Positions 1 through 64,000 of a stretch of DNA of 64,000 nucleotides are shown here, in pieces. This DNA comes from Streptomyces sp. F001. GTDB taxonomy: Bacteria > Actinomycetota > Actinomycetes > Streptomycetales > Streptomycetaceae. The translations under genes were made by a program, and so were the position numbers. The DNA is taken from assembly GCF_004187715.1 (NCBI RefSeq), contig NZ_QZWF01000008.1:1-64000 (forward strand), in the 5' to 3' direction. Position 1 is the stretch's first letter. Each line of letters opens with the position of its first letter. The notes beneath the pieces are model-generated. The model had not been told where the DNA came from and made no database searches. It was given only the letters and a program-made list of their open reading frames with translations.

Positions 1-24
1 GGCCACCACCCCTCAACGACGGCG

Positions 25-483
25 CTACGCGCCGACCCATTCTTCGGTCCCGTCCGAGAACTTCTGGTGCTTCCAGATCGGCACCTCGTGCTTGAGGTCG
101 TCGATGAGCTTGCGGCAGGCCTCGAAGGCCTCCCCGCGGTGCGGACACGACACGCCGACGACGACGGCGAGGTCCCCGACCTTCAGATCCCCCACACGGT
201 GCACGGCCGCCAGCGCCCGCACCGGGAACTCGGCGACGACCTTCTCGGCGATCCGCCGCATCTCGGCCTCGGCCGTCGGGTGGCAGGAGTATCCGAGCTC
301 GTCCACGTCGGCTCCCCCGTCGTGGTTCCGCACGGTCCCCACGAACAGCGCGGTCCCGCCGGCGGCGTCGTCCCCGACGGCTCGGAAGACCTCGTCGAGG
401 GAGAGCGGTGTCTCACGGATACCGATCAGCTTGATGGGATCCTGCGCGCCCTGCTCACCGGAATGATCGTTCATGGCAGCCAT
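25..483 (-). CDS. moaE: Molybdopterin synthase catalytic subunit MoaE
   Basis: Large subunit of molybdopterin synthase, which with thiocarboxylated MoaD converts cyclic pyranopterin phosphate to molybdopterin in the cytoplasm. The 152-residue product has the MoaE hallmarks: GTALFVGTVRNHDGG near residue 45, a basic AVHRVGDLKVGD stretch, CPHRGEAFEACRKLIDDLK and the C-terminal VPIWKHQKFSDGTEEWV, which carries the active-site lysines. Length is normal for the family. ATG at 483 was chosen because the N-terminus there looks like other actinobacterial MoaE; ATG 474 is possible and sits 11 nt behind a GGAG. No moaD is adjacent. It is divergent from lipA. Confidence 0.93.
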   Translation of the reverse strand: MAAMNDHSGEQGAQDPIKLIGIRETPLSLDEVFRAVGDDAAGGTALFVGTVRNHDGGADVDELGYSCHPTAEAEMRRIAEKVVAEFPVRALAAVHRVGDLKVGDLAVVVGVSCPHRGEAFEACRKLIDDLKHEVPIWKHQKFSDGTEEWVGA

Positions 484-608
484 GGCTCCATCGTGCCTCA
501 CGCGTCGGACACCGGGAAACGGGGATTGCACCCGGCACGCGCGTGTGCTGATCGGAGTCTCCTACGGTCGGCTCACGTAGCTGCGGGCAGTCGTGCCGCT
601 GGGGCGAT

Positions 609-665
609 GGGATCCCCCGCTCATGGGGGTCCCCCCGCTCGAGCGAAGCCGAGAGTGGGGGAGGG
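609..665. repeat. GC-rich imperfect palindrome, Streptomyces interspersed type
   Basis: The moaE-lipA intergenic region (about 376 bp) contains this imperfect palindrome: runs of five to six C with CGCTC-type arms pair with GAGAGTGGGGGAG. From memory, near-identical GC-rich elements recur between genes in streptomycete genomes. No ORF with plausible codon use is seen across 484-859. The lipA promoter should lie just downstream, with a possible TACCCT at 815-820. Confidence 0.6.
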
Positions 666-859
666 TGGGCGCAGCGGCACCCCGCAGCACCGGGCTGCGC
701 AATCCCCCGCCCCCAGCACCGACGCCGGGCACCGGGCACCGGGCACCGCCCGGACGCCGGGAATGCACCCCGGTTCCGCGAGGTTGGCCACCCCGGGGAC
801 CGAAAACGCACGGGCGTACCCTGGTGTACGCCGAAGAATCGAAGCTACAGGGAGCCGAC

Positions 860-1825
860 GTGTCCGCAGTCGCACCCGACGGACGCAAGATGCTGCGCCT
901 GGAGGTCCGCAACAGCCAGACCCCCATCGAGCGCAAGCCCGAGTGGATCAAGACCCGGGCGAAAATGGGTCCCGAGTACACGAAGATGCAGAACCTCGTG
1001 AAGAGCGAGGGCCTGCACACGGTCTGCCAGGAAGCCGGCTGCCCCAACATCTACGAGTGCTGGGAGGACCGCGAGGCCACGTTCCTCATCGGCGGCGACC
1101 AGTGCACCCGGCGCTGCGACTTCTGCCAGATCGACACCGGCAAGCCCGAGGCGCTCGACCGCGACGAGCCCCGCCGCGTCGGCGAGTCCGTGGTCACCAT
1201 GGACCTGAACTACGCCACCATCACCGGCGTCGCCCGCGACGACCTGGCGGACGGCGGCGCCTGGCTGTACGCCGAGACCGTGCGCCAGATCCACCAGCAG
1301 ACCGCGCACCGCGAGGCCGGCCGGACCAAGGTCGAGCTGCTCGCCCCCGACTTCAACGCGGTCCCGGAGCAGCTCGAGGAGGTCTTCTCCTCGCGCCCCG
1401 AGGTCTTCGCGCACAACGTCGAGACGGTGCCCCGGATCTTCAAGCGGATCCGCCCCGGCTTCCGCTACGACCGCTCCCTGAAGGTCATCACCGCGGCCCG
1501 TGACTACGGCCTGGTCACCAAGTCCAACCTGATCCTCGGCATGGGCGAGACCCGCGAGGAGGTCAGCGACGCGCTGCAGCAGCTGCACGACGCCGGCTGC
1601 GAGCTGGTCACCATCACGCAGTACCTGCGCCCGTCCGTGCGCCATCACCCCGTGGAGCGCTGGGTCAAGCCGCAGGAGTTCGTGGAGCTGAAGGAGGAGG
1701 CCGAGCAGATCGGCTTCTCCGGTGTCATGTCCGGCCCGCTGGTCCGCTCCTCTTACCGCGCCGGTCGCCTCTACCAGATGGCGATCGAGAAGCGTGGTAC
1801 GTACGTCGCCACCCAGGCCGTCTGA
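860..1825 (+). CDS. lipA: Lipoyl synthase LipA
   Basis: Radical-SAM enzyme that inserts two sulfurs into protein-bound octanoyl chains to make the lipoyl cofactor of 2-oxoacid dehydrogenases and GcvH. The 321-residue product has both iron-sulfur signatures: auxiliary C56-x4-C61-x5-C67 and the radical-SAM C82-x3-C86-x2-C89 (CTRRCDFC). The C-terminal RSSYRAG serine ligand motif is present at [12 protein letters not shown]. The GTG start at 860 follows AGGGAG by 5 nt; the frame stays open upstream but lacks family similarity. Its usual partner lipB (octanoyltransferase) is not next to it here. Confidence 0.97.
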
Positions 1826-1993
1826 CCCACCGTCACACGGGCGCTCCCCGCGGCTGTTACGACAATCGTGTGAATTCGCGCACAAGCGGCTACCCGTGAG
1901 TAGTGACCGATTCGACGCGGTCCTGACCGTCCTCGCAGATAGGGGCATACGTCAGGGCCGCGTCAGCGTTTCGACCCCCCGCATCAAGGCTTC

Positions 1994-2034
1994 ATTGGTG
2001 TTTGACCGGTCGGTCACGCCCTGGTAACACCAAT
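1994..2034. promoter_or_regulatory. Nested inverted repeat upstream of the 66-aa gene
   Basis: Outer 9-bp perfect arms ATTGGTGTT (1994-2002) and AACACCAAT (2026-2034) enclose a second dyad, TGACCG-GT-CGGTCA (2003-2016). It lies in the 274-bp gap between lipA and the small gene at 2100. It could be a regulator site or an RNA structure; nothing in the sequence decides between them. Confidence 0.45.
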
Positions 2035-2099
2035 CAGTGACCCTGGACTCACGCCACGTAAACCCGGCCCCGAAGCCGTACCGAGGGGGGACCTCCACC

Positions 2100-2300
2100 A
2101 TGCAGGCCGCGCCCGTTCGCGCCACAGCGATCCCGTCCTTCACCACCGCCCTGCGCGCCGTCGAGTCGCTGCTGATGAGCAGCGGCCAGCGCACCGCCCG
2201 CCGCAACGCCTGGACCTCCGTTCTGGAGGACCGTCGCCGGGCCAAGGACCGGGTCGAGACGCAGCGGGTGGTGGAGCAGGTCCTCGCCGGCCGTTCCTGA
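2100..2300 (+). CDS. Small conserved actinobacterial protein (66 aa), function unknown
   Basis: Short, basic, soluble protein starting MQAAPVRATAIPSFTTALRA, with a helical, Arg-rich second half (GQRTARRNAWTSVLEDRRRA). A GGGGGG run lies 8 nt before the ATG. It has no signal peptide, membrane segment or catalytic motif. From memory, streptomycetes carry a small gene in this place between lipA and the DUF4191 gene, which supports it being real. I do not recognise a function. The helical, charged C-terminal half could bind a protein or nucleic acid, but that is a guess. Confidence 0.7.
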   Translation: MQAAPVRATAIPSFTTALRAVESLLMSSGQRTARRNAWTSVLEDRRRAKDRVETQRVVEQVLAGRS

Positions 2301-2336
2301 AGCCGCACTGCCGTCGAAGGCACTCCGGGAGCCACG

Positions 2337-2342
2337 TAGACT
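2337..2342 (+). promoter_or_regulatory. -10 hexamer TAGACT of a likely leaderless promoter
   Basis: TAGACT ends exactly 6 nt before the ATG at 2349, and no Shine-Dalgarno sequence is present, so transcription probably starts at or next to the start codon. Confidence 0.55.
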
Positions 2343-2348
2343 CATGGC

Positions 2349-3053
2349 ATGGCGAGGAAGGAAACCGCAGCGGACGCTGCGAACCCCGGGCGACTGAAGC
2401 AGATCGCTCTGACCTACAAAATGACCCGCAGGGCCGACAAGACGATCGGTCTTGTACTCGCAGCAGTAGGAATCGTCACCTTCGGTGTCTTCCTCGCGAT
2501 CGGTTTCCTGATCGGTCACCCCATCTATCTCGGCATCCTGGGCCTCCTGCTCGCCTTCCTCGCGACGGCGATCGTCTTCGGACGCCGGGCCGAGCGGGCC
2601 GCCTTCGGGCAGATGGAGGGCCAGCCGGGCGCCGCCGCGGCCGTGCTGGACAACATCGGCAGGGGGTGGACGACGACCCCCGCGGTGGCGATGAACCGCA
2701 GCCAGGACGTGGTGCACCGGGCCGTCGGCAAGGCCGGCATCGTGCTGGTCGCCGAGGGCAACCCGAACCGGGTGAAGAGTCTGCTGGCCGCCGAGAAGAA
2801 GAAGATGAACCGGGTCGTCGCGGACGTGCCGGTGCACGACCTGATCGTCGGCACGGGCGAGGACACGGTCGAGCTGAAGAAGCTGCGCACGACCATGATG
2901 AAGCTGCCGCGCGCGCTGACCGGGCCGCAGGTCACCGCGACCAACGACCGGCTGCGGGCGATGGGCGACCTGATGAGCAACATGCCGCTGCCGAAGGGTC
3001 CGATGCCCAAGGGCATGCGGATGCCGAAGGGCGGCGGGCCGAAGGCCCGGTAA
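2349..3053 (+). CDS. DUF4191 integral membrane protein
   Basis: A 234-residue protein of the actinobacterial DUF4191 family. Its N-terminus is charged (MARKETAADAANPGRLKQIA), followed by YKMTRRADKTIGLVL, two adjacent membrane segments at about residues 36-56 and 58-78, then the conserved GRRAERAAFGQMEGQPGAAA and a cytoplasmic tail rich in Lys, Met and Pro at the end (MPKGMRMPKGGG). Family members occur near lipA/lipB and glnA in actinobacteria. The molecular role is unknown. The gene is convergent with the RDD gene across a strong hairpin. A TAGACT hexamer 6 nt before the ATG suggests a leaderless transcript. Confidence 0.88.
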   Translation: MARKETAADAANPGRLKQIALTYKMTRRADKTIGLVLAAVGIVTFGVFLAIGFLIGHPIYLGILGLLLAFLATAIVFGRRAERAAFGQMEGQPGAAAAVLDNIGRGWTTTPAVAMNRSQDVVHRAVGKAGIVLVAEGNPNRVKSLLAAEKKKMNRVVADVPVHDLIVGTGEDTVELKKLRTTMMKLPRALTGPQVTATNDRLRAMGDLMSNMPLPKGPMPKGMRMPKGGGPKAR

Positions 3054-3071
3054 GGCCGTCGGCTCACATCA

Positions 3072-3122
3072 CTCATGGGCCGGGCCCCGGAACCTTCGCG
3101 GTTCCGGGGCCCGGTCCATGAG
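3072..3122. terminator. Bidirectional terminator hairpin
   Basis: Arms of about 21 bp built from CATGGGCCGGGCCCCGGAAC and its complement, with one mismatch, around a TTCGC loop. It sits between the convergent DUF4191 and RDD genes. Confidence 0.85.
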
Positions 3123-3148
3123 TATGTGGGGTCTGAATATCCGGGAGG

Positions 3149-3619
3149 TCAGATCCTGACCTCGACCGTGCGCGCCAGCCGGTCGTGCAGGCCGCGGCCG
3201 TCGCGGTCCCAGATCAGCGCGGGGAGGACCACGCACAGCAGGACCGTGCGCAGCAGGGCGCGGCCGGGGTGGACGGTGCCCGTGTCGAGGGCGACCACGC
3301 GCAGGCCGAAGATGCGCTTGCCGAGAGTGACGCCGATCGTACCGACGGTCAGGGCGCTCATGACGAAGAAGATCAGCAGGGTCCAGTTGCCGGTCGTCTG
3401 GCCGCGGTAGCCGTCCGTGATCAGGCTGTATGCGATCATGAAGCACAGACCCCAGTCCACGGCCAGCGCGCCGAGCCGCCGGCCCGGGCGGGCGATCGAG
3501 CCCGGCCCTTCCTCCGGCAGTCCGAGCTGCTCGCCCCGGTAACCGAAGTCGGCACCCGCGTCCTCCAAGGCCGCGCGCGGGCCGGAGAGCCATGATCCGA
3601 TTGCTTGCCTCTTGTCCAC
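3149..3619 (-). CDS. RDD family membrane protein
   Basis: A 156-residue protein of the RDD family. It has the family signature of Arg-Asp/Asp in the first membrane helix (ARPGRRLGALAVDWGLCF), a second hydrophobic segment (WTLLIFFVMSALTVGTIGVT), the conserved LGKRIFGLRVVALD loop and a C-terminal WDRDGRGLHDRLART. RDD proteins are small membrane proteins of poorly defined role; some act in Na+/H+ exchange. The GTG start at 3619 is preceded at 6 nt by TACCGT (3626-3631) and has no Shine-Dalgarno, a leaderless pattern like the convergent DUF4191 gene. Confidence 0.9.
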   Translation of the reverse strand: MDKRQAIGSWLSGPRAALEDAGADFGYRGEQLGLPEEGPGSIARPGRRLGALAVDWGLCFMIAYSLITDGYRGQTTGNWTLLIFFVMSALTVGTIGVTLGKRIFGLRVVALDTGTVHPGRALLRTVLLCVVLPALIWDRDGRGLHDRLARTVEVRI

Positions 3620-3625
3620 CCGACC

Positions 3626-3631
3626 ACGGTA
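3626..3631 (-). promoter_or_regulatory. -10 hexamer TACCGT of a likely leaderless promoter
   Basis: On the minus strand TACCGT is followed by 6 nt (GGTCGG) and then the GTG start of the RDD gene; no ribosome binding site is present. Confidence 0.5.
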
Positions 3632-3693
3632 CTGCGCCCGGATTTGACCGGGGTACGGCGGGGTCGTTCCGCGCTACCGTGGAACGGAGCCGG

Positions 3694-3731
3694 TTAACTT
3701 CTGCGAAACAAATGGGTCACGCCCGAGAAAT
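3694..3731 (+). promoter_or_regulatory. GlnR operator of glnA
   Basis: Four 5-mers are spaced by exactly 6 nt: TTAAC (3694), GAAAC (3705), GTCAC (3716) and GAAAT (3727). This matches the published Streptomyces GlnR consensus gTnAc-n6-GaAAc repeated twice. It lies about 100 bp upstream of the glnA start, so nitrogen-dependent activation of glnA is expected. Confidence 0.85.
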
Positions 3732-3827
3732 GACGCGTCCCTAGGGTCGAGGTCAGCGTGTGCCACCGCACTGGCCGCACGAACGAACTACCACCCCGGC
3801 GGGACGGTCGGGAGTAGGAGGAGCTGG

Positions 3828-5237
3828 ATGTTCCAGAACGCCGACGAGGCCAAGAAGTTCATCGCGGACGAGGACGTCAAGTTCATCGACGTCCGTTTCT
3901 GCGACCTGCCGGGCGTCATGCAGCACTTCACGGTGCCCGTCGAGGCGTTCGACCCGGACGACGAGCTCGCCTTCGACGGATCCTCGATCCGCGGCTTCCA
4001 GGCCATTCACGAGTCCGACATGGCGCTGCGCGCCGACCTGTCGACCGCCCGCGTCGACCCGTTCCGCCGCGACAAGACGCTCAACATCAACTTCTTCATC
4101 CACGACCCGATCACCGGCGAGCAGTACAGCCGTGACCCGCGGAACGTGGCGAAGAAGGCCGAGGCGTACCTGGCCTCCACCGGGATCGCCGACACCGCGT
4201 ACTTCGGCCCGGAGGCCGAGTTCTACGTTTTCGACAGCGTCCGCTTCAAGACGTCCGAGAACGAGTCCTTCTACCACATCGACTCCGAGGCGGGCGCCTG
4301 GAACACCGGTGCGCTGGAGGACAACCGCGGCTACAAGGTCCGCTACAAGGGCGGTTACTTCCCGGTCCCGCCGGTCGACCACTTCGCCGACCTGCGCGCC
4401 GAGATCTCCCTGGAGCTGAACCGCGCCGGCCTGCAGGTCGAGCGCCAGCACCACGAGGTGGGCACCGCCGGCCAGGCCGAGATCAACTACAAGTTCAACA
4501 CGCTGCTCGCCGCCGCCGACGACCTCCAGCTCTTCAAGTACATCGTGAAGAACGTCGCCTGGCGCAACGGCAAGACCGCGACCTTCATGCCGAAGCCGAT
4601 CTTCGGCGACAACGGCTCGGGCATGCACGTCCACCAGTCGCTGTGGAGCAACGGCGACCCGCTGTTCTACGACGAGCAGGGCTACGCCGGCCTGTCGGAC
4701 ACCGCTCGCTACTACATCGGCGGCATCCTCAGGCACGCTCCGTCGCTGCTCGCCTTCACCAACCCGACGGTGAACTCCTACCACCGTCTGGTGCCGGGCT
4801 TCGAGGCGCCGGTGAACCTGGTGTACTCGCAGCGCAACCGCTCCGCCGCGATGCGTATCCCGATCACCGGCTCCAACCCGAAGGCCAAGCGCGTCGAGTT
4901 CCGTGCGCCCGACTCCTCCGGCAACCCGTACCTGGCGTTCTCCGCGCTGCTCCTCGCGGGCCTGGACGGCATCAAGAACAAGATCGAGCCGGCCGAGCCG
5001 ATCGACAAGGACCTGTACGAGCTGGCTCCCGAGGAGCACGCGGGCGTTCCGCAGGTCCCGACCTCGCTCCCGGCCGTCCTCGATTCCCTCGAGGCCGACC
5101 ACGAGTTCCTTCTCCAGGGCGACGTCTTCACCGCCGACCTGATCGAGACGTGGATCGACTTCAAGCGCACGAACGAGATCGCTCCGCTGCAGCTGCGTCC
5201 GCACCCGCACGAGTTCGAGCTCTACTTCGACGTCTGA
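3828..5237 (+). CDS. glnA: Type I glutamine synthetase GlnA
   Basis: Dodecameric GS-I beta type enzyme making glutamine from glutamate, ammonia and ATP. The 469-residue product carries the beta-Grasp N-domain ([19 protein letters not shown]), the latch [16 protein letters not shown], the catalytic [11 protein letters not shown], the ammonia-site loop [21 protein letters not shown], the NRSAAMRIP glutamate loop and [12 protein letters not shown] at the end. Tyr397 in [11 protein letters not shown] is the adenylylation site used by GlnE, which is encoded at 37676-40669. GGAGGAG lies 5 nt before the ATG. It is monocistronic: a GlnR operator upstream and a strong terminator downstream. Confidence 0.98.
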
Positions 5238-5271
5238 GAAAGCCGGCGCTTTCGACGTCCGAGATGCGGTG

Positions 5272-5309
5272 AGGGCCGCCACCTGAAGCACTTCAGGTGG
5301 CGGCCCTCG
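5272..5309. terminator. glnA terminator
   Basis: Perfect 18-bp arms (GAGGGCCGCCACCTGAAG and complement) with a tiny CA loop, about 35 nt after the glnA stop. Confidence 0.9.
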
Positions 5310-5336
5310 CCGTGTGCCTCCGGTCCGGCGGAATCG

Positions 5337-5624
5337 CTAGCCCACCACGATCACCACGGGGCCGCGGTCGAAGCGGTCGAAGCGGTCGAAGTGGTCGTAG
5401 CCGTTGAAGTACCCGAACCGGTCGCCGAACCGGTTCCCGAAGCGGTCGCCGAAGCCGTTGCAGTCGCCCCACCAGTCACAGTGGCCCCAGTTCGTGGGAG
5501 TGCCGGCTGTGGTGGCCGGGGTGGCCGCCGAGGCCGTACCTGCTGTGCCGATCGCGGCGCCACCAGCCATCAGTACGCCGATGGCGGACAGCGCGAGGAG
5601 ACGCCTAGCACGTGGTGCGTTCAT
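5337..5624 (-). CDS. Small secreted protein with Phe-Asp/Gly-Arg repeats
   Basis: A 95-residue protein with a Sec signal peptide (MNAPRARRLLALSAIGVLMA, likely cleaved after TASA-A). The mature part holds a short Thr/Ala stretch, a pair of Cys in GHCDWWGDCNGF, then low-complexity repeats of the types FGDRFGN, FGDRFGYFNGYDH and FDRFDRFDRG, and a hydrophobic end PVVIVVG. The DNA has 9-bp tandem repeats of GAAGCGGTC. GGAAGG lies 5-10 nt before ATG 5624; the upstream ATG (5648) would break the signal peptide. I do not recognise a family. Aromatic/Asp/Arg repeats with a beta-prone tail suggest a self-associating surface protein; this is inference. Confidence 0.75.
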   Translation of the reverse strand: MNAPRARRLLALSAIGVLMAGGAAIGTAGTASAATPATTAGTPTNWGHCDWWGDCNGFGDRFGNRFGDRFGYFNGYDHFDRFDRFDRGPVVIVVG

Positions 5625-5887
5625 GGAGATACCTTCCTTCCATCCCATCGTGCGGTGATTGCACGAGCCGGACGGATGGCCGCGGCCGCAGCGGTAGAAG
5701 TACGGCGCGGTCGTCGGTGTTGCCGCCTGAGTGCGAGGAGTACGTTTTCAGCCGCCGGCGTCTCCACGGGAATCCCGCCGACGGAAGGCAATCCCAGGTG
5801 CGGCCTTCTCCTAAAGGCTAGTCTTCCCTCGATCACTCAGCATCTTGAATGACAAGAGGCATGGAGCGAAGGGGTATGGAGCGGGGG

Positions 5888-6145
5888 ATGTCGGAAAAGG
5901 ATCACTGGGAGCACGAGTTCGACCACAAGTGGGCGAACGACGCCGAGCACAAGGAGCCCTCCGCCCGGGCCCGGATGCTCGCCGCCCGCTGGAAGCACAA
6001 TCCGCCGGAGCCGGTGCCCTTCCGGGGCGACCCCGATCCGGTGCGGCCCCGCCGGTCGGGATGGATATCGACGGCCGTGGTCCTGGGGTGCGTCGTCGCG
6101 GTGATCGTTCTGCTGGGGTACATCAACTTCCGCGCGCCGTACTAG
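5888..6145 (+). CDS. Small single-pass membrane protein, unknown function
   Basis: An 85-residue protein, MSEKDHWEHEFDHKWANDAE at the N-terminus, with a strongly charged cytoplasmic part, a Pro-rich stretch and one C-terminal membrane helix (about residues 59-80) ending NFRAPY. Start 5888 was chosen because GGAG (5878-5881) lies 6 nt upstream; the in-frame ATGs at 5849, 5861 and 5876 are poorer. It looks like a C-tail-anchored protein. It lies upstream of htpX on the same strand, about 110 bp away, without clear coupling. Confidence 0.7.
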   Translation: MSEKDHWEHEFDHKWANDAEHKEPSARARMLAARWKHNPPEPVPFRGDPDPVRPRRSGWISTAVVLGCVVAVIVLLGYINFRAPY

Positions 6146-6256
6146 GGCCTGTCCGGAAGCCTTTGCCGGCCCCAGGGCTGATCACGACCGCTTCATGGGG
6201 CGACGCGGGTGCACACTGGGCAGTGGGACGAGTGCCTGAACGCAGGGTGGTGTTCC

Positions 6257-7174
6257 ATGCACAGCCGCTTCCGGAGCGACCCGCGGTTGACCGTGCGGAT
6301 GACGGTCACGCTGTTTCTGCTCGGCTTGTTGTACGTGGCGTTCGTCGCCGCGTTGATCGCACTGCTGAAGTCCTGGGTGCTGGTCGTGGTGGTCGCGGCG
6401 GCGCTGCTGGGTGCGCAGTACTGGTTCTCCGACCGGATCGCGCTGTACGCGATGCGCGGCCGGATCGTGGAGCGGGACGAGTATCCCGAACTGCACGGCG
6501 TGGTCGACCGGCTGTGTGCGGTCGCCGACATGCCCAAGCCGGTGGTCGCCGTGTCCGACATGGATATGCCGAACGCGTTCGCGACCGGGCGCAACGCCGA
6601 TCACGCCGTGGTCTGTGTGACCACCGGGCTGCTGCGCCGGCTGGAGCCGGCCGAGCTGGAGGGCGTGCTCGCGCACGAGCTCTCGCACGTGGCGCACAAG
6701 GACGTCGCGGTGATCACGGTCGCGTCTTTCCTGGGCGTGATCGCGGGGTTGATCGTGCGGTTCGCCTTCTATTCGCAGGTGTTCGGAGGGCGCCGGGACC
6801 AGAACACGGCGGTGGTCTTCATGACGGTGATGGCCGTCTCCGCGGCCGTGTACGCGATCAGCTTCCTGCTGATCCGGGCCCTGTCCCGGTACCGGGAACT
6901 GGCGGCGGACCGGGCGGCGGCGCTGCTGACCGGACGGCCCTCGGCGCTGGCGTCCGCGCTCACCAAGGTCTCCGGCGACATCGCCAGGATCCCGACGAAG
7001 GACCTGCGGACGGCGCAGGCCTTCAACGCCTTCTACTTCACGCCGGCCCTGGGCGCCGGGCCCAGCATCGGCCGGCTGTTCTCCACCCACCCGACCCTGG
7101 AGCAGCGGCTGGAGCAGCTGGGGCGGATCTCCGGGGAATTGGGTGAGGCGGCGGCGCCCGGGAAGGGCGGCTGA
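6257..7174 (+). CDS. htpX: HtpX-like M48 zinc metalloprotease
   Basis: Membrane-bound M48B protease for quality control of misfolded membrane proteins. The 305-residue product has two N-terminal membrane helices (about residues 14-55), the zinc site H140-E-L-S-H144 in GVLAHELSHVAHKD, two further hydrophobic segments (SFLGVIAGLIVRFAF; AVSAAVYAISFLLIRAL) and the third zinc-ligand motif YRELAADRAAALLTGRPSALA. AGGGTGG precedes the ATG at 6257; an earlier ATG at 6209 lacks this. The gene is followed 2 nt later by pspAB, so the two are translationally linked. Confidence 0.94.
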   Translation: MHSRFRSDPRLTVRMTVTLFLLGLLYVAFVAALIALLKSWVLVVVVAAALLGAQYWFSDRIALYAMRGRIVERDEYPELHGVVDRLCAVADMPKPVVAVSDMDMPNAFATGRNADHAVVCVTTGLLRRLEPAELEGVLAHELSHVAHKDVAVITVASFLGVIAGLIVRFAFYSQVFGGRRDQNTAVVFMTVMAVSAAVYAISFLLIRALSRYRELAADRAAALLTGRPSALASALTKVSGDIARIPTKDLRTAQAFNAFYFTPALGAGPSIGRLFSTHPTLEQRLEQLGRISGELGEAAAPGKGG

Positions 7175-7176
7175 GG

Positions 7177-7761
7177 ATGGGGCTGCTGGACATCCTGCTC
7201 GGTCGTACGAAGCCGGTAGCGCCCGATCTCGACCAGCTGTTCGCGCTGCCCTCGGCGGCGGTCACCCTGCAGGCCGCGGCCTCCTTCACGCCGACCGGGC
7301 ACGGCGCGGTGTGTTTCGCCACGGTCGAGGGCAGCGCCTTCGAGCAGACGCACCGCGAGGTGCAGGCCCTGCTGGACGCGGACGCGGATCGCACCGGACC
7401 CCCGGTGGAGCTGGAACGGGACGCCTACGGCTACTCCTGGCTGGTCTCCCGCCGCGGCCCCGACGAGCTGCCGTTGCTCGTCAACGACCTGCACGCGGTG
7501 AACAGCTCGATGGAGGTCAACGGCTTCGGCCCGCAGCTGCTGTGCTCCCTGGCCGGCTTCCAGGGCGAGCCCGGCCGCAGACTCGCGCTGGTCTACCTCT
7601 ACAAGCGCGGCACCTTCTACCCGTTCGCACCGCTGCCCGGCGCGGGGCAGCGGCGCGACAACGCGCTCGAGCTCCAGGTGAAGGCGGCCCTCGCCGACGA
7701 CCTGCGGATCGAACAGGATCTGGGGCGCTGGTTCCCGGTGTGGGGCGCCCCGGGGTTGTGA
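7177..7761 (+). CDS. PspA-associated protein PspAB
   Basis: A 194-residue soluble protein starting MGLLDILLGRTKPVAPDLDQ and ending DLGRWFPVWGAPGL, typical of the PspAB family named in surveys of the phage-shock system. Conserved blocks include LFALPSAAVTLQA, YGYSWLVSR, VNDLHAVNSSMEVNGFGPQL and YLYKRGTFYPFAP. The role is unknown; its repeated pairing with HtpX suggests envelope stress. Here it starts 2 nt after the htpX stop, so it is operonic. No pspA is in the window. Confidence 0.85.
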   Translation: MGLLDILLGRTKPVAPDLDQLFALPSAAVTLQAAASFTPTGHGAVCFATVEGSAFEQTHREVQALLDADADRTGPPVELERDAYGYSWLVSRRGPDELPLLVNDLHAVNSSMEVNGFGPQLLCSLAGFQGEPGRRLALVYLYKRGTFYPFAPLPGAGQRRDNALELQVKAALADDLRIEQDLGRWFPVWGAPGL

Positions 7762-7792
7762 CCCCGAGCCGCCGTCACCGCAGGTCCTGCTC

Positions 7793-8074
7793 TCACCTGC
7801 TCTTCTCGCGGGCCTGACGGCGGGCCTCCAGGGGACGCTCGCGGCGGTAGCGGCGCTCCCACTTGGCCTGCCTGTCACGGCGGTCGCGGTACGCCTTGTA
7901 CGTCGCGGGCGCCGGCCCGGACGGGGCCGCGCCGCCCGACGAGGTCGTCGAGGACGCGCCTCGCCCGTACTGCACGTACACGAAGAGCAGGGCGACGGCG
8001 GCGAGCCAGTAGAGGTGGTTTCCGAATCCCAGGACGACCAGGACGACCGTCCCGGAGATGACGATGGTGCCCAT
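7793..8074 (-). CDS. Small membrane protein with basic tail
   Basis: A 93-residue protein with one or two hydrophobic segments at residues 3-18 and 21-36 (MGTIVISGTVVLVVLGFGNH), a Ser/Gly/Ala/Pro linker, and a strongly basic C-terminus (YRDRRDRQAKWERRYRRERP). GGGAGG lies 6 nt before the ATG at 8074. It is convergent with pspAB and divergent from the DUF1269 gene. I do not recognise a function; the basic cytoplasmic tail could contact nucleic acid or acidic lipids. Confidence 0.75.
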   Translation of the reverse strand: MGTIVISGTVVLVVLGFGNHLYWLAAVALLFVYVQYGRGASSTTSSGGAAPSGPAPATYKAYRDRRDRQAKWERRYRRERPLEARRQAREKSR

Positions 8075-8222
8075 GACGGGCCTCCCTGGGAGGTGGGTTG
8101 GGGTGTCTCGAGAGTGCACCGGGACGTGGGGGTGGCGCATCTCCTTTTCTTCCGACTGCGTGCCCCTCAGCACGGCTATAAAGTCGGGAAAAAGGGGCGA
8201 AACGCCATAAGGGGTGTCCGGT

Positions 8223-8744
8223 ATGAGCAATCTCTTCGTCGTCGCGTACAACGATCTCGCCACCGCCGAGCAGGTGCGGCAGAAGCTGTTCGACCTGTCC
8301 AAGCAGCATCTGGTCGAGCTGGAGGACGCGGTGGTCGTCGAGCGGCGGGAGGACGGAAAGATCAAGCTGCACCAGGCCGTGAGCCACACGGCGACGGGCG
8401 CGGCCGGTGGCGCCCTGTGGGGCGGTGTGATCGGACTGCTCTTCCTGGCGCCGCTGCTCGGCGCGGCCGTGGGCGCGGCGGCCGGAGCGGCCGGCGGCGC
8501 GGTCACCGACACGGGCATCAACGACAACTTCATGAAGGAGCTCAGCCAGAACCTGCGCCCGGGCGCGGCAGCGCTGTTCGCGCTGATCAAGCAGGCGGCC
8601 GGGGACAAAGTGATTCCGGAAATCGCGCCCTACGGCGGCCAGTTGGTACAGACGTCGCTGAGCCAGGCCGAGGAGGACCACCTGCGCGAGGCGCTCGCGG
8701 CCGCGCAGGCGCCGAAGACGGAGAGCACGCCTCCCCCGGCCTGA
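8223..8744 (+). CDS. DUF1269 glycine-zipper protein
   Basis: A 173-residue protein: an alpha/beta N-terminal part ([20 protein letters not shown]), then [20 protein letters not shown], a Gly/Ala-rich membrane segment at about residues 60-95 (glycine-zipper pattern [15 protein letters not shown]), then [21 protein letters not shown] and a helical tail. This is the DUF1269 family, often called membrane proteins of the TM2/glycine-zipper type, with no established function. ATG 8223 follows AAGGGG by 8 nt; GTG 8214 is less likely. Confidence 0.88.
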
Positions 8745-8757
8745 CCGGCGTGAGTGA

Positions 8758-8928
8758 ATGGGGGCCACGAGCGAGCTCACCCCTTTCACCCATGTCCACG
8801 ACGGTGAACGCCTGAACGCGGTGTACGGCGGTGGTCCGGGAACGGCCACCGCCGTTGTGCTGCACGGCGCGGGCAACAGCGGCAAGGAGCGGCTGCTGCC
8901 GCTGTTGGGCGAGTTCGGTTACATGCGG
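8758..8928 (+). pseudogene. Truncated alpha/beta-hydrolase remnant
   Basis: The frame reads FTHVHDGERLNAVYGGG, then AVVLHGAGNSGKERLLPLLG, which is the first strand, oxyanion-hole HGAG and first helix of an alpha/beta hydrolase. Similarity ends at about 8928, just before the winged-helix gene. No nucleophile elbow (GxSxG) or other core follows. The frame itself stays open to 9327 but that part is a shadow of the next gene. Probably a deletion remnant whose rest was replaced by the downstream gene. Confidence 0.6.
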
Positions 8929-8992
8929 CCGATTGTCGGTGGTGTTCGGCAGGATGCTCTGTGGACGCGACTGAACGGGTGGAGGTCGGAGC

Positions 8993-10180
8993 ATGGGTGG
9001 CGGACAGCAGCCGTATGTCGGCGTGGCGGAGCGGCGGACGCGGCTGGCGCTGCGGCATCGGCTGGCGCCGGCAGCGCGGGGCGCGTATCCCGAAGAGGTC
9101 GCCGACGCGCTCGTCGCGCTGCACGGCACGGACCCCGCGACGGTGTATCTGGCGGTGGGCGCGCGGCTCGCGGAGCGGGCGAAGACGGTGGCGGAGACCG
9201 AGCGTGCGCTGTACACGGACCGGGCCCTGGTGCGGATGCACGGCATGCGGCACACCGTGTTCGTGTTCCCGACGGAGCTGACCGCCGTCGTGCACGCCTC
9301 GACCGGTCTCGCGGTCGCCGCCCGTGAGCGGGCCTCGCTGGTCAAGGACATGGCGAAGGCCGGGGCTCCGGACGCGGCCTGGCTGAAGGAGGTCGAGGAG
9401 TCCACGCTGGGCGCACTGGCCCGGCGCGGGGAAGCGACGGCCGCCGAACTGGCGCAGGACGAGCCGCGCCTGCGGGAGCAGTTCGCGTACGCGGCCGGGA
9501 AGAGCTACGCGGGTGTCCACACCGTGTCGTCCCGGCTGCTGCGGGTACTGGGCGTGGAGGGGAAGGTCGTACGCGGTCGGCCGCTCGGCTCCTGGACGTC
9601 GACCCAGGCCCGCTGGGCCCTGGCACCGGAGCATCCCGAGTTGGACGTCGCCGAGGCCCAGACCGCGCTCCTGCGCCGCTGGCTGACGGCGTGCGGCCCC
9701 GCGACGGAGTCCGACCTGAAGTGGTGGACGGGGTGGCGGGTGACGGAGGTACGCCGGGCGCTGGCCGCGATCGGGGCGCAGGAGGTGCGGCTGGACGAGG
9801 GCACGGGGTACGTCGTCGACGGCGACACCGAGCCGGTGACGGTGCCCGTGGAGCCGTGGGCCGCCTTGCTGCCCGCTCTCGACCCCACGGCGATGGGCTG
9901 GCAGCTCCGCGACTGGTTCCTCGCCCCCGACCTGCGCCCCGCCCTCTTCGACCGCAGCGGCAACGTGGGGCCGACGGTGTGGTGGGACGGGCGTGTGGTG
10001 GGCGGCTGGGCCCAGCGGCCCGACGGGGAGATCGCCTGGCGGGTACTGGACGGGGCGGGCGTGGGCCGGGAGGCGCAGTCCGCGATCGAGGCGGAGGCGG
10101 CGCGCCTTCGGGAGTGGGTGGGGACGACGCGTGTCACTCCACGCTTCCGGACGCCGTTGGAGCGGGAGTTGGCGAGGTGA
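8993..10180 (+). CDS. Winged-helix DNA-binding protein, HTH_42/YcaQ-AlkZ superfamily
   Basis: A 395-residue protein of the HTH_42 fold, which includes YcaQ and the AlkZ DNA glycosylases that unhook bulky or crosslinked alkylated bases. Visible blocks: RLALRHRLAP, EVADALVALHGTDPATVYLA, MHGMRHTVFVFP, GPATESDLKWWTG, the winged-helix-like RRALAAIGAQEVRLDEG, and RPALFDRSGNVGPTVWWDGR. Characterised glycosylases carry Q-x-Q or Q-x-D at the position that here reads H-G-T-D, so catalysis is uncertain. GGAGG lies 7 nt before the ATG. Alternative: a non-catalytic DNA-binding paralogue. Confidence 0.82.
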   Translation: MGGGQQPYVGVAERRTRLALRHRLAPAARGAYPEEVADALVALHGTDPATVYLAVGARLAERAKTVAETERALYTDRALVRMHGMRHTVFVFPTELTAVVHASTGLAVAARERASLVKDMAKAGAPDAAWLKEVEESTLGALARRGEATAAELAQDEPRLREQFAYAAGKSYAGVHTVSSRLLRVLGVEGKVVRGRPLGSWTSTQARWALAPEHPELDVAEAQTALLRRWLTACGPATESDLKWWTGWRVTEVRRALAAIGAQEVRLDEGTGYVVDGDTEPVTVPVEPWAALLPALDPTAMGWQLRDWFLAPDLRPALFDRSGNVGPTVWWDGRVVGGWAQRPDGEIAWRVLDGAGVGREAQSAIEAEAARLREWVGTTRVTPRFRTPLERELAR

Positions 10181-10267
10181 GGGGCGGGACCCTCGAGTAC
10201 CGGTCGGCGAATTCCGGCAACGCCGGCGCCGGGCGCCGCACAACAGCACGGCACCCGGTGCCACCAC

Positions 10268-10576
10268 TCAGCGCGTGTACCGCAGCAACGCCCGCACCAT
10301 GTGGCACGTCGTGTCCGACGGCGGGTGGACGCCGATGAGTTCCGCAGTGCTTCGTATCGTCTCGTTCCGGGCCTGGTTCGGCACGTACACGCCCGAGTCG
10401 AGCAGGGCGATCGCAAGGCGCATGGCCTTGAGCCGGCGGTTGTGCGTGATGTACCACTCGCGCGGACGCCCCGGCGGCAGCGGCCGCTTCTCCACGGGCA
10501 CGTACGGCCGGTCGAGCAGCACGGGACGGTTGGCGGTGGACTGGGTCGGCTTCGGCTTCAGTGCGGCAGCGGGCAC
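10268..10576 (-). CDS. Conserved hypothetical protein (about 102 aa), GTG start
   Basis: Product with a disordered Pro/Lys-rich N-terminus, then RPYVPVEKRPLPPGRPREWY and a helical C-terminal half (HNRRLKAMRLAIALLDSGVY, ARNETIRSTAELIGVHPPSD, HMVRALLRYTR). No signal or membrane segment. AGGAGG abuts an ATG at 10582 directly, too close to serve it, but lies 6 nt before the in-frame GTG at 10576, which is therefore the likelier start. It is divergent from the ArsC-like gene across 262 bp. The function is unknown; the helical end may be DNA- or protein-binding. Confidence 0.72.
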   Translation of the reverse strand: MPAAALKPKPTQSTANRPVLLDRPYVPVEKRPLPPGRPREWYITHNRRLKAMRLAIALLDSGVYVPNQARNETIRSTAELIGVHPPSDTTCHMVRALLRYTR

Positions 10577-10826
10577 AGGCATCCTCCTGTCGCGGTCAGA
10601 GCGCCGCCCGGACACTCCGGCGACTCTCTCGAACACTGCTTCCAGTCTACTGGCCGCCACTGACATCCGGGGAGTCTGCGAACCTGCCAAACGCCCAGGT
10701 GAGCAAGGGATTGCCGCCGTGTCACACACGATCCGCGAGGTGTCTGCGAGGCGACGGCACATTCGAACAGAGCCTGTCGTTGCGCCCCTGGCCTCAGGGA
10801 GGTCGTGCGAGGCGATCGCGGCGGCG

Positions 10827-10832
10827 TACCGT
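10827..10832 (+). promoter_or_regulatory. -10 hexamer TACCGT of a likely leaderless promoter
   Basis: TACCGT, then 6 nt, then the ATG at 10839; no Shine-Dalgarno sequence is visible. Confidence 0.5.
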
Positions 10833-10838
10833 GCCCGC

Positions 10839-11198
10839 ATGGAAATCTGGATCAACCCCGCCTGCTCCAAGTGCCGCAGCGCCGTCAAACTGCTCGACGC
10901 CGAGGGCGCCGACTACACCGTCCGCCGCTATCTGGAGGACGTACCGACCGAGGACGAGATCCGCGACGTACTGAGCCGGCTCGGTCTCGAACCATGGGAC
11001 ATCACCCGCACCCAGGAGGCCGTGGCCAAGGAACTCGGCCTCAAGGACTGGCCACGGGACGCCGCCTCGCGCGACCGGTGGGTCACGGCGCTCGCCGAGC
11101 ACCCCAAGCTGATCCAACGGCCCATCATCACCGCGGACGACGGCACGGCGGTGGTCGCCCGCACCGACGAGGCCGTACGCGAGGCCCTGTCCCACTAG
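10839..11198 (+). CDS. ArsC/Spx-family thioredoxin-fold protein
   Basis: A 119-residue protein of the ArsC family with the redox-active N-terminal motif NPACSKCRSAVKLLDAEGAD (Cys9 and Cys12, a CxxC as in Spx-like members), YLEDVPTEDEIRDVLSRLGL and the family's QRPIITADDGTAVVAR near the C-terminus. Classical glutaredoxin-type arsenate reductases use a single Cys plus three Arg; this set is not clearly present, so arsenate reduction is not certain and a thiol oxidoreductase or regulatory role is possible. No ars operon genes are adjacent. The promoter looks leaderless. Confidence 0.85.
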   Translation: MEIWINPACSKCRSAVKLLDAEGADYTVRRYLEDVPTEDEIRDVLSRLGLEPWDITRTQEAVAKELGLKDWPRDAASRDRWVTALAEHPKLIQRPIITADDGTAVVARTDEAVREALSH

Positions 11199-11240
11199 CA
11201 CGGTTGGCGTGGCCTCACAGACAACTCCCGTGTGACATAC

Positions 11241-11275
11241 GTTACTTCAACGTACTCCTGTAACCGCTGAGTAAC
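11241..11275 (+). promoter_or_regulatory. Phased GTTAC/GTAAC repeats upstream of secreted protein gene
   Basis: GTTAC (11241), GTACT (11252), GTAAC (11260) and GTAAC (11271): two pairs, each with an 11-bp period, so on the same helix face. The arrangement resembles an activator or repressor binding region. It is not a good GlnR box because the GAAAC half-sites are missing. Confidence 0.35.
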
Positions 11276-11332
11276 CTCGTTCGGGATCTCGTACATAGCG
11301 GCGTACGCTCCCCTACCTCCCAGGAGGCGCGC

Positions 11333-12010
11333 ATGTCGCGCAGGAGAACTCTCAGTACGAAGAAGAAGATCGCGCTGCTGGTGAGCGCGGCGACGGTGGC
11401 GGGCGGTGGTGCCTTCGTCATGGCGAGCACCTCGAACGCCGCGCAGTCCGCGTCCGAGTCGAGTGTCTGCCAGGGACTCGCCACCGCACTCGGCAACAAC
11501 CAGCGGTTCATCGAGGGCCAACGGGCCAATCCGGACGCGCAGTCGGAGGCGCGGATCGCCAACCGCGAGGCGGTCATCGCGCAGATCCAGCGCCAGCAGG
11601 AGGCCTCCGGTTGTGAGGTGGGGGAGTCGGCTCAGGGCTCCCAGGCCGCACAGCCGGGCGGGAACGGCCAGGACAACGGTCAGCAGGCGGGTGAGGCCGG
11701 CGGCGGGCAGGCCGCGCAGCCGTCCGAGCCCGCCGCCCCGGGCGACGGCGCCGCCGCCTCCGGCGAGCAGGTCTGCAACGGCTCCACCGTCACGCTGTCC
11801 GGCGAGGGCGGTGCGCCGGCCGCGTCCAGCAACCAGTTCCCGGCGGGTACGAAGCTGAAAGTCACCAACCTGGACAACAACAAGTCCACGACCGTGGAGG
11901 TCACTTCGGTCTCCGGCAGCTGTGTCCTGCTGAACAACGCGGCCTTCGAACAGGTCCGGGAGCCCGGCAAGTTCCTGATCCGCCGGGCCGTGATCGAGAA
12001 GGTGGGGTGA
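11333..12010 (+). CDS. Secreted modular protein, Cys-bracketed helix, linker and double-psi-like domain
   Basis: A 225-residue exported protein. A basic N-terminus and hydrophobic core form a signal peptide (MSRRRTLSTKKKIALLVSAA; cleavage near SNA-A). Next is a helical module that begins and ends with Cys (VCQGLATALGNN to EASGCEV), then a Gln/Gly/Ala/Pro-rich linker of about 55 residues, then a C-terminal domain with VCNGSTVTLSG, FPAGTKLKVTNLDNNKS and VSGSCVLLNNAAFEQV. The GTKLKVTNLDN pattern is like the double-psi beta-barrel of RlpA, but the catalytic residues cannot be confirmed. GGAGG lies 7 nt before the ATG. Confidence 0.78.
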   Translation: MSRRRTLSTKKKIALLVSAATVAGGGAFVMASTSNAAQSASESSVCQGLATALGNNQRFIEGQRANPDAQSEARIANREAVIAQIQRQQEASGCEVGESAQGSQAAQPGGNGQDNGQQAGEAGGGQAAQPSEPAAPGDGAAASGEQVCNGSTVTLSGEGGAPAASSNQFPAGTKLKVTNLDNNKSTTVEVTSVSGSCVLLNNAAFEQVREPGKFLIRRAVIEKVG

Positions 12011-12080
12011 GGCTCGACCGCCGAGGAGAACACTGATGCGGCGGTCAGGCCCGCCCCGGCCGCCGCGTCGTACGTGTCAT

Positions 12081-12116
12081 CGGTCCTGCTGCTCCCGGCC
12101 AGGAGCAGCAGGACCG
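12081..12116. terminator. Terminator hairpin after the secreted protein gene
   Basis: Perfect 15-bp arms (CGGTCCTGCTGCTCC and complement) with a CGGCCA loop. The 412-bp gap 12011-12422 holds this hairpin and the glnII regulatory region; no ORF of its own is seen. Confidence 0.88.
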
Positions 12117-12282
12117 GCACGTCCGGCGCCGGGCGGAGCGTCACGCGTCCGTCACGCCCCCATCGCCCCATCGCATACGAGCCGCCCGACCGGTCCCCAC
12201 TCCCTCCACGCACCGCGCGTTTCCGCAGGTCCTGCGCGCCCGGCCCGCCCTCACAGCGTGAACCACGCCACAGCACCACCAG

Positions 12283-12320
12283 GTAACACGGGGTTCACAA
12301 ACGGGCAATGATCGGGAAAT
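12283..12320 (+). promoter_or_regulatory. GlnR operator of glnII
   Basis: GTAAC (12283), TTCAC (12294), GCAAT (12305) and GAAAT (12316) are spaced by exactly 6 nt each, the same layout as the glnA operator. The second and third half-sites diverge from consensus. It lies about 105 bp upstream of the glnII start. GlnR control of glnII is established in S. coelicolor. Confidence 0.78.
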
Positions 12321-12422
12321 CGCCTGTTGACAGGCTGCCGGGCAAACAAGCGCGGCGCCCCAGTGCCGCAGCGCCGCAGCACCCGCAAACGCGCCCAGAC
12401 CCACCCCCGAAGGATGTGGCCC

Positions 12423-13451
12423 GTGACCTTCAAGGCTGAGTACATCTGGATCGACGGCACCGAGCCGACGGCCAAGCTTCGTTCCAAGACGAAGATCATG
12501 GCCGACGACGCCAAGGGTGCCGAGCTGCCGATCTGGGGCTTCGACGGGTCCTCCACCAACCAGGCCGAGGGCCACGCCTCGGACTGTGTACTGAAGCCGG
12601 TCTTCTCCTGCCCCGACCCGATCCGCGGCGGCGACGACATCCTGGTGCTGTGCGAGGTCCTCAACACGGACATGACCCCGCACTCCTCCAACACGCGTGC
12701 CGCGCTGGTCGAGGTCGCGGAGAAGTTCGCCGCGCAGGAGCCGATCTTCGGCATCGAGCAGGAGTACACCTTCTTCGACGGTTCCCGCCCGCTCGGCTTC
12801 CCCGAGGGCGGCTTCCCGGCCCCGCAGGGCGGCTACTACTGCGGTGTCGGCGCCGACGAGATCTTCGGCCGTGACATCGTCGAGGCCCACCTGGAGAACT
12901 GCCTGAAGGCGGGCCTGGGCCTGTCCGGCATCAACGCCGAGGTCATGCCCGGCCAGTGGGAGTTCCAGGTCGGCCCGCTGTCCCCGCTGGAGGTCTCCGA
13001 CCAGCTGTGGGTGGCCCGCTGGCTGCTCTACCGCACCGCCGAGGACTTCGGTATCTCCGCCACCCTCGACCCCAAGCCGGTCAAGGGCGACTGGAACGGC
13101 GCCGGCGCGCACACCAACTTCTCCACCAAGGCGATGCGTGAGGGCTACGACGCGATCATCACCGCGTGCGAGTCGCTCGGTGAGGGCTCCAAGCCGCTCG
13201 ACCACGTCAAGAACTACGGCGCCGGCATCGACGACCGGCTGACCGGTCTGCACGAGACCGCCCCGTGGAACGAGTACTCCTACGGTGTCTCCAACCGTGG
13301 CGCCTCGGTCCGTATCCCGTGGCAGGTCGAGAAGGACGGCAAGGGCTACATCGAGGACCGCCGCCCGAACGCCAACGTCGACCCGTACGTGGTGACCCGC
13401 CTGCTGGTGGACACCTGCTGCTCGGCCTTGGAGAAGGCCGGCCAGGTCTGA
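12423..13451 (+). CDS. glnII: Eukaryotic-type glutamine synthetase GlnII
   Basis: GS type II, an octameric or decameric heat-labile enzyme not controlled by adenylylation. The 342-residue product has TFKAEYIWIDGTEPTAKLRS, the GS-II block WGFDGSSTNQAEGHASDCVL, FGIEQEYTFF, PQGGYYCGVG, EVMPGQWEFQVGP, GDWNGAGAHTNFSTKAMR and SYGVSNRGASVRIPW. The GTG at 12423 follows AAGGA by 8 nt; an ATG at 12414 overlaps the SD. It lacks the GS-I adenylylation tyrosine loop. A GlnR operator lies upstream and a terminator downstream, so the gene is monocistronic. Confidence 0.97.
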   Translation: MTFKAEYIWIDGTEPTAKLRSKTKIMADDAKGAELPIWGFDGSSTNQAEGHASDCVLKPVFSCPDPIRGGDDILVLCEVLNTDMTPHSSNTRAALVEVAEKFAAQEPIFGIEQEYTFFDGSRPLGFPEGGFPAPQGGYYCGVGADEIFGRDIVEAHLENCLKAGLGLSGINAEVMPGQWEFQVGPLSPLEVSDQLWVARWLLYRTAEDFGISATLDPKPVKGDWNGAGAHTNFSTKAMREGYDAIITACESLGEGSKPLDHVKNYGAGIDDRLTGLHETAPWNEYSYGVSNRGASVRIPWQVEKDGKGYIEDRRPNANVDPYVVTRLLVDTCCSALEKAGQV

Positions 13452-13466
13452 TCCGTCCCGCTCGTC

Positions 13467-13503
13467 GGAAGGGGCGTCCACCCTCGTGGTGGGCGCCCCT
13501 TCC
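13467..13503. terminator. glnII terminator
   Basis: 16-bp arms with one G-T wobble (GGAAGGGGCGTCCACC with GGTGGGCGCCCCTTCC) and a CTCGT loop, 16 nt after the glnII stop. Confidence 0.88.
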
Positions 13504-13576
13504 CGTTGCGAACGGCTCGTGTCCACGCAGTGAGAGGAGGGGCCCGGTCCAGGACGGTGTCTGCTTCAATGGGGCC

Positions 13577-13699
13577 ATGGCCAGCTTCCAGAAGCACTCC
13601 GCGACGGGTCGCCAGGACCTCGAGCCCTTCTGGCCTTCCCGTCAGCACCACGACTTCGACCGGCTGTGTTGCCGCGCGCTGACCGCGCCGGCCCGCTGA
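13577..13699 (+). CDS. 40-aa leader-peptide-like ORF with tandem Cys codons
   Basis: A 40-codon ORF, MASFQKHSATGRQDLEPFWP at the N-terminus, ending SRQHHDFDRLCCRALTAPAR. It lies 80 bp upstream of the winged-helix gene on the same strand. The block R-Q-H-H-D-F-D-R-L-C-C-R resembles actinobacterial cysteine-sensing leader peptides (general form R-x-H-x-D-L-x-R-x-x-x-x-x-C), with adjacent TGT TGC codons. No Shine-Dalgarno is visible; TTCAAT lies 6 nt before the ATG. A 4-bp GGCC-TTC-GGCC hairpin follows. Alternative: an unrelated small protein or a chance ORF. Confidence 0.5.
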   Translation: MASFQKHSATGRQDLEPFWPSRQHHDFDRLCCRALTAPAR

Positions 13700-13779
13700 C
13701 GCCGTACACACCGGCCTTCGGCCAGCGCGACACGACGTACGTCCCCGTCGGACTTCTCGCGCGAAAGAGCTGACCTCGC

Positions 13780-14367
13780 ATGGCGACCACCCCTGCTTCC
13801 CCGTCCCGTTCCCTGCACACCGCTCCTGCTCCCGGCAGCCCGCGGCACCGACTGCGTGCCGTCGACCGGGACGAGGTGCTCGATGTCGCGGAGTTCCTGC
13901 CGCCGGGTGCCACCTGGCTGCCCGCTCCGCAGCACACCCTGCCCAACCTGCCGGGCCGCCCGCCCATGGTCGGCTACCTGGTGCTCGTGCCGGCCGATCA
14001 GCAGCCGCCGTTCCTGCCGGTGGCGGTAGCCGACGAGCCGCAGCCGGACGCCCTCGACACCACCACCGACACCGAGCCGCCCATCCGTATCGACGCCCTG
14101 CAGCGCACCGCCGAGGTGGCCGGGCGGGAGCTCGACCTCACGTACCTGGAGTTCGAGCTGCTCGCTCACCTGGTGGCGCACCCCCACCGGGTGCACACCC
14201 GCGACCAGCTGGTCACCACGGTGTGGGGCTATGGCCATGTGGGCGACGGCCGCACCGTCGACGTCCACATCGCCCGACTGCGCCGCAAGCTGGGCCCCGA
14301 GCACCGGCAGGCGATCCTCACGATCCGCCGCGTCGGCTACAAGTACGCCCCGCCGACCGGGAGTTGA
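13780..14367 (+). CDS. OmpR-type winged-helix DNA-binding protein without receiver domain
   Basis: A 195-residue protein whose C-terminal half (about residues 95-190) is a Trans_reg_C winged helix: IRIDALQRTAEVAGRELDLT, YLEFELLAHLVAHPHRVHTR, VWGYGHVGDGRTVDVHIARL and RRKLGPEHRQAILTIRRVGY. The N-terminal half is Pro-rich (PPGATWLPAPQHTLPNLPGR) with no phosphoacceptor Asp pocket, so it is an orphan, kinase-independent regulator. It is known in streptomycetes as a winged-helix family gene near glnII. An 80-bp gap separates it from the leader-like ORF. Targets are unknown. Confidence 0.9.
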   Translation: MATTPASPSRSLHTAPAPGSPRHRLRAVDRDEVLDVAEFLPPGATWLPAPQHTLPNLPGRPPMVGYLVLVPADQQPPFLPVAVADEPQPDALDTTTDTEPPIRIDALQRTAEVAGRELDLTYLEFELLAHLVAHPHRVHTRDQLVTTVWGYGHVGDGRTVDVHIARLRRKLGPEHRQAILTIRRVGYKYAPPTGS

Positions 14368-14482
14368 CCGTCGGCCGACTGCCGGTCGCGGACCTCTGAC
14401 GGCCGCTGCCGACATCACCTGACCGTCTGCTGTCGGCAGAACCCGGTTCCGTCCCGCCGCTCCCCCGGGCACAGTCACCGGC

Positions 14483-15496
14483 ATGAGACTGCTGATGCTG
14501 GGTGGTACGGAGTTCGCGGGACGGGCCGTCGTGGAGGTGGCGCTCGGGCGTGGCTGGGACGTGACCGTGTTCCACCGGGGGCGGCACACGGCCCCGGCCG
14601 GGGTGCGGTCGCTGCACGGTGACCGCACCGCGCCCGACGGGCTCGCCGCCCTCGCGGACGGCGCATGGGACGCCGTGGTCGACACCTGGTCGGCGGCGCC
14701 GTTCGCGGTGCGGGACGCGGCGCGGCTGCTGCGGGGCCGCGCCGGGCGGTATGTGTACGTGTCGAGCTGCTCGGTGTACGCCTGGGCCCCGCCCGCCGGC
14801 TACACCGAGGACGCGCCCCTGGTCGAGGGCGCCGACCCCGACGCCGACCACACGGACTACGCCCGCGACAAGCGCGGCGCCGAGCTGGCCGCCGTCGAGG
14901 CCTTCGGTGCGGAGCGCTCGCTGCTGGTGCGGGCCGGGCTGCTGCTCGGGCCGTACGAGAACATCGGCCGACTCCCCTGGTGGCTGACCCGGATCGCCAG
15001 GGGCGGCCCCGTGCTGGCGCCGGGTCCCCGGGAGCTGCCCCTCCAGTACATCGACGTCCGCGATCTCGCCGAGTGGATCCTGGACGGGGTGGAGCAGGAG
15101 CTCAGCGGGCCGTACAACCTGATCGGCCCCCGGGGCCTCACCACGACGGGCGAGCTGCTCGACGCCTGCGTGCAGGTGACCGGCGCGGCGGCCGAGCTGC
15201 GCTGGACCGACCCCGAGGTGGTGCTGGAGGCGGGCATCGAGCCGTGGAGCCAGTTGCCGGTGTGGGTGCCGCCGGGGAGCGAGCTGCACGACGCCCTGCA
15301 CGGCGCGGACGTGTCCAGGGCGCTGGCGACGGGGCTGCGCTGCCGGCCGGTCACGGAGACCGTGGCCGACACCTGGAGCTGGCTGCAGGACCTCGGCGGC
15401 GCCGCCCCGCAGCGTCCGGACCGGCCGCCGGTGGGCCTCGATCCGGAGGTGGAGGCGAAGGTCCTCGCGACCGGCCGTCCGGACCTGGGGCGCTGA
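14483..15496 (+). CDS. NAD-dependent epimerase/dehydratase family protein
   Basis: A 337-residue extended SDR. The Rossmann start is MRLLMLGGTEFAGRAVVEVA with GGTxFxG; a typical SDR YxxxK is represented by DYARDKRGAE (Tyr-x3-Lys), and SCSVYAWAPP gives the serine region. YIDVRDLAEWILDGVEQ and PYNLIGPRG are typical of the atypical SDR group that binds NAD(H). The substrate is unknown. It is separated from the winged-helix gene by 115 bp. No SD is obvious, which leaves the start slightly uncertain, but the fold begins exactly at residue 1. Confidence 0.87.
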   Translation: MRLLMLGGTEFAGRAVVEVALGRGWDVTVFHRGRHTAPAGVRSLHGDRTAPDGLAALADGAWDAVVDTWSAAPFAVRDAARLLRGRAGRYVYVSSCSVYAWAPPAGYTEDAPLVEGADPDADHTDYARDKRGAELAAVEAFGAERSLLVRAGLLLGPYENIGRLPWWLTRIARGGPVLAPGPRELPLQYIDVRDLAEWILDGVEQELSGPYNLIGPRGLTTTGELLDACVQVTGAAAELRWTDPEVVLEAGIEPWSQLPVWVPPGSELHDALHGADVSRALATGLRCRPVTETVADTWSWLQDLGGAAPQRPDRPPVGLDPEVEAKVLATGRPDLGR

Positions 15497-15711
15497 AACT
15501 CCACGAAATCCACCACCCGGCTCGAACACTTCACGTGAGATCACCACAACTCCCGGTGTTCCTGGGGTAGTTGGGTCTGAATTGTCTCGCGAATCTCTCA
15601 TCAATTTCTGATCCGTCTGAACACCGGTGGGACGACCTCCGTATGGAAGGGAGCCGCTTCACTCCTGTCGGGCGCCTCGATGCTGCCCCGCAAGGAAGTC
15701 AGAGGAGTTCC

Positions 15712-17268
15712 ATGGGACGCAACACAAGAAAACGCCGTACGCCGCTGGCCACCAAGGCCATAGCCGCATCGGCGGCCCTAGCGCTCGGTGGGGGCGGGCT
15801 GGTATGGGCCAACTTCTATGCCTCGGCACATGAAGACGAGTCTGGGTGGAACCAGACGAAGTCCACGAACGCCCAGGTCGCGACGATCAACTGCCCGGAC
15901 GTCGGCCAGAAGCTGACGAACGTGCCGGAGAGCGCGCGCCAAGGCGTCGCCAAGGAGCTGGCGCTGCTCGACAGGCAGATCACGGACGCCTACACGCGTC
16001 TCGCCGAGACGCGCCAGGCCCAGGCGGGGGACGCCGGTTACGTCGACAACGCCATCCTCGGCCCGCTGAAGTCCAAGCGCGTGGCCACGCTCGACCGGAT
16101 CGGCATCAACATCAACCGGGCGGGCGGCAAGGCTCCGCAGGAGCTCGACCAGTTCGCCCAGTGCCAGGGCGTCCCGGCCGAACAGCCCCAGCCCAACGAC
16201 GGTGACGGTCAGGACCAGAACAACGACGGTCAGGACCAGGACCAGAACAACGACGGTCAGGACCAGGGCCAGGACGGCGGCCAGGACCAGGGTGACGGCG
16301 GCCAGGACAACGGTCAGGACCAGGGCAACGGCGGTCAGGCCGGCAACGGCCCGGTGGCGGACGACTTCATCAACATCGAGGACGTCCAGCCGGGCTCCCG
16401 CAACCTGCCGAACGGTCTGGCCGCGAACGGTGACGGCGGCTCGACGGGCAGCTTCACCACGAACTGCGGCACCAACGAGAACGAGAACCGCAACTCGGAC
16501 AACGTGATCGTGGCGCCCGGTGTCTCCAACGGTGCGCAGCACCAGCACGACTATGTCGGCAACCAGGCCAACAACGCGTTCGCGAGCGACGAGGACCTGG
16601 CGAACGGCGACACCAGCTGCCAGAACCAGGGCGACAAGTCGTCGTACTTCTGGCCGGTGATCCGTCTGCAGGACGGTACGCAGGACATCGACCAGGGCCA
16701 GCCCGGTGGCGGTCAGGACGGCAACGTCGGCAAGATCGTCGAGCCCGCCGAGGCCCAGCTGAAGTTCGTGGGCAACCGGACGAGCGACGTCGTCGCGATG
16801 CCGACGGCCCTGCGCATCATCACCGGTGACGCCAAGTCCTTCACCAACGGCCTGAACAACGCCAACACCTCCTGGAGCTGCACCGGCTTCGAGGACCGGC
16901 AGGTGACGGACAAGTACCCGATCTGCCCCGAAGGCAGCAGCGTGGTGCGGACGTCCAACTTCCAGAGCTGCTGGGACGGCCAGAACATCGACAGCGCCAA
17001 CCACCGCACCCACGTGGACTTCGTGGAGGCGGACGGCACCTGCTCGAACGGTTTCCAGGCCATCCCCCAGCTGCAGGTCCGGCTGGTCTACGACATCCCG
17101 GCCCCGCAGATCGAGAACGGACAGGTGGCGAACGCGTTCGCGGTCGACTCCTTCCCGGAGCAGCTGCACAAGCCGATCACCGACCACAACGACTTCATCA
17201 ACTTCTTCGACGAGGACCTGATGAACGAGATGGTCGACTGCATCAACAACGGCGAGGACTGCCAGTAG
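15712..17268 (+). CDS. Secreted DUF1996 protein with Gln/Asp/Gly-rich linker
   Basis: A 518-residue exported protein. The signal peptide is [20 protein letters not shown] with a cleavage region near YASA-H. Residues about 50-140 form a helical module bounded by Cys ([10 protein letters not shown] to FAQCQGV). Residues about 150-215 are a linker of NDGQDQ and GGQDNGQ repeats. The rest (about residues 220-505) is DUF1996, with [53 protein letters not shown] and [11 protein letters not shown]1996 resembles cell-surface proteins of fungi and actinomycetes and has no established activity. AGAGGAG lies 4 nt before the ATG. Confidence 0.88.
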
Positions 17269-17283
17269 TCCTGACCCGGTAGG

Positions 17284-17316
17284 AAGCCGGCGGTGGGATT
17301 TCCCACCGCCGGCTTT
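17284..17316. terminator. Terminator after the DUF1996 gene
   Basis: 15-bp perfect arms (AAGCCGGCGGTGGGA and complement), short TT loop, followed by TTT. It is convergent with the lipoprotein gene and may serve both. Confidence 0.9.
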
Positions 17317-17339
17317 CGTTTGCGTCCGGACTTTCGCGG

Positions 17340-17783
17340 TCAGCCGTTGTGGCTGCCACTGTTGTGACCGCCGCTGTTGTGACTGCCACCGGGATTCATG
17401 TGGGCGGACCCCTCCTCCATGGTCCCGCCGAGCCGGCCCTGCAGCGCCGTGACCGTCTTCTCCTCGCCGACGGCGACCCACTTGCGGCCGACGAGGTAGT
17501 AGCCGCCGTAGTCCTTCGCCCCGTTCAGCCACTCGCGCTGGCCGCGGTCGGTGGCGAAGGTCGCGAGGACGAACCTGCCGTCGGTGTTCTTGCAGACGGC
17601 CTGGCGGATCTCGTCGGCGTCCGTCGTCATGTTCGGCTCGCACTTCACCTCGGCGGCCAGGTGCTCCAGGCTGCCGGTCGCCGTCTCCGGTACGGTCGCC
17701 TGGTCGCCGTCGGAGCCGCAGCCCGCCAGCGCCAGCACCGCCACGGCGCCGCTCAGGGCGAGCATCGGTCGGGTCAACCTCAT
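17340..17783 (-). CDS. Lipoprotein, His-rich C-terminus
   Basis: A 147-residue protein with a lipoprotein signal (MRLTRPMLALSGAVAVLALA, lipobox L-A-G-C, Cys22). The mature part has a Cys at KCEPNMTTDADEIRQAVCKN, a predicted globular domain (NTDGRFVLATFATDRGQREW, GGYYLVGRKWVAVG), and a tail of HMNPGGSHNSGGHNSGSHNG. The His/Ser/Gly tail might bind metals, but that is only a guess. AGGA lies before ATG 17783. No family is recognised with confidence. Confidence 0.78.
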   Translation of the reverse strand: MRLTRPMLALSGAVAVLALAGCGSDGDQATVPETATGSLEHLAAEVKCEPNMTTDADEIRQAVCKNTDGRFVLATFATDRGQREWLNGAKDYGGYYLVGRKWVAVGEEKTVTALQGRLGGTMEEGSAHMNPGGSHNSGGHNSGSHNG

Positions 17784-17900
17784 CTGTTCCTCCGGTCCGG
17801 TCTTGGAGCAGGCACACATGCGCCTCAGTTCGATACGGCTGCGGCCCGCTCAGCGCTCAAACCGATACCTCCGCGCGTACGGCTGTGCGAAGGTGGGCCG

Positions 17901-18401
17901 GTGAACCAGGACTGGGAAGACCGAGTGGCCGCCGCCTGGGCCACCTTCGACGACCACACCGACGACCGAGCGGCCGACTTCCGCGCCGTGATCGACGCAC
18001 TCGTCGCCGAACTGCCCGAGGGCAGTCCCCTCGGGCCGTTCGAGCAGGCCTGCGCCTGGGACTCGACGGGCCACTCGGACAAGGCGGTCCCCCTGTACCG
18101 GGAGGCACTGGCGCGCGGGCTCGACGGCTACCGTGGCCGACGGGCGAAGATCCAGCTGTCCAGCTCGCTCAGGAACATCGGGCAGCCGGAGGAGGGCGTC
18201 AAGCTGCTGACGCCCGAACTGGACGCATCCTCCGACGAGTTGGACGATGCGGTACGGGCCACGCTCGCCCTGTGCCTGTCGGGTCTCGGGCGTGATCGGG
18301 AGGGCCTGTCCCTCGTCCTGGGCGCCCTCGCGCCCCATCTGCCGCGCTACCAGCGGTCGATGGCGAACTACGCCCGCGCCCTGGTCGAGCCCCAGGACTG
18401 A
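17901..18401 (+). CDS. Tetratricopeptide-repeat protein (TPR_5 type)
   Basis: A 166-residue protein starting with GTG (VNQDWEDRVAAAWATFDDHT). Two to three TPR-like helical pairs are visible: EQACAWDSTGHSDKAVPLYR, KIQLSSSLRNIGQPEEGVKL and LDDAVRATLALCLSGLGRDR. The total length and sequence fit the TPR_5 group common in actinobacteria. These are protein-interaction scaffolds without a known enzymatic role. AAGGTGGG precedes the start. It is divergent from the lipoprotein gene. Confidence 0.83.
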   Translation: MNQDWEDRVAAAWATFDDHTDDRAADFRAVIDALVAELPEGSPLGPFEQACAWDSTGHSDKAVPLYREALARGLDGYRGRRAKIQLSSSLRNIGQPEEGVKLLTPELDASSDELDDAVRATLALCLSGLGRDREGLSLVLGALAPHLPRYQRSMANYARALVEPQD

Positions 18402-18449
18402 CGCACGGGGCGGCGGTGACCAACCGTCGATTCGCTCGTTCTGCTGAAC

Positions 18450-20408
18450 GTGCAGTCACAGGATGTCGCCCAGCGCCAGAGCTCCGCACCAGCCGCCCCC
18501 ACCGACCCGGTGGTCGACGTCGAACAGGCCGAGGCCGCGCTCGTCGAGCACTATCCGCGACTCGTCCGCCTCGCCTATCTGGTACTGCCACCGAGCCTGG
18601 GCCGCAACCGGCGCGTCCTGACCGCACACTCCCTCACCCAGCGCGCCCTGCCACGCGGCCGGGCCTCGGCCGCCGTGATCCCGGCCCAGTCCACGGGCCA
18701 GTCCACAGGCCAGTCCACAAGCCAGGGCCGGGACGGCGACCCGGGCTACGCCTTCGTCCGCCTCCAGGTCCTGCGGACGGCGCTGGAGGCCGCCCTGCCG
18801 CTGCGGCGCAAGGCGTGGCCCAAGCGCTCCCAGCTGCCGCCACTGCTCCCCCAGGTGTGGGGTCTCAAGCTCTTCCCGCGCTCCGGCGGTGCCGACGAAC
18901 TGGCCCTGGACCAGCGGCTGTCCGTCCTGTCCGCCCCCGCCCGCGCCGCCTACGTCCTGCGCGGCCTGGAGCGGCTGGCCGACCCCGAGGTGCACCGGGT
19001 GCTGACGGCCGCCGGCGTCGACGACACGGAGGCGGCGCTGGGCGAGGCCGACGCCGTACCCGCGCAGTACGCACTGCTCGACTCCCCCGAGTTCGACCCC
19101 TGCTTGCTCCACGCCCGGCCCACCGACCTGATGCGGCGCCGCCAGCGCACAAAGGCCGCGCTCGCCGCGGCGGCGGCCCTCGCCGTGAGCGGGGCACTGC
19201 TCGGCCTGCCCGGCGACGGCTGGGGCCCCGACGGTCCCGCGGCCCCGTCGTACGCGCAGAACCCGGCGGCCGAGGCGGCCCTCGACCCCAGCAGGCTGAC
19301 GAAGGTCTCCCCCACCGCCTGGCGGTCCTCCGCCCGCACGGGCTTCTCCGTCTGGCCCGCGCGCGGCGACCTCACCGGTGACCGGGCGCTGCTGCGTCGC
19401 GCGCTCGCCGTCTGGGCACGCCCGGGCGAGACCGTCCAGGTCTCGACCACCCCCGGCACCCCCTCCGGCGGCCCGGCCGGCCCGCCCCAGCTGCTGTACG
19501 CGGGGAACGTCGACAACGCGCGCGTGGTGCTCCTCCACGACGGTCTGCGCATCGCCCGCTACGCCGAGCCGAAGGACGGCACTGCCGGCGCCGCCCTCGA
19601 CTTCGCCCGCACCGACGGCGCCACCGGGGCCGAGGCGAACGCCGTGGTCCTGGGCCGCACCGACGGCAACGTCCGCTATCTGACGGCGCCCTGGGTGACG
19701 AAGGTGGCCGAGCGGGACCTGCTGGAGCCGAGCTCCGGCGCGATGGACCTCACGATCACCGACGGGATCACCTCGCCGCTGGCCAGCCCCGCGACCAAAG
19801 ACGGCTCCTGCGCGTCGTGGAACGTCCTGCAGATCACCGACGACTCCGGTACGCGGCTGATGACGGACCTGGGCGAGCTGGTGCCGGCCCGCCTCACCAC
19901 CGGGCGGCCGGGCAGGACGCACGACGCGGCCGGGGCGGAGTCGCTGCGCACCTGGGCGCCGTTCGGCTGTTCGCTGTTCGCAGTGCGCGGGCAGGGGGTG
20001 CGGTCGGTGAACGCCTGGCAGTACGCCGAGCAGCCGCTGCCCGACGCGAGCGGCACGGCGGCGTGGGTGTGCACGCGCGCGGAGACCTGGCGGGGCGGCG
20101 GCGAGCGGGCGCTGGCGCAGTTCCACACGCCGGGCGGGACGTACGGGGCGGTCGCCGCGAAGGCCGAGAACGTACCGGCGTGCGGGGCGCGCGATCCCCA
20201 TGTGCTGGCGGGCGTGCTGTGGAAGTCCGAGGCGGGTTCCTGGTATCTCCTGGCGGCGGGCAGCCGCGACACCGCGTCGATCAGCACGACCGGCGGCGTG
20301 GAACAGACCGCGCAGGGCAACCTGTTGGCCGTACCCGCCAAGAAGGGCACTCAGGCCGGGCTGAAGGCGACCCTGACGGACGGGCGGTCGATCAGCGGCC
20401 TGCGCTAG
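18450..20408 (+). CDS. Membrane-anchored protein with sigma-factor-like N-terminus
   Basis: A 652-residue protein. Residues 25-60 (AALVEHYPRLVRLAYLVLPP) resemble sigma-70 region 2 of ECF factors, and YVLRGLERLADPEVHRVLTA (about residues 170-190) resembles region 4. A Gln/Ser/Thr repeat QSTGQSTGQSTSQ is at about 85. One membrane segment is at about 232-252, followed by a large extracytoplasmic part (260-652) with Cys-containing SCASWNVLQI, FGCSLFAVRG, WVCTRAETWRGG and PACGARDP. The architecture suggests a cytoplasmic sigma-like module tethered to an outside sensor domain. No SD is seen before the GTG. The function is unknown. Confidence 0.75.
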   Translation: MQSQDVAQRQSSAPAAPTDPVVDVEQAEAALVEHYPRLVRLAYLVLPPSLGRNRRVLTAHSLTQRALPRGRASAAVIPAQSTGQSTGQSTSQGRDGDPGYAFVRLQVLRTALEAALPLRRKAWPKRSQLPPLLPQVWGLKLFPRSGGADELALDQRLSVLSAPARAAYVLRGLERLADPEVHRVLTAAGVDDTEAALGEADAVPAQYALLDSPEFDPCLLHARPTDLMRRRQRTKAALAAAAALAVSGALLGLPGDGWGPDGPAAPSYAQNPAAEAALDPSRLTKVSPTAWRSSARTGFSVWPARGDLTGDRALLRRALAVWARPGETVQVSTTPGTPSGGPAGPPQLLYAGNVDNARVVLLHDGLRIARYAEPKDGTAGAALDFARTDGATGAEANAVVLGRTDGNVRYLTAPWVTKVAERDLLEPSSGAMDLTITDGITSPLASPATKDGSCASWNVLQITDDSGTRLMTDLGELVPARLTTGRPGRTHDAAGAESLRTWAPFGCSLFAVRGQGVRSVNAWQYAEQPLPDASGTAAWVCTRAETWRGGGERALAQFHTPGGTYGAVAAKAENVPACGARDPHVLAGVLWKSEAGSWYLLAAGSRDTASISTTGGVEQTAQGNLLAVPAKKGTQAGLKATLTDGRSISGLR

Positions 20409-20466
20409 CTGGACGCATATGAACGCCCCTGGCCGGTCCTGTCCGTTCGAGGCTGGATCCGATCGG

Positions 20467-20472
20467 TAAGGT
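20467..20472 (+). promoter_or_regulatory. -10 hexamer TAAGGT of a likely leaderless promoter
   Basis: TAAGGT, 6 nt, then ATG 20479; no ribosome binding site in between. Confidence 0.5.
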
Positions 20473-20478
20473 GTTCGT

Positions 20479-21171
20479 ATGTCTACCGGGGTTCGCCGCA
20501 GGATGGGTGTCGAGGAGCGACGGCAGCAGCTGATCGGCGTCGCCCTCGAGCTGTTCAGCCGCCGCTCTCCGGATGAGGTCTCCATCGACGAGATAGCGTC
20601 GGCCGCGGGCATCTCACGCCCGCTGGTCTATCACTACTTTCCCGGCAAACTCAGTCTGTACGAGGCCGCGTTGAGGCGTGCGGCGGACGATCTGGCGGGC
20701 CGGTTCGTGGAGCCGCACGAGGGTCCGCTGGGGGCGCGGCTGCTGCGCGTGATGCGCCGGTTCTTCGACTTCGTCGACCAGCACGGCCCCGGTTTCTCGG
20801 CGTTGATGCGCGGCGGCCCGGCGGTAGGCTCGTCGACGACGAACGCGCTCATCGATGCCGTACGGCAGGCCGCGTATGACCAGATCGTTGCGCATCTCGG
20901 CGTCGAGGAGCCGACGCCCGCGCGGCTGGAACTGGTCGTCCGCTCCTGGATCTCGCTCGCCGAGTCGACGGCGCTGATCTGGCTGGACGGCCGACGCGTC
21001 CCGCGCGCCGAGCTGGAGGTGCAGCTCGTGCACGACTTCGCCGCACTGGCCGCCGTCGGCGCCGCCCACGACGAGGAGCTGGCGACGCTGATGCGCCGCG
21101 CCCTCAAGGACGAGCCGGGCGACGGTCCGTTCGGCGACCTGGTGGCCCGGCTGGTCTTGCTGGCTTCCTAG
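20479..21171 (+). CDS. TetR-family regulator
   Basis: A 230-residue protein. The N-terminal TetR HTH is RRRMGVEERRQQLIGVALEL, DEVSIDEIASAAGISRPLVY and HYFPGKLSLYEAALRRAADD; the C-terminal ligand domain is unrelated to known classes (FFDFVDQHGPGFSALMRG, WISLAESTALIWLDGR). The ligand is unknown. It is convergent with the isomerase gene, and their stop codons overlap in a shared CTAG (21168-21171). The promoter appears leaderless. Confidence 0.93.
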   Translation: MSTGVRRRMGVEERRQQLIGVALELFSRRSPDEVSIDEIASAAGISRPLVYHYFPGKLSLYEAALRRAADDLAGRFVEPHEGPLGARLLRVMRRFFDFVDQHGPGFSALMRGGPAVGSSTTNALIDAVRQAAYDQIVAHLGVEEPTPARLELVVRSWISLAESTALIWLDGRRVPRAELEVQLVHDFAALAAVGAAHDEELATLMRRALKDEPGDGPFGDLVARLVLLAS

Positions 21172-21524
21172 CCCTCGAACTTCCGGTACGAGGGGTCGAG
21201 GTCGCGTACCTCGGCCGAGGCGTGCAGTGCGAGGCCCTCGGCGGGCTTGATGTGCTGGCGCAGCAGGTCGAGTACGGCCTCGGTGAGCCGGACCTTGGTC
21301 TCGTCCGTGCGGCCGGCCAGCAGCCCCAGCGTCACATGGACGACCGCGTGCCCCTGGGTGTCCTCCCCGACCGTGGTGTCCTCGGTCCGCCGGAACTGCG
21401 TCTTGCACGCCGGCAGCTTCGCGGCCGCGATCTCGACCACCGTGGTGTGCAGGGCCCGCGCGAAGGCGGGCCGGTCGAAGTCGTCCGCGAGCTGCGCGGA
21501 GTAGTCGACGGTGATCTGCGGCAT
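21168..21524 (-). CDS. 5-carboxymethyl-2-hydroxymuconate isomerase-like tautomerase
   Basis: A 118-residue protein of the CHMI family in the tautomerase superfamily, with the catalytic Pro2 (MPQITVDYSAQLADDFDRPA), conserved CKTQFRRTEDTTVGED (residues about 40-55), HVTLGLLAGRTDETKVRLTE and a C-terminal DLDPSYRKFEG. The family equilibrates 5-carboxymethyl-2-hydroxymuconate tautomers in homoprotocatechuate breakdown. No other pathway genes are nearby, so the actual substrate is uncertain. AGGAG lies 5 nt before the ATG. Confidence 0.86.
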   Translation of the reverse strand: MPQITVDYSAQLADDFDRPAFARALHTTVVEIAAAKLPACKTQFRRTEDTTVGEDTQGHAVVHVTLGLLAGRTDETKVRLTEAVLDLLRQHIKPAEGLALHASAEVRDLDPSYRKFEG

Positions 21525-21572
21525 GGGTGCTCCTGTTCTACGTCGGACAGGAGCACCCTAACCGCATGACCG

Positions 21573-26978
<5,406 letters not shown>

Positions 26979-27065
26979 AGGCGTGAACTCCTTGCGATTA
27001 CGGCTCAATCGGGTCCGACCCCTACGCCGCGGCACGGCTTCGATGCCGGGCGCCGGCGTGACCGT

Positions 27066-27120
27066 ATCGCCAACGCAAGTTTTCAGCAAGGGTCTTGAAA
27101 TCGATAGCAAGAGCTTTCAC
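27066..27120 (-). promoter_or_regulatory. MalR-type repeats upstream of pulA
   Basis: Three GCAAG motifs occur at 27075, 27086 and 27107 (CTTGC on the pulA strand), the first two 11 bp apart, with TTTCA pieces at the same phase. These match the CTTGC/GCAAG motifs at the malE-malR and aml promoters. Confidence 0.6.
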
Positions 27121-27189
27121 CACGGAGCTGGAAGTGCGTTGTGTGCGCGACTCGCGGGGTCGCGGCAGCGAACGGCCCTCTATGTCGGC

Positions 27190-27615
27190 GTGGTGAGCGC
27201 TGCGTGGTTTGGTCTGATCGGGGTCGTGGTCGGTGGGTTGATCTCCACGTTGTGGGGGTGGCTCGCGGCGATTCGTCAGAAGCTTGCCGATGGCCTCGTA
27301 GCCGCCCGCCTGGTCGAGGACGACTTGATTCACCTTGAACTGGAAAGCGATACGCAGGCTGGTCATCAGAGACTTCCAAATGCGCAGATTTGGGCGGACA
27401 ACCGGGTCGCACTCGCGAGGGTTCTGGGTTCCCAGCAATGGAGGGCTGTCTCCGCTGTCTATCGCAACAGCACATCGCCGATGGCTCTGACCTGGAGCCG
27501 GCGGGATCAGGAGCTTCACGCCGCACGCAAGGCACTCGCGCCATTGGCGGCAGGCAAACGCCATGTCGTGCGGCAACGCTGGCGGAACATGTTCCATCGG
27601 CGCACGGAAGCCTGA
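27190..27615 (+). CDS. Putative membrane-anchored protein, unknown function
   Basis: ORF of about 141 residues from GTG 27190 (or GTG 27193). It has a single N-terminal membrane segment (VSAAWFGLIGVVVGGLISTL) and a soluble basic tail (RLVEDDLIHLELESDTQAGH, RNSTSPMALTWSRRDQELHA, RQRWRNMFHRRTEA). Streptomycetes have many short proteins of this make-up, but I recognise no named family. There is no SD, so the start is uncertain; TTG starts upstream in frame are possible. GC content and codon bias are lower than in neighbours, and it borders a degraded region. Confidence 0.5.
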   Translation: MVSAAWFGLIGVVVGGLISTLWGWLAAIRQKLADGLVAARLVEDDLIHLELESDTQAGHQRLPNAQIWADNRVALARVLGSQQWRAVSAVYRNSTSPMALTWSRRDQELHAARKALAPLAAGKRHVVRQRWRNMFHRRTEA

Positions 27616-28127
27616 AAACGGCGGCCCCTGCACCACTTGATGGGACACGATCCCGCGGGGGCCGTCTCCACGGGAGTGGTGTACCGGCTCTGGGTGTTAC
27701 ACATGCCGTAGATCTGCAACATCTGCGGCTGATCAACCGCTCGGCCGACCCCTACACCACATTGCGGGACAGCACCCTGCTGGGGAACCCTCCGGCCGCG
27801 GCTTACGGTCCGCAACGGGAGGGGCATTCGGGTGCGACCCTGGCCCTGCGGTCGCCATGGGGCCCCTTTACGTGGGAGCAGGCGCCCCCGCAGCAGCAGG
27901 GGTGCGGCGGAGCTGGTTCCCGTGCTCGCCGAGCCGCCGCCCACGGTCACAGCGGGGCATGTACGTCGTCATGATCACCGCGCATCCCACGCCGGTGCCG
28001 CCAGCGCCCGCGCTCGCTCGCTCGTGCGGCGCCAGCACGTAGGCGCGCACCAGAGTGCGGGTGCTGACGTCGTCCTCTGGGACGGCCGGTTCGGAAGGCG
28101 GCCAGGGCTGCGCAGCCCTGCGCCGCT

Positions 28128-28316
28128 CTGCTGCGCTCGGGGCTGGCCAAGGCCGACGCGGCGGGTCTGCCCGCCTGTCTGGAGTCTTCCAAGCCGTCCA
28201 ACCTGCCCTTTTACGAGCGCTTCGGCTTCACCGTGCGTGAGGAGCTGCGGCTGCCGGGGAACGGGCCGGCGCTGTGGGCGATGTGGCGCGAACCACGCCG
28301 CCCTGCCGGTGCCTAG
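28128..28316 (+). pseudogene. GNAT acetyltransferase C-terminal fragment
   Basis: The frame has no start codon. It reads GLAKADAAGLPACLESSKPS, then NLPFYERFGFTVREELRLPG, then ALWAMWREPR and a stop at 28314. These match the C-terminal half of GNAT acyltransferases (acetyl-CoA tail then PFYERFGF). The upstream acetyl-CoA-binding motif is missing or scrambled; the preceding stretch has GC-rich repeats. The remaining sequence 27616-28127 shows no gene that I can support. Confidence 0.65.
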
Positions 28317-28317
28317 A

Positions 28318-28359
28318 GGTGCTGGTCACAGCCAGTCGTTGATGGCTGCGACCAGCACC
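28318..28359. terminator. Hairpin after the GNAT fragment
   Basis: GGTGCTGGTC-A-CAGCCA pairs with TGGCTG-C-GACCAGCACC, with a single mismatched pair. The rest of 28360-28533 shows nothing further; aml ends at 28534 on the minus strand. Confidence 0.6.
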
Positions 28360-28533
28360 GTCGCTTCGTGAACGAGGCCAGCGTCTGGGAAGCGACTCAG
28401 CCCCGCTACGAGCGGCCCCCCGCAACTGCCCAGCTTTCCTCGGACTTGCAGCGGACCTGTGCCGCTACAGGCGACTACCGTCAATCCCTTGCGCCGGAGG
28501 GGCGGCCGACATCAGCCGCCCCCGACTAACCGT

Positions 28534-29916
28534 TCAGCAGCTGGACTTGCCCGCATACACCGCCAGCGCCGTGTTGGCGCCCAGCGTCGCGGTGAGCTGG
28601 CCGGAACCATTCACCGTCACCGTGGTGTTGTTCTGCACATTGCAGTACGTCCCCGCCGGCAGCGACGTCTGGTACGTCCGGCTCAGCGAGCCCGACTCGT
28701 GGTTGATGGCCACGAACCCCTTGCTGCCCCGCCCGAACGCGATCGCGTCGCCCCCGTTGTCCCACCAGTTGGTGACGGCCTCACCGCGCGTGGCGTTGCG
28801 GAAGGCGACCACGGACTTGATCTCGGGCCAGTTGTGCTGGCACTTCCAGCCGTCCTGCCAACAGGCGTTGACCTGGCCGCCGTTGGGCGGGCCCGCGTCG
28901 TGGTCGGTGAACTCGTAACCGGAGTTGATGTCGGGGGCACCGTACGGCCAGGCCAGCATGAAGACGTTGGCCAGGGTGTAGTTGGCGCCGTCCTTGTAGT
29001 TCAGGGTGGAGCCATTGCGCTCGGTGTCGTGGTTGTCGACGAAGACACCGGAGACGCCACTGTTCATGTAACCCCAGCCCTCGCCGTAGTTCTTCAGGTA
29101 GGCGAGGTTCTCGTTGTTGAAGACCCGCTTGAGGTCGTACGCGTACCGGAACTCCTGCACGTCGCCGTTGCCGGTGTACTCCGTCGGCTGGACGGCCTCC
29201 CCGCTGCCGTAGATGACCTCCTGCTTCCAGTACACCGACGGGTTGCTCAGCCGGGACTTGATGTTCGCCAGATCGGCCGTGTCCATGTGCTTGGCCGCGT
29301 CGATGCGGAAGCCGTCCACGCCGAGCGAGAGGAGATCGTTCATGTAGCCGGCGATGGCGCCGCGGACGTAGGACTCGCTCGTGTCCAGGTCGGCGAGGCC
29401 CACCAGTTCGCAGTGCTGGACGTTCCAGCGGTCCTGGTAGTTGCTGATCTGGCTCGTGCAGTCGTCGAAGTCGGGCGACGAGTACAGGCCGGGGTAGTTG
29501 TACTTCGAGTACGACGAGCCGCCGGTGCCGGTGCCGCTGCCCGCCGACATGTGGTTGATGACCGTGTCGACGACGACCTTGACCCCGGCCGCGTGGCAGG
29601 TGTTCACCATGTTCTGGAAGGCGGTGCGGTCGCCCAGCCGGCCGGCGATCCTGTAGCTCACCGGCTGGTACGAGGTCCACCACTGCGCGCCCTGTATGTG
29701 TTCGGCGGGCGGGGAGACCTGCACGTAGCCGTAGCCGGCGGGGCCGAGGGTGTTGGTGCACTCGCGGGCGACCGAGGCGAAGTTCCACTCGAAGAGGACG
29801 GCCGTGACGTCCTTGGTTCCGGGCGGAGCGGCCTGTGCGGTCGGCGCCGCGGTTGGGTTCATGACAAGGGCGGCGGCCGCGAGGGCGGCGGCCCCGGAGA
29901 GGGTTCTGCGTGCCAT
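28534..29916 (-). CDS. aml: Secreted alpha-amylase (GH13)
   Basis: A 460-residue extracellular endo-acting amylase. The signal peptide is [20 protein letters not shown], with the mature protein starting near [19 protein letters not shown]. Catalytic motifs: [30 protein letters not shown] (nucleophile Asp), EVIYGSGEA (general acid), [11 protein letters not shown]. The C-terminal beta-domain [20 protein letters not shown] and [16 protein letters not shown] resembles family GH13_32; there is no CBM20. It lies downstream of the aglA gene on the same strand, with its own promoter containing MalR-like motifs. Confidence 0.96.
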
Positions 29917-29936
29917 GTGGGGGTTCCTTCACCGTT

Positions 29937-30045
29937 GAAGGTTCTTGCTGAAATCTTTCAGCCATCTTGCGGTGACGCAGATGTTAAAGGCCCGCCGCCC
30001 GAAAGGGCAGCGGGCCGTACGAACTTCAATGAAAAATCTTGCGAC
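29937..30045 (-). promoter_or_regulatory. MalR-type motifs upstream of aml
   Basis: CTTGC occurs at 29944, 29966 and 30038 within 100 bp upstream of aml, together with AAATCTTTCAG. It is the same core as the malE-malR and pulA sites, consistent with maltose induction and glucose repression of amylase. Confidence 0.6.
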
Positions 30046-30075
30046 GGGCCGTCAGGACCGGCCCGGCCGCGGCCG

Positions 30076-31740
30076 TCAGGCGGTCGTGCACCACACCGTC
30101 GTGTCGGCGGGCACCTTCACCTCGCCGTCCGCCTCGGACACCTCATCGCTGGCCAGCAGCAGCCGGCCGTGCGCCGGAGCGGTCACCGACTCCCCGGTGG
30201 TGTTCGCGACGCACACGAACTCCCCGCGCCGGAAGGCGAGGACGCCCTCGGGCGCCTTCAGCCACTCGACCACATCGCCCGCGCCGAGGTCGGACTGGGC
30301 ACGGCGCACGGCGAGCGCGGTGCGGTACAGCTCCAGCGTCGAACCCGGCACCCCCTGCTGCGCCTCGACGCTCAGCTCGCCCCACCCGTCCGGCTGGGGC
30401 AGCCAGCTGCCGCCGCTGCCGAAGCCGTACGACGATCCCGTGCGTGTCCAGGGGATCGGCACCCGGCAGCCGTCGCGGAAGCCGTCCTGGCCCGCGCCGC
30501 GGAAGTACGCGGGGTCCTGGCGCACCTCGTCGGGCAGGTCGACGACGTCCGGCAGGCCGAGTTCCTCGCCCTGGTAGATGTACGCCGAGCCGGGCAGGGC
30601 CAGCATCAGCAGGGTGGCGGCCCGGGCCCGCTTCAGGCCCAGTTCGCGGTCGCCGGCCGTACGGATCTGGGTGCCGAGGCCGGGCGGGTTGGCGAAGCGG
30701 GTGGCGTGCCGGGTGACGTCGTGGTTGGACAGGACCCAGGTGGCGGGGGCGCCGACGGGGCGCATCGCCTCCAGGGTGCGGTCGATGACGGTGCGCAGTT
30801 CCTTCGCGTCCCAGTCGGTGCTCAGGTACTGGAAGTTGAAGGCCTGGTGCAGTTCGTCGGGGCGGACGTAGTGGGCGGTGCGCTCGACGGTGGGGGTCCA
30901 GGCCTCGGCGACGAAGATGCGCTCGCCCGCGTACTCGTCCAGGATCGTGCGCCACTGGCGGTAGATGGCGTGCACGCCGTCCTGGTCGAAGAACGGCATG
31001 ACATCGTTGCCCAGCAGCTTCACCTGGTCGTGGGAGCCCAGGTCCGGCAGGCCCTCGGCCTTGACCAGGCCGTGGGCGACGTCGATACGGAAGCCGTCCA
31101 CGCCCATGTCGAGCCAGAACCGCAGGATGGAGCGGAACTCGTCCCCGACCGCCGGGTGCTCCCAGTTGAAGTCGGGCTGCTCCGGTGCGAAGAGGTGCAG
31201 GTACCACTCGCCGTCCGGGACGCGGGTCCACGCCGGACCGCCGAAGATGGACTCCCAGTCGTTGGGCGGGAGTTCGCCGTTCTTGCCCTTGCCGGGACGG
31301 AAGTGGTAGCGGTCGCGCAGCGGGGAGCCGGGGCCCTCCCGGAGCGCCCGCTTGAACCATTCGTGCTGGTCGGAGGAGTGGTTCGGGACGAGGTCGACGA
31401 TGATGCGCAGGCCCAGCTCATGGGCGTCGCGGATCAGCGAGTCCGCGTCGAGCAGCGAGCCGAACATGGGGTCGACGGCCCGGTAGTCGGCGACGTCGTA
31501 GCCGGCGTCGGCCTGCGGCGAGGCGTAGAAGGGGCTGAGCCACACGGCGTCCACGCCGAGGTCGCGCAGGTACGGGAGTCGGGAGCGTACGCCGTCCAGG
31601 TCGCCCATGCCGTCGCCGTTGCTGTCGGCGAAGCTGCGCGGATAGACCTGGTAGATCACCGCGTCGCGCCACCAGTCGCGGCGCTTGGTGACGGTGGCGA
31701 CAGCGGAGGTTTCGGCCGGGTCGGCGGAGTGCTGGCTCAT
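30076..31740 (-). CDS. aglA: Alpha-glucosidase AglA (GH13)
   Basis: A 554-residue cytoplasmic alpha-1,4-glucosidase with no signal peptide; converts imported maltodextrin to glucose. Motifs: [72 protein letters not shown] (nucleophile Asp), VAEAWTPT and LSNHDVTRHATRFANPPG. It sits 140 bp downstream of malG, so it may be co-transcribed with malEFG or use its own promoter. Length and motifs are normal for the subfamily. Confidence 0.96.
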   Translation of the reverse strand: MSQHSADPAETSAVATVTKRRDWWRDAVIYQVYPRSFADSNGDGMGDLDGVRSRLPYLRDLGVDAVWLSPFYASPQADAGYDVADYRAVDPMFGSLLDADSLIRDAHELGLRIIVDLVPNHSSDQHEWFKRALREGPGSPLRDRYHFRPGKGKNGELPPNDWESIFGGPAWTRVPDGEWYLHLFAPEQPDFNWEHPAVGDEFRSILRFWLDMGVDGFRIDVAHGLVKAEGLPDLGSHDQVKLLGNDVMPFFDQDGVHAIYRQWRTILDEYAGERIFVAEAWTPTVERTAHYVRPDELHQAFNFQYLSTDWDAKELRTVIDRTLEAMRPVGAPATWVLSNHDVTRHATRFANPPGLGTQIRTAGDRELGLKRARAATLLMLALPGSAYIYQGEELGLPDVVDLPDEVRQDPAYFRGAGQDGFRDGCRVPIPWTRTGSSYGFGSGGSWLPQPDGWGELSVEAQQGVPGSTLELYRTALAVRRAQSDLGAGDVVEWLKAPEGVLAFRRGEFVCVANTTGESVTAPAHGRLLLASDEVSEADGEVKVPADTTVWCTTA

Positions 31741-31880
31741 GGCGTCCTATACGTAACGGAGGTCGGGTCATCTGGCGTGCGGGGTGGGCGGCGGGTGACG
31801 AGGCGGCCGCGGTGCCGGCGGGGTCGGAAGGACACCGCGGCCGCCACCCGCGCGGACAGGGCGCGGGAGTCGGAGCGGGC

Positions 31881-32789
31881 TCAGCCCTTGGTTCCGCCGG
31901 CGGTGAGGCCGGTCACCAGGTTCTTCTGTACGAGGTAGAAGAACGCGGACACCGGTATGGCGATCAGCACCGCGGTCGCGGCCATCAGGTTGCGCTGGGC
32001 GTCGTGCTCGCTGACGAAGCTCTGCAGACCGACGGCGAAGGTGTACTTCTCGTCGTCCAGCAGGAACGTCGTGGCGAAGGCGACCTCACCGAAGGCGGTG
32101 ATGAAGCTGTAGAAGGCCGCCACCGCGAGGCCCGGCCGGGCGAGCGGCAGGATCAGGCGCAGGAAGGTGCCGAAGGGGGACAGTCCGTCGACGCGGCCGG
32201 CCTCGTCTATCTCGAAGGGGATGGTGTCGAAGTAGCCCTTCATCAGCCAGGCGCAGTACGGCACGGCGGTGGAGCAGTAGACCAGGATCAGGCCGAGGTA
32301 GGTGTCGATGAGCTGGAGCTCCGACAGGATCTGGTACATCGGCACCATCAGGACGGCCACCGGGAACATCTGGGTGACCAGCAGCACCCACATGAACTTC
32401 TTGTACCCGGGAAAGCGCATGCGGGAGACCGCGTAGCCGGTGGTGGCGGCGATGAGGACGCCGATGACCGTGGTGCCGAGGGAGACGACCAGCGAGCTCT
32501 TCAGCCAGTCGAAGAAGTTCGTCTCCTGGAGCACGAAGGAGTAGTTGTCGAAGGTCATCTTCGACCAGATGCGCTCGGGGTGGAGGTAGTCGTCCTTGTC
32601 CGGGCCGAGGGACAGGAAGACCAGCCAGGCGATCGGGAACAGCGCGATCAGGCTCGCGACGGTCAGGATGCCGTGCGAGGTGAGGGTCCCGAGAAGGCTG
32701 CGCTCTCCGCGCCGGCGCGTTCTGCCGGGCGCGGCGGGGGCGGGGGCCTGGTCCGCGGTGGCGGACTTCTGAACGGTCGTGGTGCTCAT
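31881..32789 (-). CDS. malG: Maltodextrin ABC permease MalG
   Basis: A 302-residue inner-membrane permease of the MalG type with a hydrophobic N-terminal segment, the EAA loop around EIDEAGRVDGLSPFGTFLRL (residues about 200-220), and MPMYQILSELQLIDTYLGLI. Six membrane spans are expected. ATG 32789 was taken because AGGAG lies 5 nt upstream; the ATG at 32825 lies inside malF. Only 13 bp separate it from malF, so it is operonic. No dedicated ATPase is in the cluster; MsiK-type shared ATPases are known in streptomycetes. Confidence 0.96.
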   Translation of the reverse strand: MSTTTVQKSATADQAPAPAAPGRTRRRGERSLLGTLTSHGILTVASLIALFPIAWLVFLSLGPDKDDYLHPERIWSKMTFDNYSFVLQETNFFDWLKSSLVVSLGTTVIGVLIAATTGYAVSRMRFPGYKKFMWVLLVTQMFPVAVLMVPMYQILSELQLIDTYLGLILVYCSTAVPYCAWLMKGYFDTIPFEIDEAGRVDGLSPFGTFLRLILPLARPGLAVAAFYSFITAFGEVAFATTFLLDDEKYTFAVGLQSFVSEHDAQRNLMAATAVLIAIPVSAFFYLVQKNLVTGLTAGGTKG

Positions 32790-32802
32790 GGGGACTCCTG
32801 CC

Positions 32803-33807
32803 TCAGATCGCGAGCTGCTGCTCATTGCGGTTCAGCCAGCGGCGGTAGAAGGAGGTGAAGACGATCAGGATGGCCAGCAGCAGGATGCCGTAGGCGGCGG
32901 ACTGAGCGAAGTCACGCGGCTGCTGTCCGAAGCCCAGGTAATACGCCCAGGTGACAAGAATCTGGGCGTCCGGCGCAGTGTTGCCGAAGAGCAGGAAGAT
33001 CACGGCGAACTGGTTGAAGGTCCAGATCACGCCGAGCAGGACGACGGTGGAGCTGACCGACCTCAGGCCCGGCAGGGTGACGTACCGGAACCGCTGCCAG
33101 GCGTTCGCGCCGTCCATCTCGGCGGCCTCGTACAGCGTGGAGTCGATCGACTGCAGCCCGCCGAGCAGCGAGACCATCATGAACGGCACACCGCACCAGG
33201 TGTTGACCATGATCGCGGCGAACCGCTGCCAGAAGGTGTCCTCCAGCCACTGCGGCGTCGGCAGGTGCAGGGCCTCCAGGCCGGAGTTGAGGATGCCGCC
33301 GTCGGCGAGCATGAAACGCCAGCCGAAGACGGTGACGAAGGTGGGCACGGCCCAGGGCAGGACCAGGATCAGCCGGTAGAAGGTCCGGCCGCGCAGCTTC
33401 TGGTTGAGCAGCAGGGCGAGGCCGAGACCGATGGTGTAGTGCAGAGCGACACAGGCGGCCGTCCACACGATCGTCCAGATGAAGTGCGACCAGAAACGGT
33501 CGTAGGCGGTCTCGCCCCACAGGATGTCGGCGTAGTTGTCGAAGCCGATGAACTTGTAGGTGGCCTCGATCTCGTTGACGCCGATGGTGCGGGCCGTGTT
33601 GAGGCTGTTGGCGTCGGTGAGGGTGAGATAGAAGCCGTACGCCAGCGGATACAGCACGAGGACGCCCAGCACGAGGACCACGGGGGCGATCATCGCGTAG
33701 GCGTACCAGTACTTCTGGTAGCTGCGCCTCAGGCGCTGGACCGGACCGGGCCAGGGCCCGCGGTCACCGAGGCGCTTTCCGGTCGCTCGATCGATGGCGA
33801 CTGTCAT
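32803..33807 (-). CDS. malF: Maltodextrin ABC permease MalF
   Basis: A 334-residue permease with a charged cytoplasmic N-terminus, six membrane spans and the EAA loop YEAAEMDGANAWQRFRYVTL. It pairs with MalG for maltodextrin uptake. A strong hairpin between malE and malF suggests that malE mRNA is kept in excess over malF. Length is typical of actinobacterial MalF, which lack the large periplasmic P2 insertion of E. coli MalF. Confidence 0.96.
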   Translation of the reverse strand: MTVAIDRATGKRLGDRGPWPGPVQRLRRSYQKYWYAYAMIAPVVLVLGVLVLYPLAYGFYLTLTDANSLNTARTIGVNEIEATYKFIGFDNYADILWGETAYDRFWSHFIWTIVWTAACVALHYTIGLGLALLLNQKLRGRTFYRLILVLPWAVPTFVTVFGWRFMLADGGILNSGLEALHLPTPQWLEDTFWQRFAAIMVNTWCGVPFMMVSLLGGLQSIDSTLYEAAEMDGANAWQRFRYVTLPGLRSVSSTVVLLGVIWTFNQFAVIFLLFGNTAPDAQILVTWAYYLGFGQQPRDFAQSAAYGILLLAILIVFTSFYRRWLNRNEQQLAI

Positions 33808-33858
33808 GGTTCGACAACCTTTGTGAGGGTCTGCAGATCAGGGGGTACGGCGCACAGG

Positions 33859-33914
33859 CCGACGGCCGCCGGATCCTTCCCCCCATGAGTCAGGAGGATC
33901 CGACGGCCGGTCGG
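33859..33914. terminator. Intercistronic hairpin between malE and malF
   Basis: CCGACGGCCGCCGGATCC (33859-33876) pairs with GGATCCGACGGCCGGTCGG (33896-33914) with one bulge. It begins just past the malE stop in the direction of transcription. Such structures stabilise upstream mRNA or attenuate downstream transcription. Confidence 0.75.
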
Positions 33915-33916
33915 GG

Positions 33917-35185
33917 TCACTTGCTGAAGTCCGGAACCAGCTTGGCGATCGAGGTCTCGGCGCTGGCGAGCCCCTCGTCCAGGGACTTCTTGCCGCCGGC
34001 GACAGCGAGCAGCTCGTCGTCGAGCGGGCCCCACAGCGAGCCGTACTCGGGCAGTGCCGGGCGCGGCTGGGCGGCGGCCAGGACGCCCTGGTAGCCGGCG
34101 ATGCCCGGGTCGGCCTTGACCTCGGCGGTGTAGGCGTCGTCACGCGTGGGGAGCGTGTTGTTCTTCAGGGCGATGGTCTCCTGGGCCTTCGCCGAGGTCA
34201 TGAAGTTCACGAACTTCAGCGCGGCCTGCTGGTGCGCCTCGTCGGAGCCGGCGTAGACGGAGAGGTTGTGGCCGCCGGTCGGGGCGCCCGCCTTGCCGGT
34301 GGAGCCGGCCGGGACGGTGGCGATCCCGAGGTTCTCCTTGTCCTTGAACGCGGAGCCCTTGTAGAAGTTGGTGATCTCCCAGGGGCCCTGGATGATCGAG
34401 GCGACCTTGCCGTTGACGAACGCGTCCTGGATGTGGGCGTAGGCGTCGGCGGTGGTGTCGGCCTTGTGCAGGCCCTTGCCGTCGAAGAGGTCCAGCCAGG
34501 TGCCGTACGCCTTCTTGGCCTCGGGCGAGTTCACGGTGATCTTCTTGGCGTCGGCGTCGACGGTGTCGGTGCCCTCGCCGTAGAGGAAGGACTGGGCGTA
34601 GTAGGACTGGGTGGTGCCCCAGTAGCCGTCGACGCCGGTCTTGTCCTTGATGGTGGCGGCGGCCTTCTTCAGGTCGTCCCAGGTCTTCGGGGCCTCGACA
34701 CCGGCCTTCTCGAAGAGGTCCTTGTTGTAGACCAGCGCGAGGGTGTCCGTGGTGAAGGGGACGCCGTAGGTCTTGCCCTCGTACTGGGCCTGCTCGATCA
34801 GGCTGGGCTGGAACTTGCCCTCCTCGGCGAGGGCCTCGGTGCCGTCCAGCGGCAGGAAGAAGCCCTTCTTGGCGAAGGCGGGGGTCCAGCCGACCTCGGA
34901 GCGCAGCACGTCCGGGGCACCCTTGGAGCCGGCGGCCGTGTCGAACTTGTTCTGCGCCTGGTCGAAGGGCACGTTGACGTACTTGACCTTGATGTCCTTG
35001 TTGGCGGCCTCGAACTCCTTGACCAAGGCCTGGTACGTCGGCGCCTCATTCGTGGCGTTGGAAGTGTCCCACCAGGTGATGGTGACCGGACCGTCGGCCG
35101 AGTCTCCGCTGTCGTCTCCGCCGCAGGCCGTCGCCGCGAGGGCGAGGGACGCCACCAGCGCGGTGGCCGCTATGCCACGCCGCAT
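33917..35185 (-). CDS. malE: Maltodextrin-binding lipoprotein MalE
   Basis: A 422-residue solute-binding lipoprotein. The signal is MRRGIAATALVASLALAATA with lipobox A-T-A-C (Cys21), followed by GGDDSGDSADG. The fold is that of family 1 SBPs: ITWWDTSNATNEAPTYQALV, VPFDQAQNKFDTAAG, TYGVPFTTDTLALVYNKDLF, IIQGPWEITNFYKGSAFKDK and a C-terminal region SLDEGLASAETSIAKLVPDF. It captures maltose and maltodextrins at the cell surface and hands them to MalFG. Expression is expected to be repressed by MalR, whose sites lie just upstream. Confidence 0.96.
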   Translation of the reverse strand: MRRGIAATALVASLALAATACGGDDSGDSADGPVTITWWDTSNATNEAPTYQALVKEFEAANKDIKVKYVNVPFDQAQNKFDTAAGSKGAPDVLRSEVGWTPAFAKKGFFLPLDGTEALAEEGKFQPSLIEQAQYEGKTYGVPFTTDTLALVYNKDLFEKAGVEAPKTWDDLKKAAATIKDKTGVDGYWGTTQSYYAQSFLYGEGTDTVDADAKKITVNSPEAKKAYGTWLDLFDGKGLHKADTTADAYAHIQDAFVNGKVASIIQGPWEITNFYKGSAFKDKENLGIATVPAGSTGKAGAPTGGHNLSVYAGSDEAHQQAALKFVNFMTSAKAQETIALKNNTLPTRDDAYTAEVKADPGIAGYQGVLAAAQPRPALPEYGSLWGPLDDELLAVAGGKKSLDEGLASAETSIAKLVPDFSK

Positions 35186-35317
35186 GAGTTCTCCTTGAGG
35201 GTGAAAGCCCGAGTGCTCAGGATGCGGTCCCGTCTACCGCCCCTGTCGACTTGCCGACTGCGCCGTTGCGGCCGCCGGGCGACGTGAACGTAACAGCGAT
35301 GTAAGCGTTGCGAAAGA

Positions 35318-35450
35318 CCTTGCAGAAAAAAAGTGCAAGGCATCACCGAAGTTATCCGCGCGTGACCTGCCGTCGACCGCTGTGAGACCGTTGTTCTACG
35401 GGGTTGAGCGGGCACGGACCGTGTTGTGCAAGACTCTGCAAGCTCTTGCC
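35318..35450. promoter_or_regulatory. malE-malR intergenic MalR operators
   Basis: CCTTGCA (35318-35324) and TGCAAGG (35334-35340) form a perfect 7-bp inverted repeat near the malE side. TGCAAG direct repeats occur at 35427 and 35437, with CTTGC at 35444, near the malR side. All share the core CTTGCA/TGCAAG. MalR repression through TGCAAG-type sites is established in S. coelicolor. Confidence 0.72.
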
Positions 35451-35565
35451 ATCCGTTTCACGAAGGGACGCCATGCCGCAGCAACCCGCAGCGCGCCGGT
35501 CGACCGCCCGCACCCGGCGTCCGATTGGTGTGCAAGGCGACATACGGCCGGTACAGTCCAGTGCC

Positions 35566-36600
35566 GTGACCACACGGCTTGCCGACATCGCTGCTCAGGC
35601 GGGGGTGAGCGAAGCGACCGTCAGCCGCGTCCTCAACGGGAAGCCGGGCGTCGCCGCCACCACCCGCCAGTCCGTGCTGGCCGCGCTGGACGTCCTCGGC
35701 TACGAGCGTCCGGTACGGCTGCGGCAGCGCAGCGCCGGTCTGGTGGGCCTGATCACCCCGGAACTGGAGAACCCGATATTCCCTGCCCTGGCGCAGGTCA
35801 TCGGTCAGGCGCTGACCCGGCAGGGCTACACCCCGGTCCTCGCCACCCAGACCCCCGGCGGCTCGACCGAGGACGAGCTCACGGAGATGCTCGTCGACCG
35901 CGGCGTCGCCGGCATCATCTACGTCTCCGGCCTCCATGCGGACACCACCGCCGACATGCAGCGCTACGAGCAGCTGCGCGCCCAGGGCGTGCCGTTCGTA
36001 CTGGTCGACGGCTTCTCCCCCAAGGTGCAGGCGCCGTTCATCTCGCCCGACGACCGGGCGGCGATGACCCTGGCCGTCACGCATCTGGCGTCGCTGGGCC
36101 ACACCCGGATCGGCCTGGCGCTCGGCCCGAAGCGTTTCGTTCCGGTGCAACGGAAGATCGAGGGTTTTGTCCGGGCGATGCAGGACCAGCTGGGCCTCAG
36201 CCCGCAGACCGTCGAGACGGACCTCATCCAGCACTCCCTCTACACCCTCGAGGGCGGTCAGGCAGCCGCCACGGCACTGATCGGCCGGGACTGCACGGCG
36301 GTGGTGTGCGCCAGCGACATGATGGCGCTCGGTGCCATACGAGCGGCCCGGCAGCTCGGCCTGGACGTCCCGAAGGACATCTCGGTCGTGGGCTTCGACG
36401 ACTCCCCCCTGATCGCCTTCACCGACCCGCCCCTGACCACGGTCCGCAAGCCGGTCCCGGCGATGGGTCAGGCTGCGGTGCGCACGCTGCTGGAGGAGAT
36501 CGGCGGGACGCCGGCGCCGCACAGCGAGTTCGTGTTCATGCCGGAGTTGGTGGTGCGCGGTTCGACCGCTTCGGCCCCTGGGGACCGGAATCGTCCGTAA
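35566..36600 (+). CDS. malR: LacI-family maltose regulator MalR
   Basis: A 344-residue LacI repressor. The HTH is at the very start, TTRLADIAAQAGVSEATVSR followed by VLNGKPGVAATTRQSVLAAL; the sugar-binding core includes GLITPELENPIFPALAQVIG and VVGFDDSPLIAFTDPPLTTV. GTG 35566 gives 344 residues, the length I recall for S. coelicolor MalR. An ATG at 35473 with AAGGGA upstream would add 31 residues. It is divergent from malE and probably represses itself and the mal, amylase and pullulanase genes. Confidence 0.94.
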   Translation: MTTRLADIAAQAGVSEATVSRVLNGKPGVAATTRQSVLAALDVLGYERPVRLRQRSAGLVGLITPELENPIFPALAQVIGQALTRQGYTPVLATQTPGGSTEDELTEMLVDRGVAGIIYVSGLHADTTADMQRYEQLRAQGVPFVLVDGFSPKVQAPFISPDDRAAMTLAVTHLASLGHTRIGLALGPKRFVPVQRKIEGFVRAMQDQLGLSPQTVETDLIQHSLYTLEGGQAAATALIGRDCTAVVCASDMMALGAIRAARQLGLDVPKDISVVGFDDSPLIAFTDPPLTTVRKPVPAMGQAAVRTLLEEIGGTPAPHSEFVFMPELVVRGSTASAPGDRNRP

Positions 36601-36731
36601 GGCGGAGAACCGGTCGCTACCGCTAGTGCACGGGTACGAGTCGCCTGCCTCTTCCCGTCGTAGAACGTGCGTCCTGAACCCGACCAGGGGATGATCGGAG
36701 CCGGAAATCTTTTCTGGCAGACTCTGTGCCC

Positions 36732-37688
36732 ATGGGTGACACGACCGTGACGACACAGGAAGGCCGGGAAAGAGTCCTTCCGCATCCCGTCGCGGACGAA
36801 ACCGGGCGGGGCATCCTGCACCGGCTGCGCGCACCGCGCCGACCCCGCCTGTGGTTCGAGATCCTGCTGATCGCGGTGAGTTACTGGACGTACTCGCTGA
36901 TCCGCAACGCGGTCCCGGAGCAGAAGGCCGAAGCGCTGCGCAACGCCGACTGGATCTGGAAGGCCGAGCAACAGCTCGGTATCGCCGTGGAGCAGTCCGT
37001 CAATCATGCCGCCAACTCGGTGACCTGGCTCATCGTCAGCATGAACTACTACTACGCGACGCTGCACTTCGTGGTGACGCTGGGCGTGCTGGTGTGGCTG
37101 TACCGCAGCCATCCCGGGCGTTACGCGGCGACGCGGCTGGTCCTCTTCGCGACGACGGGCGTGGCCCTGGTCGGTTACTACCTGTATCCGCTGGCGCCGC
37201 CGCGGTTGATGAACAGCGCCGACTTCATCGACACCGTCATGGTCCATCAGACCTGGGGTTCGATGGCCTCCGGCGACCTGAAGAACATGTCCAACCAGTA
37301 CGCCGCGATGCCGTCCATGCACATCGGCTGGTCCGTGTGGAGCGGGCTGACGATCTTCGCGCTGGCGACGGTTCCGTGGGTGCGGGTGCTGGGGCTGCTG
37401 TACCCGGCGCTCACCCTGGTGGTGATCGTCGCCACCGCCAACCACTTCTGGCTCGACGCCGTCGGCGGCATCCTGTGCCTCGGCTTCGGCTACGCGCTGG
37501 CGCGGGTGTGGTACGGATCATGGCCGTACGCGCTGCCGCGCCGGGTCGCGAGCGGATCGGGGGGCTCCCGGCGGGCGGGCCCGGACGATTCGCGGTCGGC
37601 GGGTCCGGACGACTCCCGGCCGGCGGGCCCGGGTGACTCCCGGCCGCAAGAGGTGCCCGGCCCCCGCACCCGGGCTCACGCCCCGTAG
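36732..37688 (+). CDS. PAP2-superfamily membrane protein, inositol phosphotransferase-like
   Basis: A 318-residue membrane protein with about six spans. It carries the PAP2/Aur1-like motifs YYLYPLAPPRL, NQYAAMPSMHIGWSVWS and ATANHFWLDAVGG, whose Ser-x-His and His-x3-Asp cover the phosphatase/phosphotransferase active site. Such enzymes act on lipid phosphates or glycosyl/inositol phospholipids. The C-terminal 45 residues are repeats such as AGPDDSRSAGPDDSRPAGPG. No SD precedes the ATG. The last 13 bp overlap the end of glnE on the other strand. Confidence 0.85.
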   Translation: MGDTTVTTQEGRERVLPHPVADETGRGILHRLRAPRRPRLWFEILLIAVSYWTYSLIRNAVPEQKAEALRNADWIWKAEQQLGIAVEQSVNHAANSVTWLIVSMNYYYATLHFVVTLGVLVWLYRSHPGRYAATRLVLFATTGVALVGYYLYPLAPPRLMNSADFIDTVMVHQTWGSMASGDLKNMSNQYAAMPSMHIGWSVWSGLTIFALATVPWVRVLGLLYPALTLVVIVATANHFWLDAVGGILCLGFGYALARVWYGSWPYALPRRVASGSGGSRRAGPDDSRSAGPDDSRPAGPGDSRPQEVPGPRTRAHAP

Positions 37689-40669
37689 AACAGCTCCTCC
37701 ACCACGCCCCGCGCCCTGCGTGCCGTACGCCGGTACGCGTCCAGCATGTCGCCCACGTGGCCCGGCCCGTACCCCAGGTAGCGGCCGACCGCGGCCAGTT
37801 CACGGGGGTCCGAGGGGAAGGTGTCCCCGGCGCGTCCGCGGACCAGCATCACGGCGTTACGCACCCGGGTGGCCAGCACCCACGCCTCGTCGAGGGTCGC
37901 CGCGTCCTCGGCGGACACCAGGCCGGCCTCGCGCGCGGCTGCCAGAGCCTGGCGGGTGCGGGTCGTGCGCAGCCCCGATTCCTGCCACCCGTGCCGCATC
38001 TGCAGCAACTGCACGGTCCACTCCACGTCGGACAGCCCGCCCGGCCCGATCTTGGTGTGCAGCTTGGGGTCGGCGCCCCGGGGCAACCGTTCCGACTCCA
38101 TTCGCGCCTTGAGCCGCCGGATCTCCCGTACGGCCTCCTCCGACAGCCCCTGCTCCGGATACCGCAGCGGATCGATCAGCTCGATGAACCGGCGCCCCAG
38201 GTCCTCGTCGCCGGCCACCGGTTCGGCCCGCAGCAGCGCCTGCGACTCCCAGACCAGGGACCAGCGGCGGTAGTACGCCTCGTACGACTTCAGCGTCCGC
38301 ACCAGCGGTCCCGACTTGCCCTCGGGCCGCAGGTCCGCGTCGATCAGCAGCGGCGGGTCGGAGCTCGGGACCTGCAGCAGGCGGCGCATCTCGGCGACGA
38401 CCCGGCCCGCGGCCTCGGCTGCCTCCCGTTCGCCGACCCCCTCCTGCGGCTCGTGCACGAACAGCACGTCCGCGTCGGAGCCGTAGCCCAGCTCGTGCCC
38501 GCCGAACCGGCCCATGCCGATCACCGCGAACCGGGTCGGCAGGGTGTCGCCCCAGCTCTCCCGGACCACAGCCCGCAGCGTCCCGGCCAGCGTCGCCGCC
38601 GTCAGGTCGGACACCGCGCCGCCGACCCGGTCCACCAGCGCCCCCTGGTCGGCCTCGACCGGCTGGGCCTCGGTGCCGTAGGAGCCGACGATGTCGGCGG
38701 CGGCGATACGGAACAGCTCCCGGCGCCGTACCCCACGGGCCGCGGTGACCGCCTGCTCACCGCCCTCGGCCCGGCCGACGGCCGCGAGGATCTCCTGCTC
38801 CAGGTGGGCCCGCGACCGGGGCTGAAGTCCCCCGCCGTCGCTGTCGCCGAGCAGCGCCACGGCCTCCGGGGCCCGCATCAGCAGATCGGGGGCGAGCCGG
38901 CCGGCGGACAGCACCCGGGCGAGGTTCTCCGCCGCCGCACCCTCGTCCCGCAGCAGCCGCAGATACCAGGGCGTCTTGCCCAACGCGTCCGACACCTTGC
39001 GGAAGTTGAGCAGGCCGGCGTCCGGGTCGGCGGAGTCCGCGAACCAGCCGAGCAGCACGGGAAGCAGGGTGCGCTGGATCGCGGCCTTGCGGGTGACGCC
39101 GGAAGCCAGCGCCTCCAGGTGGCGCAGGGCGGCGGCCGGGTCGGCGTAGCCCAGCGCGACCAGCCGTGCGCGGGCCGCCTCGGGGCTCAACCGGGCCTCG
39201 CCGGGGGCGAGTTGGGCGACCGCGTCGAGCAGCGGCCGGTAGAAGATCTTCTCGTGCAGGCGTCGCACGACGGCGGCGTGCCGCTTCCACTCCCGGTTCA
39301 GCTCGCCGACCGGGTCCGTGCGCAGGCCGAGGGAGCGGCCGAGGCGCCGCTGGTCGGCCTCGTCCTCGGGGACGAGGTGGGTACGGCGCAGCCGGTAGAG
39401 CTGGATGCGGTGCTCCATGGAGCGCAGGAAGCGGTACGCGGCCTCCAGTTGCGCGGCGTCCGCCCGCCCCACGTACCCGCCCGCGGCCAGCGCCTGCAAC
39501 GCAGCCAGCGTCGTCCCGCTCCGGAGCGAGACATCCGCCCGCCCGTGCACCAACTGCAGCAGCTGTACGGCGAACTCGACGTCCCGCAGGCCGCCCGGGC
39601 CCAGCTTCAGTTCGCGCTCGACCTCGGCGACGGGGATGTTCTCGACGACCCTCCGACGCATCTTCTGCACATCGGCGACGAAGTTCTCGCGCTCGGCGGC
39701 CTGCCACACCAGCGGCTCGAGGGCGGTGACGTACTCCTCGCCGAGTTCGATGTCACCGGCGACCGGGCGGGCCTTGAGCAGGGCCTGGAACTCCCAGGTC
39801 TTGGCCCAGCGTTGGTAGTAGGCGAGGTGGCTGCTGAGGGTGCGGACCAGCGGTCCGTTGCGGCCCTCGGGGCGGAGATTGGCGTCGACGGGCCAGATGG
39901 AACCCTCGACGGTGGTCTCGGAGCAGATCCGCATCATGTGCGAGGCGAGCCGGGTCGCGGCACGCAGCGCCTTGCCCTCGTCGGCTCCTTCGACGGCCTC
40001 GCCGACGAAGATGACGTCGACGTCGGAGACGTAGTTCAGCTCGTGGCCGCCGCACTTGCCCATCGCGATGACGGCGAGCCGGCACAGCGCGGCGTCGTCG
40101 GGCGCAGCGGCGCGGGCGATGCCGAGGGCGGCGCGCAGGGTGGCGGTGGCCAGGTCGGCGAGCTCGGCCGCGGTCTGGGCGACGTCGATCGTGCCGCACA
40201 CGTCCCGCGCGGCGATGGACAGCAGACAGCGCCGGTAGGCGACGCGCAGGGTGACGGGGTCGGTGGCCTCGGCCAGGCCCCGCTCGAACTCCGCCACTCC
40301 GGGGTGCAGGTCCCGCGGCTCGTAGGTGACGAGGGCCTGCCAGTCGCCGGCGTGCCGGGCGAGGTGGTCGGCGAGGGCGGCCGAGGCGCCGAGCACACCG
40401 AGGAGACGGTCGCGCAGCGGCTTGGACGCGGTCAGGGTGTCGAGCAGTTCACGGCGTGCGGTGGGGGCGGGCTGGGCCTCCAGCAGGCGTACCAGACCGT
40501 GCAGGGCCAGGTCCGGGTCGGCGGTGGCGCCCAGCGCCTCCAGCAGCACCGGGTCGTCGCGCAGGCCTGCGAGCTCTGCTGCGGACAGGAGCCGCTCGGC
40601 GGCGGCGGGATCGGTGAAGCCGTGCCGCAGCAGCCGCGTGAAGGTACTGCTTCTGCGCCCCGGCGTCAT
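37676..40669 (-). CDS. glnE: Bifunctional glutamine synthetase adenylyltransferase GlnE
   Basis: A 997-residue enzyme that adenylylates and deadenylylates the GS-I Tyr397 of glnA in response to nitrogen status. It has two nucleotidyltransferase domains in tandem: N-terminal (VIAMGKCGGHELNYVSDVDV, residues about 190-260) and C-terminal (FAVIGMGRFGGHELGYGSDA, about 720-740), each with the G-x3-L-x-Y-x-S-D-x-D pattern, plus LGPGGLRDVEFAVQLLQLVH and IGPGGLSDVEWTVQLLQMRH. GGAGGGCGAGG lies just before ATG 40669; the longer frame upstream is not needed. The 3' end overlaps the PAP2 gene by 13 bp. Confidence 0.97.
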   Translation of the reverse strand: MTPGRRSSTFTRLLRHGFTDPAAAERLLSAAELAGLRDDPVLLEALGATADPDLALHGLVRLLEAQPAPTARRELLDTLTASKPLRDRLLGVLGASAALADHLARHAGDWQALVTYEPRDLHPGVAEFERGLAEATDPVTLRVAYRRCLLSIAARDVCGTIDVAQTAAELADLATATLRAALGIARAAAPDDAALCRLAVIAMGKCGGHELNYVSDVDVIFVGEAVEGADEGKALRAATRLASHMMRICSETTVEGSIWPVDANLRPEGRNGPLVRTLSSHLAYYQRWAKTWEFQALLKARPVAGDIELGEEYVTALEPLVWQAAERENFVADVQKMRRRVVENIPVAEVERELKLGPGGLRDVEFAVQLLQLVHGRADVSLRSGTTLAALQALAAGGYVGRADAAQLEAAYRFLRSMEHRIQLYRLRRTHLVPEDEADQRRLGRSLGLRTDPVGELNREWKRHAAVVRRLHEKIFYRPLLDAVAQLAPGEARLSPEAARARLVALGYADPAAALRHLEALASGVTRKAAIQRTLLPVLLGWFADSADPDAGLLNFRKVSDALGKTPWYLRLLRDEGAAAENLARVLSAGRLAPDLLMRAPEAVALLGDSDGGGLQPRSRAHLEQEILAAVGRAEGGEQAVTAARGVRRRELFRIAAADIVGSYGTEAQPVEADQGALVDRVGGAVSDLTAATLAGTLRAVVRESWGDTLPTRFAVIGMGRFGGHELGYGSDADVLFVHEPQEGVGEREAAEAAGRVVAEMRRLLQVPSSDPPLLIDADLRPEGKSGPLVRTLKSYEAYYRRWSLVWESQALLRAEPVAGDEDLGRRFIELIDPLRYPEQGLSEEAVREIRRLKARMESERLPRGADPKLHTKIGPGGLSDVEWTVQLLQMRHGWQESGLRTTRTRQALAAAREAGLVSAEDAATLDEAWVLATRVRNAVMLVRGRAGDTFPSDPRELAAVGRYLGYGPGHVGDMLDAYRRTARRARGVVEELFYGA

Positions 40670-40793
40670 CCTCGCCCTCCCGTCCAGGTCAACGTGGTAC
40701 GAGCCGAGCCTAACCGGACTGCCCGCGTGGGGCGCCGATGAGTTCCGCGGGCGTACGGGGTCTGCCCTGTCGAGGACCTTCAGGAGGCAGCTC

Positions 40794-41339
40794 ATGATCG
40801 CCAAGCAACCACAGACCCGTCTCGACCAGCGCTACAGCGGCGAGGCGGCCACCGCGACCCCCTGGTCGGAGGCCGAGGCGCTGCTCGCCGGGTCCGAGCT
40901 GTTCTGGATCTCGACGGTACGCCCCGACGGGCGGCCCCATGTGGCCCCTCTGCTCGCCGTCTGGTCGGACGGCCGGCTGCACTTCTGTACCGGCCCCGAG
41001 GAGCGCAAGGCCCAGAACCTCGCCGCGAACCCGCACGTCGTGCTCACCACCGGCACCAACACCTGGAACAAGGGATACGACCTGGTGGTCGAGGGCGAGG
41101 CGGTGCGGATCACCGACGACGCCCGGCTGTGCGAGCTGGCCGCCGCGTGGGAGGCGAAGTACGGCAGCGTCTGGCACTTCGACGTGGCGGACGGCTGCTT
41201 CCGGCACGGTGCGGGACACGCCTACGTCTACTCGGTGGCGCCGCGCACGGTTTTCGGCTTCGGTAAGGGAGAGCCGTTCAGCCAGACCCGTTGGCGATTC
41301 AACTTGGAGGAACAGCAATGGACTTCACGCTCGAAGTGA
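40794..41339 (+). CDS. Pyridoxamine 5'-phosphate oxidase-family protein
   Basis: A 181-residue split-barrel protein of the PNPOx-like group: LAGSELFWISTVRPDGRPHV, APLLAVWSDGRLHFCTGPEE, RKAQNLAANPHVVLTTGTNT and GYDLVVEGEAVRITDD. Members bind FMN or F420; neither cofactor nor substrate can be told from sequence. AGGAGG lies 6 nt before the ATG. The end overlaps the start of the VOC gene by 22 bp, so the two are coupled. Confidence 0.87.
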   Translation: MIAKQPQTRLDQRYSGEAATATPWSEAEALLAGSELFWISTVRPDGRPHVAPLLAVWSDGRLHFCTGPEERKAQNLAANPHVVLTTGTNTWNKGYDLVVEGEAVRITDDARLCELAAAWEAKYGSVWHFDVADGCFRHGAGHAYVYSVAPRTVFGFGKGEPFSQTRWRFNLEEQQWTSRSK

Positions 41340-41761
41340 TTCCGCTGCCCGTGACCGACATCGACCGGGCGCGCGACTTCTACCGGGACCGAGTGGGCTT
41401 CCACGTCGACATCGACCAGGAAGTCATGCCGGGCATGCGCATCGTCCAGCTGACGCCTCCGGGCTCGGGCTGTTCGATCGCGCTCGGCGACAGCATCTGG
41501 GACCTGACCAAGGGCGAGACAAAGCCCGAGCCCGGCTCCTACCAGGGCCTTCAGCTCTGCGTCGCCGACATCAAGGCGGCCCGCGCGGAACTGGTCGAAC
41601 GGGGCCTGGAGATCTCCGAGCCGGTCCAGTACTCCCCCGACGACGGCGCGACGTTCATGTACTTCAAGGACCCCGACGGCAACGGCTGGTCGATCCAGGA
41701 GTACCGCCGCAGGGCCACGGAGCCCCTGCACCAGGTGCTGGCGGAGTTGAAGCAGCAGTAG
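41318..41761 (+). CDS. VOC-family glyoxalase/dioxygenase-like protein
   Basis: A 147-residue protein of the vicinal-oxygen-chelate fold: LEVIPLPVTDIDRARDFYRD at the N-terminus and FMYFKDPDGNGWSIQEYRRR with the C-terminal Glu metal ligand. Two betaalphabetabetabeta units are expected. The substrate is unknown. ATG 41318 has GGAGG 7 nt upstream and overlaps the preceding PNPOx gene by 22 bp, which points to a coupled two-gene unit. Confidence 0.87.
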   Translation: MDFTLEVIPLPVTDIDRARDFYRDRVGFHVDIDQEVMPGMRIVQLTPPGSGCSIALGDSIWDLTKGETKPEPGSYQGLQLCVADIKAARAELVERGLEISEPVQYSPDDGATFMYFKDPDGNGWSIQEYRRRATEPLHQVLAELKQQ

Positions 41762-41777
41762 GGAGACGCGTGGCGCA

Positions 41778-41800
41778 GGGGTGCCGTGTCCGGGCACCCC
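41778..41800. terminator. Hairpin after the PNPOx-VOC unit
   Basis: GGGGTGCC (41778-41785) and GGCACCCC (41793-41800), 8-bp perfect arms around GTGTCCG. Confidence 0.65.
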
Positions 41801-41994
41801 GGGTCCAGGCACCCCTTGCACGAGGGGCAGCAGGCCTCGCGGTCGCGTGACATGTCGGCTGTCGGGGCTACCTTCTCGCCAGGGTGTCGCTCCTGTGCGG
41901 TGGGCGTATTGTCCGCATATGTGTGGTACTCGGTGCGGCCAGGGCGGTGCGCCGTCGCAGGAGCGGTCGGTACGGCCCGGGGGAAGGTGAGAGC

Positions 41995-44126
41995 GTGCAG
42001 GACCCTGCCGGCTTCGTCGCTGCCGCGAGCTTCGGCCCGGAGCTGGTGGCCCTCGCTCTGGCCCGGGTCGTCTCGGAGACCGACGCGTCTGCGGGCTTTG
42101 TGTATCTGCTGCCGCCGGGCGAGTGGGTGCTGCGGCTGGCGGTGCTCAGCGGGGACTCACCGGAGCTCATCGCCCCGTGGGCGCAGGTGCGGCTCACCGC
42201 CCCGGTCCCGGTGGCCGACGCGGTGCGCGAGCGGCGCCTGGTGTGGCTCGGCAGCCAGGAAGAGCTGGCGCGCTGCTACCCGCAGTCCGCGCTCGTGCTG
42301 CCCTACCACTTGGCGGTGGCCGCCGCACCGATCACCACCGACACCACCGTGTGGGGCGGCCTGGTGCTGCGGTGGCCCGGCTCGCACCCGCCGCAGCTGC
42401 CCCCGCAGGAGCGCGATGCGCTCTTTGCCTGCTGCCACCGCCTGGGTCTGCTCCTGCAGCAGGCCACCGACGGTGGCCACCCGGTGCTGCCCGAGCCCGA
42501 GCCACGAGTGGTCCCCCCGCTGCGCTCCCGCACCCCCGAGCCGGTCCGGGAGACGGCCGCGGCCGACTTCGCCGAGCGCCTGCCCGGAGGCTGCTGCGCG
42601 CTGAACACGGAGGGCCGGATCACCTTCCTCACCTCCGCCGCCGCCGACCTCCTCGGAGCCGACGTCCCCGGCCTGTTGGGCGCCCGGCCCTGGGAGGCCC
42701 TGCCGTGGCTGGACGACCCGGTCGTCGAAGACCGCTACCGGGCCGCGGTCTTCAGCCGCCAGCCCACCTCCTTCACCGTCCTGCGCCCACCGGACCACTG
42801 GCTGTTCTTCCGCCTCTACCCGGACCCATCCGGTATCAGCGTCCGCATCACCCCCACCGCCACGGCCCATGGCCCGGACGCTTCAGGGGTGCTGCACCCC
42901 GCTGCCCCCGACGTCCCGGGCCGGACGACCGCGCTCTACCACCTGCTGCACCTGGCGGCCACGCTCACCGAGGCCGTCGGGGTGCGGGACGTGGTCGACC
43001 GGGTCGCCGACCAGCTCCTGCCCGCCTTCGGCGCCCAGGCCCTCGCCCTGATGACGACGCAGGAGGGCCGGCTGCGGATCATCGGCTACCGCGGCTATGC
43101 CGCCGAGCTCATGGATCGTTTCGACGCCCTCCCCCTGACCTCGGACACCCCCGCCGTGCACGTCCTGACCACCGGCATCCCCAGCTTCTTCGCCACCTTC
43201 GAGGACCTCAAACGCGCCTATCCCCCCGCCGTCCGGCAGGACGAGATGGGCGCCTGGGCCTTTCTGCCCCTGATCACCTCCGCCGCCCGTCGGCTCGCTG
43301 GTACTCGCCTACGCCCGGCCCCACCCCTTCGCCCCGGAGGAACGGGCCATCCTCACCTCCACCGCCGGACTGGTCGCCCAGGCTCTGGACCGGGCCCACC
43401 TCTACGACGCCAAACACCAGCTCGCCCACAGCTTGCAGACCGCCCTGCTGCCCAGGCCCTCCCCGCATCCCCGGCCTGGACGTGGCCGCCCGCTACCTCC
43501 CCACCGCCCGCGGCATCGACATCGGCGGCGACTTCTACGACCTCATTTGCCTCGACGAGGCGACCGCCGCCGCGGCCATCGGCGACGTCCAGGGCCACAA
43601 CGTGAACGCCGCCGCCCTCATGGGGCAGGTCCGCACCGCCGTCCACGCCACCGCCGGCGCACCCCCCGGCGAGGTCCTGGCCCGCACCAACCGTCTGCTC
43701 ACCGACCTGGACCCCGGCCTGTTCACCAGCTGCCTCTACGCCCACCTCGACCTGGCGCGCCACCGCGCCCACCTGGCCAGCGCCGGCCACCCCCCGCCGC
43801 TGCTGTGCTACCCCGACGGGCACACCGAGGTCCTCGACCTGCCGCCCGGACTCCTGCTGGGCATCGATCCGGCCGCCGACTACCCGACGACCGATATCCC
43901 CCTGCCACCCGGCGCCGTGCTCGCCCTGTACACCGACGGCCTCGTCGAAACCCCCGGCACCGACCTCGGCGAGGCCATCGCCGGCCTCGCCGACCAGCTC
44001 GCCCAGTCCCGGGGGCACAGCATGGACGCCCTCGCCGAGATCCTCGTCCACCACGCCCAGCGGTCGGCATCCCACGGCGACGACATCGCCCTGCTCCTCA
44101 TCCATCCGCACCAGGACGGCGGCTGA
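41995..44126 (+). pseudogene. SpoIIE-type PP2C phosphatase with GAF and PAS domains, two frameshifts
   Basis: The reading passes through three frames. Frame A from GTG 41995 carries an N-terminal GAF-like part, a PAS-like domain (GCCALNTEGRITFLTSAAAD) and a second GAF (VRDVVDRVADQLLPAFGAQA), and breaks after FLPLITSA at about 43279-43291. Frame B continues VGSLVLAYARPHPFAPEERA to QLAHSLQTALLP, and breaks at about 43450-43464. Frame C carries the PP2C domain (RIPGLDVAARYLP, GGDFYDLI, AIGDVQGHNVNAA, LALYTDGLVE, DDIALLLI). Both breaks lie in C/G-rich runs. Such phosphatases act on anti-anti-sigma factors. Disabled gene or consensus error. Confidence 0.88.
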
Positions 44127-44240
44127 CACCCAGTGACCCGCCCAGCCCTCGAGGACGACTGACGGCGCCGTGTCAGCGCGTTGCGTCGACACCCAGGAGT
44201 CCTCAGGGCGTTGAGTCAGTACAGGGCCGGTGAGACGGCT

Positions 44241-44271
44241 CAGGGCCGACGGTTCGAGACCGTCGGCCCTG
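44241..44271. terminator. Bidirectional hairpin between phosphatase and glnA2
   Basis: 13-bp perfect arms (CAGGGCCGACGGT and complement) around TCGAG. It separates two convergent genes. The GGTTCGAGACC core mimics a tRNA T-arm but no tRNA surrounds it. Confidence 0.8.
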
Positions 44272-44308
44272 GATGCCGCGCACGCGGGATACCCGCGTTG
44301 ACCTGCGC

Positions 44309-45670
44309 CTACAGCACCGGAAGGTTCTTGCGCAGCTCGAAGGCGGTCACCTCGGAGCGGTACTCGTACCACTCCTGCCGCTTGTTGCGCAGGAAGAAGT
44401 CGAAGACGTGCTCACCCAGCGTCTCGGCGACCAGATCGCTGCGCTCCATGAGTCCGAGCGCCTCCCCCAGGTTCTGCGGCAGCGGCTCGATCCCCATCGC
44501 CCGCCGCTCGGCATCGGACAGCGCCCACACGTCGTCCTCGGCGCCCGGCGGCAGTTCGTAGCCCTCCTCGATGCCCTTGAGACCGGCGGCGAGGAGCACG
44601 GCGTACGCCAGGTACGGGTTCGCGCCGGCGTCCAGCGACCGCACCTCGACCCGCGCGGACCCGGTCTTCCCCGGCTTGTACATCGGCACCCGGACCAGCG
44701 CCGACCGGTTGTTGTGCCCCCAGCAGATGTACGAGGGCGCCTCACCGCCCGCGCCGGCCGTGCGCTCGGAGCCGCCCCAGATGCGCTTGTAGGAGTTCAC
44801 CCACTGGTTGGTGACCGCCGAGATCTCCGCAGCGTGCCGCAGCAGGCCCGCGATGAAGGAGCGGCCGACCTTGGACAGCTGGTACTCGGCGCCGGACTCG
44901 TAGAACGCGTTCCGGTCGCCCTCGAACAGCGACAGGTGTGTGTGCATACCGGAGCCCGGGTGCTCGGAGAACGGCTTCGGCATGAAGGTCGCCTGCAGGT
45001 TCTGCTCGAGGGCCACCTGCTTCATGACCAGGCGGAACGTCATGACGTTGTCCGCGGTGGACAGCGCGTCCGCGTACCGGAGGTCGATCTCCTGCTGGCC
45101 CGGCGCGCCCTCGTGGTGGGAGAACTCGACGGAGATGCCCATCGACTCCAGCATGGTGATCGCCTGGCGGCGGAAGTCCATGCCGACGTTGGTCGGGGTG
45201 TGGTCGAAGTAGCCGGAGTTGTCGGCGGGGGTGGGCACCGAGCCGTCGACCGGCTTGTTCTTCAGCAGGAAGAACTCGATCTCCGGGTGGGTGTAGAAGG
45301 TGAAGCCGAGGTCGGAGGCGCGGGCGAGGGCGCGCTTGAGGACGTAGCGCGGGTCGGCGAAGGAGGGGGAGCCGTCCGGCATGAGGATGTCGCAGAACAT
45401 CCGGGCCGTGCCCGGGGTCTCCGCGCGCCAGGGCAGGATCTGGAACGTCGACGGATCGGGCTTGGCGATCATGTCGGACTCGTACACCCGGGCGAAGCCC
45501 TCGATGGCGGAGCCGTCGAAGCCGATGCCCTCGTCGAAGGCCTGCTCCAGTTCGGCCGGGGCCACGGCCACGGACTTGAGGAAACCCAGCACGTCCGTGA
45601 ACCACAGGCGTACGAACCGGATGTCGCGCTCCTCCAACGTCCGGAGCACGAACTCCTGCTGCTTGTCCAT
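44309..45670 (-). CDS. glnA2: GlnA2, glutamine synthetase-like gamma-glutamylpolyamine synthetase
   Basis: A 453-residue GS-I fold enzyme. From memory, its ortholog in S. coelicolor glutamylates polyamines rather than ammonia. Motifs: EERDIRFVRLWFTDVLGFLK, DGSAIEGFARVYESDM, THPEIEFFLL, PGQQEIDLRY, PGSGMHTHLSLF and the GHNNRSALVRVP loop. The adenylylation Tyr is replaced: GAEDDVWALSDAERR has Trp382 where GlnA has Tyr397, so GlnE is not expected to modify it. ATG 45670 was chosen over 45685. It lies 3.6 kb from glnE, as in other actinobacteria. Confidence 0.9.
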   Translation of the reverse strand: MDKQQEFVLRTLEERDIRFVRLWFTDVLGFLKSVAVAPAELEQAFDEGIGFDGSAIEGFARVYESDMIAKPDPSTFQILPWRAETPGTARMFCDILMPDGSPSFADPRYVLKRALARASDLGFTFYTHPEIEFFLLKNKPVDGSVPTPADNSGYFDHTPTNVGMDFRRQAITMLESMGISVEFSHHEGAPGQQEIDLRYADALSTADNVMTFRLVMKQVALEQNLQATFMPKPFSEHPGSGMHTHLSLFEGDRNAFYESGAEYQLSKVGRSFIAGLLRHAAEISAVTNQWVNSYKRIWGGSERTAGAGGEAPSYICWGHNNRSALVRVPMYKPGKTGSARVEVRSLDAGANPYLAYAVLLAAGLKGIEEGYELPPGAEDDVWALSDAERRAMGIEPLPQNLGEALGLMERSDLVAETLGEHVFDFFLRNKRQEWYEYRSEVTAFELRKNLPVL

Positions 45671-46003
45671 CTTCCGCTTCCCCATCCTTGCTGGTCAGGC
45701 CGCCTGTCTCCCGCACCACGGGAGGCGGTCGGGCACCTGAGCATCCCACCACAACACCATTTCATGCGCGTTGCAGACCTTGATCGCCCGGCCGACCCCG
45801 GCCTGAACGCCTCGCGTACGGCAGGTGTACGGCTGTGCTGCCCATCTTGCCTGCTCGCACCGACATCCGTAATGCCCGTCCGGAGGCCACCGGGACCGGG
45901 CCGTTCGCGGTCCGTTCCGGCGCCCTCCCCTACGACTCGGCCCACCTCCCCCATTACGATCAGCCCACCCGACTTCCTCCCGTTCCCCAGAAGGGCCGGC
46001 CCC
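45671..46003. other. Divergent promoter region, glnA2 and DUF3105 gene
   Basis: 333 bp between two divergent starts. It contains an imperfect dyad CCGCCT...CCCG with CGGG-AGGCGG near 45700-45730. No GlnR-type 6-nt-spaced half-site set and no open frame of gene-like composition was found. Confidence 0.6.
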
Positions 46004-46669
46004 ATGGGTTCCGCCAAGAACAAGAGCAGTGCGGCGCGCGCGGCGCGCATAGAGGAGATGCGGCGCGCGGAGCGTGCCCGTGAGCGGCGCAACCGGATCC
46101 TCACGATCTCGGCCAGTGTGGTGGTCATCGCCGGTCTCGTCGTCGGTGGCGTGGTCCTGGTCCAGTCGCAGTCCGACGACTCCGACACGGCGGCGAGCGA
46201 CGCGAAGGCCACCGGCAAGTTCGTCACGGGCGCGGACGGCGTCAGGACGTGGGAGGGCGACCTGGCCCGCAACCACGTCACCAAGGCCGTGTCGTACCCG
46301 GTGGAGCCCCCGGTCGGCGGCGACCACCACCAGGTGTGGATGAACTGCAACGGCGACGTCTACACCGAGGAGATCCCCAACGTGAACGCCGTGCACTCGC
46401 TGGAGCACGGCGCGGTCTGGGTGACGTACACGAGCAAGGCCGCCGAGGACGACGTGGAGGCGCTGGCGGCGAAGGTGAAGAAGACGCCGTACACGCTGAT
46501 GAGCCCGGACGAGAAGCAGCAGGACCCGATCATGCTGACGGCGTGGGGCCACCAGCGGACGGTGACCGGCGCGGACGACCCGAACGTCGACAAGTTCCTC
46601 GCGAAGTACGTCCAGGGTGAGCAGACTCCCGAGCCGGGGGCCGCCTGCACGGGCGGGCTGTCGAAGTGA
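46004..46669 (+). CDS. DUF3105 membrane-anchored protein
   Basis: A 221-residue protein with a charged cytoplasmic N-terminus (RIEEMRRAERARERRNRILT), one membrane segment at about residues 37-56 and an extracytoplasmic DUF3105 domain. Conserved metal-like residues are in PPVGGDHHQVWMNCNGDVYT and NAVHSLEHGAVWVTYTS, and a lone Cys lies in GAACTGGLSK. Function unknown. AAGGG lies before the ATG. Its stop overlaps the GTG of the DUF305 gene (GTGA), so both are translationally coupled. Confidence 0.88.
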   Translation: MGSAKNKSSAARAARIEEMRRAERARERRNRILTISASVVVIAGLVVGGVVLVQSQSDDSDTAASDAKATGKFVTGADGVRTWEGDLARNHVTKAVSYPVEPPVGGDHHQVWMNCNGDVYTEEIPNVNAVHSLEHGAVWVTYTSKAAEDDVEALAAKVKKTPYTLMSPDEKQQDPIMLTAWGHQRTVTGADDPNVDKFLAKYVQGEQTPEPGAACTGGLSK

Positions 46670-47292
46670 GGCGTGCGCGGGCCGGCTGGATCGCGGGGGC
46701 CGCGGCGGCGCTGCTCGTCGCGGTCGGCGGGATCACGTACGCGGTCGCCGGGGACGGCGGCTCGGACGCCGCCGCGCCGGCCGCCGACTCCGCGGACGCC
46801 GGGTTCGCGCGCGACATGGCGGTGCACCACCAGCAGGCCGTGGAGATGTCGTACATCGTGCGCGATCGCACCGACGACGAGGAGGTGCGGCTGCTGGCGT
46901 ACGACATCGCGCAGACGCAGGCCAACCAGCGCGGCATGCTGCTGGGCTGGCTGGACCTGTGGGGGCTGCCGAAGGTGTCGGCGCAGCCGATGGCCTGGAT
47001 GGGCATGGGCGGCATGGCGTCCGGCGAGGACGGGGCGCTGATGCCGGGGATGGCGACCAACACCGAGATGAAGCGGCTGGGGCAGCTCGACGGACGGCAG
47101 GCCGAGGTCTTCTTCCTGCAGCTCATGACGGACCATCACCGGGGTGGCGTCCACATGGCGGAGAGCTGTGTCGACAAGTGCACGGTCGGCGCGGAGAAGC
47201 GGCTGGCGCAGGGCATGGTCGACGCCCAGGAGTCGGAGATCCGGCTCATGGCGGACCTGCTGAAGGAGCGGGGCGCGAAGCCGCGGCCGTAG
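46666..47292 (+). CDS. DUF305 secreted or anchored protein, Met/His-rich
   Basis: A 208-residue protein starting with GTG inside the previous stop. An N-terminal hydrophobic segment (AGWIAGAAAALLVAVGGITY) exports or anchors it. The DUF305 ferritin-like helical domain shows ARDMAVHHQQAVEMSYIVRD and QLMTDHHRGGVHMAESCVDK, with a Met-rich stretch PMAWMGMGGMASGEDGALMP and PGMATNTEM. His, Met and Cys clusters suggest copper or another soft metal, but that is inference. It is followed by nadE after 70 bp. Confidence 0.88.
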   Translation: MRRARAGWIAGAAAALLVAVGGITYAVAGDGGSDAAAPAADSADAGFARDMAVHHQQAVEMSYIVRDRTDDEEVRLLAYDIAQTQANQRGMLLGWLDLWGLPKVSAQPMAWMGMGGMASGEDGALMPGMATNTEMKRLGQLDGRQAEVFFLQLMTDHHRGGVHMAESCVDKCTVGAEKRLAQGMVDAQESEIRLMADLLKERGAKPRP

Positions 47293-47350
47293 TGCCGTGG
47301 GAGTGCCGTGGCCCACACCGGCCGCCACCCCATCGCGTCGCTCTGACGAT

Positions 47351-47356
47351 TACACT
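47351..47356 (+). promoter_or_regulatory. -10 hexamer TACACT of a likely leaderless nadE promoter
   Basis: TACACT, 6 nt, then GTG 47363; no ribosome binding site in the spacer. Confidence 0.55.
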
Positions 47357-47362
47357 GGGCCC

Positions 47363-49117
47363 GTGCCTCAACTACGTCTCGCCCTGAACCAGATCGACTC
47401 GCGCGTCGGCGACCTCGCCGGGAACACGGAGACGATCCTTCGCCGGACCCGGCACTCCGCCGAGCAGGGAGCGCATCTCGTGGCGTTCCCGGAGATGGTG
47501 CTGACCGGGTATCCCGTCGAGGACCTGGCCCTGCGTTCCTCCTTCGTCGAGGCGTCTCGCGCGGCCCTGCGCTCGCTCGCCGCCCGGCTCGCCGAGGAGG
47601 GCTTCGGCCGGCTGCCGGTGATCGTCGGCTATCTCGACCGCAGCGAGACCGCCCAGCCGAAGTACGGCCAGCCGGCCGGCGCCCCGCAGAACGCGGGGGC
47701 GGTGCTGTACGGCGGCGAGGTGGCGCTCACCTATGCCAAGCACCACCTGCCGAACTACGGCGTCTTCGACGAGTTCCGGTACTTCGTCCCCGGCGACACC
47801 ATGCCGGTCGTGCGGGTGCACGGCATCGACGTGGCGCTGGCCATCTGCGAGGACCTGTGGCAGGACGGCGGCCGGGTACCGGCGGCACGGTCCGCCCAGG
47901 CCGGGCTGCTGCTGTCCATCAACGCCTCGCCGTACGAGCGCGACAAGGACGACACCCGCCTCGAGCTGGTGCGCAAGCGCGCCCAGGAGGCCGGCTGCAC
48001 CACCGCCTACCTCGCCATGATCGGCGGGCAGGACGAGCTGGTCTTCGACGGCGACTCGATCGTCGTGGACCGGGACGGGGCGGTCGTGGCCCGGGCGCCA
48101 CAGTTCGCCGAGGGCTGCGTGGTGCTCGACCTGGACCTGCCCGCGGCCTCCCCGGACGCCCCGACGGGCGTGGTGGACGACGGGCTGCGCATCGACCGGC
48201 TGGTGCTGTCCGAGGAGCCCCTGCCGGCGTACGAGCCGACGCAGACGGGCGGATACGCCGAGCGCCTCGACGACGACGAGGAGGTGTACTCGGCGCTGGT
48301 GGTGGGCCTGCGGGCGTATGTCGCGAAGAACGGCTTCACGTCGGTCCTGATCGGCCTGTCCGGCGGCATCGACTCGGCGCTGGTCGCGGCGATCGCGTGC
48401 GACGCGGTCGGCGCGCAGAACGTGTACGGCGTGTCCATGCCGTCGAAGTACTCCTCCGACCACTCCAAGGGCGACGCGGCGGAGCTGGCCCGGCGTACGG
48501 GCCTGAACTTCCGGACCGTCCCGATCGAGCCGATGTTCGACGCGTACATGGGGTCGCTGGGCCTGACCGGGCTGGCGGAGGAGAACCTCCAGGCACGGTT
48601 GCGCGGCACGACGCTGATGGCGATCTCGAACCAGGAGGGCCACATCGTCCTGGCCCCCGGCAACAAGTCGGAGCTTGCGGTCGGCTACTCGACCCTGTAC
48701 GGCGACGCGGTGGGTGCGTACGGCCCCATCAAGGACGTCTACAAGACGTCGGTCTTCCGCCTGGCCAAGTGGCGCAACAAGGCGGCCGAGGAGCGGGGCC
48801 AGACCCCGCCCATCCCGGAGGCTTCCATCACCAAGCCGCCGAGCGCGGAGCTGCGGCCGGGGCAGGTCGACACCGACTCCCTGCCGGACTATCCCGTCCT
48901 GGACGCGATTCTCGAGCGGTACGTCGACCGGGACGAGGGCGCCGACACGATCGTCGCCGCCGGTTTCGACCCCGCGCTGGTCACCAAGACCCTGCGCATG
49001 GTCGACACCGCCGAGTACAAGCGGCGCCAGTACCCGCCGGGCACGAAGATCTCCCCCAAGGGCTTCGGCAAGGACCGACGGCTGCCGATCACCAACGGGT
49101 GGCGGGAGACGGCGTGA
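47363..49117 (+). CDS. nadE: Glutamine-dependent NAD+ synthetase
   Basis: A 584-residue two-domain enzyme making NAD+ from deamido-NAD+, with ammonia from glutamine. N-terminal nitrilase-fold glutaminase: catalytic Glu in GAHLVAFPEMVLTGYPVEDL, Lys in YAKHHLPNYGVFDEF, Cys162 in ALAICEDLWQDGG. C-terminal synthetase: P-loop-like SGGIDS at 333-338, PGNKSELAVGYSTLYGDAVG and the C-terminal RRQYPPGTKISPKGFGKDRR. Length is typical of the glutamine-dependent form. GTG 47363 gives a complete N-terminus (VPQLRLALNQIDSRVGDLAG). The promoter looks leaderless. Confidence 0.96.
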   Translation: MPQLRLALNQIDSRVGDLAGNTETILRRTRHSAEQGAHLVAFPEMVLTGYPVEDLALRSSFVEASRAALRSLAARLAEEGFGRLPVIVGYLDRSETAQPKYGQPAGAPQNAGAVLYGGEVALTYAKHHLPNYGVFDEFRYFVPGDTMPVVRVHGIDVALAICEDLWQDGGRVPAARSAQAGLLLSINASPYERDKDDTRLELVRKRAQEAGCTTAYLAMIGGQDELVFDGDSIVVDRDGAVVARAPQFAEGCVVLDLDLPAASPDAPTGVVDDGLRIDRLVLSEEPLPAYEPTQTGGYAERLDDDEEVYSALVVGLRAYVAKNGFTSVLIGLSGGIDSALVAAIACDAVGAQNVYGVSMPSKYSSDHSKGDAAELARRTGLNFRTVPIEPMFDAYMGSLGLTGLAEENLQARLRGTTLMAISNQEGHIVLAPGNKSELAVGYSTLYGDAVGAYGPIKDVYKTSVFRLAKWRNKAAEERGQTPPIPEASITKPPSAELRPGQVDTDSLPDYPVLDAILERYVDRDEGADTIVAAGFDPALVTKTLRMVDTAEYKRRQYPPGTKISPKGFGKDRRLPITNGWRETA

Positions 49118-49136
49118 GCTTTCTCAGCCCCTTGAT

Positions 49137-49262
49137 GGTCCCCCCCTCTGGGGGAGTTTGAGGAGCGGGGATCCAGGGGGCAGAGCCCCCTGGCGGGGTC
49201 GAAGGGGCGGAGCCCCTGGAGGAGGGACGGGTAGGGGCGGCGGGGGCGAGAAACCCCGCCGC
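49137..49262. repeat. GC-rich interspersed element with two hairpins between nadE and MFS gene
   Basis: Two adjacent dyads: CCAGGGGG-CAGAG-CCCCCTGG (49173-49193) and AGGGGC-GGA-GCCCCT (49203-49217). From memory, the combination is a common intergenic element in streptomycetes. It lies between convergent genes and could act as a bidirectional terminator. Confidence 0.65.
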
Positions 49263-49265
49263 CGG

Positions 49266-50486
49266 TCAGGAGTGCAGCGCCTCCGACTGCTGCGGCACAT
49301 GACCGGCGACCAGCCGTTCCCGACCCCCCTGCGGAGCGACCCTCCAACGATCCACGACGTACGCCGTCCCGGCCACGGCAAGGCCCAGCACCGCGAGAAC
49401 CGCACCCGCCGTAGCCGGCGACGTCGCACCGAACCCCGCCGCCAGGGCAAGCCCACCGATCCACGCACCACCCGCGTTGGCCAGGTTGAACGCGGCCTGG
49501 TTGGCCGAGGACGCCAGCGACGGCGCCGCCGCAGCCTTCTCCATGACCATCAGCTGGAGCGGGGACCCGGTGACGAAGGCCGCCGTACCCAGCAGCGCCA
49601 CGCCCAGCGCGGCACTCCACCGCGCCTCCATGAGCAGCGGGAAGAGGCCGAGCACCACCACGAGCGAGGCCAGGCCGCCGAACAGCGTGCCCCGCATGGC
49701 GTGGTCGGCGAGCCGTCCGCCCAGCAGGTTGCCGACCGTCGCGCCGACGCCGAACAGCGCCAGCAGCAGCGTCACGCTGGCCTCGGCGTACCCGGCGGAG
49801 TCGGTGAGCATCGGCGTGATGTAACTGTACGCGGCGAAGAGCGCGCCGAATCCGGCGACCGTCGTGCCGAGCGCCAGCCACACCGGCAGCGAGCGCAGTG
49901 CGGCCAGTTCGCCGCGCAGGCCGGTGGTGGAGGCGTGGGCGTGGTCGTGCGGGATCAGCAGGGCCAGCGAGGCTATCGCCGCCACGCCGATCGCACTGAC
50001 GCCGAGGAAGGTCGCCCGCCAGCCCAGGTGCTGGCCCATGAGGGTGGCGGCCGGGACGCCCGCGATGTTGGCGACGGTGAGGCCGAGGAACATCAGCGAG
50101 ACGGAGCGGGCCTTGCGTTCGGGCGCGACCATGGTGGTGGCGACGACGGCGCCCACGCCGAAGAAGGCGCCGTGCGGCAGACCGCTCAGGAAGCGGGCGG
50201 CCAGCAGCCAGTGGTGGTCGGGGGCGAAGGCCGAGAGGGCGTTGCCCACCACGAAGAGGACCATCAGGCCGATGAGCACGGTGCGACGGGACATGCGCGC
50301 GGTGACCGCGGCCAGCAGCGGGGCACCGATGACGACGCCCAGCGCGTACGCGGAGACCAGATGTCCTGCGCCGGGGATCGAGATGTGCAGGTCGTCCGCG
50401 ACGTCGGGCAGCAGGCCCATCATCACGAATTCGGTCGTGCCGATGCCGAAGGCGCCGACGGCCAGAGCGAGCAGGGCCAGGGGCAT
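49266..50486 (-). CDS. MFS exporter (12-TM drug/metabolite type)
   Basis: A 406-residue major-facilitator permease. The N-terminus begins LALAVGAFGIGTTEFVMMGL, the motif group of the CmlR/AraJ-like chloramphenicol and arabinose exporters. TM4-5 includes SGLPHGAFFGVGAVVATTMV. Twelve membrane segments are expected. It may export small antibiotics or sugars; the substrate cannot be read from sequence. An AAAGG-rich ribosome-binding region precedes the ATG. It is followed by a free-standing gene for an exonuclease-like protein on the same strand. Confidence 0.88.
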   Translation of the reverse strand: MPLALLALAVGAFGIGTTEFVMMGLLPDVADDLHISIPGAGHLVSAYALGVVIGAPLLAAVTARMSRRTVLIGLMVLFVVGNALSAFAPDHHWLLAARFLSGLPHGAFFGVGAVVATTMVAPERKARSVSLMFLGLTVANIAGVPAATLMGQHLGWRATFLGVSAIGVAAIASLALLIPHDHAHASTTGLRGELAALRSLPVWLALGTTVAGFGALFAAYSYITPMLTDSAGYAEASVTLLLALFGVGATVGNLLGGRLADHAMRGTLFGGLASLVVVLGLFPLLMEARWSAALGVALLGTAAFVTGSPLQLMVMEKAAAAPSLASSANQAAFNLANAGGAWIGGLALAAGFGATSPATAGAVLAVLGLAVAGTAYVVDRWRVAPQGGRERLVAGHVPQQSEALHS

Positions 50487-50574
50487 GAAGGGGCCTTTGC
50501 CTTTCAGAGCGGGGTTCCGTCCATCATATGTTCAAGTACGGAACAAAGCCTGCCAGGCCCAGTATTCCAGCGGG

Positions 50575-51627
50575 TTAAGACCCGGTTGCCAGGTCCACAC
50601 GCGCAGCCACCGGCAGGTGGTCGCTGCCCGTCTGCGGCAGCGTCCAGGACGTGACCGGCTCCACACCCTTGACCATGATCTGGTCGATGCGCGCCATCGG
50701 GAACGACGCCGGCCAGCTGAAGCCGAAGCCGCTGCCCGCCGCGCCCTGGGTGGAGCGCATCTGGGCCGTCACGGCGTTGAGGGCGCGGTCGTTCATGGTG
50801 CCGTTGAGGTCGCCGAGCAGGACGACCCGGGTCAGCTGCTCGTCGGCGATGGCCTCGCCGAGCGCGTCGGCGCTGGTGTCGCGCTGCCGGGCGGTGAACC
50901 CGGCCTCCAGCTTCACCCGGACCGAGGGCAGGTGGGCGACGTAGACGGCGAGCTGTCCGCCCGGTGCGGTCACCGTGGCGCGCATGGCCCGGATCCAGCC
51001 CAGCTTGATGTCGACCGGCCGGATGTCACTGAGCGGGTACTTGCTCCACAGCCCGACCGTGCCCTGCACCGAGTGGTACTTGTACGTCGACGCCAGCGCC
51101 GACTCGTACGTCGGCACCGCGGCCTCCGTCAGCTCCTCCAGCGCCACCACGTCCGCGCCGGACGCGGCCACGTCCCGGGCCGTGCCGGACGGGTCGGTGT
51201 TGTCGGCGTTGACGTTGTGCGTGGCGACGGTCAGGCCGCCGCCGGCCGCGGCCGCCTTGTCGGTGAGCAGTCCGCCGAAGACGTTCAGCCACACGATCGC
51301 CGGGAACAGCACGGCGATCAGCGCGGTGGCGGACCTGCGGACGAGGGCCAGCAGGAGCAGCAGCGGGACGAAGGCGCCGAGCCAGGGCAGGAACGTCTCG
51401 GTGAGGCTGCCGAGGTTGCCCACGCTGTTCGGGATGTGCGCGTGGACCAGCATGACCATGGCCAGCAGCACCGCGACGGCGGCCAGGACGACGCCGCGCC
51501 GCCAGATCCGGGGGTCGCCGCGCCAGCCGTGCGTCGCGCGGGCCGTCAGGCGCCGAAGGCGAGATGCCGGGCGCTCGGGACCCGAGCTGCCGTTGTCCGT
51601 CTCCGTCACATACGCCTGCTGCGCCAT
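50575..51627 (-). CDS. Membrane-anchored endonuclease/exonuclease/phosphatase-family protein
   Basis: A 350-residue protein with a cytoplasmic N-tail, about three membrane helices (residues about 43-110) and a C-terminal EEP domain: TVATHNVNADNTD (start of fold), ADVVALEELTEAAVPTYESA (catalytic Glu), YVAHLPSVRVKLEAGFTARQ, VVLLGDLNGTMNDRALN (Asp/Asn) and TGSDHLPVAARVDLATG (Asp-His pair). It probably acts outside on phosphodiester or phospholipid substrates. The family name is certain, the substrate not. Confidence 0.88.
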   Translation of the reverse strand: MAQQAYVTETDNGSSGPERPASRLRRLTARATHGWRGDPRIWRRGVVLAAVAVLLAMVMLVHAHIPNSVGNLGSLTETFLPWLGAFVPLLLLLALVRRSATALIAVLFPAIVWLNVFGGLLTDKAAAAGGGLTVATHNVNADNTDPSGTARDVAASGADVVALEELTEAAVPTYESALASTYKYHSVQGTVGLWSKYPLSDIRPVDIKLGWIRAMRATVTAPGGQLAVYVAHLPSVRVKLEAGFTARQRDTSADALGEAIADEQLTRVVLLGDLNGTMNDRALNAVTAQMRSTQGAAGSGFGFSWPASFPMARIDQIMVKGVEPVTSWTLPQTGSDHLPVAARVDLATGS

Positions 51628-51813
51628 ACCGTCGCCTCGCTACCTGCCGTGCACACCGTCGTCCCCCGTGCCCTACGACCCTAGGGGATGATCGGCTCCG
51701 TTCAACGCCGCCCCATGACGGCCGTACGGGCACTTAGGACGAACAAGTCGGCGCCGCGGGTTCCGGTTTCCGTCGATGCGCGGGTGCTCTGTGACGAAAC
51801 GCGAACATTCGGG

Positions 51814-52443
51814 CTATGTGGTGGGTGAGCTGACGGGTCGTAGCCCTTCGAGCACCGTGTCGACGATCTGCTCCGCGAGACCTTCGGGCAGGTCGGCGTC
51901 CGGGCGCAGGAGGGAACGGGCCAGCATCGGGCCGACGATGATGTCGTGCATCACCTCGACGTCCACGTCGGTGCGGAGTTCGCCGTTCTCCTGGCCTCGA
52001 CGCAGCGCCTCCAGGCCGAGTCTGCGGCGGGGCGCTATGACGGCGTTGTGGTAGGCGGCCCAGATGCGGGGGCTGCTCTTCATCTGCGCGTGGACATTGC
52101 GCAGGATCGCCGAGGAGCGGTCGGCCAGGCCGCGCCGGCGCAGGATTTCCAGCAGCACGACGAGGTCGTCCCGCAGTGAGGTACGCGGCAGTTCCGGGTC
52201 GGGGGGCTCGGCGGCGCGTACGACGTCGACGAAGAGTTCCTCCTTGCCGCTCCAGCGGCGGTAGATGGTGGCCTTGCCGACGCCGGCGGTGCGGGCGATG
52301 CGCTCGATGGAGAGTTCGGCGAGGGGGACGCCGTCCTCCAGGAGTTTCATCGTGCCCTCGATGATGGCGCGTTCCACGGTCTCGCTGCGGGGGCGTCCGC
52401 GGGCGGGGCCCTCTGGCCGGGGCCGGCTTGCGGCGAGGCTCAC
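51814..52443 (-). CDS. TetR-family repressor of the adjacent MFS exporter
   Basis: A 209-residue regulator with the HTH at [40 protein letters not shown] and GKEELFVDV, and a TetR_C_16/33-like ligand domain. GTG 52443 overlaps the stop of the upstream MFS gene in a GTGA, so it is translationally coupled. The palindrome at 54085-54119 upstream of the exporter is its likely operator. This is the usual drug-exporter plus TetR unit. Confidence 0.92.
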
Positions 52444-54068
52444 TGTCCGGTGTCCTTTCGTTGGCGTGGGAAATTCTCCAGCGTGTACGCCGGTTCCGCC
52501 TCGGCGGCGCGACCGTCCGCCTCCGGTTCCTTGACCCGGCCCGGCAGGAACAGCGCCACCACCACCGCCCCTACCAGGGCGACGCCCGCCCCGCCCAGCG
52601 CGGTGACGTGCATGGAGTGCAGGAAGGCGTCGTTGGCAGGGGTCACCAGGGCCCGCCCCTCGGGGCCGAGCCGTGCCGCGGCGGCGAGGGTGGCCTCGAT
52701 GGACTCGCCGGCGGTGTGGCGTGCGGCGGTGGGGAGTTGGGCCAGCTCGTCCTCGATCCGGGTGCGGTAGGCGGTGGACAGGACCGAGCCCAGGACCGCG
52801 ATGCCGAGGGCGCCGCCGACCTGACGGAAGGTGTTGCTGAGGGCGGAGGCGGAACCGGCCTTCTCGCGGGGCAGGGCCTGCATGATGACGACGCTGACCG
52901 GCGTCATGATGTGCGCCATACCCGTGCCCATGAGGAAGAAGACGACCTCCAGGATCCAGATGGGGGTGTCCGCGTCCAGCGTGGCGAACGCGGCCAGCAT
53001 CGCGGCGATGAGCAGCATGCCGCCGGTGGTGGTGGCCCGGTGGCCGAAGCGGTCGACGACCAGCCGGGCCCGCGGCGCGAAGATCATCTGGGCGGCGGCC
53101 AGCGGCAGCATCAGCAGACCGGTCTCCAGCGGCGAGTAGCCGCGCACGCTCTGGGTGTAGAAGACGGCGAAGAAGGTCACGCCCATCAGCGCGAAGAAGA
53201 CCAGCGCGATGACGGAGATCGCGGCCGAGAACACCTTGCTCTTGAAGTAGGTGACGTCGATGGACGGGTGGTCGCTGCGCTTCTCGAAGACGACGAAGGC
53301 GGCGAGGACGGCGAGCCCGGCGCTGATGGTCGCCAGTACCGCCGGGTCCGTGAAGTCGGCGAGCTGGCCGCCCCTGATGATGCCGTAGACGAGCAGGACG
53401 AGCCCGGCGACGGACAGCAGCACGCCGACGAGGTCGATCCGGCCGGGATTCGGATCGCGGGAGTCGGGCACCAGCCACAGCATCAGACCGATCGCGAGGA
53501 TCACGATCGGCACGTTGACGAGGAACACCGAACCCCACCAGAAGTGGTCCAGCAGCACACCACCGGTGATCGGGCCGATGGCGATGGCGAGGCCGACGCC
53601 GCCGGCCCAGATGCCGATGGCCTTGGGCTGCTCGTCGCGCTCGAAGACGTTCATGAGGACAGCGAGCGTGGCCGGCATCACGAAGGCGGCACCGAGGCCC
53701 ATCACCGCGCGGAAGGCGATGAGTTCGGCCGGTGAGCCGGACGAGGCGGCGAGGGCGGAGCCGACGCCGAACACGACGAGCCCGCCGAGCAGGACCTTCT
53801 TGCGGCCGAGCCGGTCGCCGAGCAGTCCGGCGCTGAACAGCAGGCCCGCGAAGACGAGGGTGTAGGCGTTGATCGCCCACTCCAGCTCGCTCTGGGTGGC
53901 GCCCAGGCCGGTCGGGGCGGGCGTGGAGATCGTCTTGACGGCGACGTTCAGGATCGAGTTGTCCAGCACCACGATCAGCAGGCTCAGCATGAGGACACCG
54001 AGTATGAGCCAGCGGCGGCGGTGCACCGCTTCCGGTGTGCGGGGGCCGGGGACAGCCGGTGTAGTCAT
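52440..54068 (-). CDS. DHA2-family MFS multidrug exporter (14-TM)
   Basis: A 542-residue transporter of the EmrB/QacA family. TM1 [20 protein letters not shown] and [20 protein letters not shown]; motif A at [20 protein letters not shown]; motif C in the fifth helix region [20 protein letters not shown]. About 14 membrane helices. ATG 54068 was taken over 54086. It is coupled to the TetR gene downstream and probably uses an operator within its own promoter region. Confidence 0.93.
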
Positions 54069-54084
54069 GCTGTCGAGCCTAGGC

Positions 54085-54119
54085 AATTTACGATACGAGA
54101 CGGTGCCGTATTGTAAATT
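54085..54119. promoter_or_regulatory. TetR operator palindrome
   Basis: AATTTACGATACG (54085-54097) and CGTATTGTAAATT (54107-54119) are 13-bp inverted arms with a single mismatch, 9 bp apart. It lies 17 bp upstream of the exporter ATG, overlapping the expected promoter. AT-rich arms stand out in a high-GC region. Confidence 0.8.
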
Positions 54120-54237
54120 TTTACCCGTCTCTTACAGGGCGGGGGTCCCCCTAGCCGTCGATGGCACGAGGTGCCACCATGGGAGTGGTCCGGGGACGCC
54201 GTCAGGGCGCCTCGAGATGACGTAAGGAGCCGTTGCA

Positions 54238-55113
54238 ATGACGCAGCTTTCGGCTGCCCAGACTGCACAGCAGAAACCCTCCGACGGCAGCAAGGCGCTG
54301 TACGGGGGCAAGGGCACCCGCCGTATCACGGTTCGTGACATCGCCGCCGCCAAGGAGCGCGGCGAGAAGTGGCCCATGCTCACCGCCTACGACGCGATGA
54401 CCGCGTCCGTCTTCGACGAGGCCGGCATCCCGGTCATGCTCGTCGGCGACTCGGCGGGCAACTGCCACCTGGGGTACGACACCACCGTGCCCGTCACCCT
54501 CGACGAGATGACCATGCTGTCCGCCGCGGTCGTACGGGGTACGAAGCGTGCCCTGATCGTCGGCGACCTGCCGTTCGGCTCGTACCAGGAGGGCCCGGTG
54601 CAGGCGCTGCGCTCGGCGACCCGGCTGGTGAAGGAGGCCGGCGTGCAGGCCGTGAAGCTGGAGGGCGGCGAGCGGTCCCACGAGCAGATTCGGCTGCTGG
54701 TCGAGTCCGGTATTCCGGTCATGGCCCACATCGGCCTGACCCCGCAGTCCGTCAACGCCATGGGCTACCGCGTCCAGGGTCGCGGTGAGGAGGCGGCGGC
54801 GCAGCTGCTGCGGGACGCCAAGGCCGTGCAGGACGCGGGGGCGTTCGCGGTGGTGCTGGAGCTGGTGCCGGCCGAGTTGGCGGCGGAGGTGACGCGCACG
54901 CTGCACATCCCGACGGTCGGCATCGGCGCCGGGCCGGAGACGGACGCGCAGGTGCTGGTGTGGACCGACATGCTCGGGCTGACCGGAGGGCGGGTGCCGA
55001 AGTTCGTGAAGCAGTACGCCGATCTGCGTGAGGTCATGGGGAACGCGGCGAAGGCGTTTGCGGAGGATGTTGTCGGCGGGGCGTTCCCGTTGGAGGAGCA
55101 CTCCGTCCACTAG
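54238..55113 (+). CDS. panB: 3-methyl-2-oxobutanoate hydroxymethyltransferase PanB
   Basis: First enzyme of pantothenate synthesis (ketoisovalerate to ketopantoate, using methylenetetrahydrofolate). The 291-residue product has [92 protein letters not shown] and [26 protein letters not shown] lies 8 nt before the ATG. The mature N-terminus has about 25 unconserved residues. No panC is adjacent. A terminator follows. Confidence 0.97.
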
Positions 55114-55131
55114 CCATTTGCCGCACCACCT

Positions 55132-55169
55132 GGACAGCCCGCCGATCTTCCCCCGTCGGCGGGCTGTCC
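55132..55169. terminator. panB terminator
   Basis: 14-bp arms GGACAGCCCGCCGA and TCGGCGGGCTGTCC, loop TCTTCCCCCG. It starts 18 nt after the panB stop. Confidence 0.88.
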
Positions 55170-55321
55170 CCTCTTTGCGCCTGAACCGGCGCCGCTCTCG
55201 CGGACGTGGTTGCTCGCCGTCGTGGTGCCTCAGTTGATGGTTGCGGCCGTCTTCGGGGAGTTGTCGGTGCTGTCGGCAGTCTGTCGGTCGTTTGTCGGTG
55301 GCGTCTGAAAGCGTCGTCCCC

Positions 55322-56347
55322 ATGACACGAATCGACAAGAACCCCGGCGGCAGCGAAGTGGCCGTCACCGTGCGGGGGCTGGTCAAGCACTACGGCGAGA
55401 CCAAGGCGCTGGACGGCGTCGACCTGGATGTGCGTGAGGGCACCGTGATGGGTGTGCTCGGGCCGAACGGGGCCGGGAAGACCACCCTCGTACGGATTCT
55501 GTCCACTCTGCTGGCCCCGGACGCCGGGCAGGCGACCGTGGCCGGCTACGACGTCGTACGGCAGCCCCGGCAGCTGCGCCGGGTGATCGGGCTGACCGGG
55601 CAGTACGCCTCCGTGGACGAGAAGCTGCCGGGCTGGGAGAACCTGTACATGATCGGGCGGCTGCTCGATCTGCCCCGCAAGGACGCACGGGCCCGGGCCG
55701 ACGAGCTGCTGGAGCGGTTCTCGCTCACCGAGGCCGCGAAGCGGCCGGCGGCCACCTACTCCGGCGGTATGCGCAGGCGGCTCGACCTGGCCGCCTCGAT
55801 GATCGGGCGACCGCAGGTGCTGTTCCTCGACGAGCCCACCACCGGGCTGGACCCGCGGACCCGCAACGAGGTGTGGGACGAGGTCAAGCGCATGGTCGGG
55901 GACGGCGTCACCGTGCTGCTGACCACCCAGTACATGGAGGAGGCCGAGCAGTTGGCCTCCGAGCTGACCGTCGTCGACCGGGGCAAGGTCATCGCCAATG
56001 GCGGGATCGAGGAGCTGAAGGCCAAGGTCGGCGGGCGGACACTGCGGGTCCGGCCGGCCGATCCGGTGCAGTTGCGGCCGCTCGCCCGCTCCATCGACGA
56101 GCTGGGCATCACCGGTCTGGCCACGACCACCGTGGACACCGAGGGCGGCGCCGTGCTGGTGCCGATCCTGAGCGACGAGCAGCTGACCGCCGTGGTCGGC
56201 GCCGTCACCGCGCGCGGCATCACGCTCGCTTCCATCAGCACCGAACTGCCCAGCCTGGACGAGGTGTTCCTCTCCCTCACCGGCCACCGCGCCAGTGCCC
56301 CGCAGGACGCCGTGCCCGCCGACGACCGTCAGGAGGTCGCCGTATGA
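55322..56347 (+). CDS. DrrA-type ABC transporter ATPase
   Basis: A 341-residue ATPase of the daunorubicin-resistance family. Walker A GPNGAGKTTLV, Q-loop LTGQYASVDEKLPGWENLYM, signature YSGGMRRRLDLAASM, Walker B LFLDEPTTGLDPRTRN, then a C-terminal domain with LDEVFLSLTGH, the DrrA tail. Couples with the following permease (ATGA overlap). Possible export of an antibiotic or lipid. The ATG at 55322 has only a weak SD. Confidence 0.94.
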   Translation: MTRIDKNPGGSEVAVTVRGLVKHYGETKALDGVDLDVREGTVMGVLGPNGAGKTTLVRILSTLLAPDAGQATVAGYDVVRQPRQLRRVIGLTGQYASVDEKLPGWENLYMIGRLLDLPRKDARARADELLERFSLTEAAKRPAATYSGGMRRRLDLAASMIGRPQVLFLDEPTTGLDPRTRNEVWDEVKRMVGDGVTVLLTTQYMEEAEQLASELTVVDRGKVIANGGIEELKAKVGGRTLRVRPADPVQLRPLARSIDELGITGLATTTVDTEGGAVLVPILSDEQLTAVVGAVTARGITLASISTELPSLDEVFLSLTGHRASAPQDAVPADDRQEVAV

Positions 56348-57153
56348 CCGCCGCAACCGTCACCACACAGGACGCCCGGATCACGCTGCGCGGGCATGTG
56401 CGGCACACCGGCGCCCTGATCCGCCGCAACCTGCTGTGGATCCGGCAGGACCCCGAGTCGATGTTCGACGCGCTGCTGATGCCGGTCGTCTTCACCCTGC
56501 TGTTCGTGTACGTCTTCGGCGGCTCGATCGGGCAGGCCCTGGGCGGCGGGCAGGACGGGTACGTGCAGTACGTGATCCCCGGCATGATCGCGATGATGAG
56601 CATGACGCTGTCCCAGGGCGTCGGCACCGGCTTCAGCCAGGACTTCAACTCCGGTGTCATGGACCGTTTCCGGTCCCTGCCGATCGGGCGCGGCTCGGTG
56701 CTCTTCGCGAAGATCTCGGTCGAGCTGGTCCGGATGCTGTTCGCGACGACCGTGCTGATGATCGTCGCCGTCCTGGTCGGCTTCGACATCGCCAACTGGC
56801 CCGGTGTGTTCGCGGCCGTGGCCCTGTCCACGGCGTTCGCCTCGTCGATCATGTGGGTGTTCCTCACCCTGGGCGTGATCCTCAAGAACGCGCAGTCCGT
56901 GCAGGCGATGGGCTTCCTGGTGCTGTTCCCGCTGCAGTTCGGCTCGTCGATCTTCGCTCCGACGGCGTCGATGCCGGGCTGGCTGCAGACGTTCACCGAC
57001 TACAACCCGCTGTCCACGCTCGCTGACGCGGCGCGCGGGCTGATGGTGGGCGGACCGGTCGCGCACGACCTGTGGGTGACCCTCGGCTGGTCGGTGGCGA
57101 TCACGGCGGTGATGGCGCCGGTCGCGATCCACAAGTTCCGCACCAAGAACTGA
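56344..57153 (+). CDS. DrrB-type ABC transporter permease
   Basis: A 269-residue ABC-2 permease: HTGALIRRNLLWIRQDPESM, six membrane segments, FVYVFGGSIGQALGGGQDGY, VMDRFRSLPIGRGSVLFAKI and PTASMPGWLQTFTDYNPLST. The ATG at 56344 overlaps the upstream stop (ATGA), so ATPase and permease are coupled. With its partner it probably exports an amphiphile. Convergent with the SARP gene, 6 bp between stops. Confidence 0.93.
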   Translation: MTAATVTTQDARITLRGHVRHTGALIRRNLLWIRQDPESMFDALLMPVVFTLLFVYVFGGSIGQALGGGQDGYVQYVIPGMIAMMSMTLSQGVGTGFSQDFNSGVMDRFRSLPIGRGSVLFAKISVELVRMLFATTVLMIVAVLVGFDIANWPGVFAAVALSTAFASSIMWVFLTLGVILKNAQSVQAMGFLVLFPLQFGSSIFAPTASMPGWLQTFTDYNPLSTLADAARGLMVGGPVAHDLWVTLGWSVAITAVMAPVAIHKFRTKN

Positions 57154-57159
57154 CGCGCC

Positions 57160-60100
57160 TCACACCAGGGCGGCGGCCTCCTTCGCGGTGAGGCTGCCGC
57201 CCTCGGCGTACGCCGCCGCGAACTCGTCGGCGGAGAGCGCACCGCGTACGGCCGCCAGGGCACGGTCGCGTGTCCGGCGCTCCAGGGAGGGGTGCCGATG
57301 CCCGGGCGGCACCAGCGCGTCGGCGGCCCCCAGGCAGCGGGCGGCGTCGCCGGCGTCGCGTCCGCCGTTGCTCCCGGCCATCGCCAGGGCGGCGGTGGTC
57401 AGGAAGGCCGACCTCATCTGCGGGGCCATGGCCAGGGACAGCGGGTCGTCGGCCCGCTCCAGCGCACGGCGGATCTTCTCCCGGGCCTCCTCGCTGTGGC
57501 CTTCGACGGCGTCCAGCCAGGCCTCCTGGCCGAGGATGAAGGCGTCGAAGACGAAGAAGTGCGCGACGGTGAAGTCCTCGCGCAGCAGCCGGAGGTGTTC
57601 GCGTGCCTCGGCAATCCGGCCGGTGATGCTGAGCCACCCGGAGAGGATGATCCGGCTGAACGGCATCGCCTCGGTGTGCGCGTCCCCCACGCCGTCGAGC
57701 ACCTCCCGCAGAAGGCGCTCGCCCCGCTCGGCCTCACCGGCCTCCAGCAGCGCGCTGCCCAGCCGGGCGGAGAGGACCGCGTGCTGGGCGCGGGCGCCGA
57801 GCCGCGTGGCGTGCTCCATCGCCGCCTCGTAGTCGGCGGCGGCCTTGAGGTACTCCCCCTTGCGTTCGTGGGCGTCGGCGCGCGCGGAGAGCGCCTCGGC
57901 GCTGCCCCAGGTGTCACCGAGACGTTCGTAGATCTCCAGCGACTCGTCGGCGTCCCGGCCGGCCTCGCCCACCCGGTCGTGGCGGTGGGCGAGAAGGTTG
58001 GCGCGCAACTGCAGGCTGGCGGCGAGTTCCCAGTCGGATCCCGGGGTCCGGCGGCAGGTGTCGACGGCGGCGTCGAGGATCGTGCCCAGACGGTCGACGC
58101 CGCCGGTCAGCATCACGGCGTAGGTCCACATCATGCCGGGGCTGCGGCAGACCTGTGGGAGGCCGGGTTCGTAGACCTCGGTGATGACCTGCAGCTTCCG
58201 CTGGGCCTCGGGGGTCTGCCAGGAGTCCAGCTCGGTGTCCATGCAGGCGAGATGGCCCAGATGGACGCCGCGTCGGGCCTCGGCGAGGACCTCGCCGGCC
58301 ATGGGGGGCGGCTCGGCGGTGCACCGCTGCCACACCGGGGCGGCGCGGCGGACCGGGTCGGTGAAGGGGTCGGGGCCGAGGTCCATGACCGCGCGGCACC
58401 AGTTGCGGCCCTCGATGCGCAGATCGCGCATCTGCCAGTACCAGGCCAGCGACAGCACCAGGCACAGCCCTTCCTGCTCGTCGCGTTCGGCGACGGCGTG
58501 GCGCAGGGCGGTGCGCAGGTTCTCGTACTCGCGCTGGAGCCGTTCGACGGCAGCCAGTTGGCCGGGGCCGCGCAGCAACGGGTCGGTGGTGCGGGCGAGT
58601 TCGCGGTAGTACGTCAGGTGCGCGCGTTCGGTGTCGCGGCGTCGGCCGGCCTCGTCGAGCCGTTCGCCGGCGTACTCGGCGACGGTCTCCAGGAGCCGGT
58701 AGCGCATCTCGCCGTCGCCGGAGGGAGCGGCCACGACGAGCGACTTGTCGACGAGGGAGCCGAGCGCGTCCAGGGCGGCGGGCCCGCAGACGGCCTCGGC
58801 GGCGGCGAGGTCGCAGCCGCCGGCGAACACCGACAGGCGGCTCAGGACGTCCCGTTCGTCCTCGTCGAGCAGGTCCCAGGACCAGTCGACGACGGCCCGC
58901 AGGGTCTGCTGGCGGGGCAGCACGGTCCGGCTGCCGGAGGTAAGGAGGCGGAAGCGGTCGTCGAGCCGGTCGGCGATCTGGCGGGGCGTGAGCATCCGCA
59001 GCCGGGCGGCGGCGAGTTCGATGGCGAGCGGCAGGCCGTCGAGGCGGCGGCAGATCTCCGCGCACGCCTCGGGATCGTCGTCGACCCGGAAACCGGGCCG
59101 GGCGGCCGCCCCGCGGTCGGCGAGCAGCCGCAGCGCGTACGGCTCCGGCAGCGGCTCCACCGGCCGCAGCACCTCCCCCGGTACGCCGAGGGGTTCGCGG
59201 CTGGTGGCCAGCACCGTCAGCGCCGCGCAGCGTTCCAGCAGCTGCTCGACGAGCCGGGCGGCGGCGTCGACGACGTGCTCGCAGTTGTCGAGGACGATCA
59301 GCATGCGACGGCGGGCGCAGTGCTCGACGAGGCGTTCGACGGGGTCGTCGTGGCGGTCGCCGCCGACGGCCCGGAGCTCCTCTGCGCCGGCGCCGTGCAG
59401 CACGGTCTCCCGGGCGCCGATCGCGGTGAGCACGGCCTCGGGCACGGCGGCGGGGTCGTCGACCGGCGCGAGCTCGGCGAGCCAGACGCCGTCGCGGGCC
59501 GCGTCCCGCACGGTCTCGGCGGCCTCCTGCGACAGCCGTGTCTTCCCGGCGCCGCCGGGCCCGAGCAGCGTGACGAGGCGGGCGGTGGCGAGGTCGCCGC
59601 GAATGGCCTCGATGTCGTCGTCGCGGCCGACGAAGGAGGTTAGGCGGGCGCGCAGGTTGCCGAGAGGCCGGCTCGGGGCCTGCGGAACGTCCTCTGGGCT
59701 CAGCAACTCCCCGTGCAATGCCCGCAGTTCGGCCCCGGGATCGGCCCCGAGCCGGTCCGCGAGCAGTTGTCGTACGTCTTCATAGGCGGCCAGCGCTTCA
59801 GCGGCCCGCCCGGCGTCGCGCAGAGCGCGCAGGCGCAGGGCCTGAAGGGGCTCGTCCAGGGGATGACTGTCGCACAGGGCGGTCAGCTCGGGCAGGGACT
59901 GTTCGGCGTGGCCCAGGGCTAGGCCAGCGGTGTGGCGGGCGCGGAGGGCGTCCAGGCGCCGGGTCTCGCAGCGGGCCGCCTCGGCGGTGCGGTCGGGGAG
60001 GTCGGCGAGGGCGGGGCCGCTCCACAGGGTGAGGGCGTCATCGAGGACGACGGCCGCCTTCGCGTGGTCGCCGTCGGCGAGGGCACGCATGCCGTCGCCG

Positions 60101-60411
60101 ACGAGCCGCTCGAACCGGTGCAAATCGATGTCGTCGGCGGGGGCGACGAGCCGGTACCCGCCCTCCACGGACTCGACGGCATCCGTCCCGAGCGCCCTGC
60201 GCAGCCGCCCCACCAGCGCCTGCACCGCGCCCGTCGCATCGACGGGCGGATCCCTGTCCCACACCTCGTCGACCAGGAGACTGACAGGCACGGTACGGCC
60301 GGGCCGCAGGGCCAGCACGGTCAACAGGGCACGCAACCGCGCCCCGCCGACCGGAACGGGGGTGCCGTCGGTGCGGAGTGCCTGAGTGGTACCGAGGATG
60401 CGATAACGCAC
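57160..60411 (-). CDS. SARP/AfsR-family regulator with NB-ARC and TPR domains
   Basis: A 1083-residue regulator: OmpR-like winged helix at 1-90 (RLRALLTVLALRPGRTVPVS, VGRLRRALGTDAVESVEGGY), BTAD domain at 95-240 (LHRFERLVGDGMRALADGDH, LREPL-like SHPLDEPLQALRLRALRDAG), an ATPase with P-loop LLGPGGAGKTRL about 280 and LIVLDNCEHV, and TPR-rich C-terminus. SARPs activate antibiotic or development genes; targets here are unknown. GTG 60411 has no SD and GAGAAT 6 nt upstream. Its neighbour is an ABC exporter on the other strand. Confidence 0.9.
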   Translation of the reverse strand: MRYRILGTTQALRTDGTPVPVGGARLRALLTVLALRPGRTVPVSLLVDEVWDRDPPVDATGAVQALVGRLRRALGTDAVESVEGGYRLVAPADDIDLHRFERLVGDGMRALADGDHAKAAVVLDDALTLWSGPALADLPDRTAEAARCETRRLDALRARHTAGLALGHAEQSLPELTALCDSHPLDEPLQALRLRALRDAGRAAEALAAYEDVRQLLADRLGADPGAELRALHGELLSPEDVPQAPSRPLGNLRARLTSFVGRDDDIEAIRGDLATARLVTLLGPGGAGKTRLSQEAAETVRDAARDGVWLAELAPVDDPAAVPEAVLTAIGARETVLHGAGAEELRAVGGDRHDDPVERLVEHCARRRMLIVLDNCEHVVDAAARLVEQLLERCAALTVLATSREPLGVPGEVLRPVEPLPEPYALRLLADRGAAARPGFRVDDDPEACAEICRRLDGLPLAIELAAARLRMLTPRQIADRLDDRFRLLTSGSRTVLPRQQTLRAVVDWSWDLLDEDERDVLSRLSVFAGGCDLAAAEAVCGPAALDALGSLVDKSLVVAAPSGDGEMRYRLLETVAEYAGERLDEAGRRRDTERAHLTYYRELARTTDPLLRGPGQLAAVERLQREYENLRTALRHAVAERDEQEGLCLVLSLAWYWQMRDLRIEGRNWCRAVMDLGPDPFTDPVRRAAPVWQRCTAEPPPMAGEVLAEARRGVHLGHLACMDTELDSWQTPEAQRKLQVITEVYEPGLPQVCRSPGMMWTYAVMLTGGVDRLGTILDAAVDTCRRTPGSDWELAASLQLRANLLAHRHDRVGEAGRDADESLEIYERLGDTWGSAEALSARADAHERKGEYLKAAADYEAAMEHATRLGARAQHAVLSARLGSALLEAGEAERGERLLREVLDGVGDAHTEAMPFSRIILSGWLSITGRIAEAREHLRLLREDFTVAHFFVFDAFILGQEAWLDAVEGHSEEAREKIRRALERADDPLSLAMAPQMRSAFLTTAALAMAGSNGGRDAGDAARCLGAADALVPPGHRHPSLERRTRDRALAAVRGALSADEFAAAYAEGGSLTAKEAAALV

Positions 60412-60517
60412 GGGACCATTCTCGCTTGTCCTCCAGCCGTGGGGGCCTTCCCCCTGACACCCTCAGACTCCAATGGCTTAACTCAGCTAACTCTCAGTGG
60501 CTTGGATACATATGCGC

Positions 60518-60523
60518 TAGCCT
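60518..60523 (+). promoter_or_regulatory. -10 hexamer TAGCCT of a likely leaderless promoter
   Basis: TAGCCT, 7 nt, then ATG 60531; no ribosome binding site is visible. The 119-bp gap to the SARP gene also holds AT-rich sequence. Confidence 0.4.
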
Positions 60524-60530
60524 TCGAGTC

Positions 60531-61961
60531 ATGGGAAGACCCCCGAGGGCACTCGTCACCGTCCGCCTGACCGTTCAGACCGAGTCGACGACCAGCCCTG
60601 AACGTCAGGTCGAAGAGTGCAAGTCCTTTTGCGAGCTGCGCGGTTGGGAGGTCGTCGGCATCGCCAGAGACCTCTCTGTCTCCGCCACCGCAGTCCCGCC
60701 ATGGAAGCGTCCGGAGCTATCCCGGTGGCTCGACGACCGTGCCCCCGAATTCGATGTCATCGTCTTCTGGCGACTCGATCGGTTCGTTCGCCGGGTCAGT
60801 GACCTGCACCAGATGATCGAGTGGGCCGAGCGTCATGGAGACAAGGGACTTGCCTCCGCCACCGAGCCATTCGATCTCACAAGTCCGACCGGAAAGGCGA
60901 CGGCTGCCCTGATCGCCGCCTTCGCCCAGATGGAAGCTCAGGCCGCCGCCGAGCGGGTCGCCTCATCGCGTGCGCACTTGCTCACGTCCGCACGATGGGG
61001 CGGCAGTTCACCGCCCTTCGGGTATCGCACTTACTCGAAGGACGGCGCCCGCTATCTGGAGATCAACCCGGGAACGGCAGTCATCGTCCGGGAAGCCGCT
61101 CAACGCGTCATCGACGGTGAGTCGATCAATGCCATCTGCCGAGATTTCGAAGAACGGGGGGTTCCTTCCCCTGCGGACACGTACCAACGGAACAAGTCCG
61201 GCAAGGATTTCGTCTGGTATCCCCGAACGTTGAAGGGAATCCTCACCTCCCCCACCCTCCTGGGTTGGAAGACGCGCAGCGAGGATGTTCCCGGCAAGAA
61301 GTACAAGAGGCGTGTCCTGGTCCACGATCAGGACGGCCGACCCATCCGCGTGGCCGAAGGGGTACTGAGCCAGGACGTATTCGACCGTCTTCAGGACGCG
61401 CTGGCCGATTCCGCAACCCCGATCAGCCGACGTTCCGCAAACCCCAGGACGCCGCTTCTCCATGTGATCAAGTGCGGAGGGTGCGGCAAGAACCTGCAGC
61501 TTCACACGACGAAGAAGCGACGCAAAGACGGGACGTACAGGGTTACCGAGAAGATTCGCTGCCTCTCAAGGGTTGGGTCCCCGCCATGCCCCGGCTACGT
61601 GTTCTCGCCCGACCAGGACATCGTCGCTCCCGTCCTGCACATGCTGGTCAGAGCAGTCGGAGATGCGCCTGTCACCCGCCGCGTGTACGTCCAACTAGCC
61701 GAGGGCAGGGACGATTCGAGGAATCTGGGACACCGCGCCACCGAGGATCACTGGCAGTTCGTGCCGCTCGGCACAACGTTCGGGGAGCGGTGGCAGAACA
61801 TGGGAATCACCGAGATCGGCAAGGATCTGGTCCAGGCCGGTATCACGATCAGATGCCACCCTCGCGAAAGCGGTGGCCATGTTCTGGAGATCCCCGACGA
61901 CTTCCAGGAGCGGCTTGCCAAGTTCCTGGGGCGGTCGGACCCGGCAGTGGTTGGGGGATGA
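60531..61961 (+). CDS. Large serine recombinase, catalytic Ser replaced by Thr
   Basis: A 476-residue phage/ICE-type integrase. The resolvase domain (1-150) has VTVRLTVQTESTTSPERQVE, FDVIVFWRLDRFVRRVSDLH, ATEPFDLTSPTGKATAALIA and FAQMEAQAAAERVASSRAHL. Recombinase domain (160-290): GSSPPFGYRTYSKDGARYLE, INAICRDFEERGVPSPADTY and WYPRTLKGILTSPTLLG. Zinc ribbon: KCGGCGKNLQL and later IRCLSRVG, PPCPGY. The catalytic Ser of the R-L-S motif is Thr14 (ACC), so strand cleavage is doubtful. No other mobile-element genes flank it. Confidence 0.88.
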   Translation: MGRPPRALVTVRLTVQTESTTSPERQVEECKSFCELRGWEVVGIARDLSVSATAVPPWKRPELSRWLDDRAPEFDVIVFWRLDRFVRRVSDLHQMIEWAERHGDKGLASATEPFDLTSPTGKATAALIAAFAQMEAQAAAERVASSRAHLLTSARWGGSSPPFGYRTYSKDGARYLEINPGTAVIVREAAQRVIDGESINAICRDFEERGVPSPADTYQRNKSGKDFVWYPRTLKGILTSPTLLGWKTRSEDVPGKKYKRRVLVHDQDGRPIRVAEGVLSQDVFDRLQDALADSATPISRRSANPRTPLLHVIKCGGCGKNLQLHTTKKRRKDGTYRVTEKIRCLSRVGSPPCPGYVFSPDQDIVAPVLHMLVRAVGDAPVTRRVYVQLAEGRDDSRNLGHRATEDHWQFVPLGTTFGERWQNMGITEIGKDLVQAGITIRCHPRESGGHVLEIPDDFQERLAKFLGRSDPAVVGG

Positions 61962-62074
61962 TCCCGGCGGACTTCTCACTTCTGGGAGACTCACAGCCTC
62001 TCTGAACGTTGTCTCCACATGCACCATCACGGTCGTCGTTCCTCAGCTCGGCCACCCACCCAGGAGCCCGGTTC

Positions 62075-62872
62075 ATGACCATCACCTCTCGTACGAGCCA
62101 ACAGCGGATCAGCCCTGTCTTCATCGGGATCGCTGCCGTCACGGCAGTCACCGGCTGGGCGACATGGACAGGCTTCGCATCATCTCCAGGGCTTGCCGTC
62201 TTTCTCTTCGTCACCTCGGCCTGGGTGGTCTCTCTATGTCTGCACGAGTACGCACACGCCCGCACCGCCCTGCACAGTGGCGACATCACTGTCGGGGCGA
62301 AGGGCTACCTGAGCCTGAATCCTCTCGCTTATACGCACGCCCTGCTCAGCATCGTGCTACCCGTACTCTTCGTGATCATGGGCGGGATCGGGCTCCCCGG
62401 CGGTGCCGTCTTCATCGAGCGGGGCCGGATCCGGGGGCGGTGGCGGCACAGTCTGATCTCGGCGGCGGGTCCCCTGACGAACGTGCTGTTCGCGGCCGTG
62501 TGCACGGCACCGTTCTGGCTGGACGCGCTGGACGGCGTGCCGCGGGACTTCCAGTACGCGCTGGCGTTCCTCGCGCTGCTCCAGGTGACGGCCGCCATCC
62601 TGAACTTCCTGCCGGTGCCGGGCCTGGACGGCTACGGCGTCATCGAGCCCTGGCTGTCGTACAACATCCGCCGCCAGGTGGAGCCGCTCGCGCCCTTCGG
62701 GCTGCTGCTGGTGTTCGCGCTGCTGTGGATCCCGGCACTGAACGGCGCGTTCTTCGACCTGGTCGACGCCGTGCTGCGGGGCCTCGGGATCGACGATGTC
62801 GACACGTACTGCGGCTACGAGCTGTACCGCTTCTGGCTCGGCACCAACGAGTACTGCTCGGTCAGCCCGTGA
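62075..62872 (+). CDS. Site-2-protease-like M50 metalloprotease
   Basis: A 265-residue membrane protein with about six spans. The zinc motif is VVSLCLHEYAHARTALHSGD (H-E-x2-H) and the second motif is FLPVPGLDGYGVIEPW (N-x2-P-x4-L-D-G). It begins TITSRTSQQRISPVFIGIAA; AGGAG lies 9 nt before ATG 62075. Ending GTNEYCSVSP. Probably an intramembrane protease for anti-sigma or signal-peptide processing. The 3' end overlaps the small gene on the other strand by 11 bp. Confidence 0.9.
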   Translation: MTITSRTSQQRISPVFIGIAAVTAVTGWATWTGFASSPGLAVFLFVTSAWVVSLCLHEYAHARTALHSGDITVGAKGYLSLNPLAYTHALLSIVLPVLFVIMGGIGLPGGAVFIERGRIRGRWRHSLISAAGPLTNVLFAAVCTAPFWLDALDGVPRDFQYALAFLALLQVTAAILNFLPVPGLDGYGVIEPWLSYNIRRQVEPLAPFGLLLVFALLWIPALNGAFFDLVDAVLRGLGIDDVDTYCGYELYRFWLGTNEYCSVSP

Positions 62873-63050
62873 CCGACGAGTTGCGCCGAGTGCTCCGGCC
62901 GCGCTTCAGGTAGTACCAGGTCATGTTCGACGACAGTCCCGCGAGCAGCACCCACACGACGCCCAGCCAGCTGCCCTGCACGAAGGAGATGACGGCCGCG
63001 ACGACGGCGAGGACGCAGACGGCAAGGGCGTAGAGGGCGAGGCGGGGCAT
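62862..63050 (-). CDS. Small membrane protein (62 aa)
   Basis: Two hydrophobic segments (LALYALAVCVLAVVAAVISF and GVVWVLLAGLSSNMTWYYLK) and a basic tail (KRGRSTRRNSSVTG). AGGAG lies 9 nt before the ATG at 63050. No family recognised. The last 11 bp overlap the M50 gene on the opposite strand. Confidence 0.72.
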   Translation of the reverse strand: MPRLALYALAVCVLAVVAAVISFVQGSWLGVVWVLLAGLSSNMTWYYLKRGRSTRRNSSVTG

Positions 63051-63116
63051 GGCGTTCGGCTCCTGTCGGGGGACACTGCTGGGCAGAGTGGCTGACCACC
63101 AGTGTCCCCCATCGCC

Positions 63117-63833
63117 TCATACGTCCGTGACGCGCAGTCCCGCGTGCGCTTTGTAGCGGCGGTTGACGGAGATCAGGTTGGCGACCAGCGACTCCACCTG
63201 GTGGGCGCCTCGCAACCGGCCGGCGAAGATGCCCCGCATACCGGGGATGCGACCGGCCAGCGCCTGCACGATCTCGACGTCGGCCCGCTCCTCGCCGAGG
63301 ACCATGACGTCGGTGTCGATCTCCTCGATCTCCGGGTCCTGGAGCAGCACGGCGGACAGATGGTGGAAGGCGGCGGTGACCCGCGCGTCCGGCAGCAGCG
63401 CGGCGGCCTGCTCGGCGGCGCTGCCCTCCTCCGGCTTCAGCGCGTAGGCGCCCTTCTTGTCGAAGCCGAGCGGGTTGACGCAGTCGACGACCAGCTTGCC
63501 GGCCAGCACCTCGCGCAGGGATTCGATGGTCTTGCCGTGGCCCTCCCACGGCACGGCGACGATCACGATGTCGCTGCGCCGCGCGCACTCGGCGTTGTCG
63601 GCGCCCTCGACGCCGTACCCCAGCTCCTCGGCGGCGGCCTGTGCGCGCTCCGTCGCCCGGGAACCGATGATCACCTTCTGGCCGGCCCGAGCGAGCCGGT
63701 AGGCGAGGCCCTTGCCCTGCGGCCCGGTCCCGCCGAGCACGCCGACCACCAGCCCGGAGACGTCGGGCAGGTCCCAGGGGTCCTTGGCGGGGGCCTTCGC
63801 CGGCTTCTGTGCAGCACTGTCGGTAGAGGTCAT
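63117..63833 (-). CDS. npdG: F420:NADPH oxidoreductase (NADPH-dependent F420 reductase)
   Basis: A 238-residue enzyme that transfers hydride between NADPH and coenzyme F420. A disordered Ala/Lys/Pro N-tail leads to the dinucleotide fold LVVGVLGGTGPQGKGLAYRL, VIIGSRATERAQAAAEEL, IVIVAVPWEGHGKTIESLRE, GKLVVDCVNPLGF and HHLSAVLLQDPEIEEIDTDV. The family is NADP_oxidored F420-type. A TAAAGT lies 6 nt before the ATG and no SD is present, so a leaderless start is likely. Confidence 0.94.
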   Translation of the reverse strand: MTSTDSAAQKPAKAPAKDPWDLPDVSGLVVGVLGGTGPQGKGLAYRLARAGQKVIIGSRATERAQAAAEELGYGVEGADNAECARRSDIVIVAVPWEGHGKTIESLREVLAGKLVVDCVNPLGFDKKGAYALKPEEGSAAEQAAALLPDARVTAAFHHLSAVLLQDPEIEEIDTDVMVLGEERADVEIVQALAGRIPGMRGIFAGRLRGAHQVESLVANLISVNRRYKAHAGLRVTDV

Positions 63834-63839
63834 GGGCCG

Positions 63840-63845
63840 ACTTTA
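63840..63845 (-). promoter_or_regulatory. -10 hexamer TAAAGT of a likely leaderless promoter
   Basis: On the minus strand TAAAGT, 6 nt (CGGCCC), then ATG 63833; no SD. Confidence 0.5.
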
Positions 63846-63870
63846 CGTCCGCCCCCGCGGCCCCACAGGG

Positions 63871-64000
63871 TCAGGTGAGGTCCGTCACGGGGACTCGCAG
63901 GAAGCTGATCGTCTCGTATGCGCCGAAGTCGCCCGTCTCGTAGAGGAGTCCGACGGTGGACGCGTCGACGCGCGCGAGGTCGCTGTACGCGGCCGGCAGG
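63871..64000 (-). CDS. Exo-alpha-sialidase, C-terminal end (gene runs off the window)
   Basis: The frame reads LPAAYSDLARVDASTVGLLY then ETGDFGAYETISFLRVPVTD and stops at 63871. The AYSDLARV...VGLLYETGDFGAYETI pattern is the last beta-propeller blade of bacterial sialidases. Start and catalytic residues lie outside the window. Confidence 0.75.
   Translation of the reverse strand, partial: LPAAYSDLARVDASTVGLLYETGDFGAYETISFLRVPVTDLT

Follow-up and report, generated by a model that had tools for sequence, protein, structure and literature searches.

A chromosomal relative of serine integrases with threonine at the catalytic serine position, without a coiled-coil and under purifying selection in Streptomyces

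The window analysed here, a stretch of 64,000 nucleotides of Streptomyces sp. F001, carries an open reading frame for a large serine recombinase (LSR) between a divergent AfsR-like regulator gene and an M50 peptidase gene (Table 1). The 476-amino-acid protein matched the Pfam models Resolvase (PF00239, 83.2 bits against a cut-off of 23.3) and Recombinase (PF07508, 50.1 bits against 21.1), and among the PHROGs families it matched the integrase phrog_95 (E 4e-91). Four zinc-type cysteines are present, although the Pfam zinc-ribbon model scored 20.5, short of its cut-off of 25.3; NCBIfam matches were all far below cut-off. The closest solved relative was Bxb1 integrase, both by sequence (9iu2; phmmer, E 5e-50) and by fold, when the search was made with an AlphaFold model of the window protein (E 2.6e-30, 28% identity). 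The model (pLDDT 80.0, pTM 0.42) has the LSR fold, with a linker of low confidence. The window protein is a homolog of the serine integrase family, and it is not classed as an active serine integrase because two defining features fail, namely the nucleophilic serine and the coiled-coil.

Table 1. Features of the LSR locus, by position in the window
Feature	Position	Strand	Basis or remark
ABC-AfsR block, inverted in loci L013 and L015 (approximate limits)	55167..60487	.	ends without inverted repeats in the 7 loci tested
ABC transporter pair (ATPase, permease)	55319..57153	+	Pfam
AfsR-like regulator (BTAD), divergent neighbour	57160..60411	-	Pfam BTAD, E 2.3e-40
Conserved upstream motif (candidate operator, promoter part or attachment half-site)	60489..60510	+	common to 11 orthologs
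LSR gene, 476 aa (P0001), ATG start	60531..61961	+	open reading frame exactly at the place claimed earlier
Catalytic (resolvase) domain, residues 1-150 (limit set by us)	60531..60980	+	Pfam match to residues 15-149; dN/dS 0.138
Thr14 codon (ACC), at the place of the catalytic serine	60570..60572	+	opposite Bxb1 Ser10; Thr in 11 of 11 orthologs
Zinc-ribbon cysteines C315, C318, C344, C353	61473..61589	+	invariant in the 24-row alignment A2
Short variable linker, approximately residues 388-405, where relatives carry the coiled-coil	61692..61745	+	residues 392-403 with pLDDT <50; dN/dS 0.596 (residues 384-402)
5′ part of the M50 gene sharing the LSR history	62075..62335	+	lower GC3, carrier-type sites
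M50 peptidase gene, downstream neighbour	62075..62872	+	Pfam M50, 29.3 bits (cut-off 27.2)
NpdG, NADPH-dependent F420 reductase	63117..63833	-	TIGR01915, 262 bits (cut-off 149.8)

An earlier note on this DNA had described the recombinase as standing without element genes around it, and this holds for the neighbours that were tested (panB, the ABC pair, the AfsR/BTAD-type regulator, the M50 peptidase and NpdG). Pfam revealed no cargo genes among the neighbours, and a 62-amino-acid ORF at 62862-63050 is without a Pfam match. The location is fixed: the window gene, eight orthologs from a scan across species and the copies of genomes G106 and G147 all lie between the AfsR-like regulator and the M50 peptidase, and NpdG comes next in the carriers wherever the contig extends that far. 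The M50 gene is present in 274 of 295 Streptomyces genomes, and in all 34 fully read non-carrier loci the AfsR-like and M50 genes flank an LSR-free gap, which in some of them holds a different small ORF (by eye). None of these 34 loci has a convincing LSR remnant: the best tblastn match in the empty loci reached 26% identity at E 0.06, and blastn returned stretches of 21-50 bases, the best of which (25 bases, E 0.005) lies outside the AfsR-M50 gap. In locus L012 an additional stretch of about 1.9 kb (2321-4240) separates the LSR gene from the M50 gene. Seen by eye, the AfsR-LSR interval of L009 (5350-6000) has an extra small ORF of the kind found in some non-carriers and repeats part of the AfsR upstream region, which looks like the outcome of recombination between two arrangements. 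Resolvase-type domains occur at 12 places of the window genome, two of which have an in-frame TAG inside the Resolvase match (C100:3838-4293 and C2:30712-30993; L003 and L008).

Bxb1 integrase provides the reference for the catalytic position; the accessible part of PMC12884075 gives S10 as its catalytic serine and names R8, Q22, D81, R82, L83 and R85 as pocket residues. In the phmmer alignment, which is gap-free from residue 6 to past residue 45, Thr14 of the window protein lies opposite Bxb1 Ser10, with no other serine at the catalytic position, and the residue two after the conserved Arg12 is Thr and not Ser. This bears out what the earlier note had read from the sequence, threonine where serine integrases have their nucleophile, in the motif as it was quoted there. 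The pocket residues correspond to R12, Q26, D83, R84, F85 and R87; the sole change beyond the nucleophile is thus Leu to Phe, and Phe is present in 13 of 15 Ser-type relatives too.

Relatives were collected in several searches. A scan with one genome per species (84,980 species) used exact peptide patterns, which reach close relatives only, and returned eight relatives with 77-85% identity, all from Streptomyces and all with Thr. Among 392 Streptomyces genomes, 12 had a match at E <= 1e-75, seven of them at 78% identity or more (the window genome included) and five at 38-42%. After removal of repeats, where the same genome was counted once (G118 is L013, G408 is L010, G371 is L014, G405 is L012 and G678 is L016), 11 Streptomyces orthologs remained, 77-85% identical to the window protein. 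All 11 have Thr14, encoded by ACC in eight, by ACG in two and by ACT in one. The residue is therefore neither a sequencing error nor due to chance; with 11 species carrying it, misalignment and sequencing error were ruled out as its source. The other cellular relatives have Ser in all 28 cases that cover the catalytic column (six of the 34 do not cover it). Among 48 viral loci, 32 cover the column in the BLAST alignment, with 23 calls of Ser and nine of Thr. We rejected eight of the latter as a one-column slip of BLAST, the motif having Ser two after Arg; the ninth (L129) begins at a contig edge and is not judgeable. The MAFFT alignment A2, with 15 of the 48 viral loci, has Ser in 15 of 15. 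A DNA methyltransferase-like ORF was seen by eye near the gene of G353 (L154), which is among the closest Ser-type relatives. In the open-access literature we found no Ser-to-Thr mutant of this family, and no earlier report of a natural LSR with Thr at the predicted catalytic position.

The rest of the protein, taken to be intact in the earlier note, is not so, because the coiled-coil is missing. The interval from the fourth zinc cysteine to a conserved Trp measures 66-68 residues in all 11 orthologs versus 108-110 in 14 of 15 relatives, the phage Joe integrase included, and the part that is missing is the coiled-coil. The exception among the 15 relatives, L018, is Ser-type and has lost the coiled-coil as well. 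This LSR (L018 / L153, genome G041) belongs to another branch and has 59 residues in place of 108-110; the ORFs beside it appear cell-shape-like and rodA/PBP2-like, by eye only. Contacts between dimers are made by the coiled-coil, as described in the accessible parts of PMC3783163 and PMC5814800, and its deletion is given in the accessible part of PMC10754689 as leaving approximately 1.6-2.2% activity to LI integrase and none to phiC31 integrase.

The reading frames of all 11 orthologs are intact, with 466-476 codons. Over 55 ortholog pairs, which are not independent, the median dN/dS was 0.187 at a median dS of 0.61, a sign of purifying selection. Within domain limits that we set ourselves, dN/dS amounted to 0.138 for the catalytic domain, 0.160 for the recombinase domain, 0.173 for the zinc part and 0.235 for the C-terminal part, with 0.596 for the linker that stands in place of the coiled-coil (residues 384-402, 54 pairs). 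The part under the strongest constraint is hence the catalytic domain, where 91 of 150 positions are invariant across the 11 orthologs. The 15 Ser relatives share 23 invariant columns in this domain, and at 21 of these the residue is unchanged in all 11 orthologs; the other two are column 70 and column 14, where Ser has become Thr. Without column 14, 21 of 22 were kept, compared with 70 of the 127 other columns (Fisher p = 0.0002). Fold and pocket have therefore been maintained, the nucleophile apart, and the orthologs combine a lost catalytic residue with a fold kept under selection, as seen from the dN/dS and the LSR-fold model. A kept pocket would fit selection on the fold, and an enzyme with a Thr nucleophile would be expected to look alike.

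A search for distant copies in 394 genomes of the family added three (G708, G513 and G641), all at the AfsR-M50 locus, and 293 genomes of the order, overlapping the 394, contained no further copy. G708 is 54% identical to the window LSR and has both Ser and the coiled-coil. G513, from another genus, is 61% identical and has Thr together with the coiled-coil; its type was found in one of 35 genomes of that genus. G641 is 57% identical and lacks residues 1-167 as well as the coiled-coil. The relatives are thus graded, and the question of Ser or Thr in close relatives, raised in the earlier note, has a divided answer: among 14 copies at the locus, 12 have Thr, one has Ser and one is without the catalytic domain. 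The coiled-coil is present in two of the 14 and absent from 12. All 14 form one clade (support 100/100), within which the branching of G513 and G708, with the Ser copy nested among the Thr copies, has weak support (83/80); therefore one Ser-to-Thr change, two such changes, or one change and a reversion are possible. The tree program warned of long branches for both the 14-copy tree and the LSR gene tree. The LSR and M50 genes of G708 overlap, stop codon on start codon, as in what would be a coupled operon.

Carriers of the gene are rare among the genomes searched and are scattered on a tree of the flanking genes, where supported branches force at least eight changes (44 genomes with 10 carriers, L012 being dropped for low coverage; the bootstrap had not settled). 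The synonymous distances of the LSR gene and of the flanking genes do not agree (rho -0.34, n = 45 pairs; medians 0.61 vs 0.41). At the M50 gene, 26 sites distinguish the 11 carriers from the non-carrier majority, which was taken without L068 and L072; 25 of these sites are in nt 7-258. GC3 follows the same division: in the M50 genes beside the 11 orthologs it ranges from 0.72 to 0.89 up to nt 261 and from 0.92 to 0.98 beyond, while the 34 non-carriers have means of 0.95 and 0.97; the values are 0.78 and 0.99 in G708, 0.80 and 0.86 in G513, and 0.84 and 0.96 in G641. Both GC3 and the diagnostic sites break sharply at about nt 260. The mosaic therefore indicates a haplotype of about 1.9 kb, made up of the LSR gene and the M50 5′ end, that has passed between Streptomyces species. 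As exceptions, L009 and L010 have mostly non-carrier-type sites at nt 59-153 (in L009 up to 216), and G708, G513 and G641 are mixed at the diagnostic sites. The non-carriers L068 and L072 have a carrier-type tract at nt 239-255, the edge of the LSR haplotype, which is perhaps the trace of a lost copy. Homologous recombination and integration in the M50 gene fit the spread of the haplotype alike; integration predicts a displaced native M50 5′ end, and none was seen by eye upstream of the LSR gene.

Just upstream of the LSR start codon the 11 orthologs have AACTCTCA, followed by a stretch like TTAGATACA. We searched seven carrier and three non-carrier genomes for AACTCTCAGN4TTRGATACA with three mismatches allowed, using the reversed pattern as a control. 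The motif is rare: it stands before the LSR gene in all seven carriers (exact in six, with two mismatches in one) and is absent from the three non-carriers. Four further matches, with 2-3 mismatches, were found in two of the seven carriers, and those two carriers each have a single match to the reversed pattern. The left part, GTAACTCTCA, is common to G708 and G513 at a like distance (by eye), where the best matches to the full motif have six and eight mismatches, respectively. From its sequence and place, the motif could serve as operator, attachment half-site or promoter element; in phage Joe, attP is located 18 bp before int, according to the accessible part of PMC5311408. The comparison of carriers with non-carriers, which the earlier note had proposed as a route to att sites, identified none. 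All 11 orthologs have ACTCTCA upstream and six of them have ACTC[ACT]CAG downstream; ACTCNCA is missing from the 300 bp upstream of the M50 gene in all 34 non-carriers. The edge of the LSR haplotype lies inside the M50 gene. Flanking direct repeats gave no clear attL and attR around an element, as they were at or near shuffle level within single genomes; even for the strongest ones (L009, L014), 3 of 40 shuffles were as good.

Two carrier loci, L013 and L015 (positions 1-6000 of each), have the whole ABC-AfsR block reversed, with its ABC end facing the LSR gene, and the LSR might be regarded as the invertase of this block. Two of the 11 carriers have the inversion, as against none of the 115 non-carriers scored among the matches listed (Fisher p = 0.007; carriers and non-carriers were sampled differently, and L012 shows just the near end of the AfsR gene), and L013 and L015 are not sisters on the LSR gene tree, where 0 of 200 bootstrap trees give them a single origin. 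Orientation was scored with the ABC permease in 119 of the 150 M50 matches listed; 23 without a listed ABC row and eight with the ABC gene on another contig were dropped. However, no inverted repeats join the block ends, at least 13 of 200 shuffles scoring as well in each of the seven carrier loci tested, and the panB/ABC gap is also the breakpoint of another inversion in the non-carriers L082, L085 and L091. For these two reasons we do not ascribe the inversion to the LSR, which is probably not its cause, and we regard the role of a block invertase as highly improbable. A second block, which precedes the ABC genes on their upstream side and consists of MFS, endonuclease/phosphatase and MFS genes (with or without panB), is inverted in L014, L065, L082, L085 and L091, carriers and non-carriers both. 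A short dispersed repeat was found in the window (49177-49258), in L011 (458-522 and 5189-5260) and in L015 (5852-5927), occurring in the gaps beside the ABC-AfsR block of L011 and L015; two copies in L015 are in direct orientation, with 0 of 200 shuffles as good.

We give about an even chance to the explanation that the window protein is a former integrase that has lost strand exchange and was kept as a DNA-binding, probably self-regulating protein. A site-specific integrase would have become resident at one chromosomal locus and would have lost strand exchange via two changes, the replacement of the nucleophilic Ser by Thr and the loss of the coiled-coil. Presumably it would still bind DNA as a dimer, as is expected from the retention of the catalytic fold, the active-site arginines, the recombinase domain and the zinc cysteines. 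Its likeliest target would be the conserved motif just before its start codon, at approximately the place of attP in an active relative, that of Streptomyces phage Joe; the bound LSR might repress its own promoter or adjust its output, and perhaps act likewise on the divergent AfsR-like gene. In favour of this explanation are the constancy of Thr14 over three codons in 11 of 11 orthologs, the coiled-coil missing from the same 11, and the same locus in 14 of 14 copies. The accessible parts of the sources add that phiC31 integrase S12A binds and synapses with no cleavage (PMC2810336), that LI integrase S10A gives no recombination (PMC10754689), and that a protein of tyrosine-recombinase fold, MrpR, acts as a repressor (PMC10516654). 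On the other side, the constrained catalytic domain and the kept arginines might be needless for a pure DNA binder, Ser to Thr is the mildest possible change, and the rare, scattered carriers are more like those of a mobile gene than of a useful resident. The gene can be lost, since G641 has lost its catalytic domain. The motif may be only a promoter.

The other explanations draw on the same observations. That the gene is a decaying relic, drifting after the loss of its element with a selection signal left from its active past, we consider rather unlikely. Loss of the nucleophile and the coiled-coil, the further loss of the catalytic domain in G641 and the rare, scattered carriers all agree with decay; but the 11 orthologs have remained open over their 466-476 codons at a median dS of 0.61, with a low dN/dS that is lowest in the catalytic domain, and the codon at position 14 varies while Thr is constant. 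The earlier note had offered a dead integrase, kept after element loss, and a domesticated DNA-binding protein as two fates. Intact frames and the dN/dS of 0.187 go against the former for the 11 orthologs, decay being seen in the distant G641, and the latter would seem the better fit to the sequences. Unlikely, too, is that the Thr protein is still an active recombinase, with the threonine hydroxyl as nucleophile, within a minimal element of about 1.9 kb in which the LSR would be the only complete gene and which would home to one site in the M50 gene, bringing a new M50 5′ end with it. Without a coiled-coil such a recombinase would be slow and without directionality. The scatter of carriers with its eight forced changes, the use of the same locus in two genera, the 34 non-carrier loci without a convincing remnant, the pocket columns kept outside column 14 and the sharp break near nt 260 of the M50 gene are what such an element would leave. 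However, no attL/attR pair stood out from shuffles, no displaced native M50 5′ end was seen by eye, the coiled-coil is missing, and spread of the haplotype via homologous recombination explains the mosaic equally.

Very unlikely, in our estimate, is a decoy, meaning an integrase that binds and does not cut, thereby poisoning the integrase of related incoming elements, and that is gained and lost like a defence gene. Scattered carriers would be expected of such a gene, and the inactive phiC31 S12A integrase does bind and synapse (PMC2810336, accessible part); but poor synapsis is expected of the window protein because its coiled-coil is missing, and 996 of 996 phage records are below 60% identity, the best listed being at 33%. 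PADLOC gave no match, and we rejected a known defence protein on that result.

If the preferred explanation, a former integrase kept for DNA binding, is true, the locus would offer a natural graded series in which a serine integrase gives up recombination at a single chromosomal site, with selection keeping the remainder of the integrase in 11 species. It makes testable whether Thr can act as the nucleophile in the LSR family, and whether serine integrases can turn regulator, as reported for MrpR (PMC10516654, accessible part). Those who mine genomes for integrases are warned that an intact-looking, well-scoring gene may have neither the catalytic Ser nor the synapsis arm.

Among known systems, Bxb1 integrase is like the window LSR in domain order and pocket residues, but it has Ser10, whereas the window LSR has Thr, no coiled-coil and no element around it. 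G708 shares the neighbours and the clade, and differs in having both the catalytic Ser and the coiled-coil, in being 54% identical and in its overlap of stop and M50 start codons. The integrases of phage Joe and other Streptomyces phages show 32-33% identity over 96-97% of the length (best 30 of 996 records); that of phage Joe, unlike the window LSR, retains Ser and the coiled-coil and is part of a phage. The phiC31 S12A mutant and the coiled-coil deletions are laboratory versions of both lesions, although, in the accessible parts of their sources, they have Ala and not Thr and a single lesion each (PMC2810336, PMC5814800, PMC10754689). The proposed end state is most readily compared with MrpR of Bacillus phage SPbeta, which, according to the accessible part of PMC10516654, has a recombinase fold, has lost catalysis and serves as a DNA-binding repressor. 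MrpR has the fold of a tyrosine recombinase and is not homologous to the window LSR, and its function was tested experimentally, whereas that of the window LSR is proposed from sequence.
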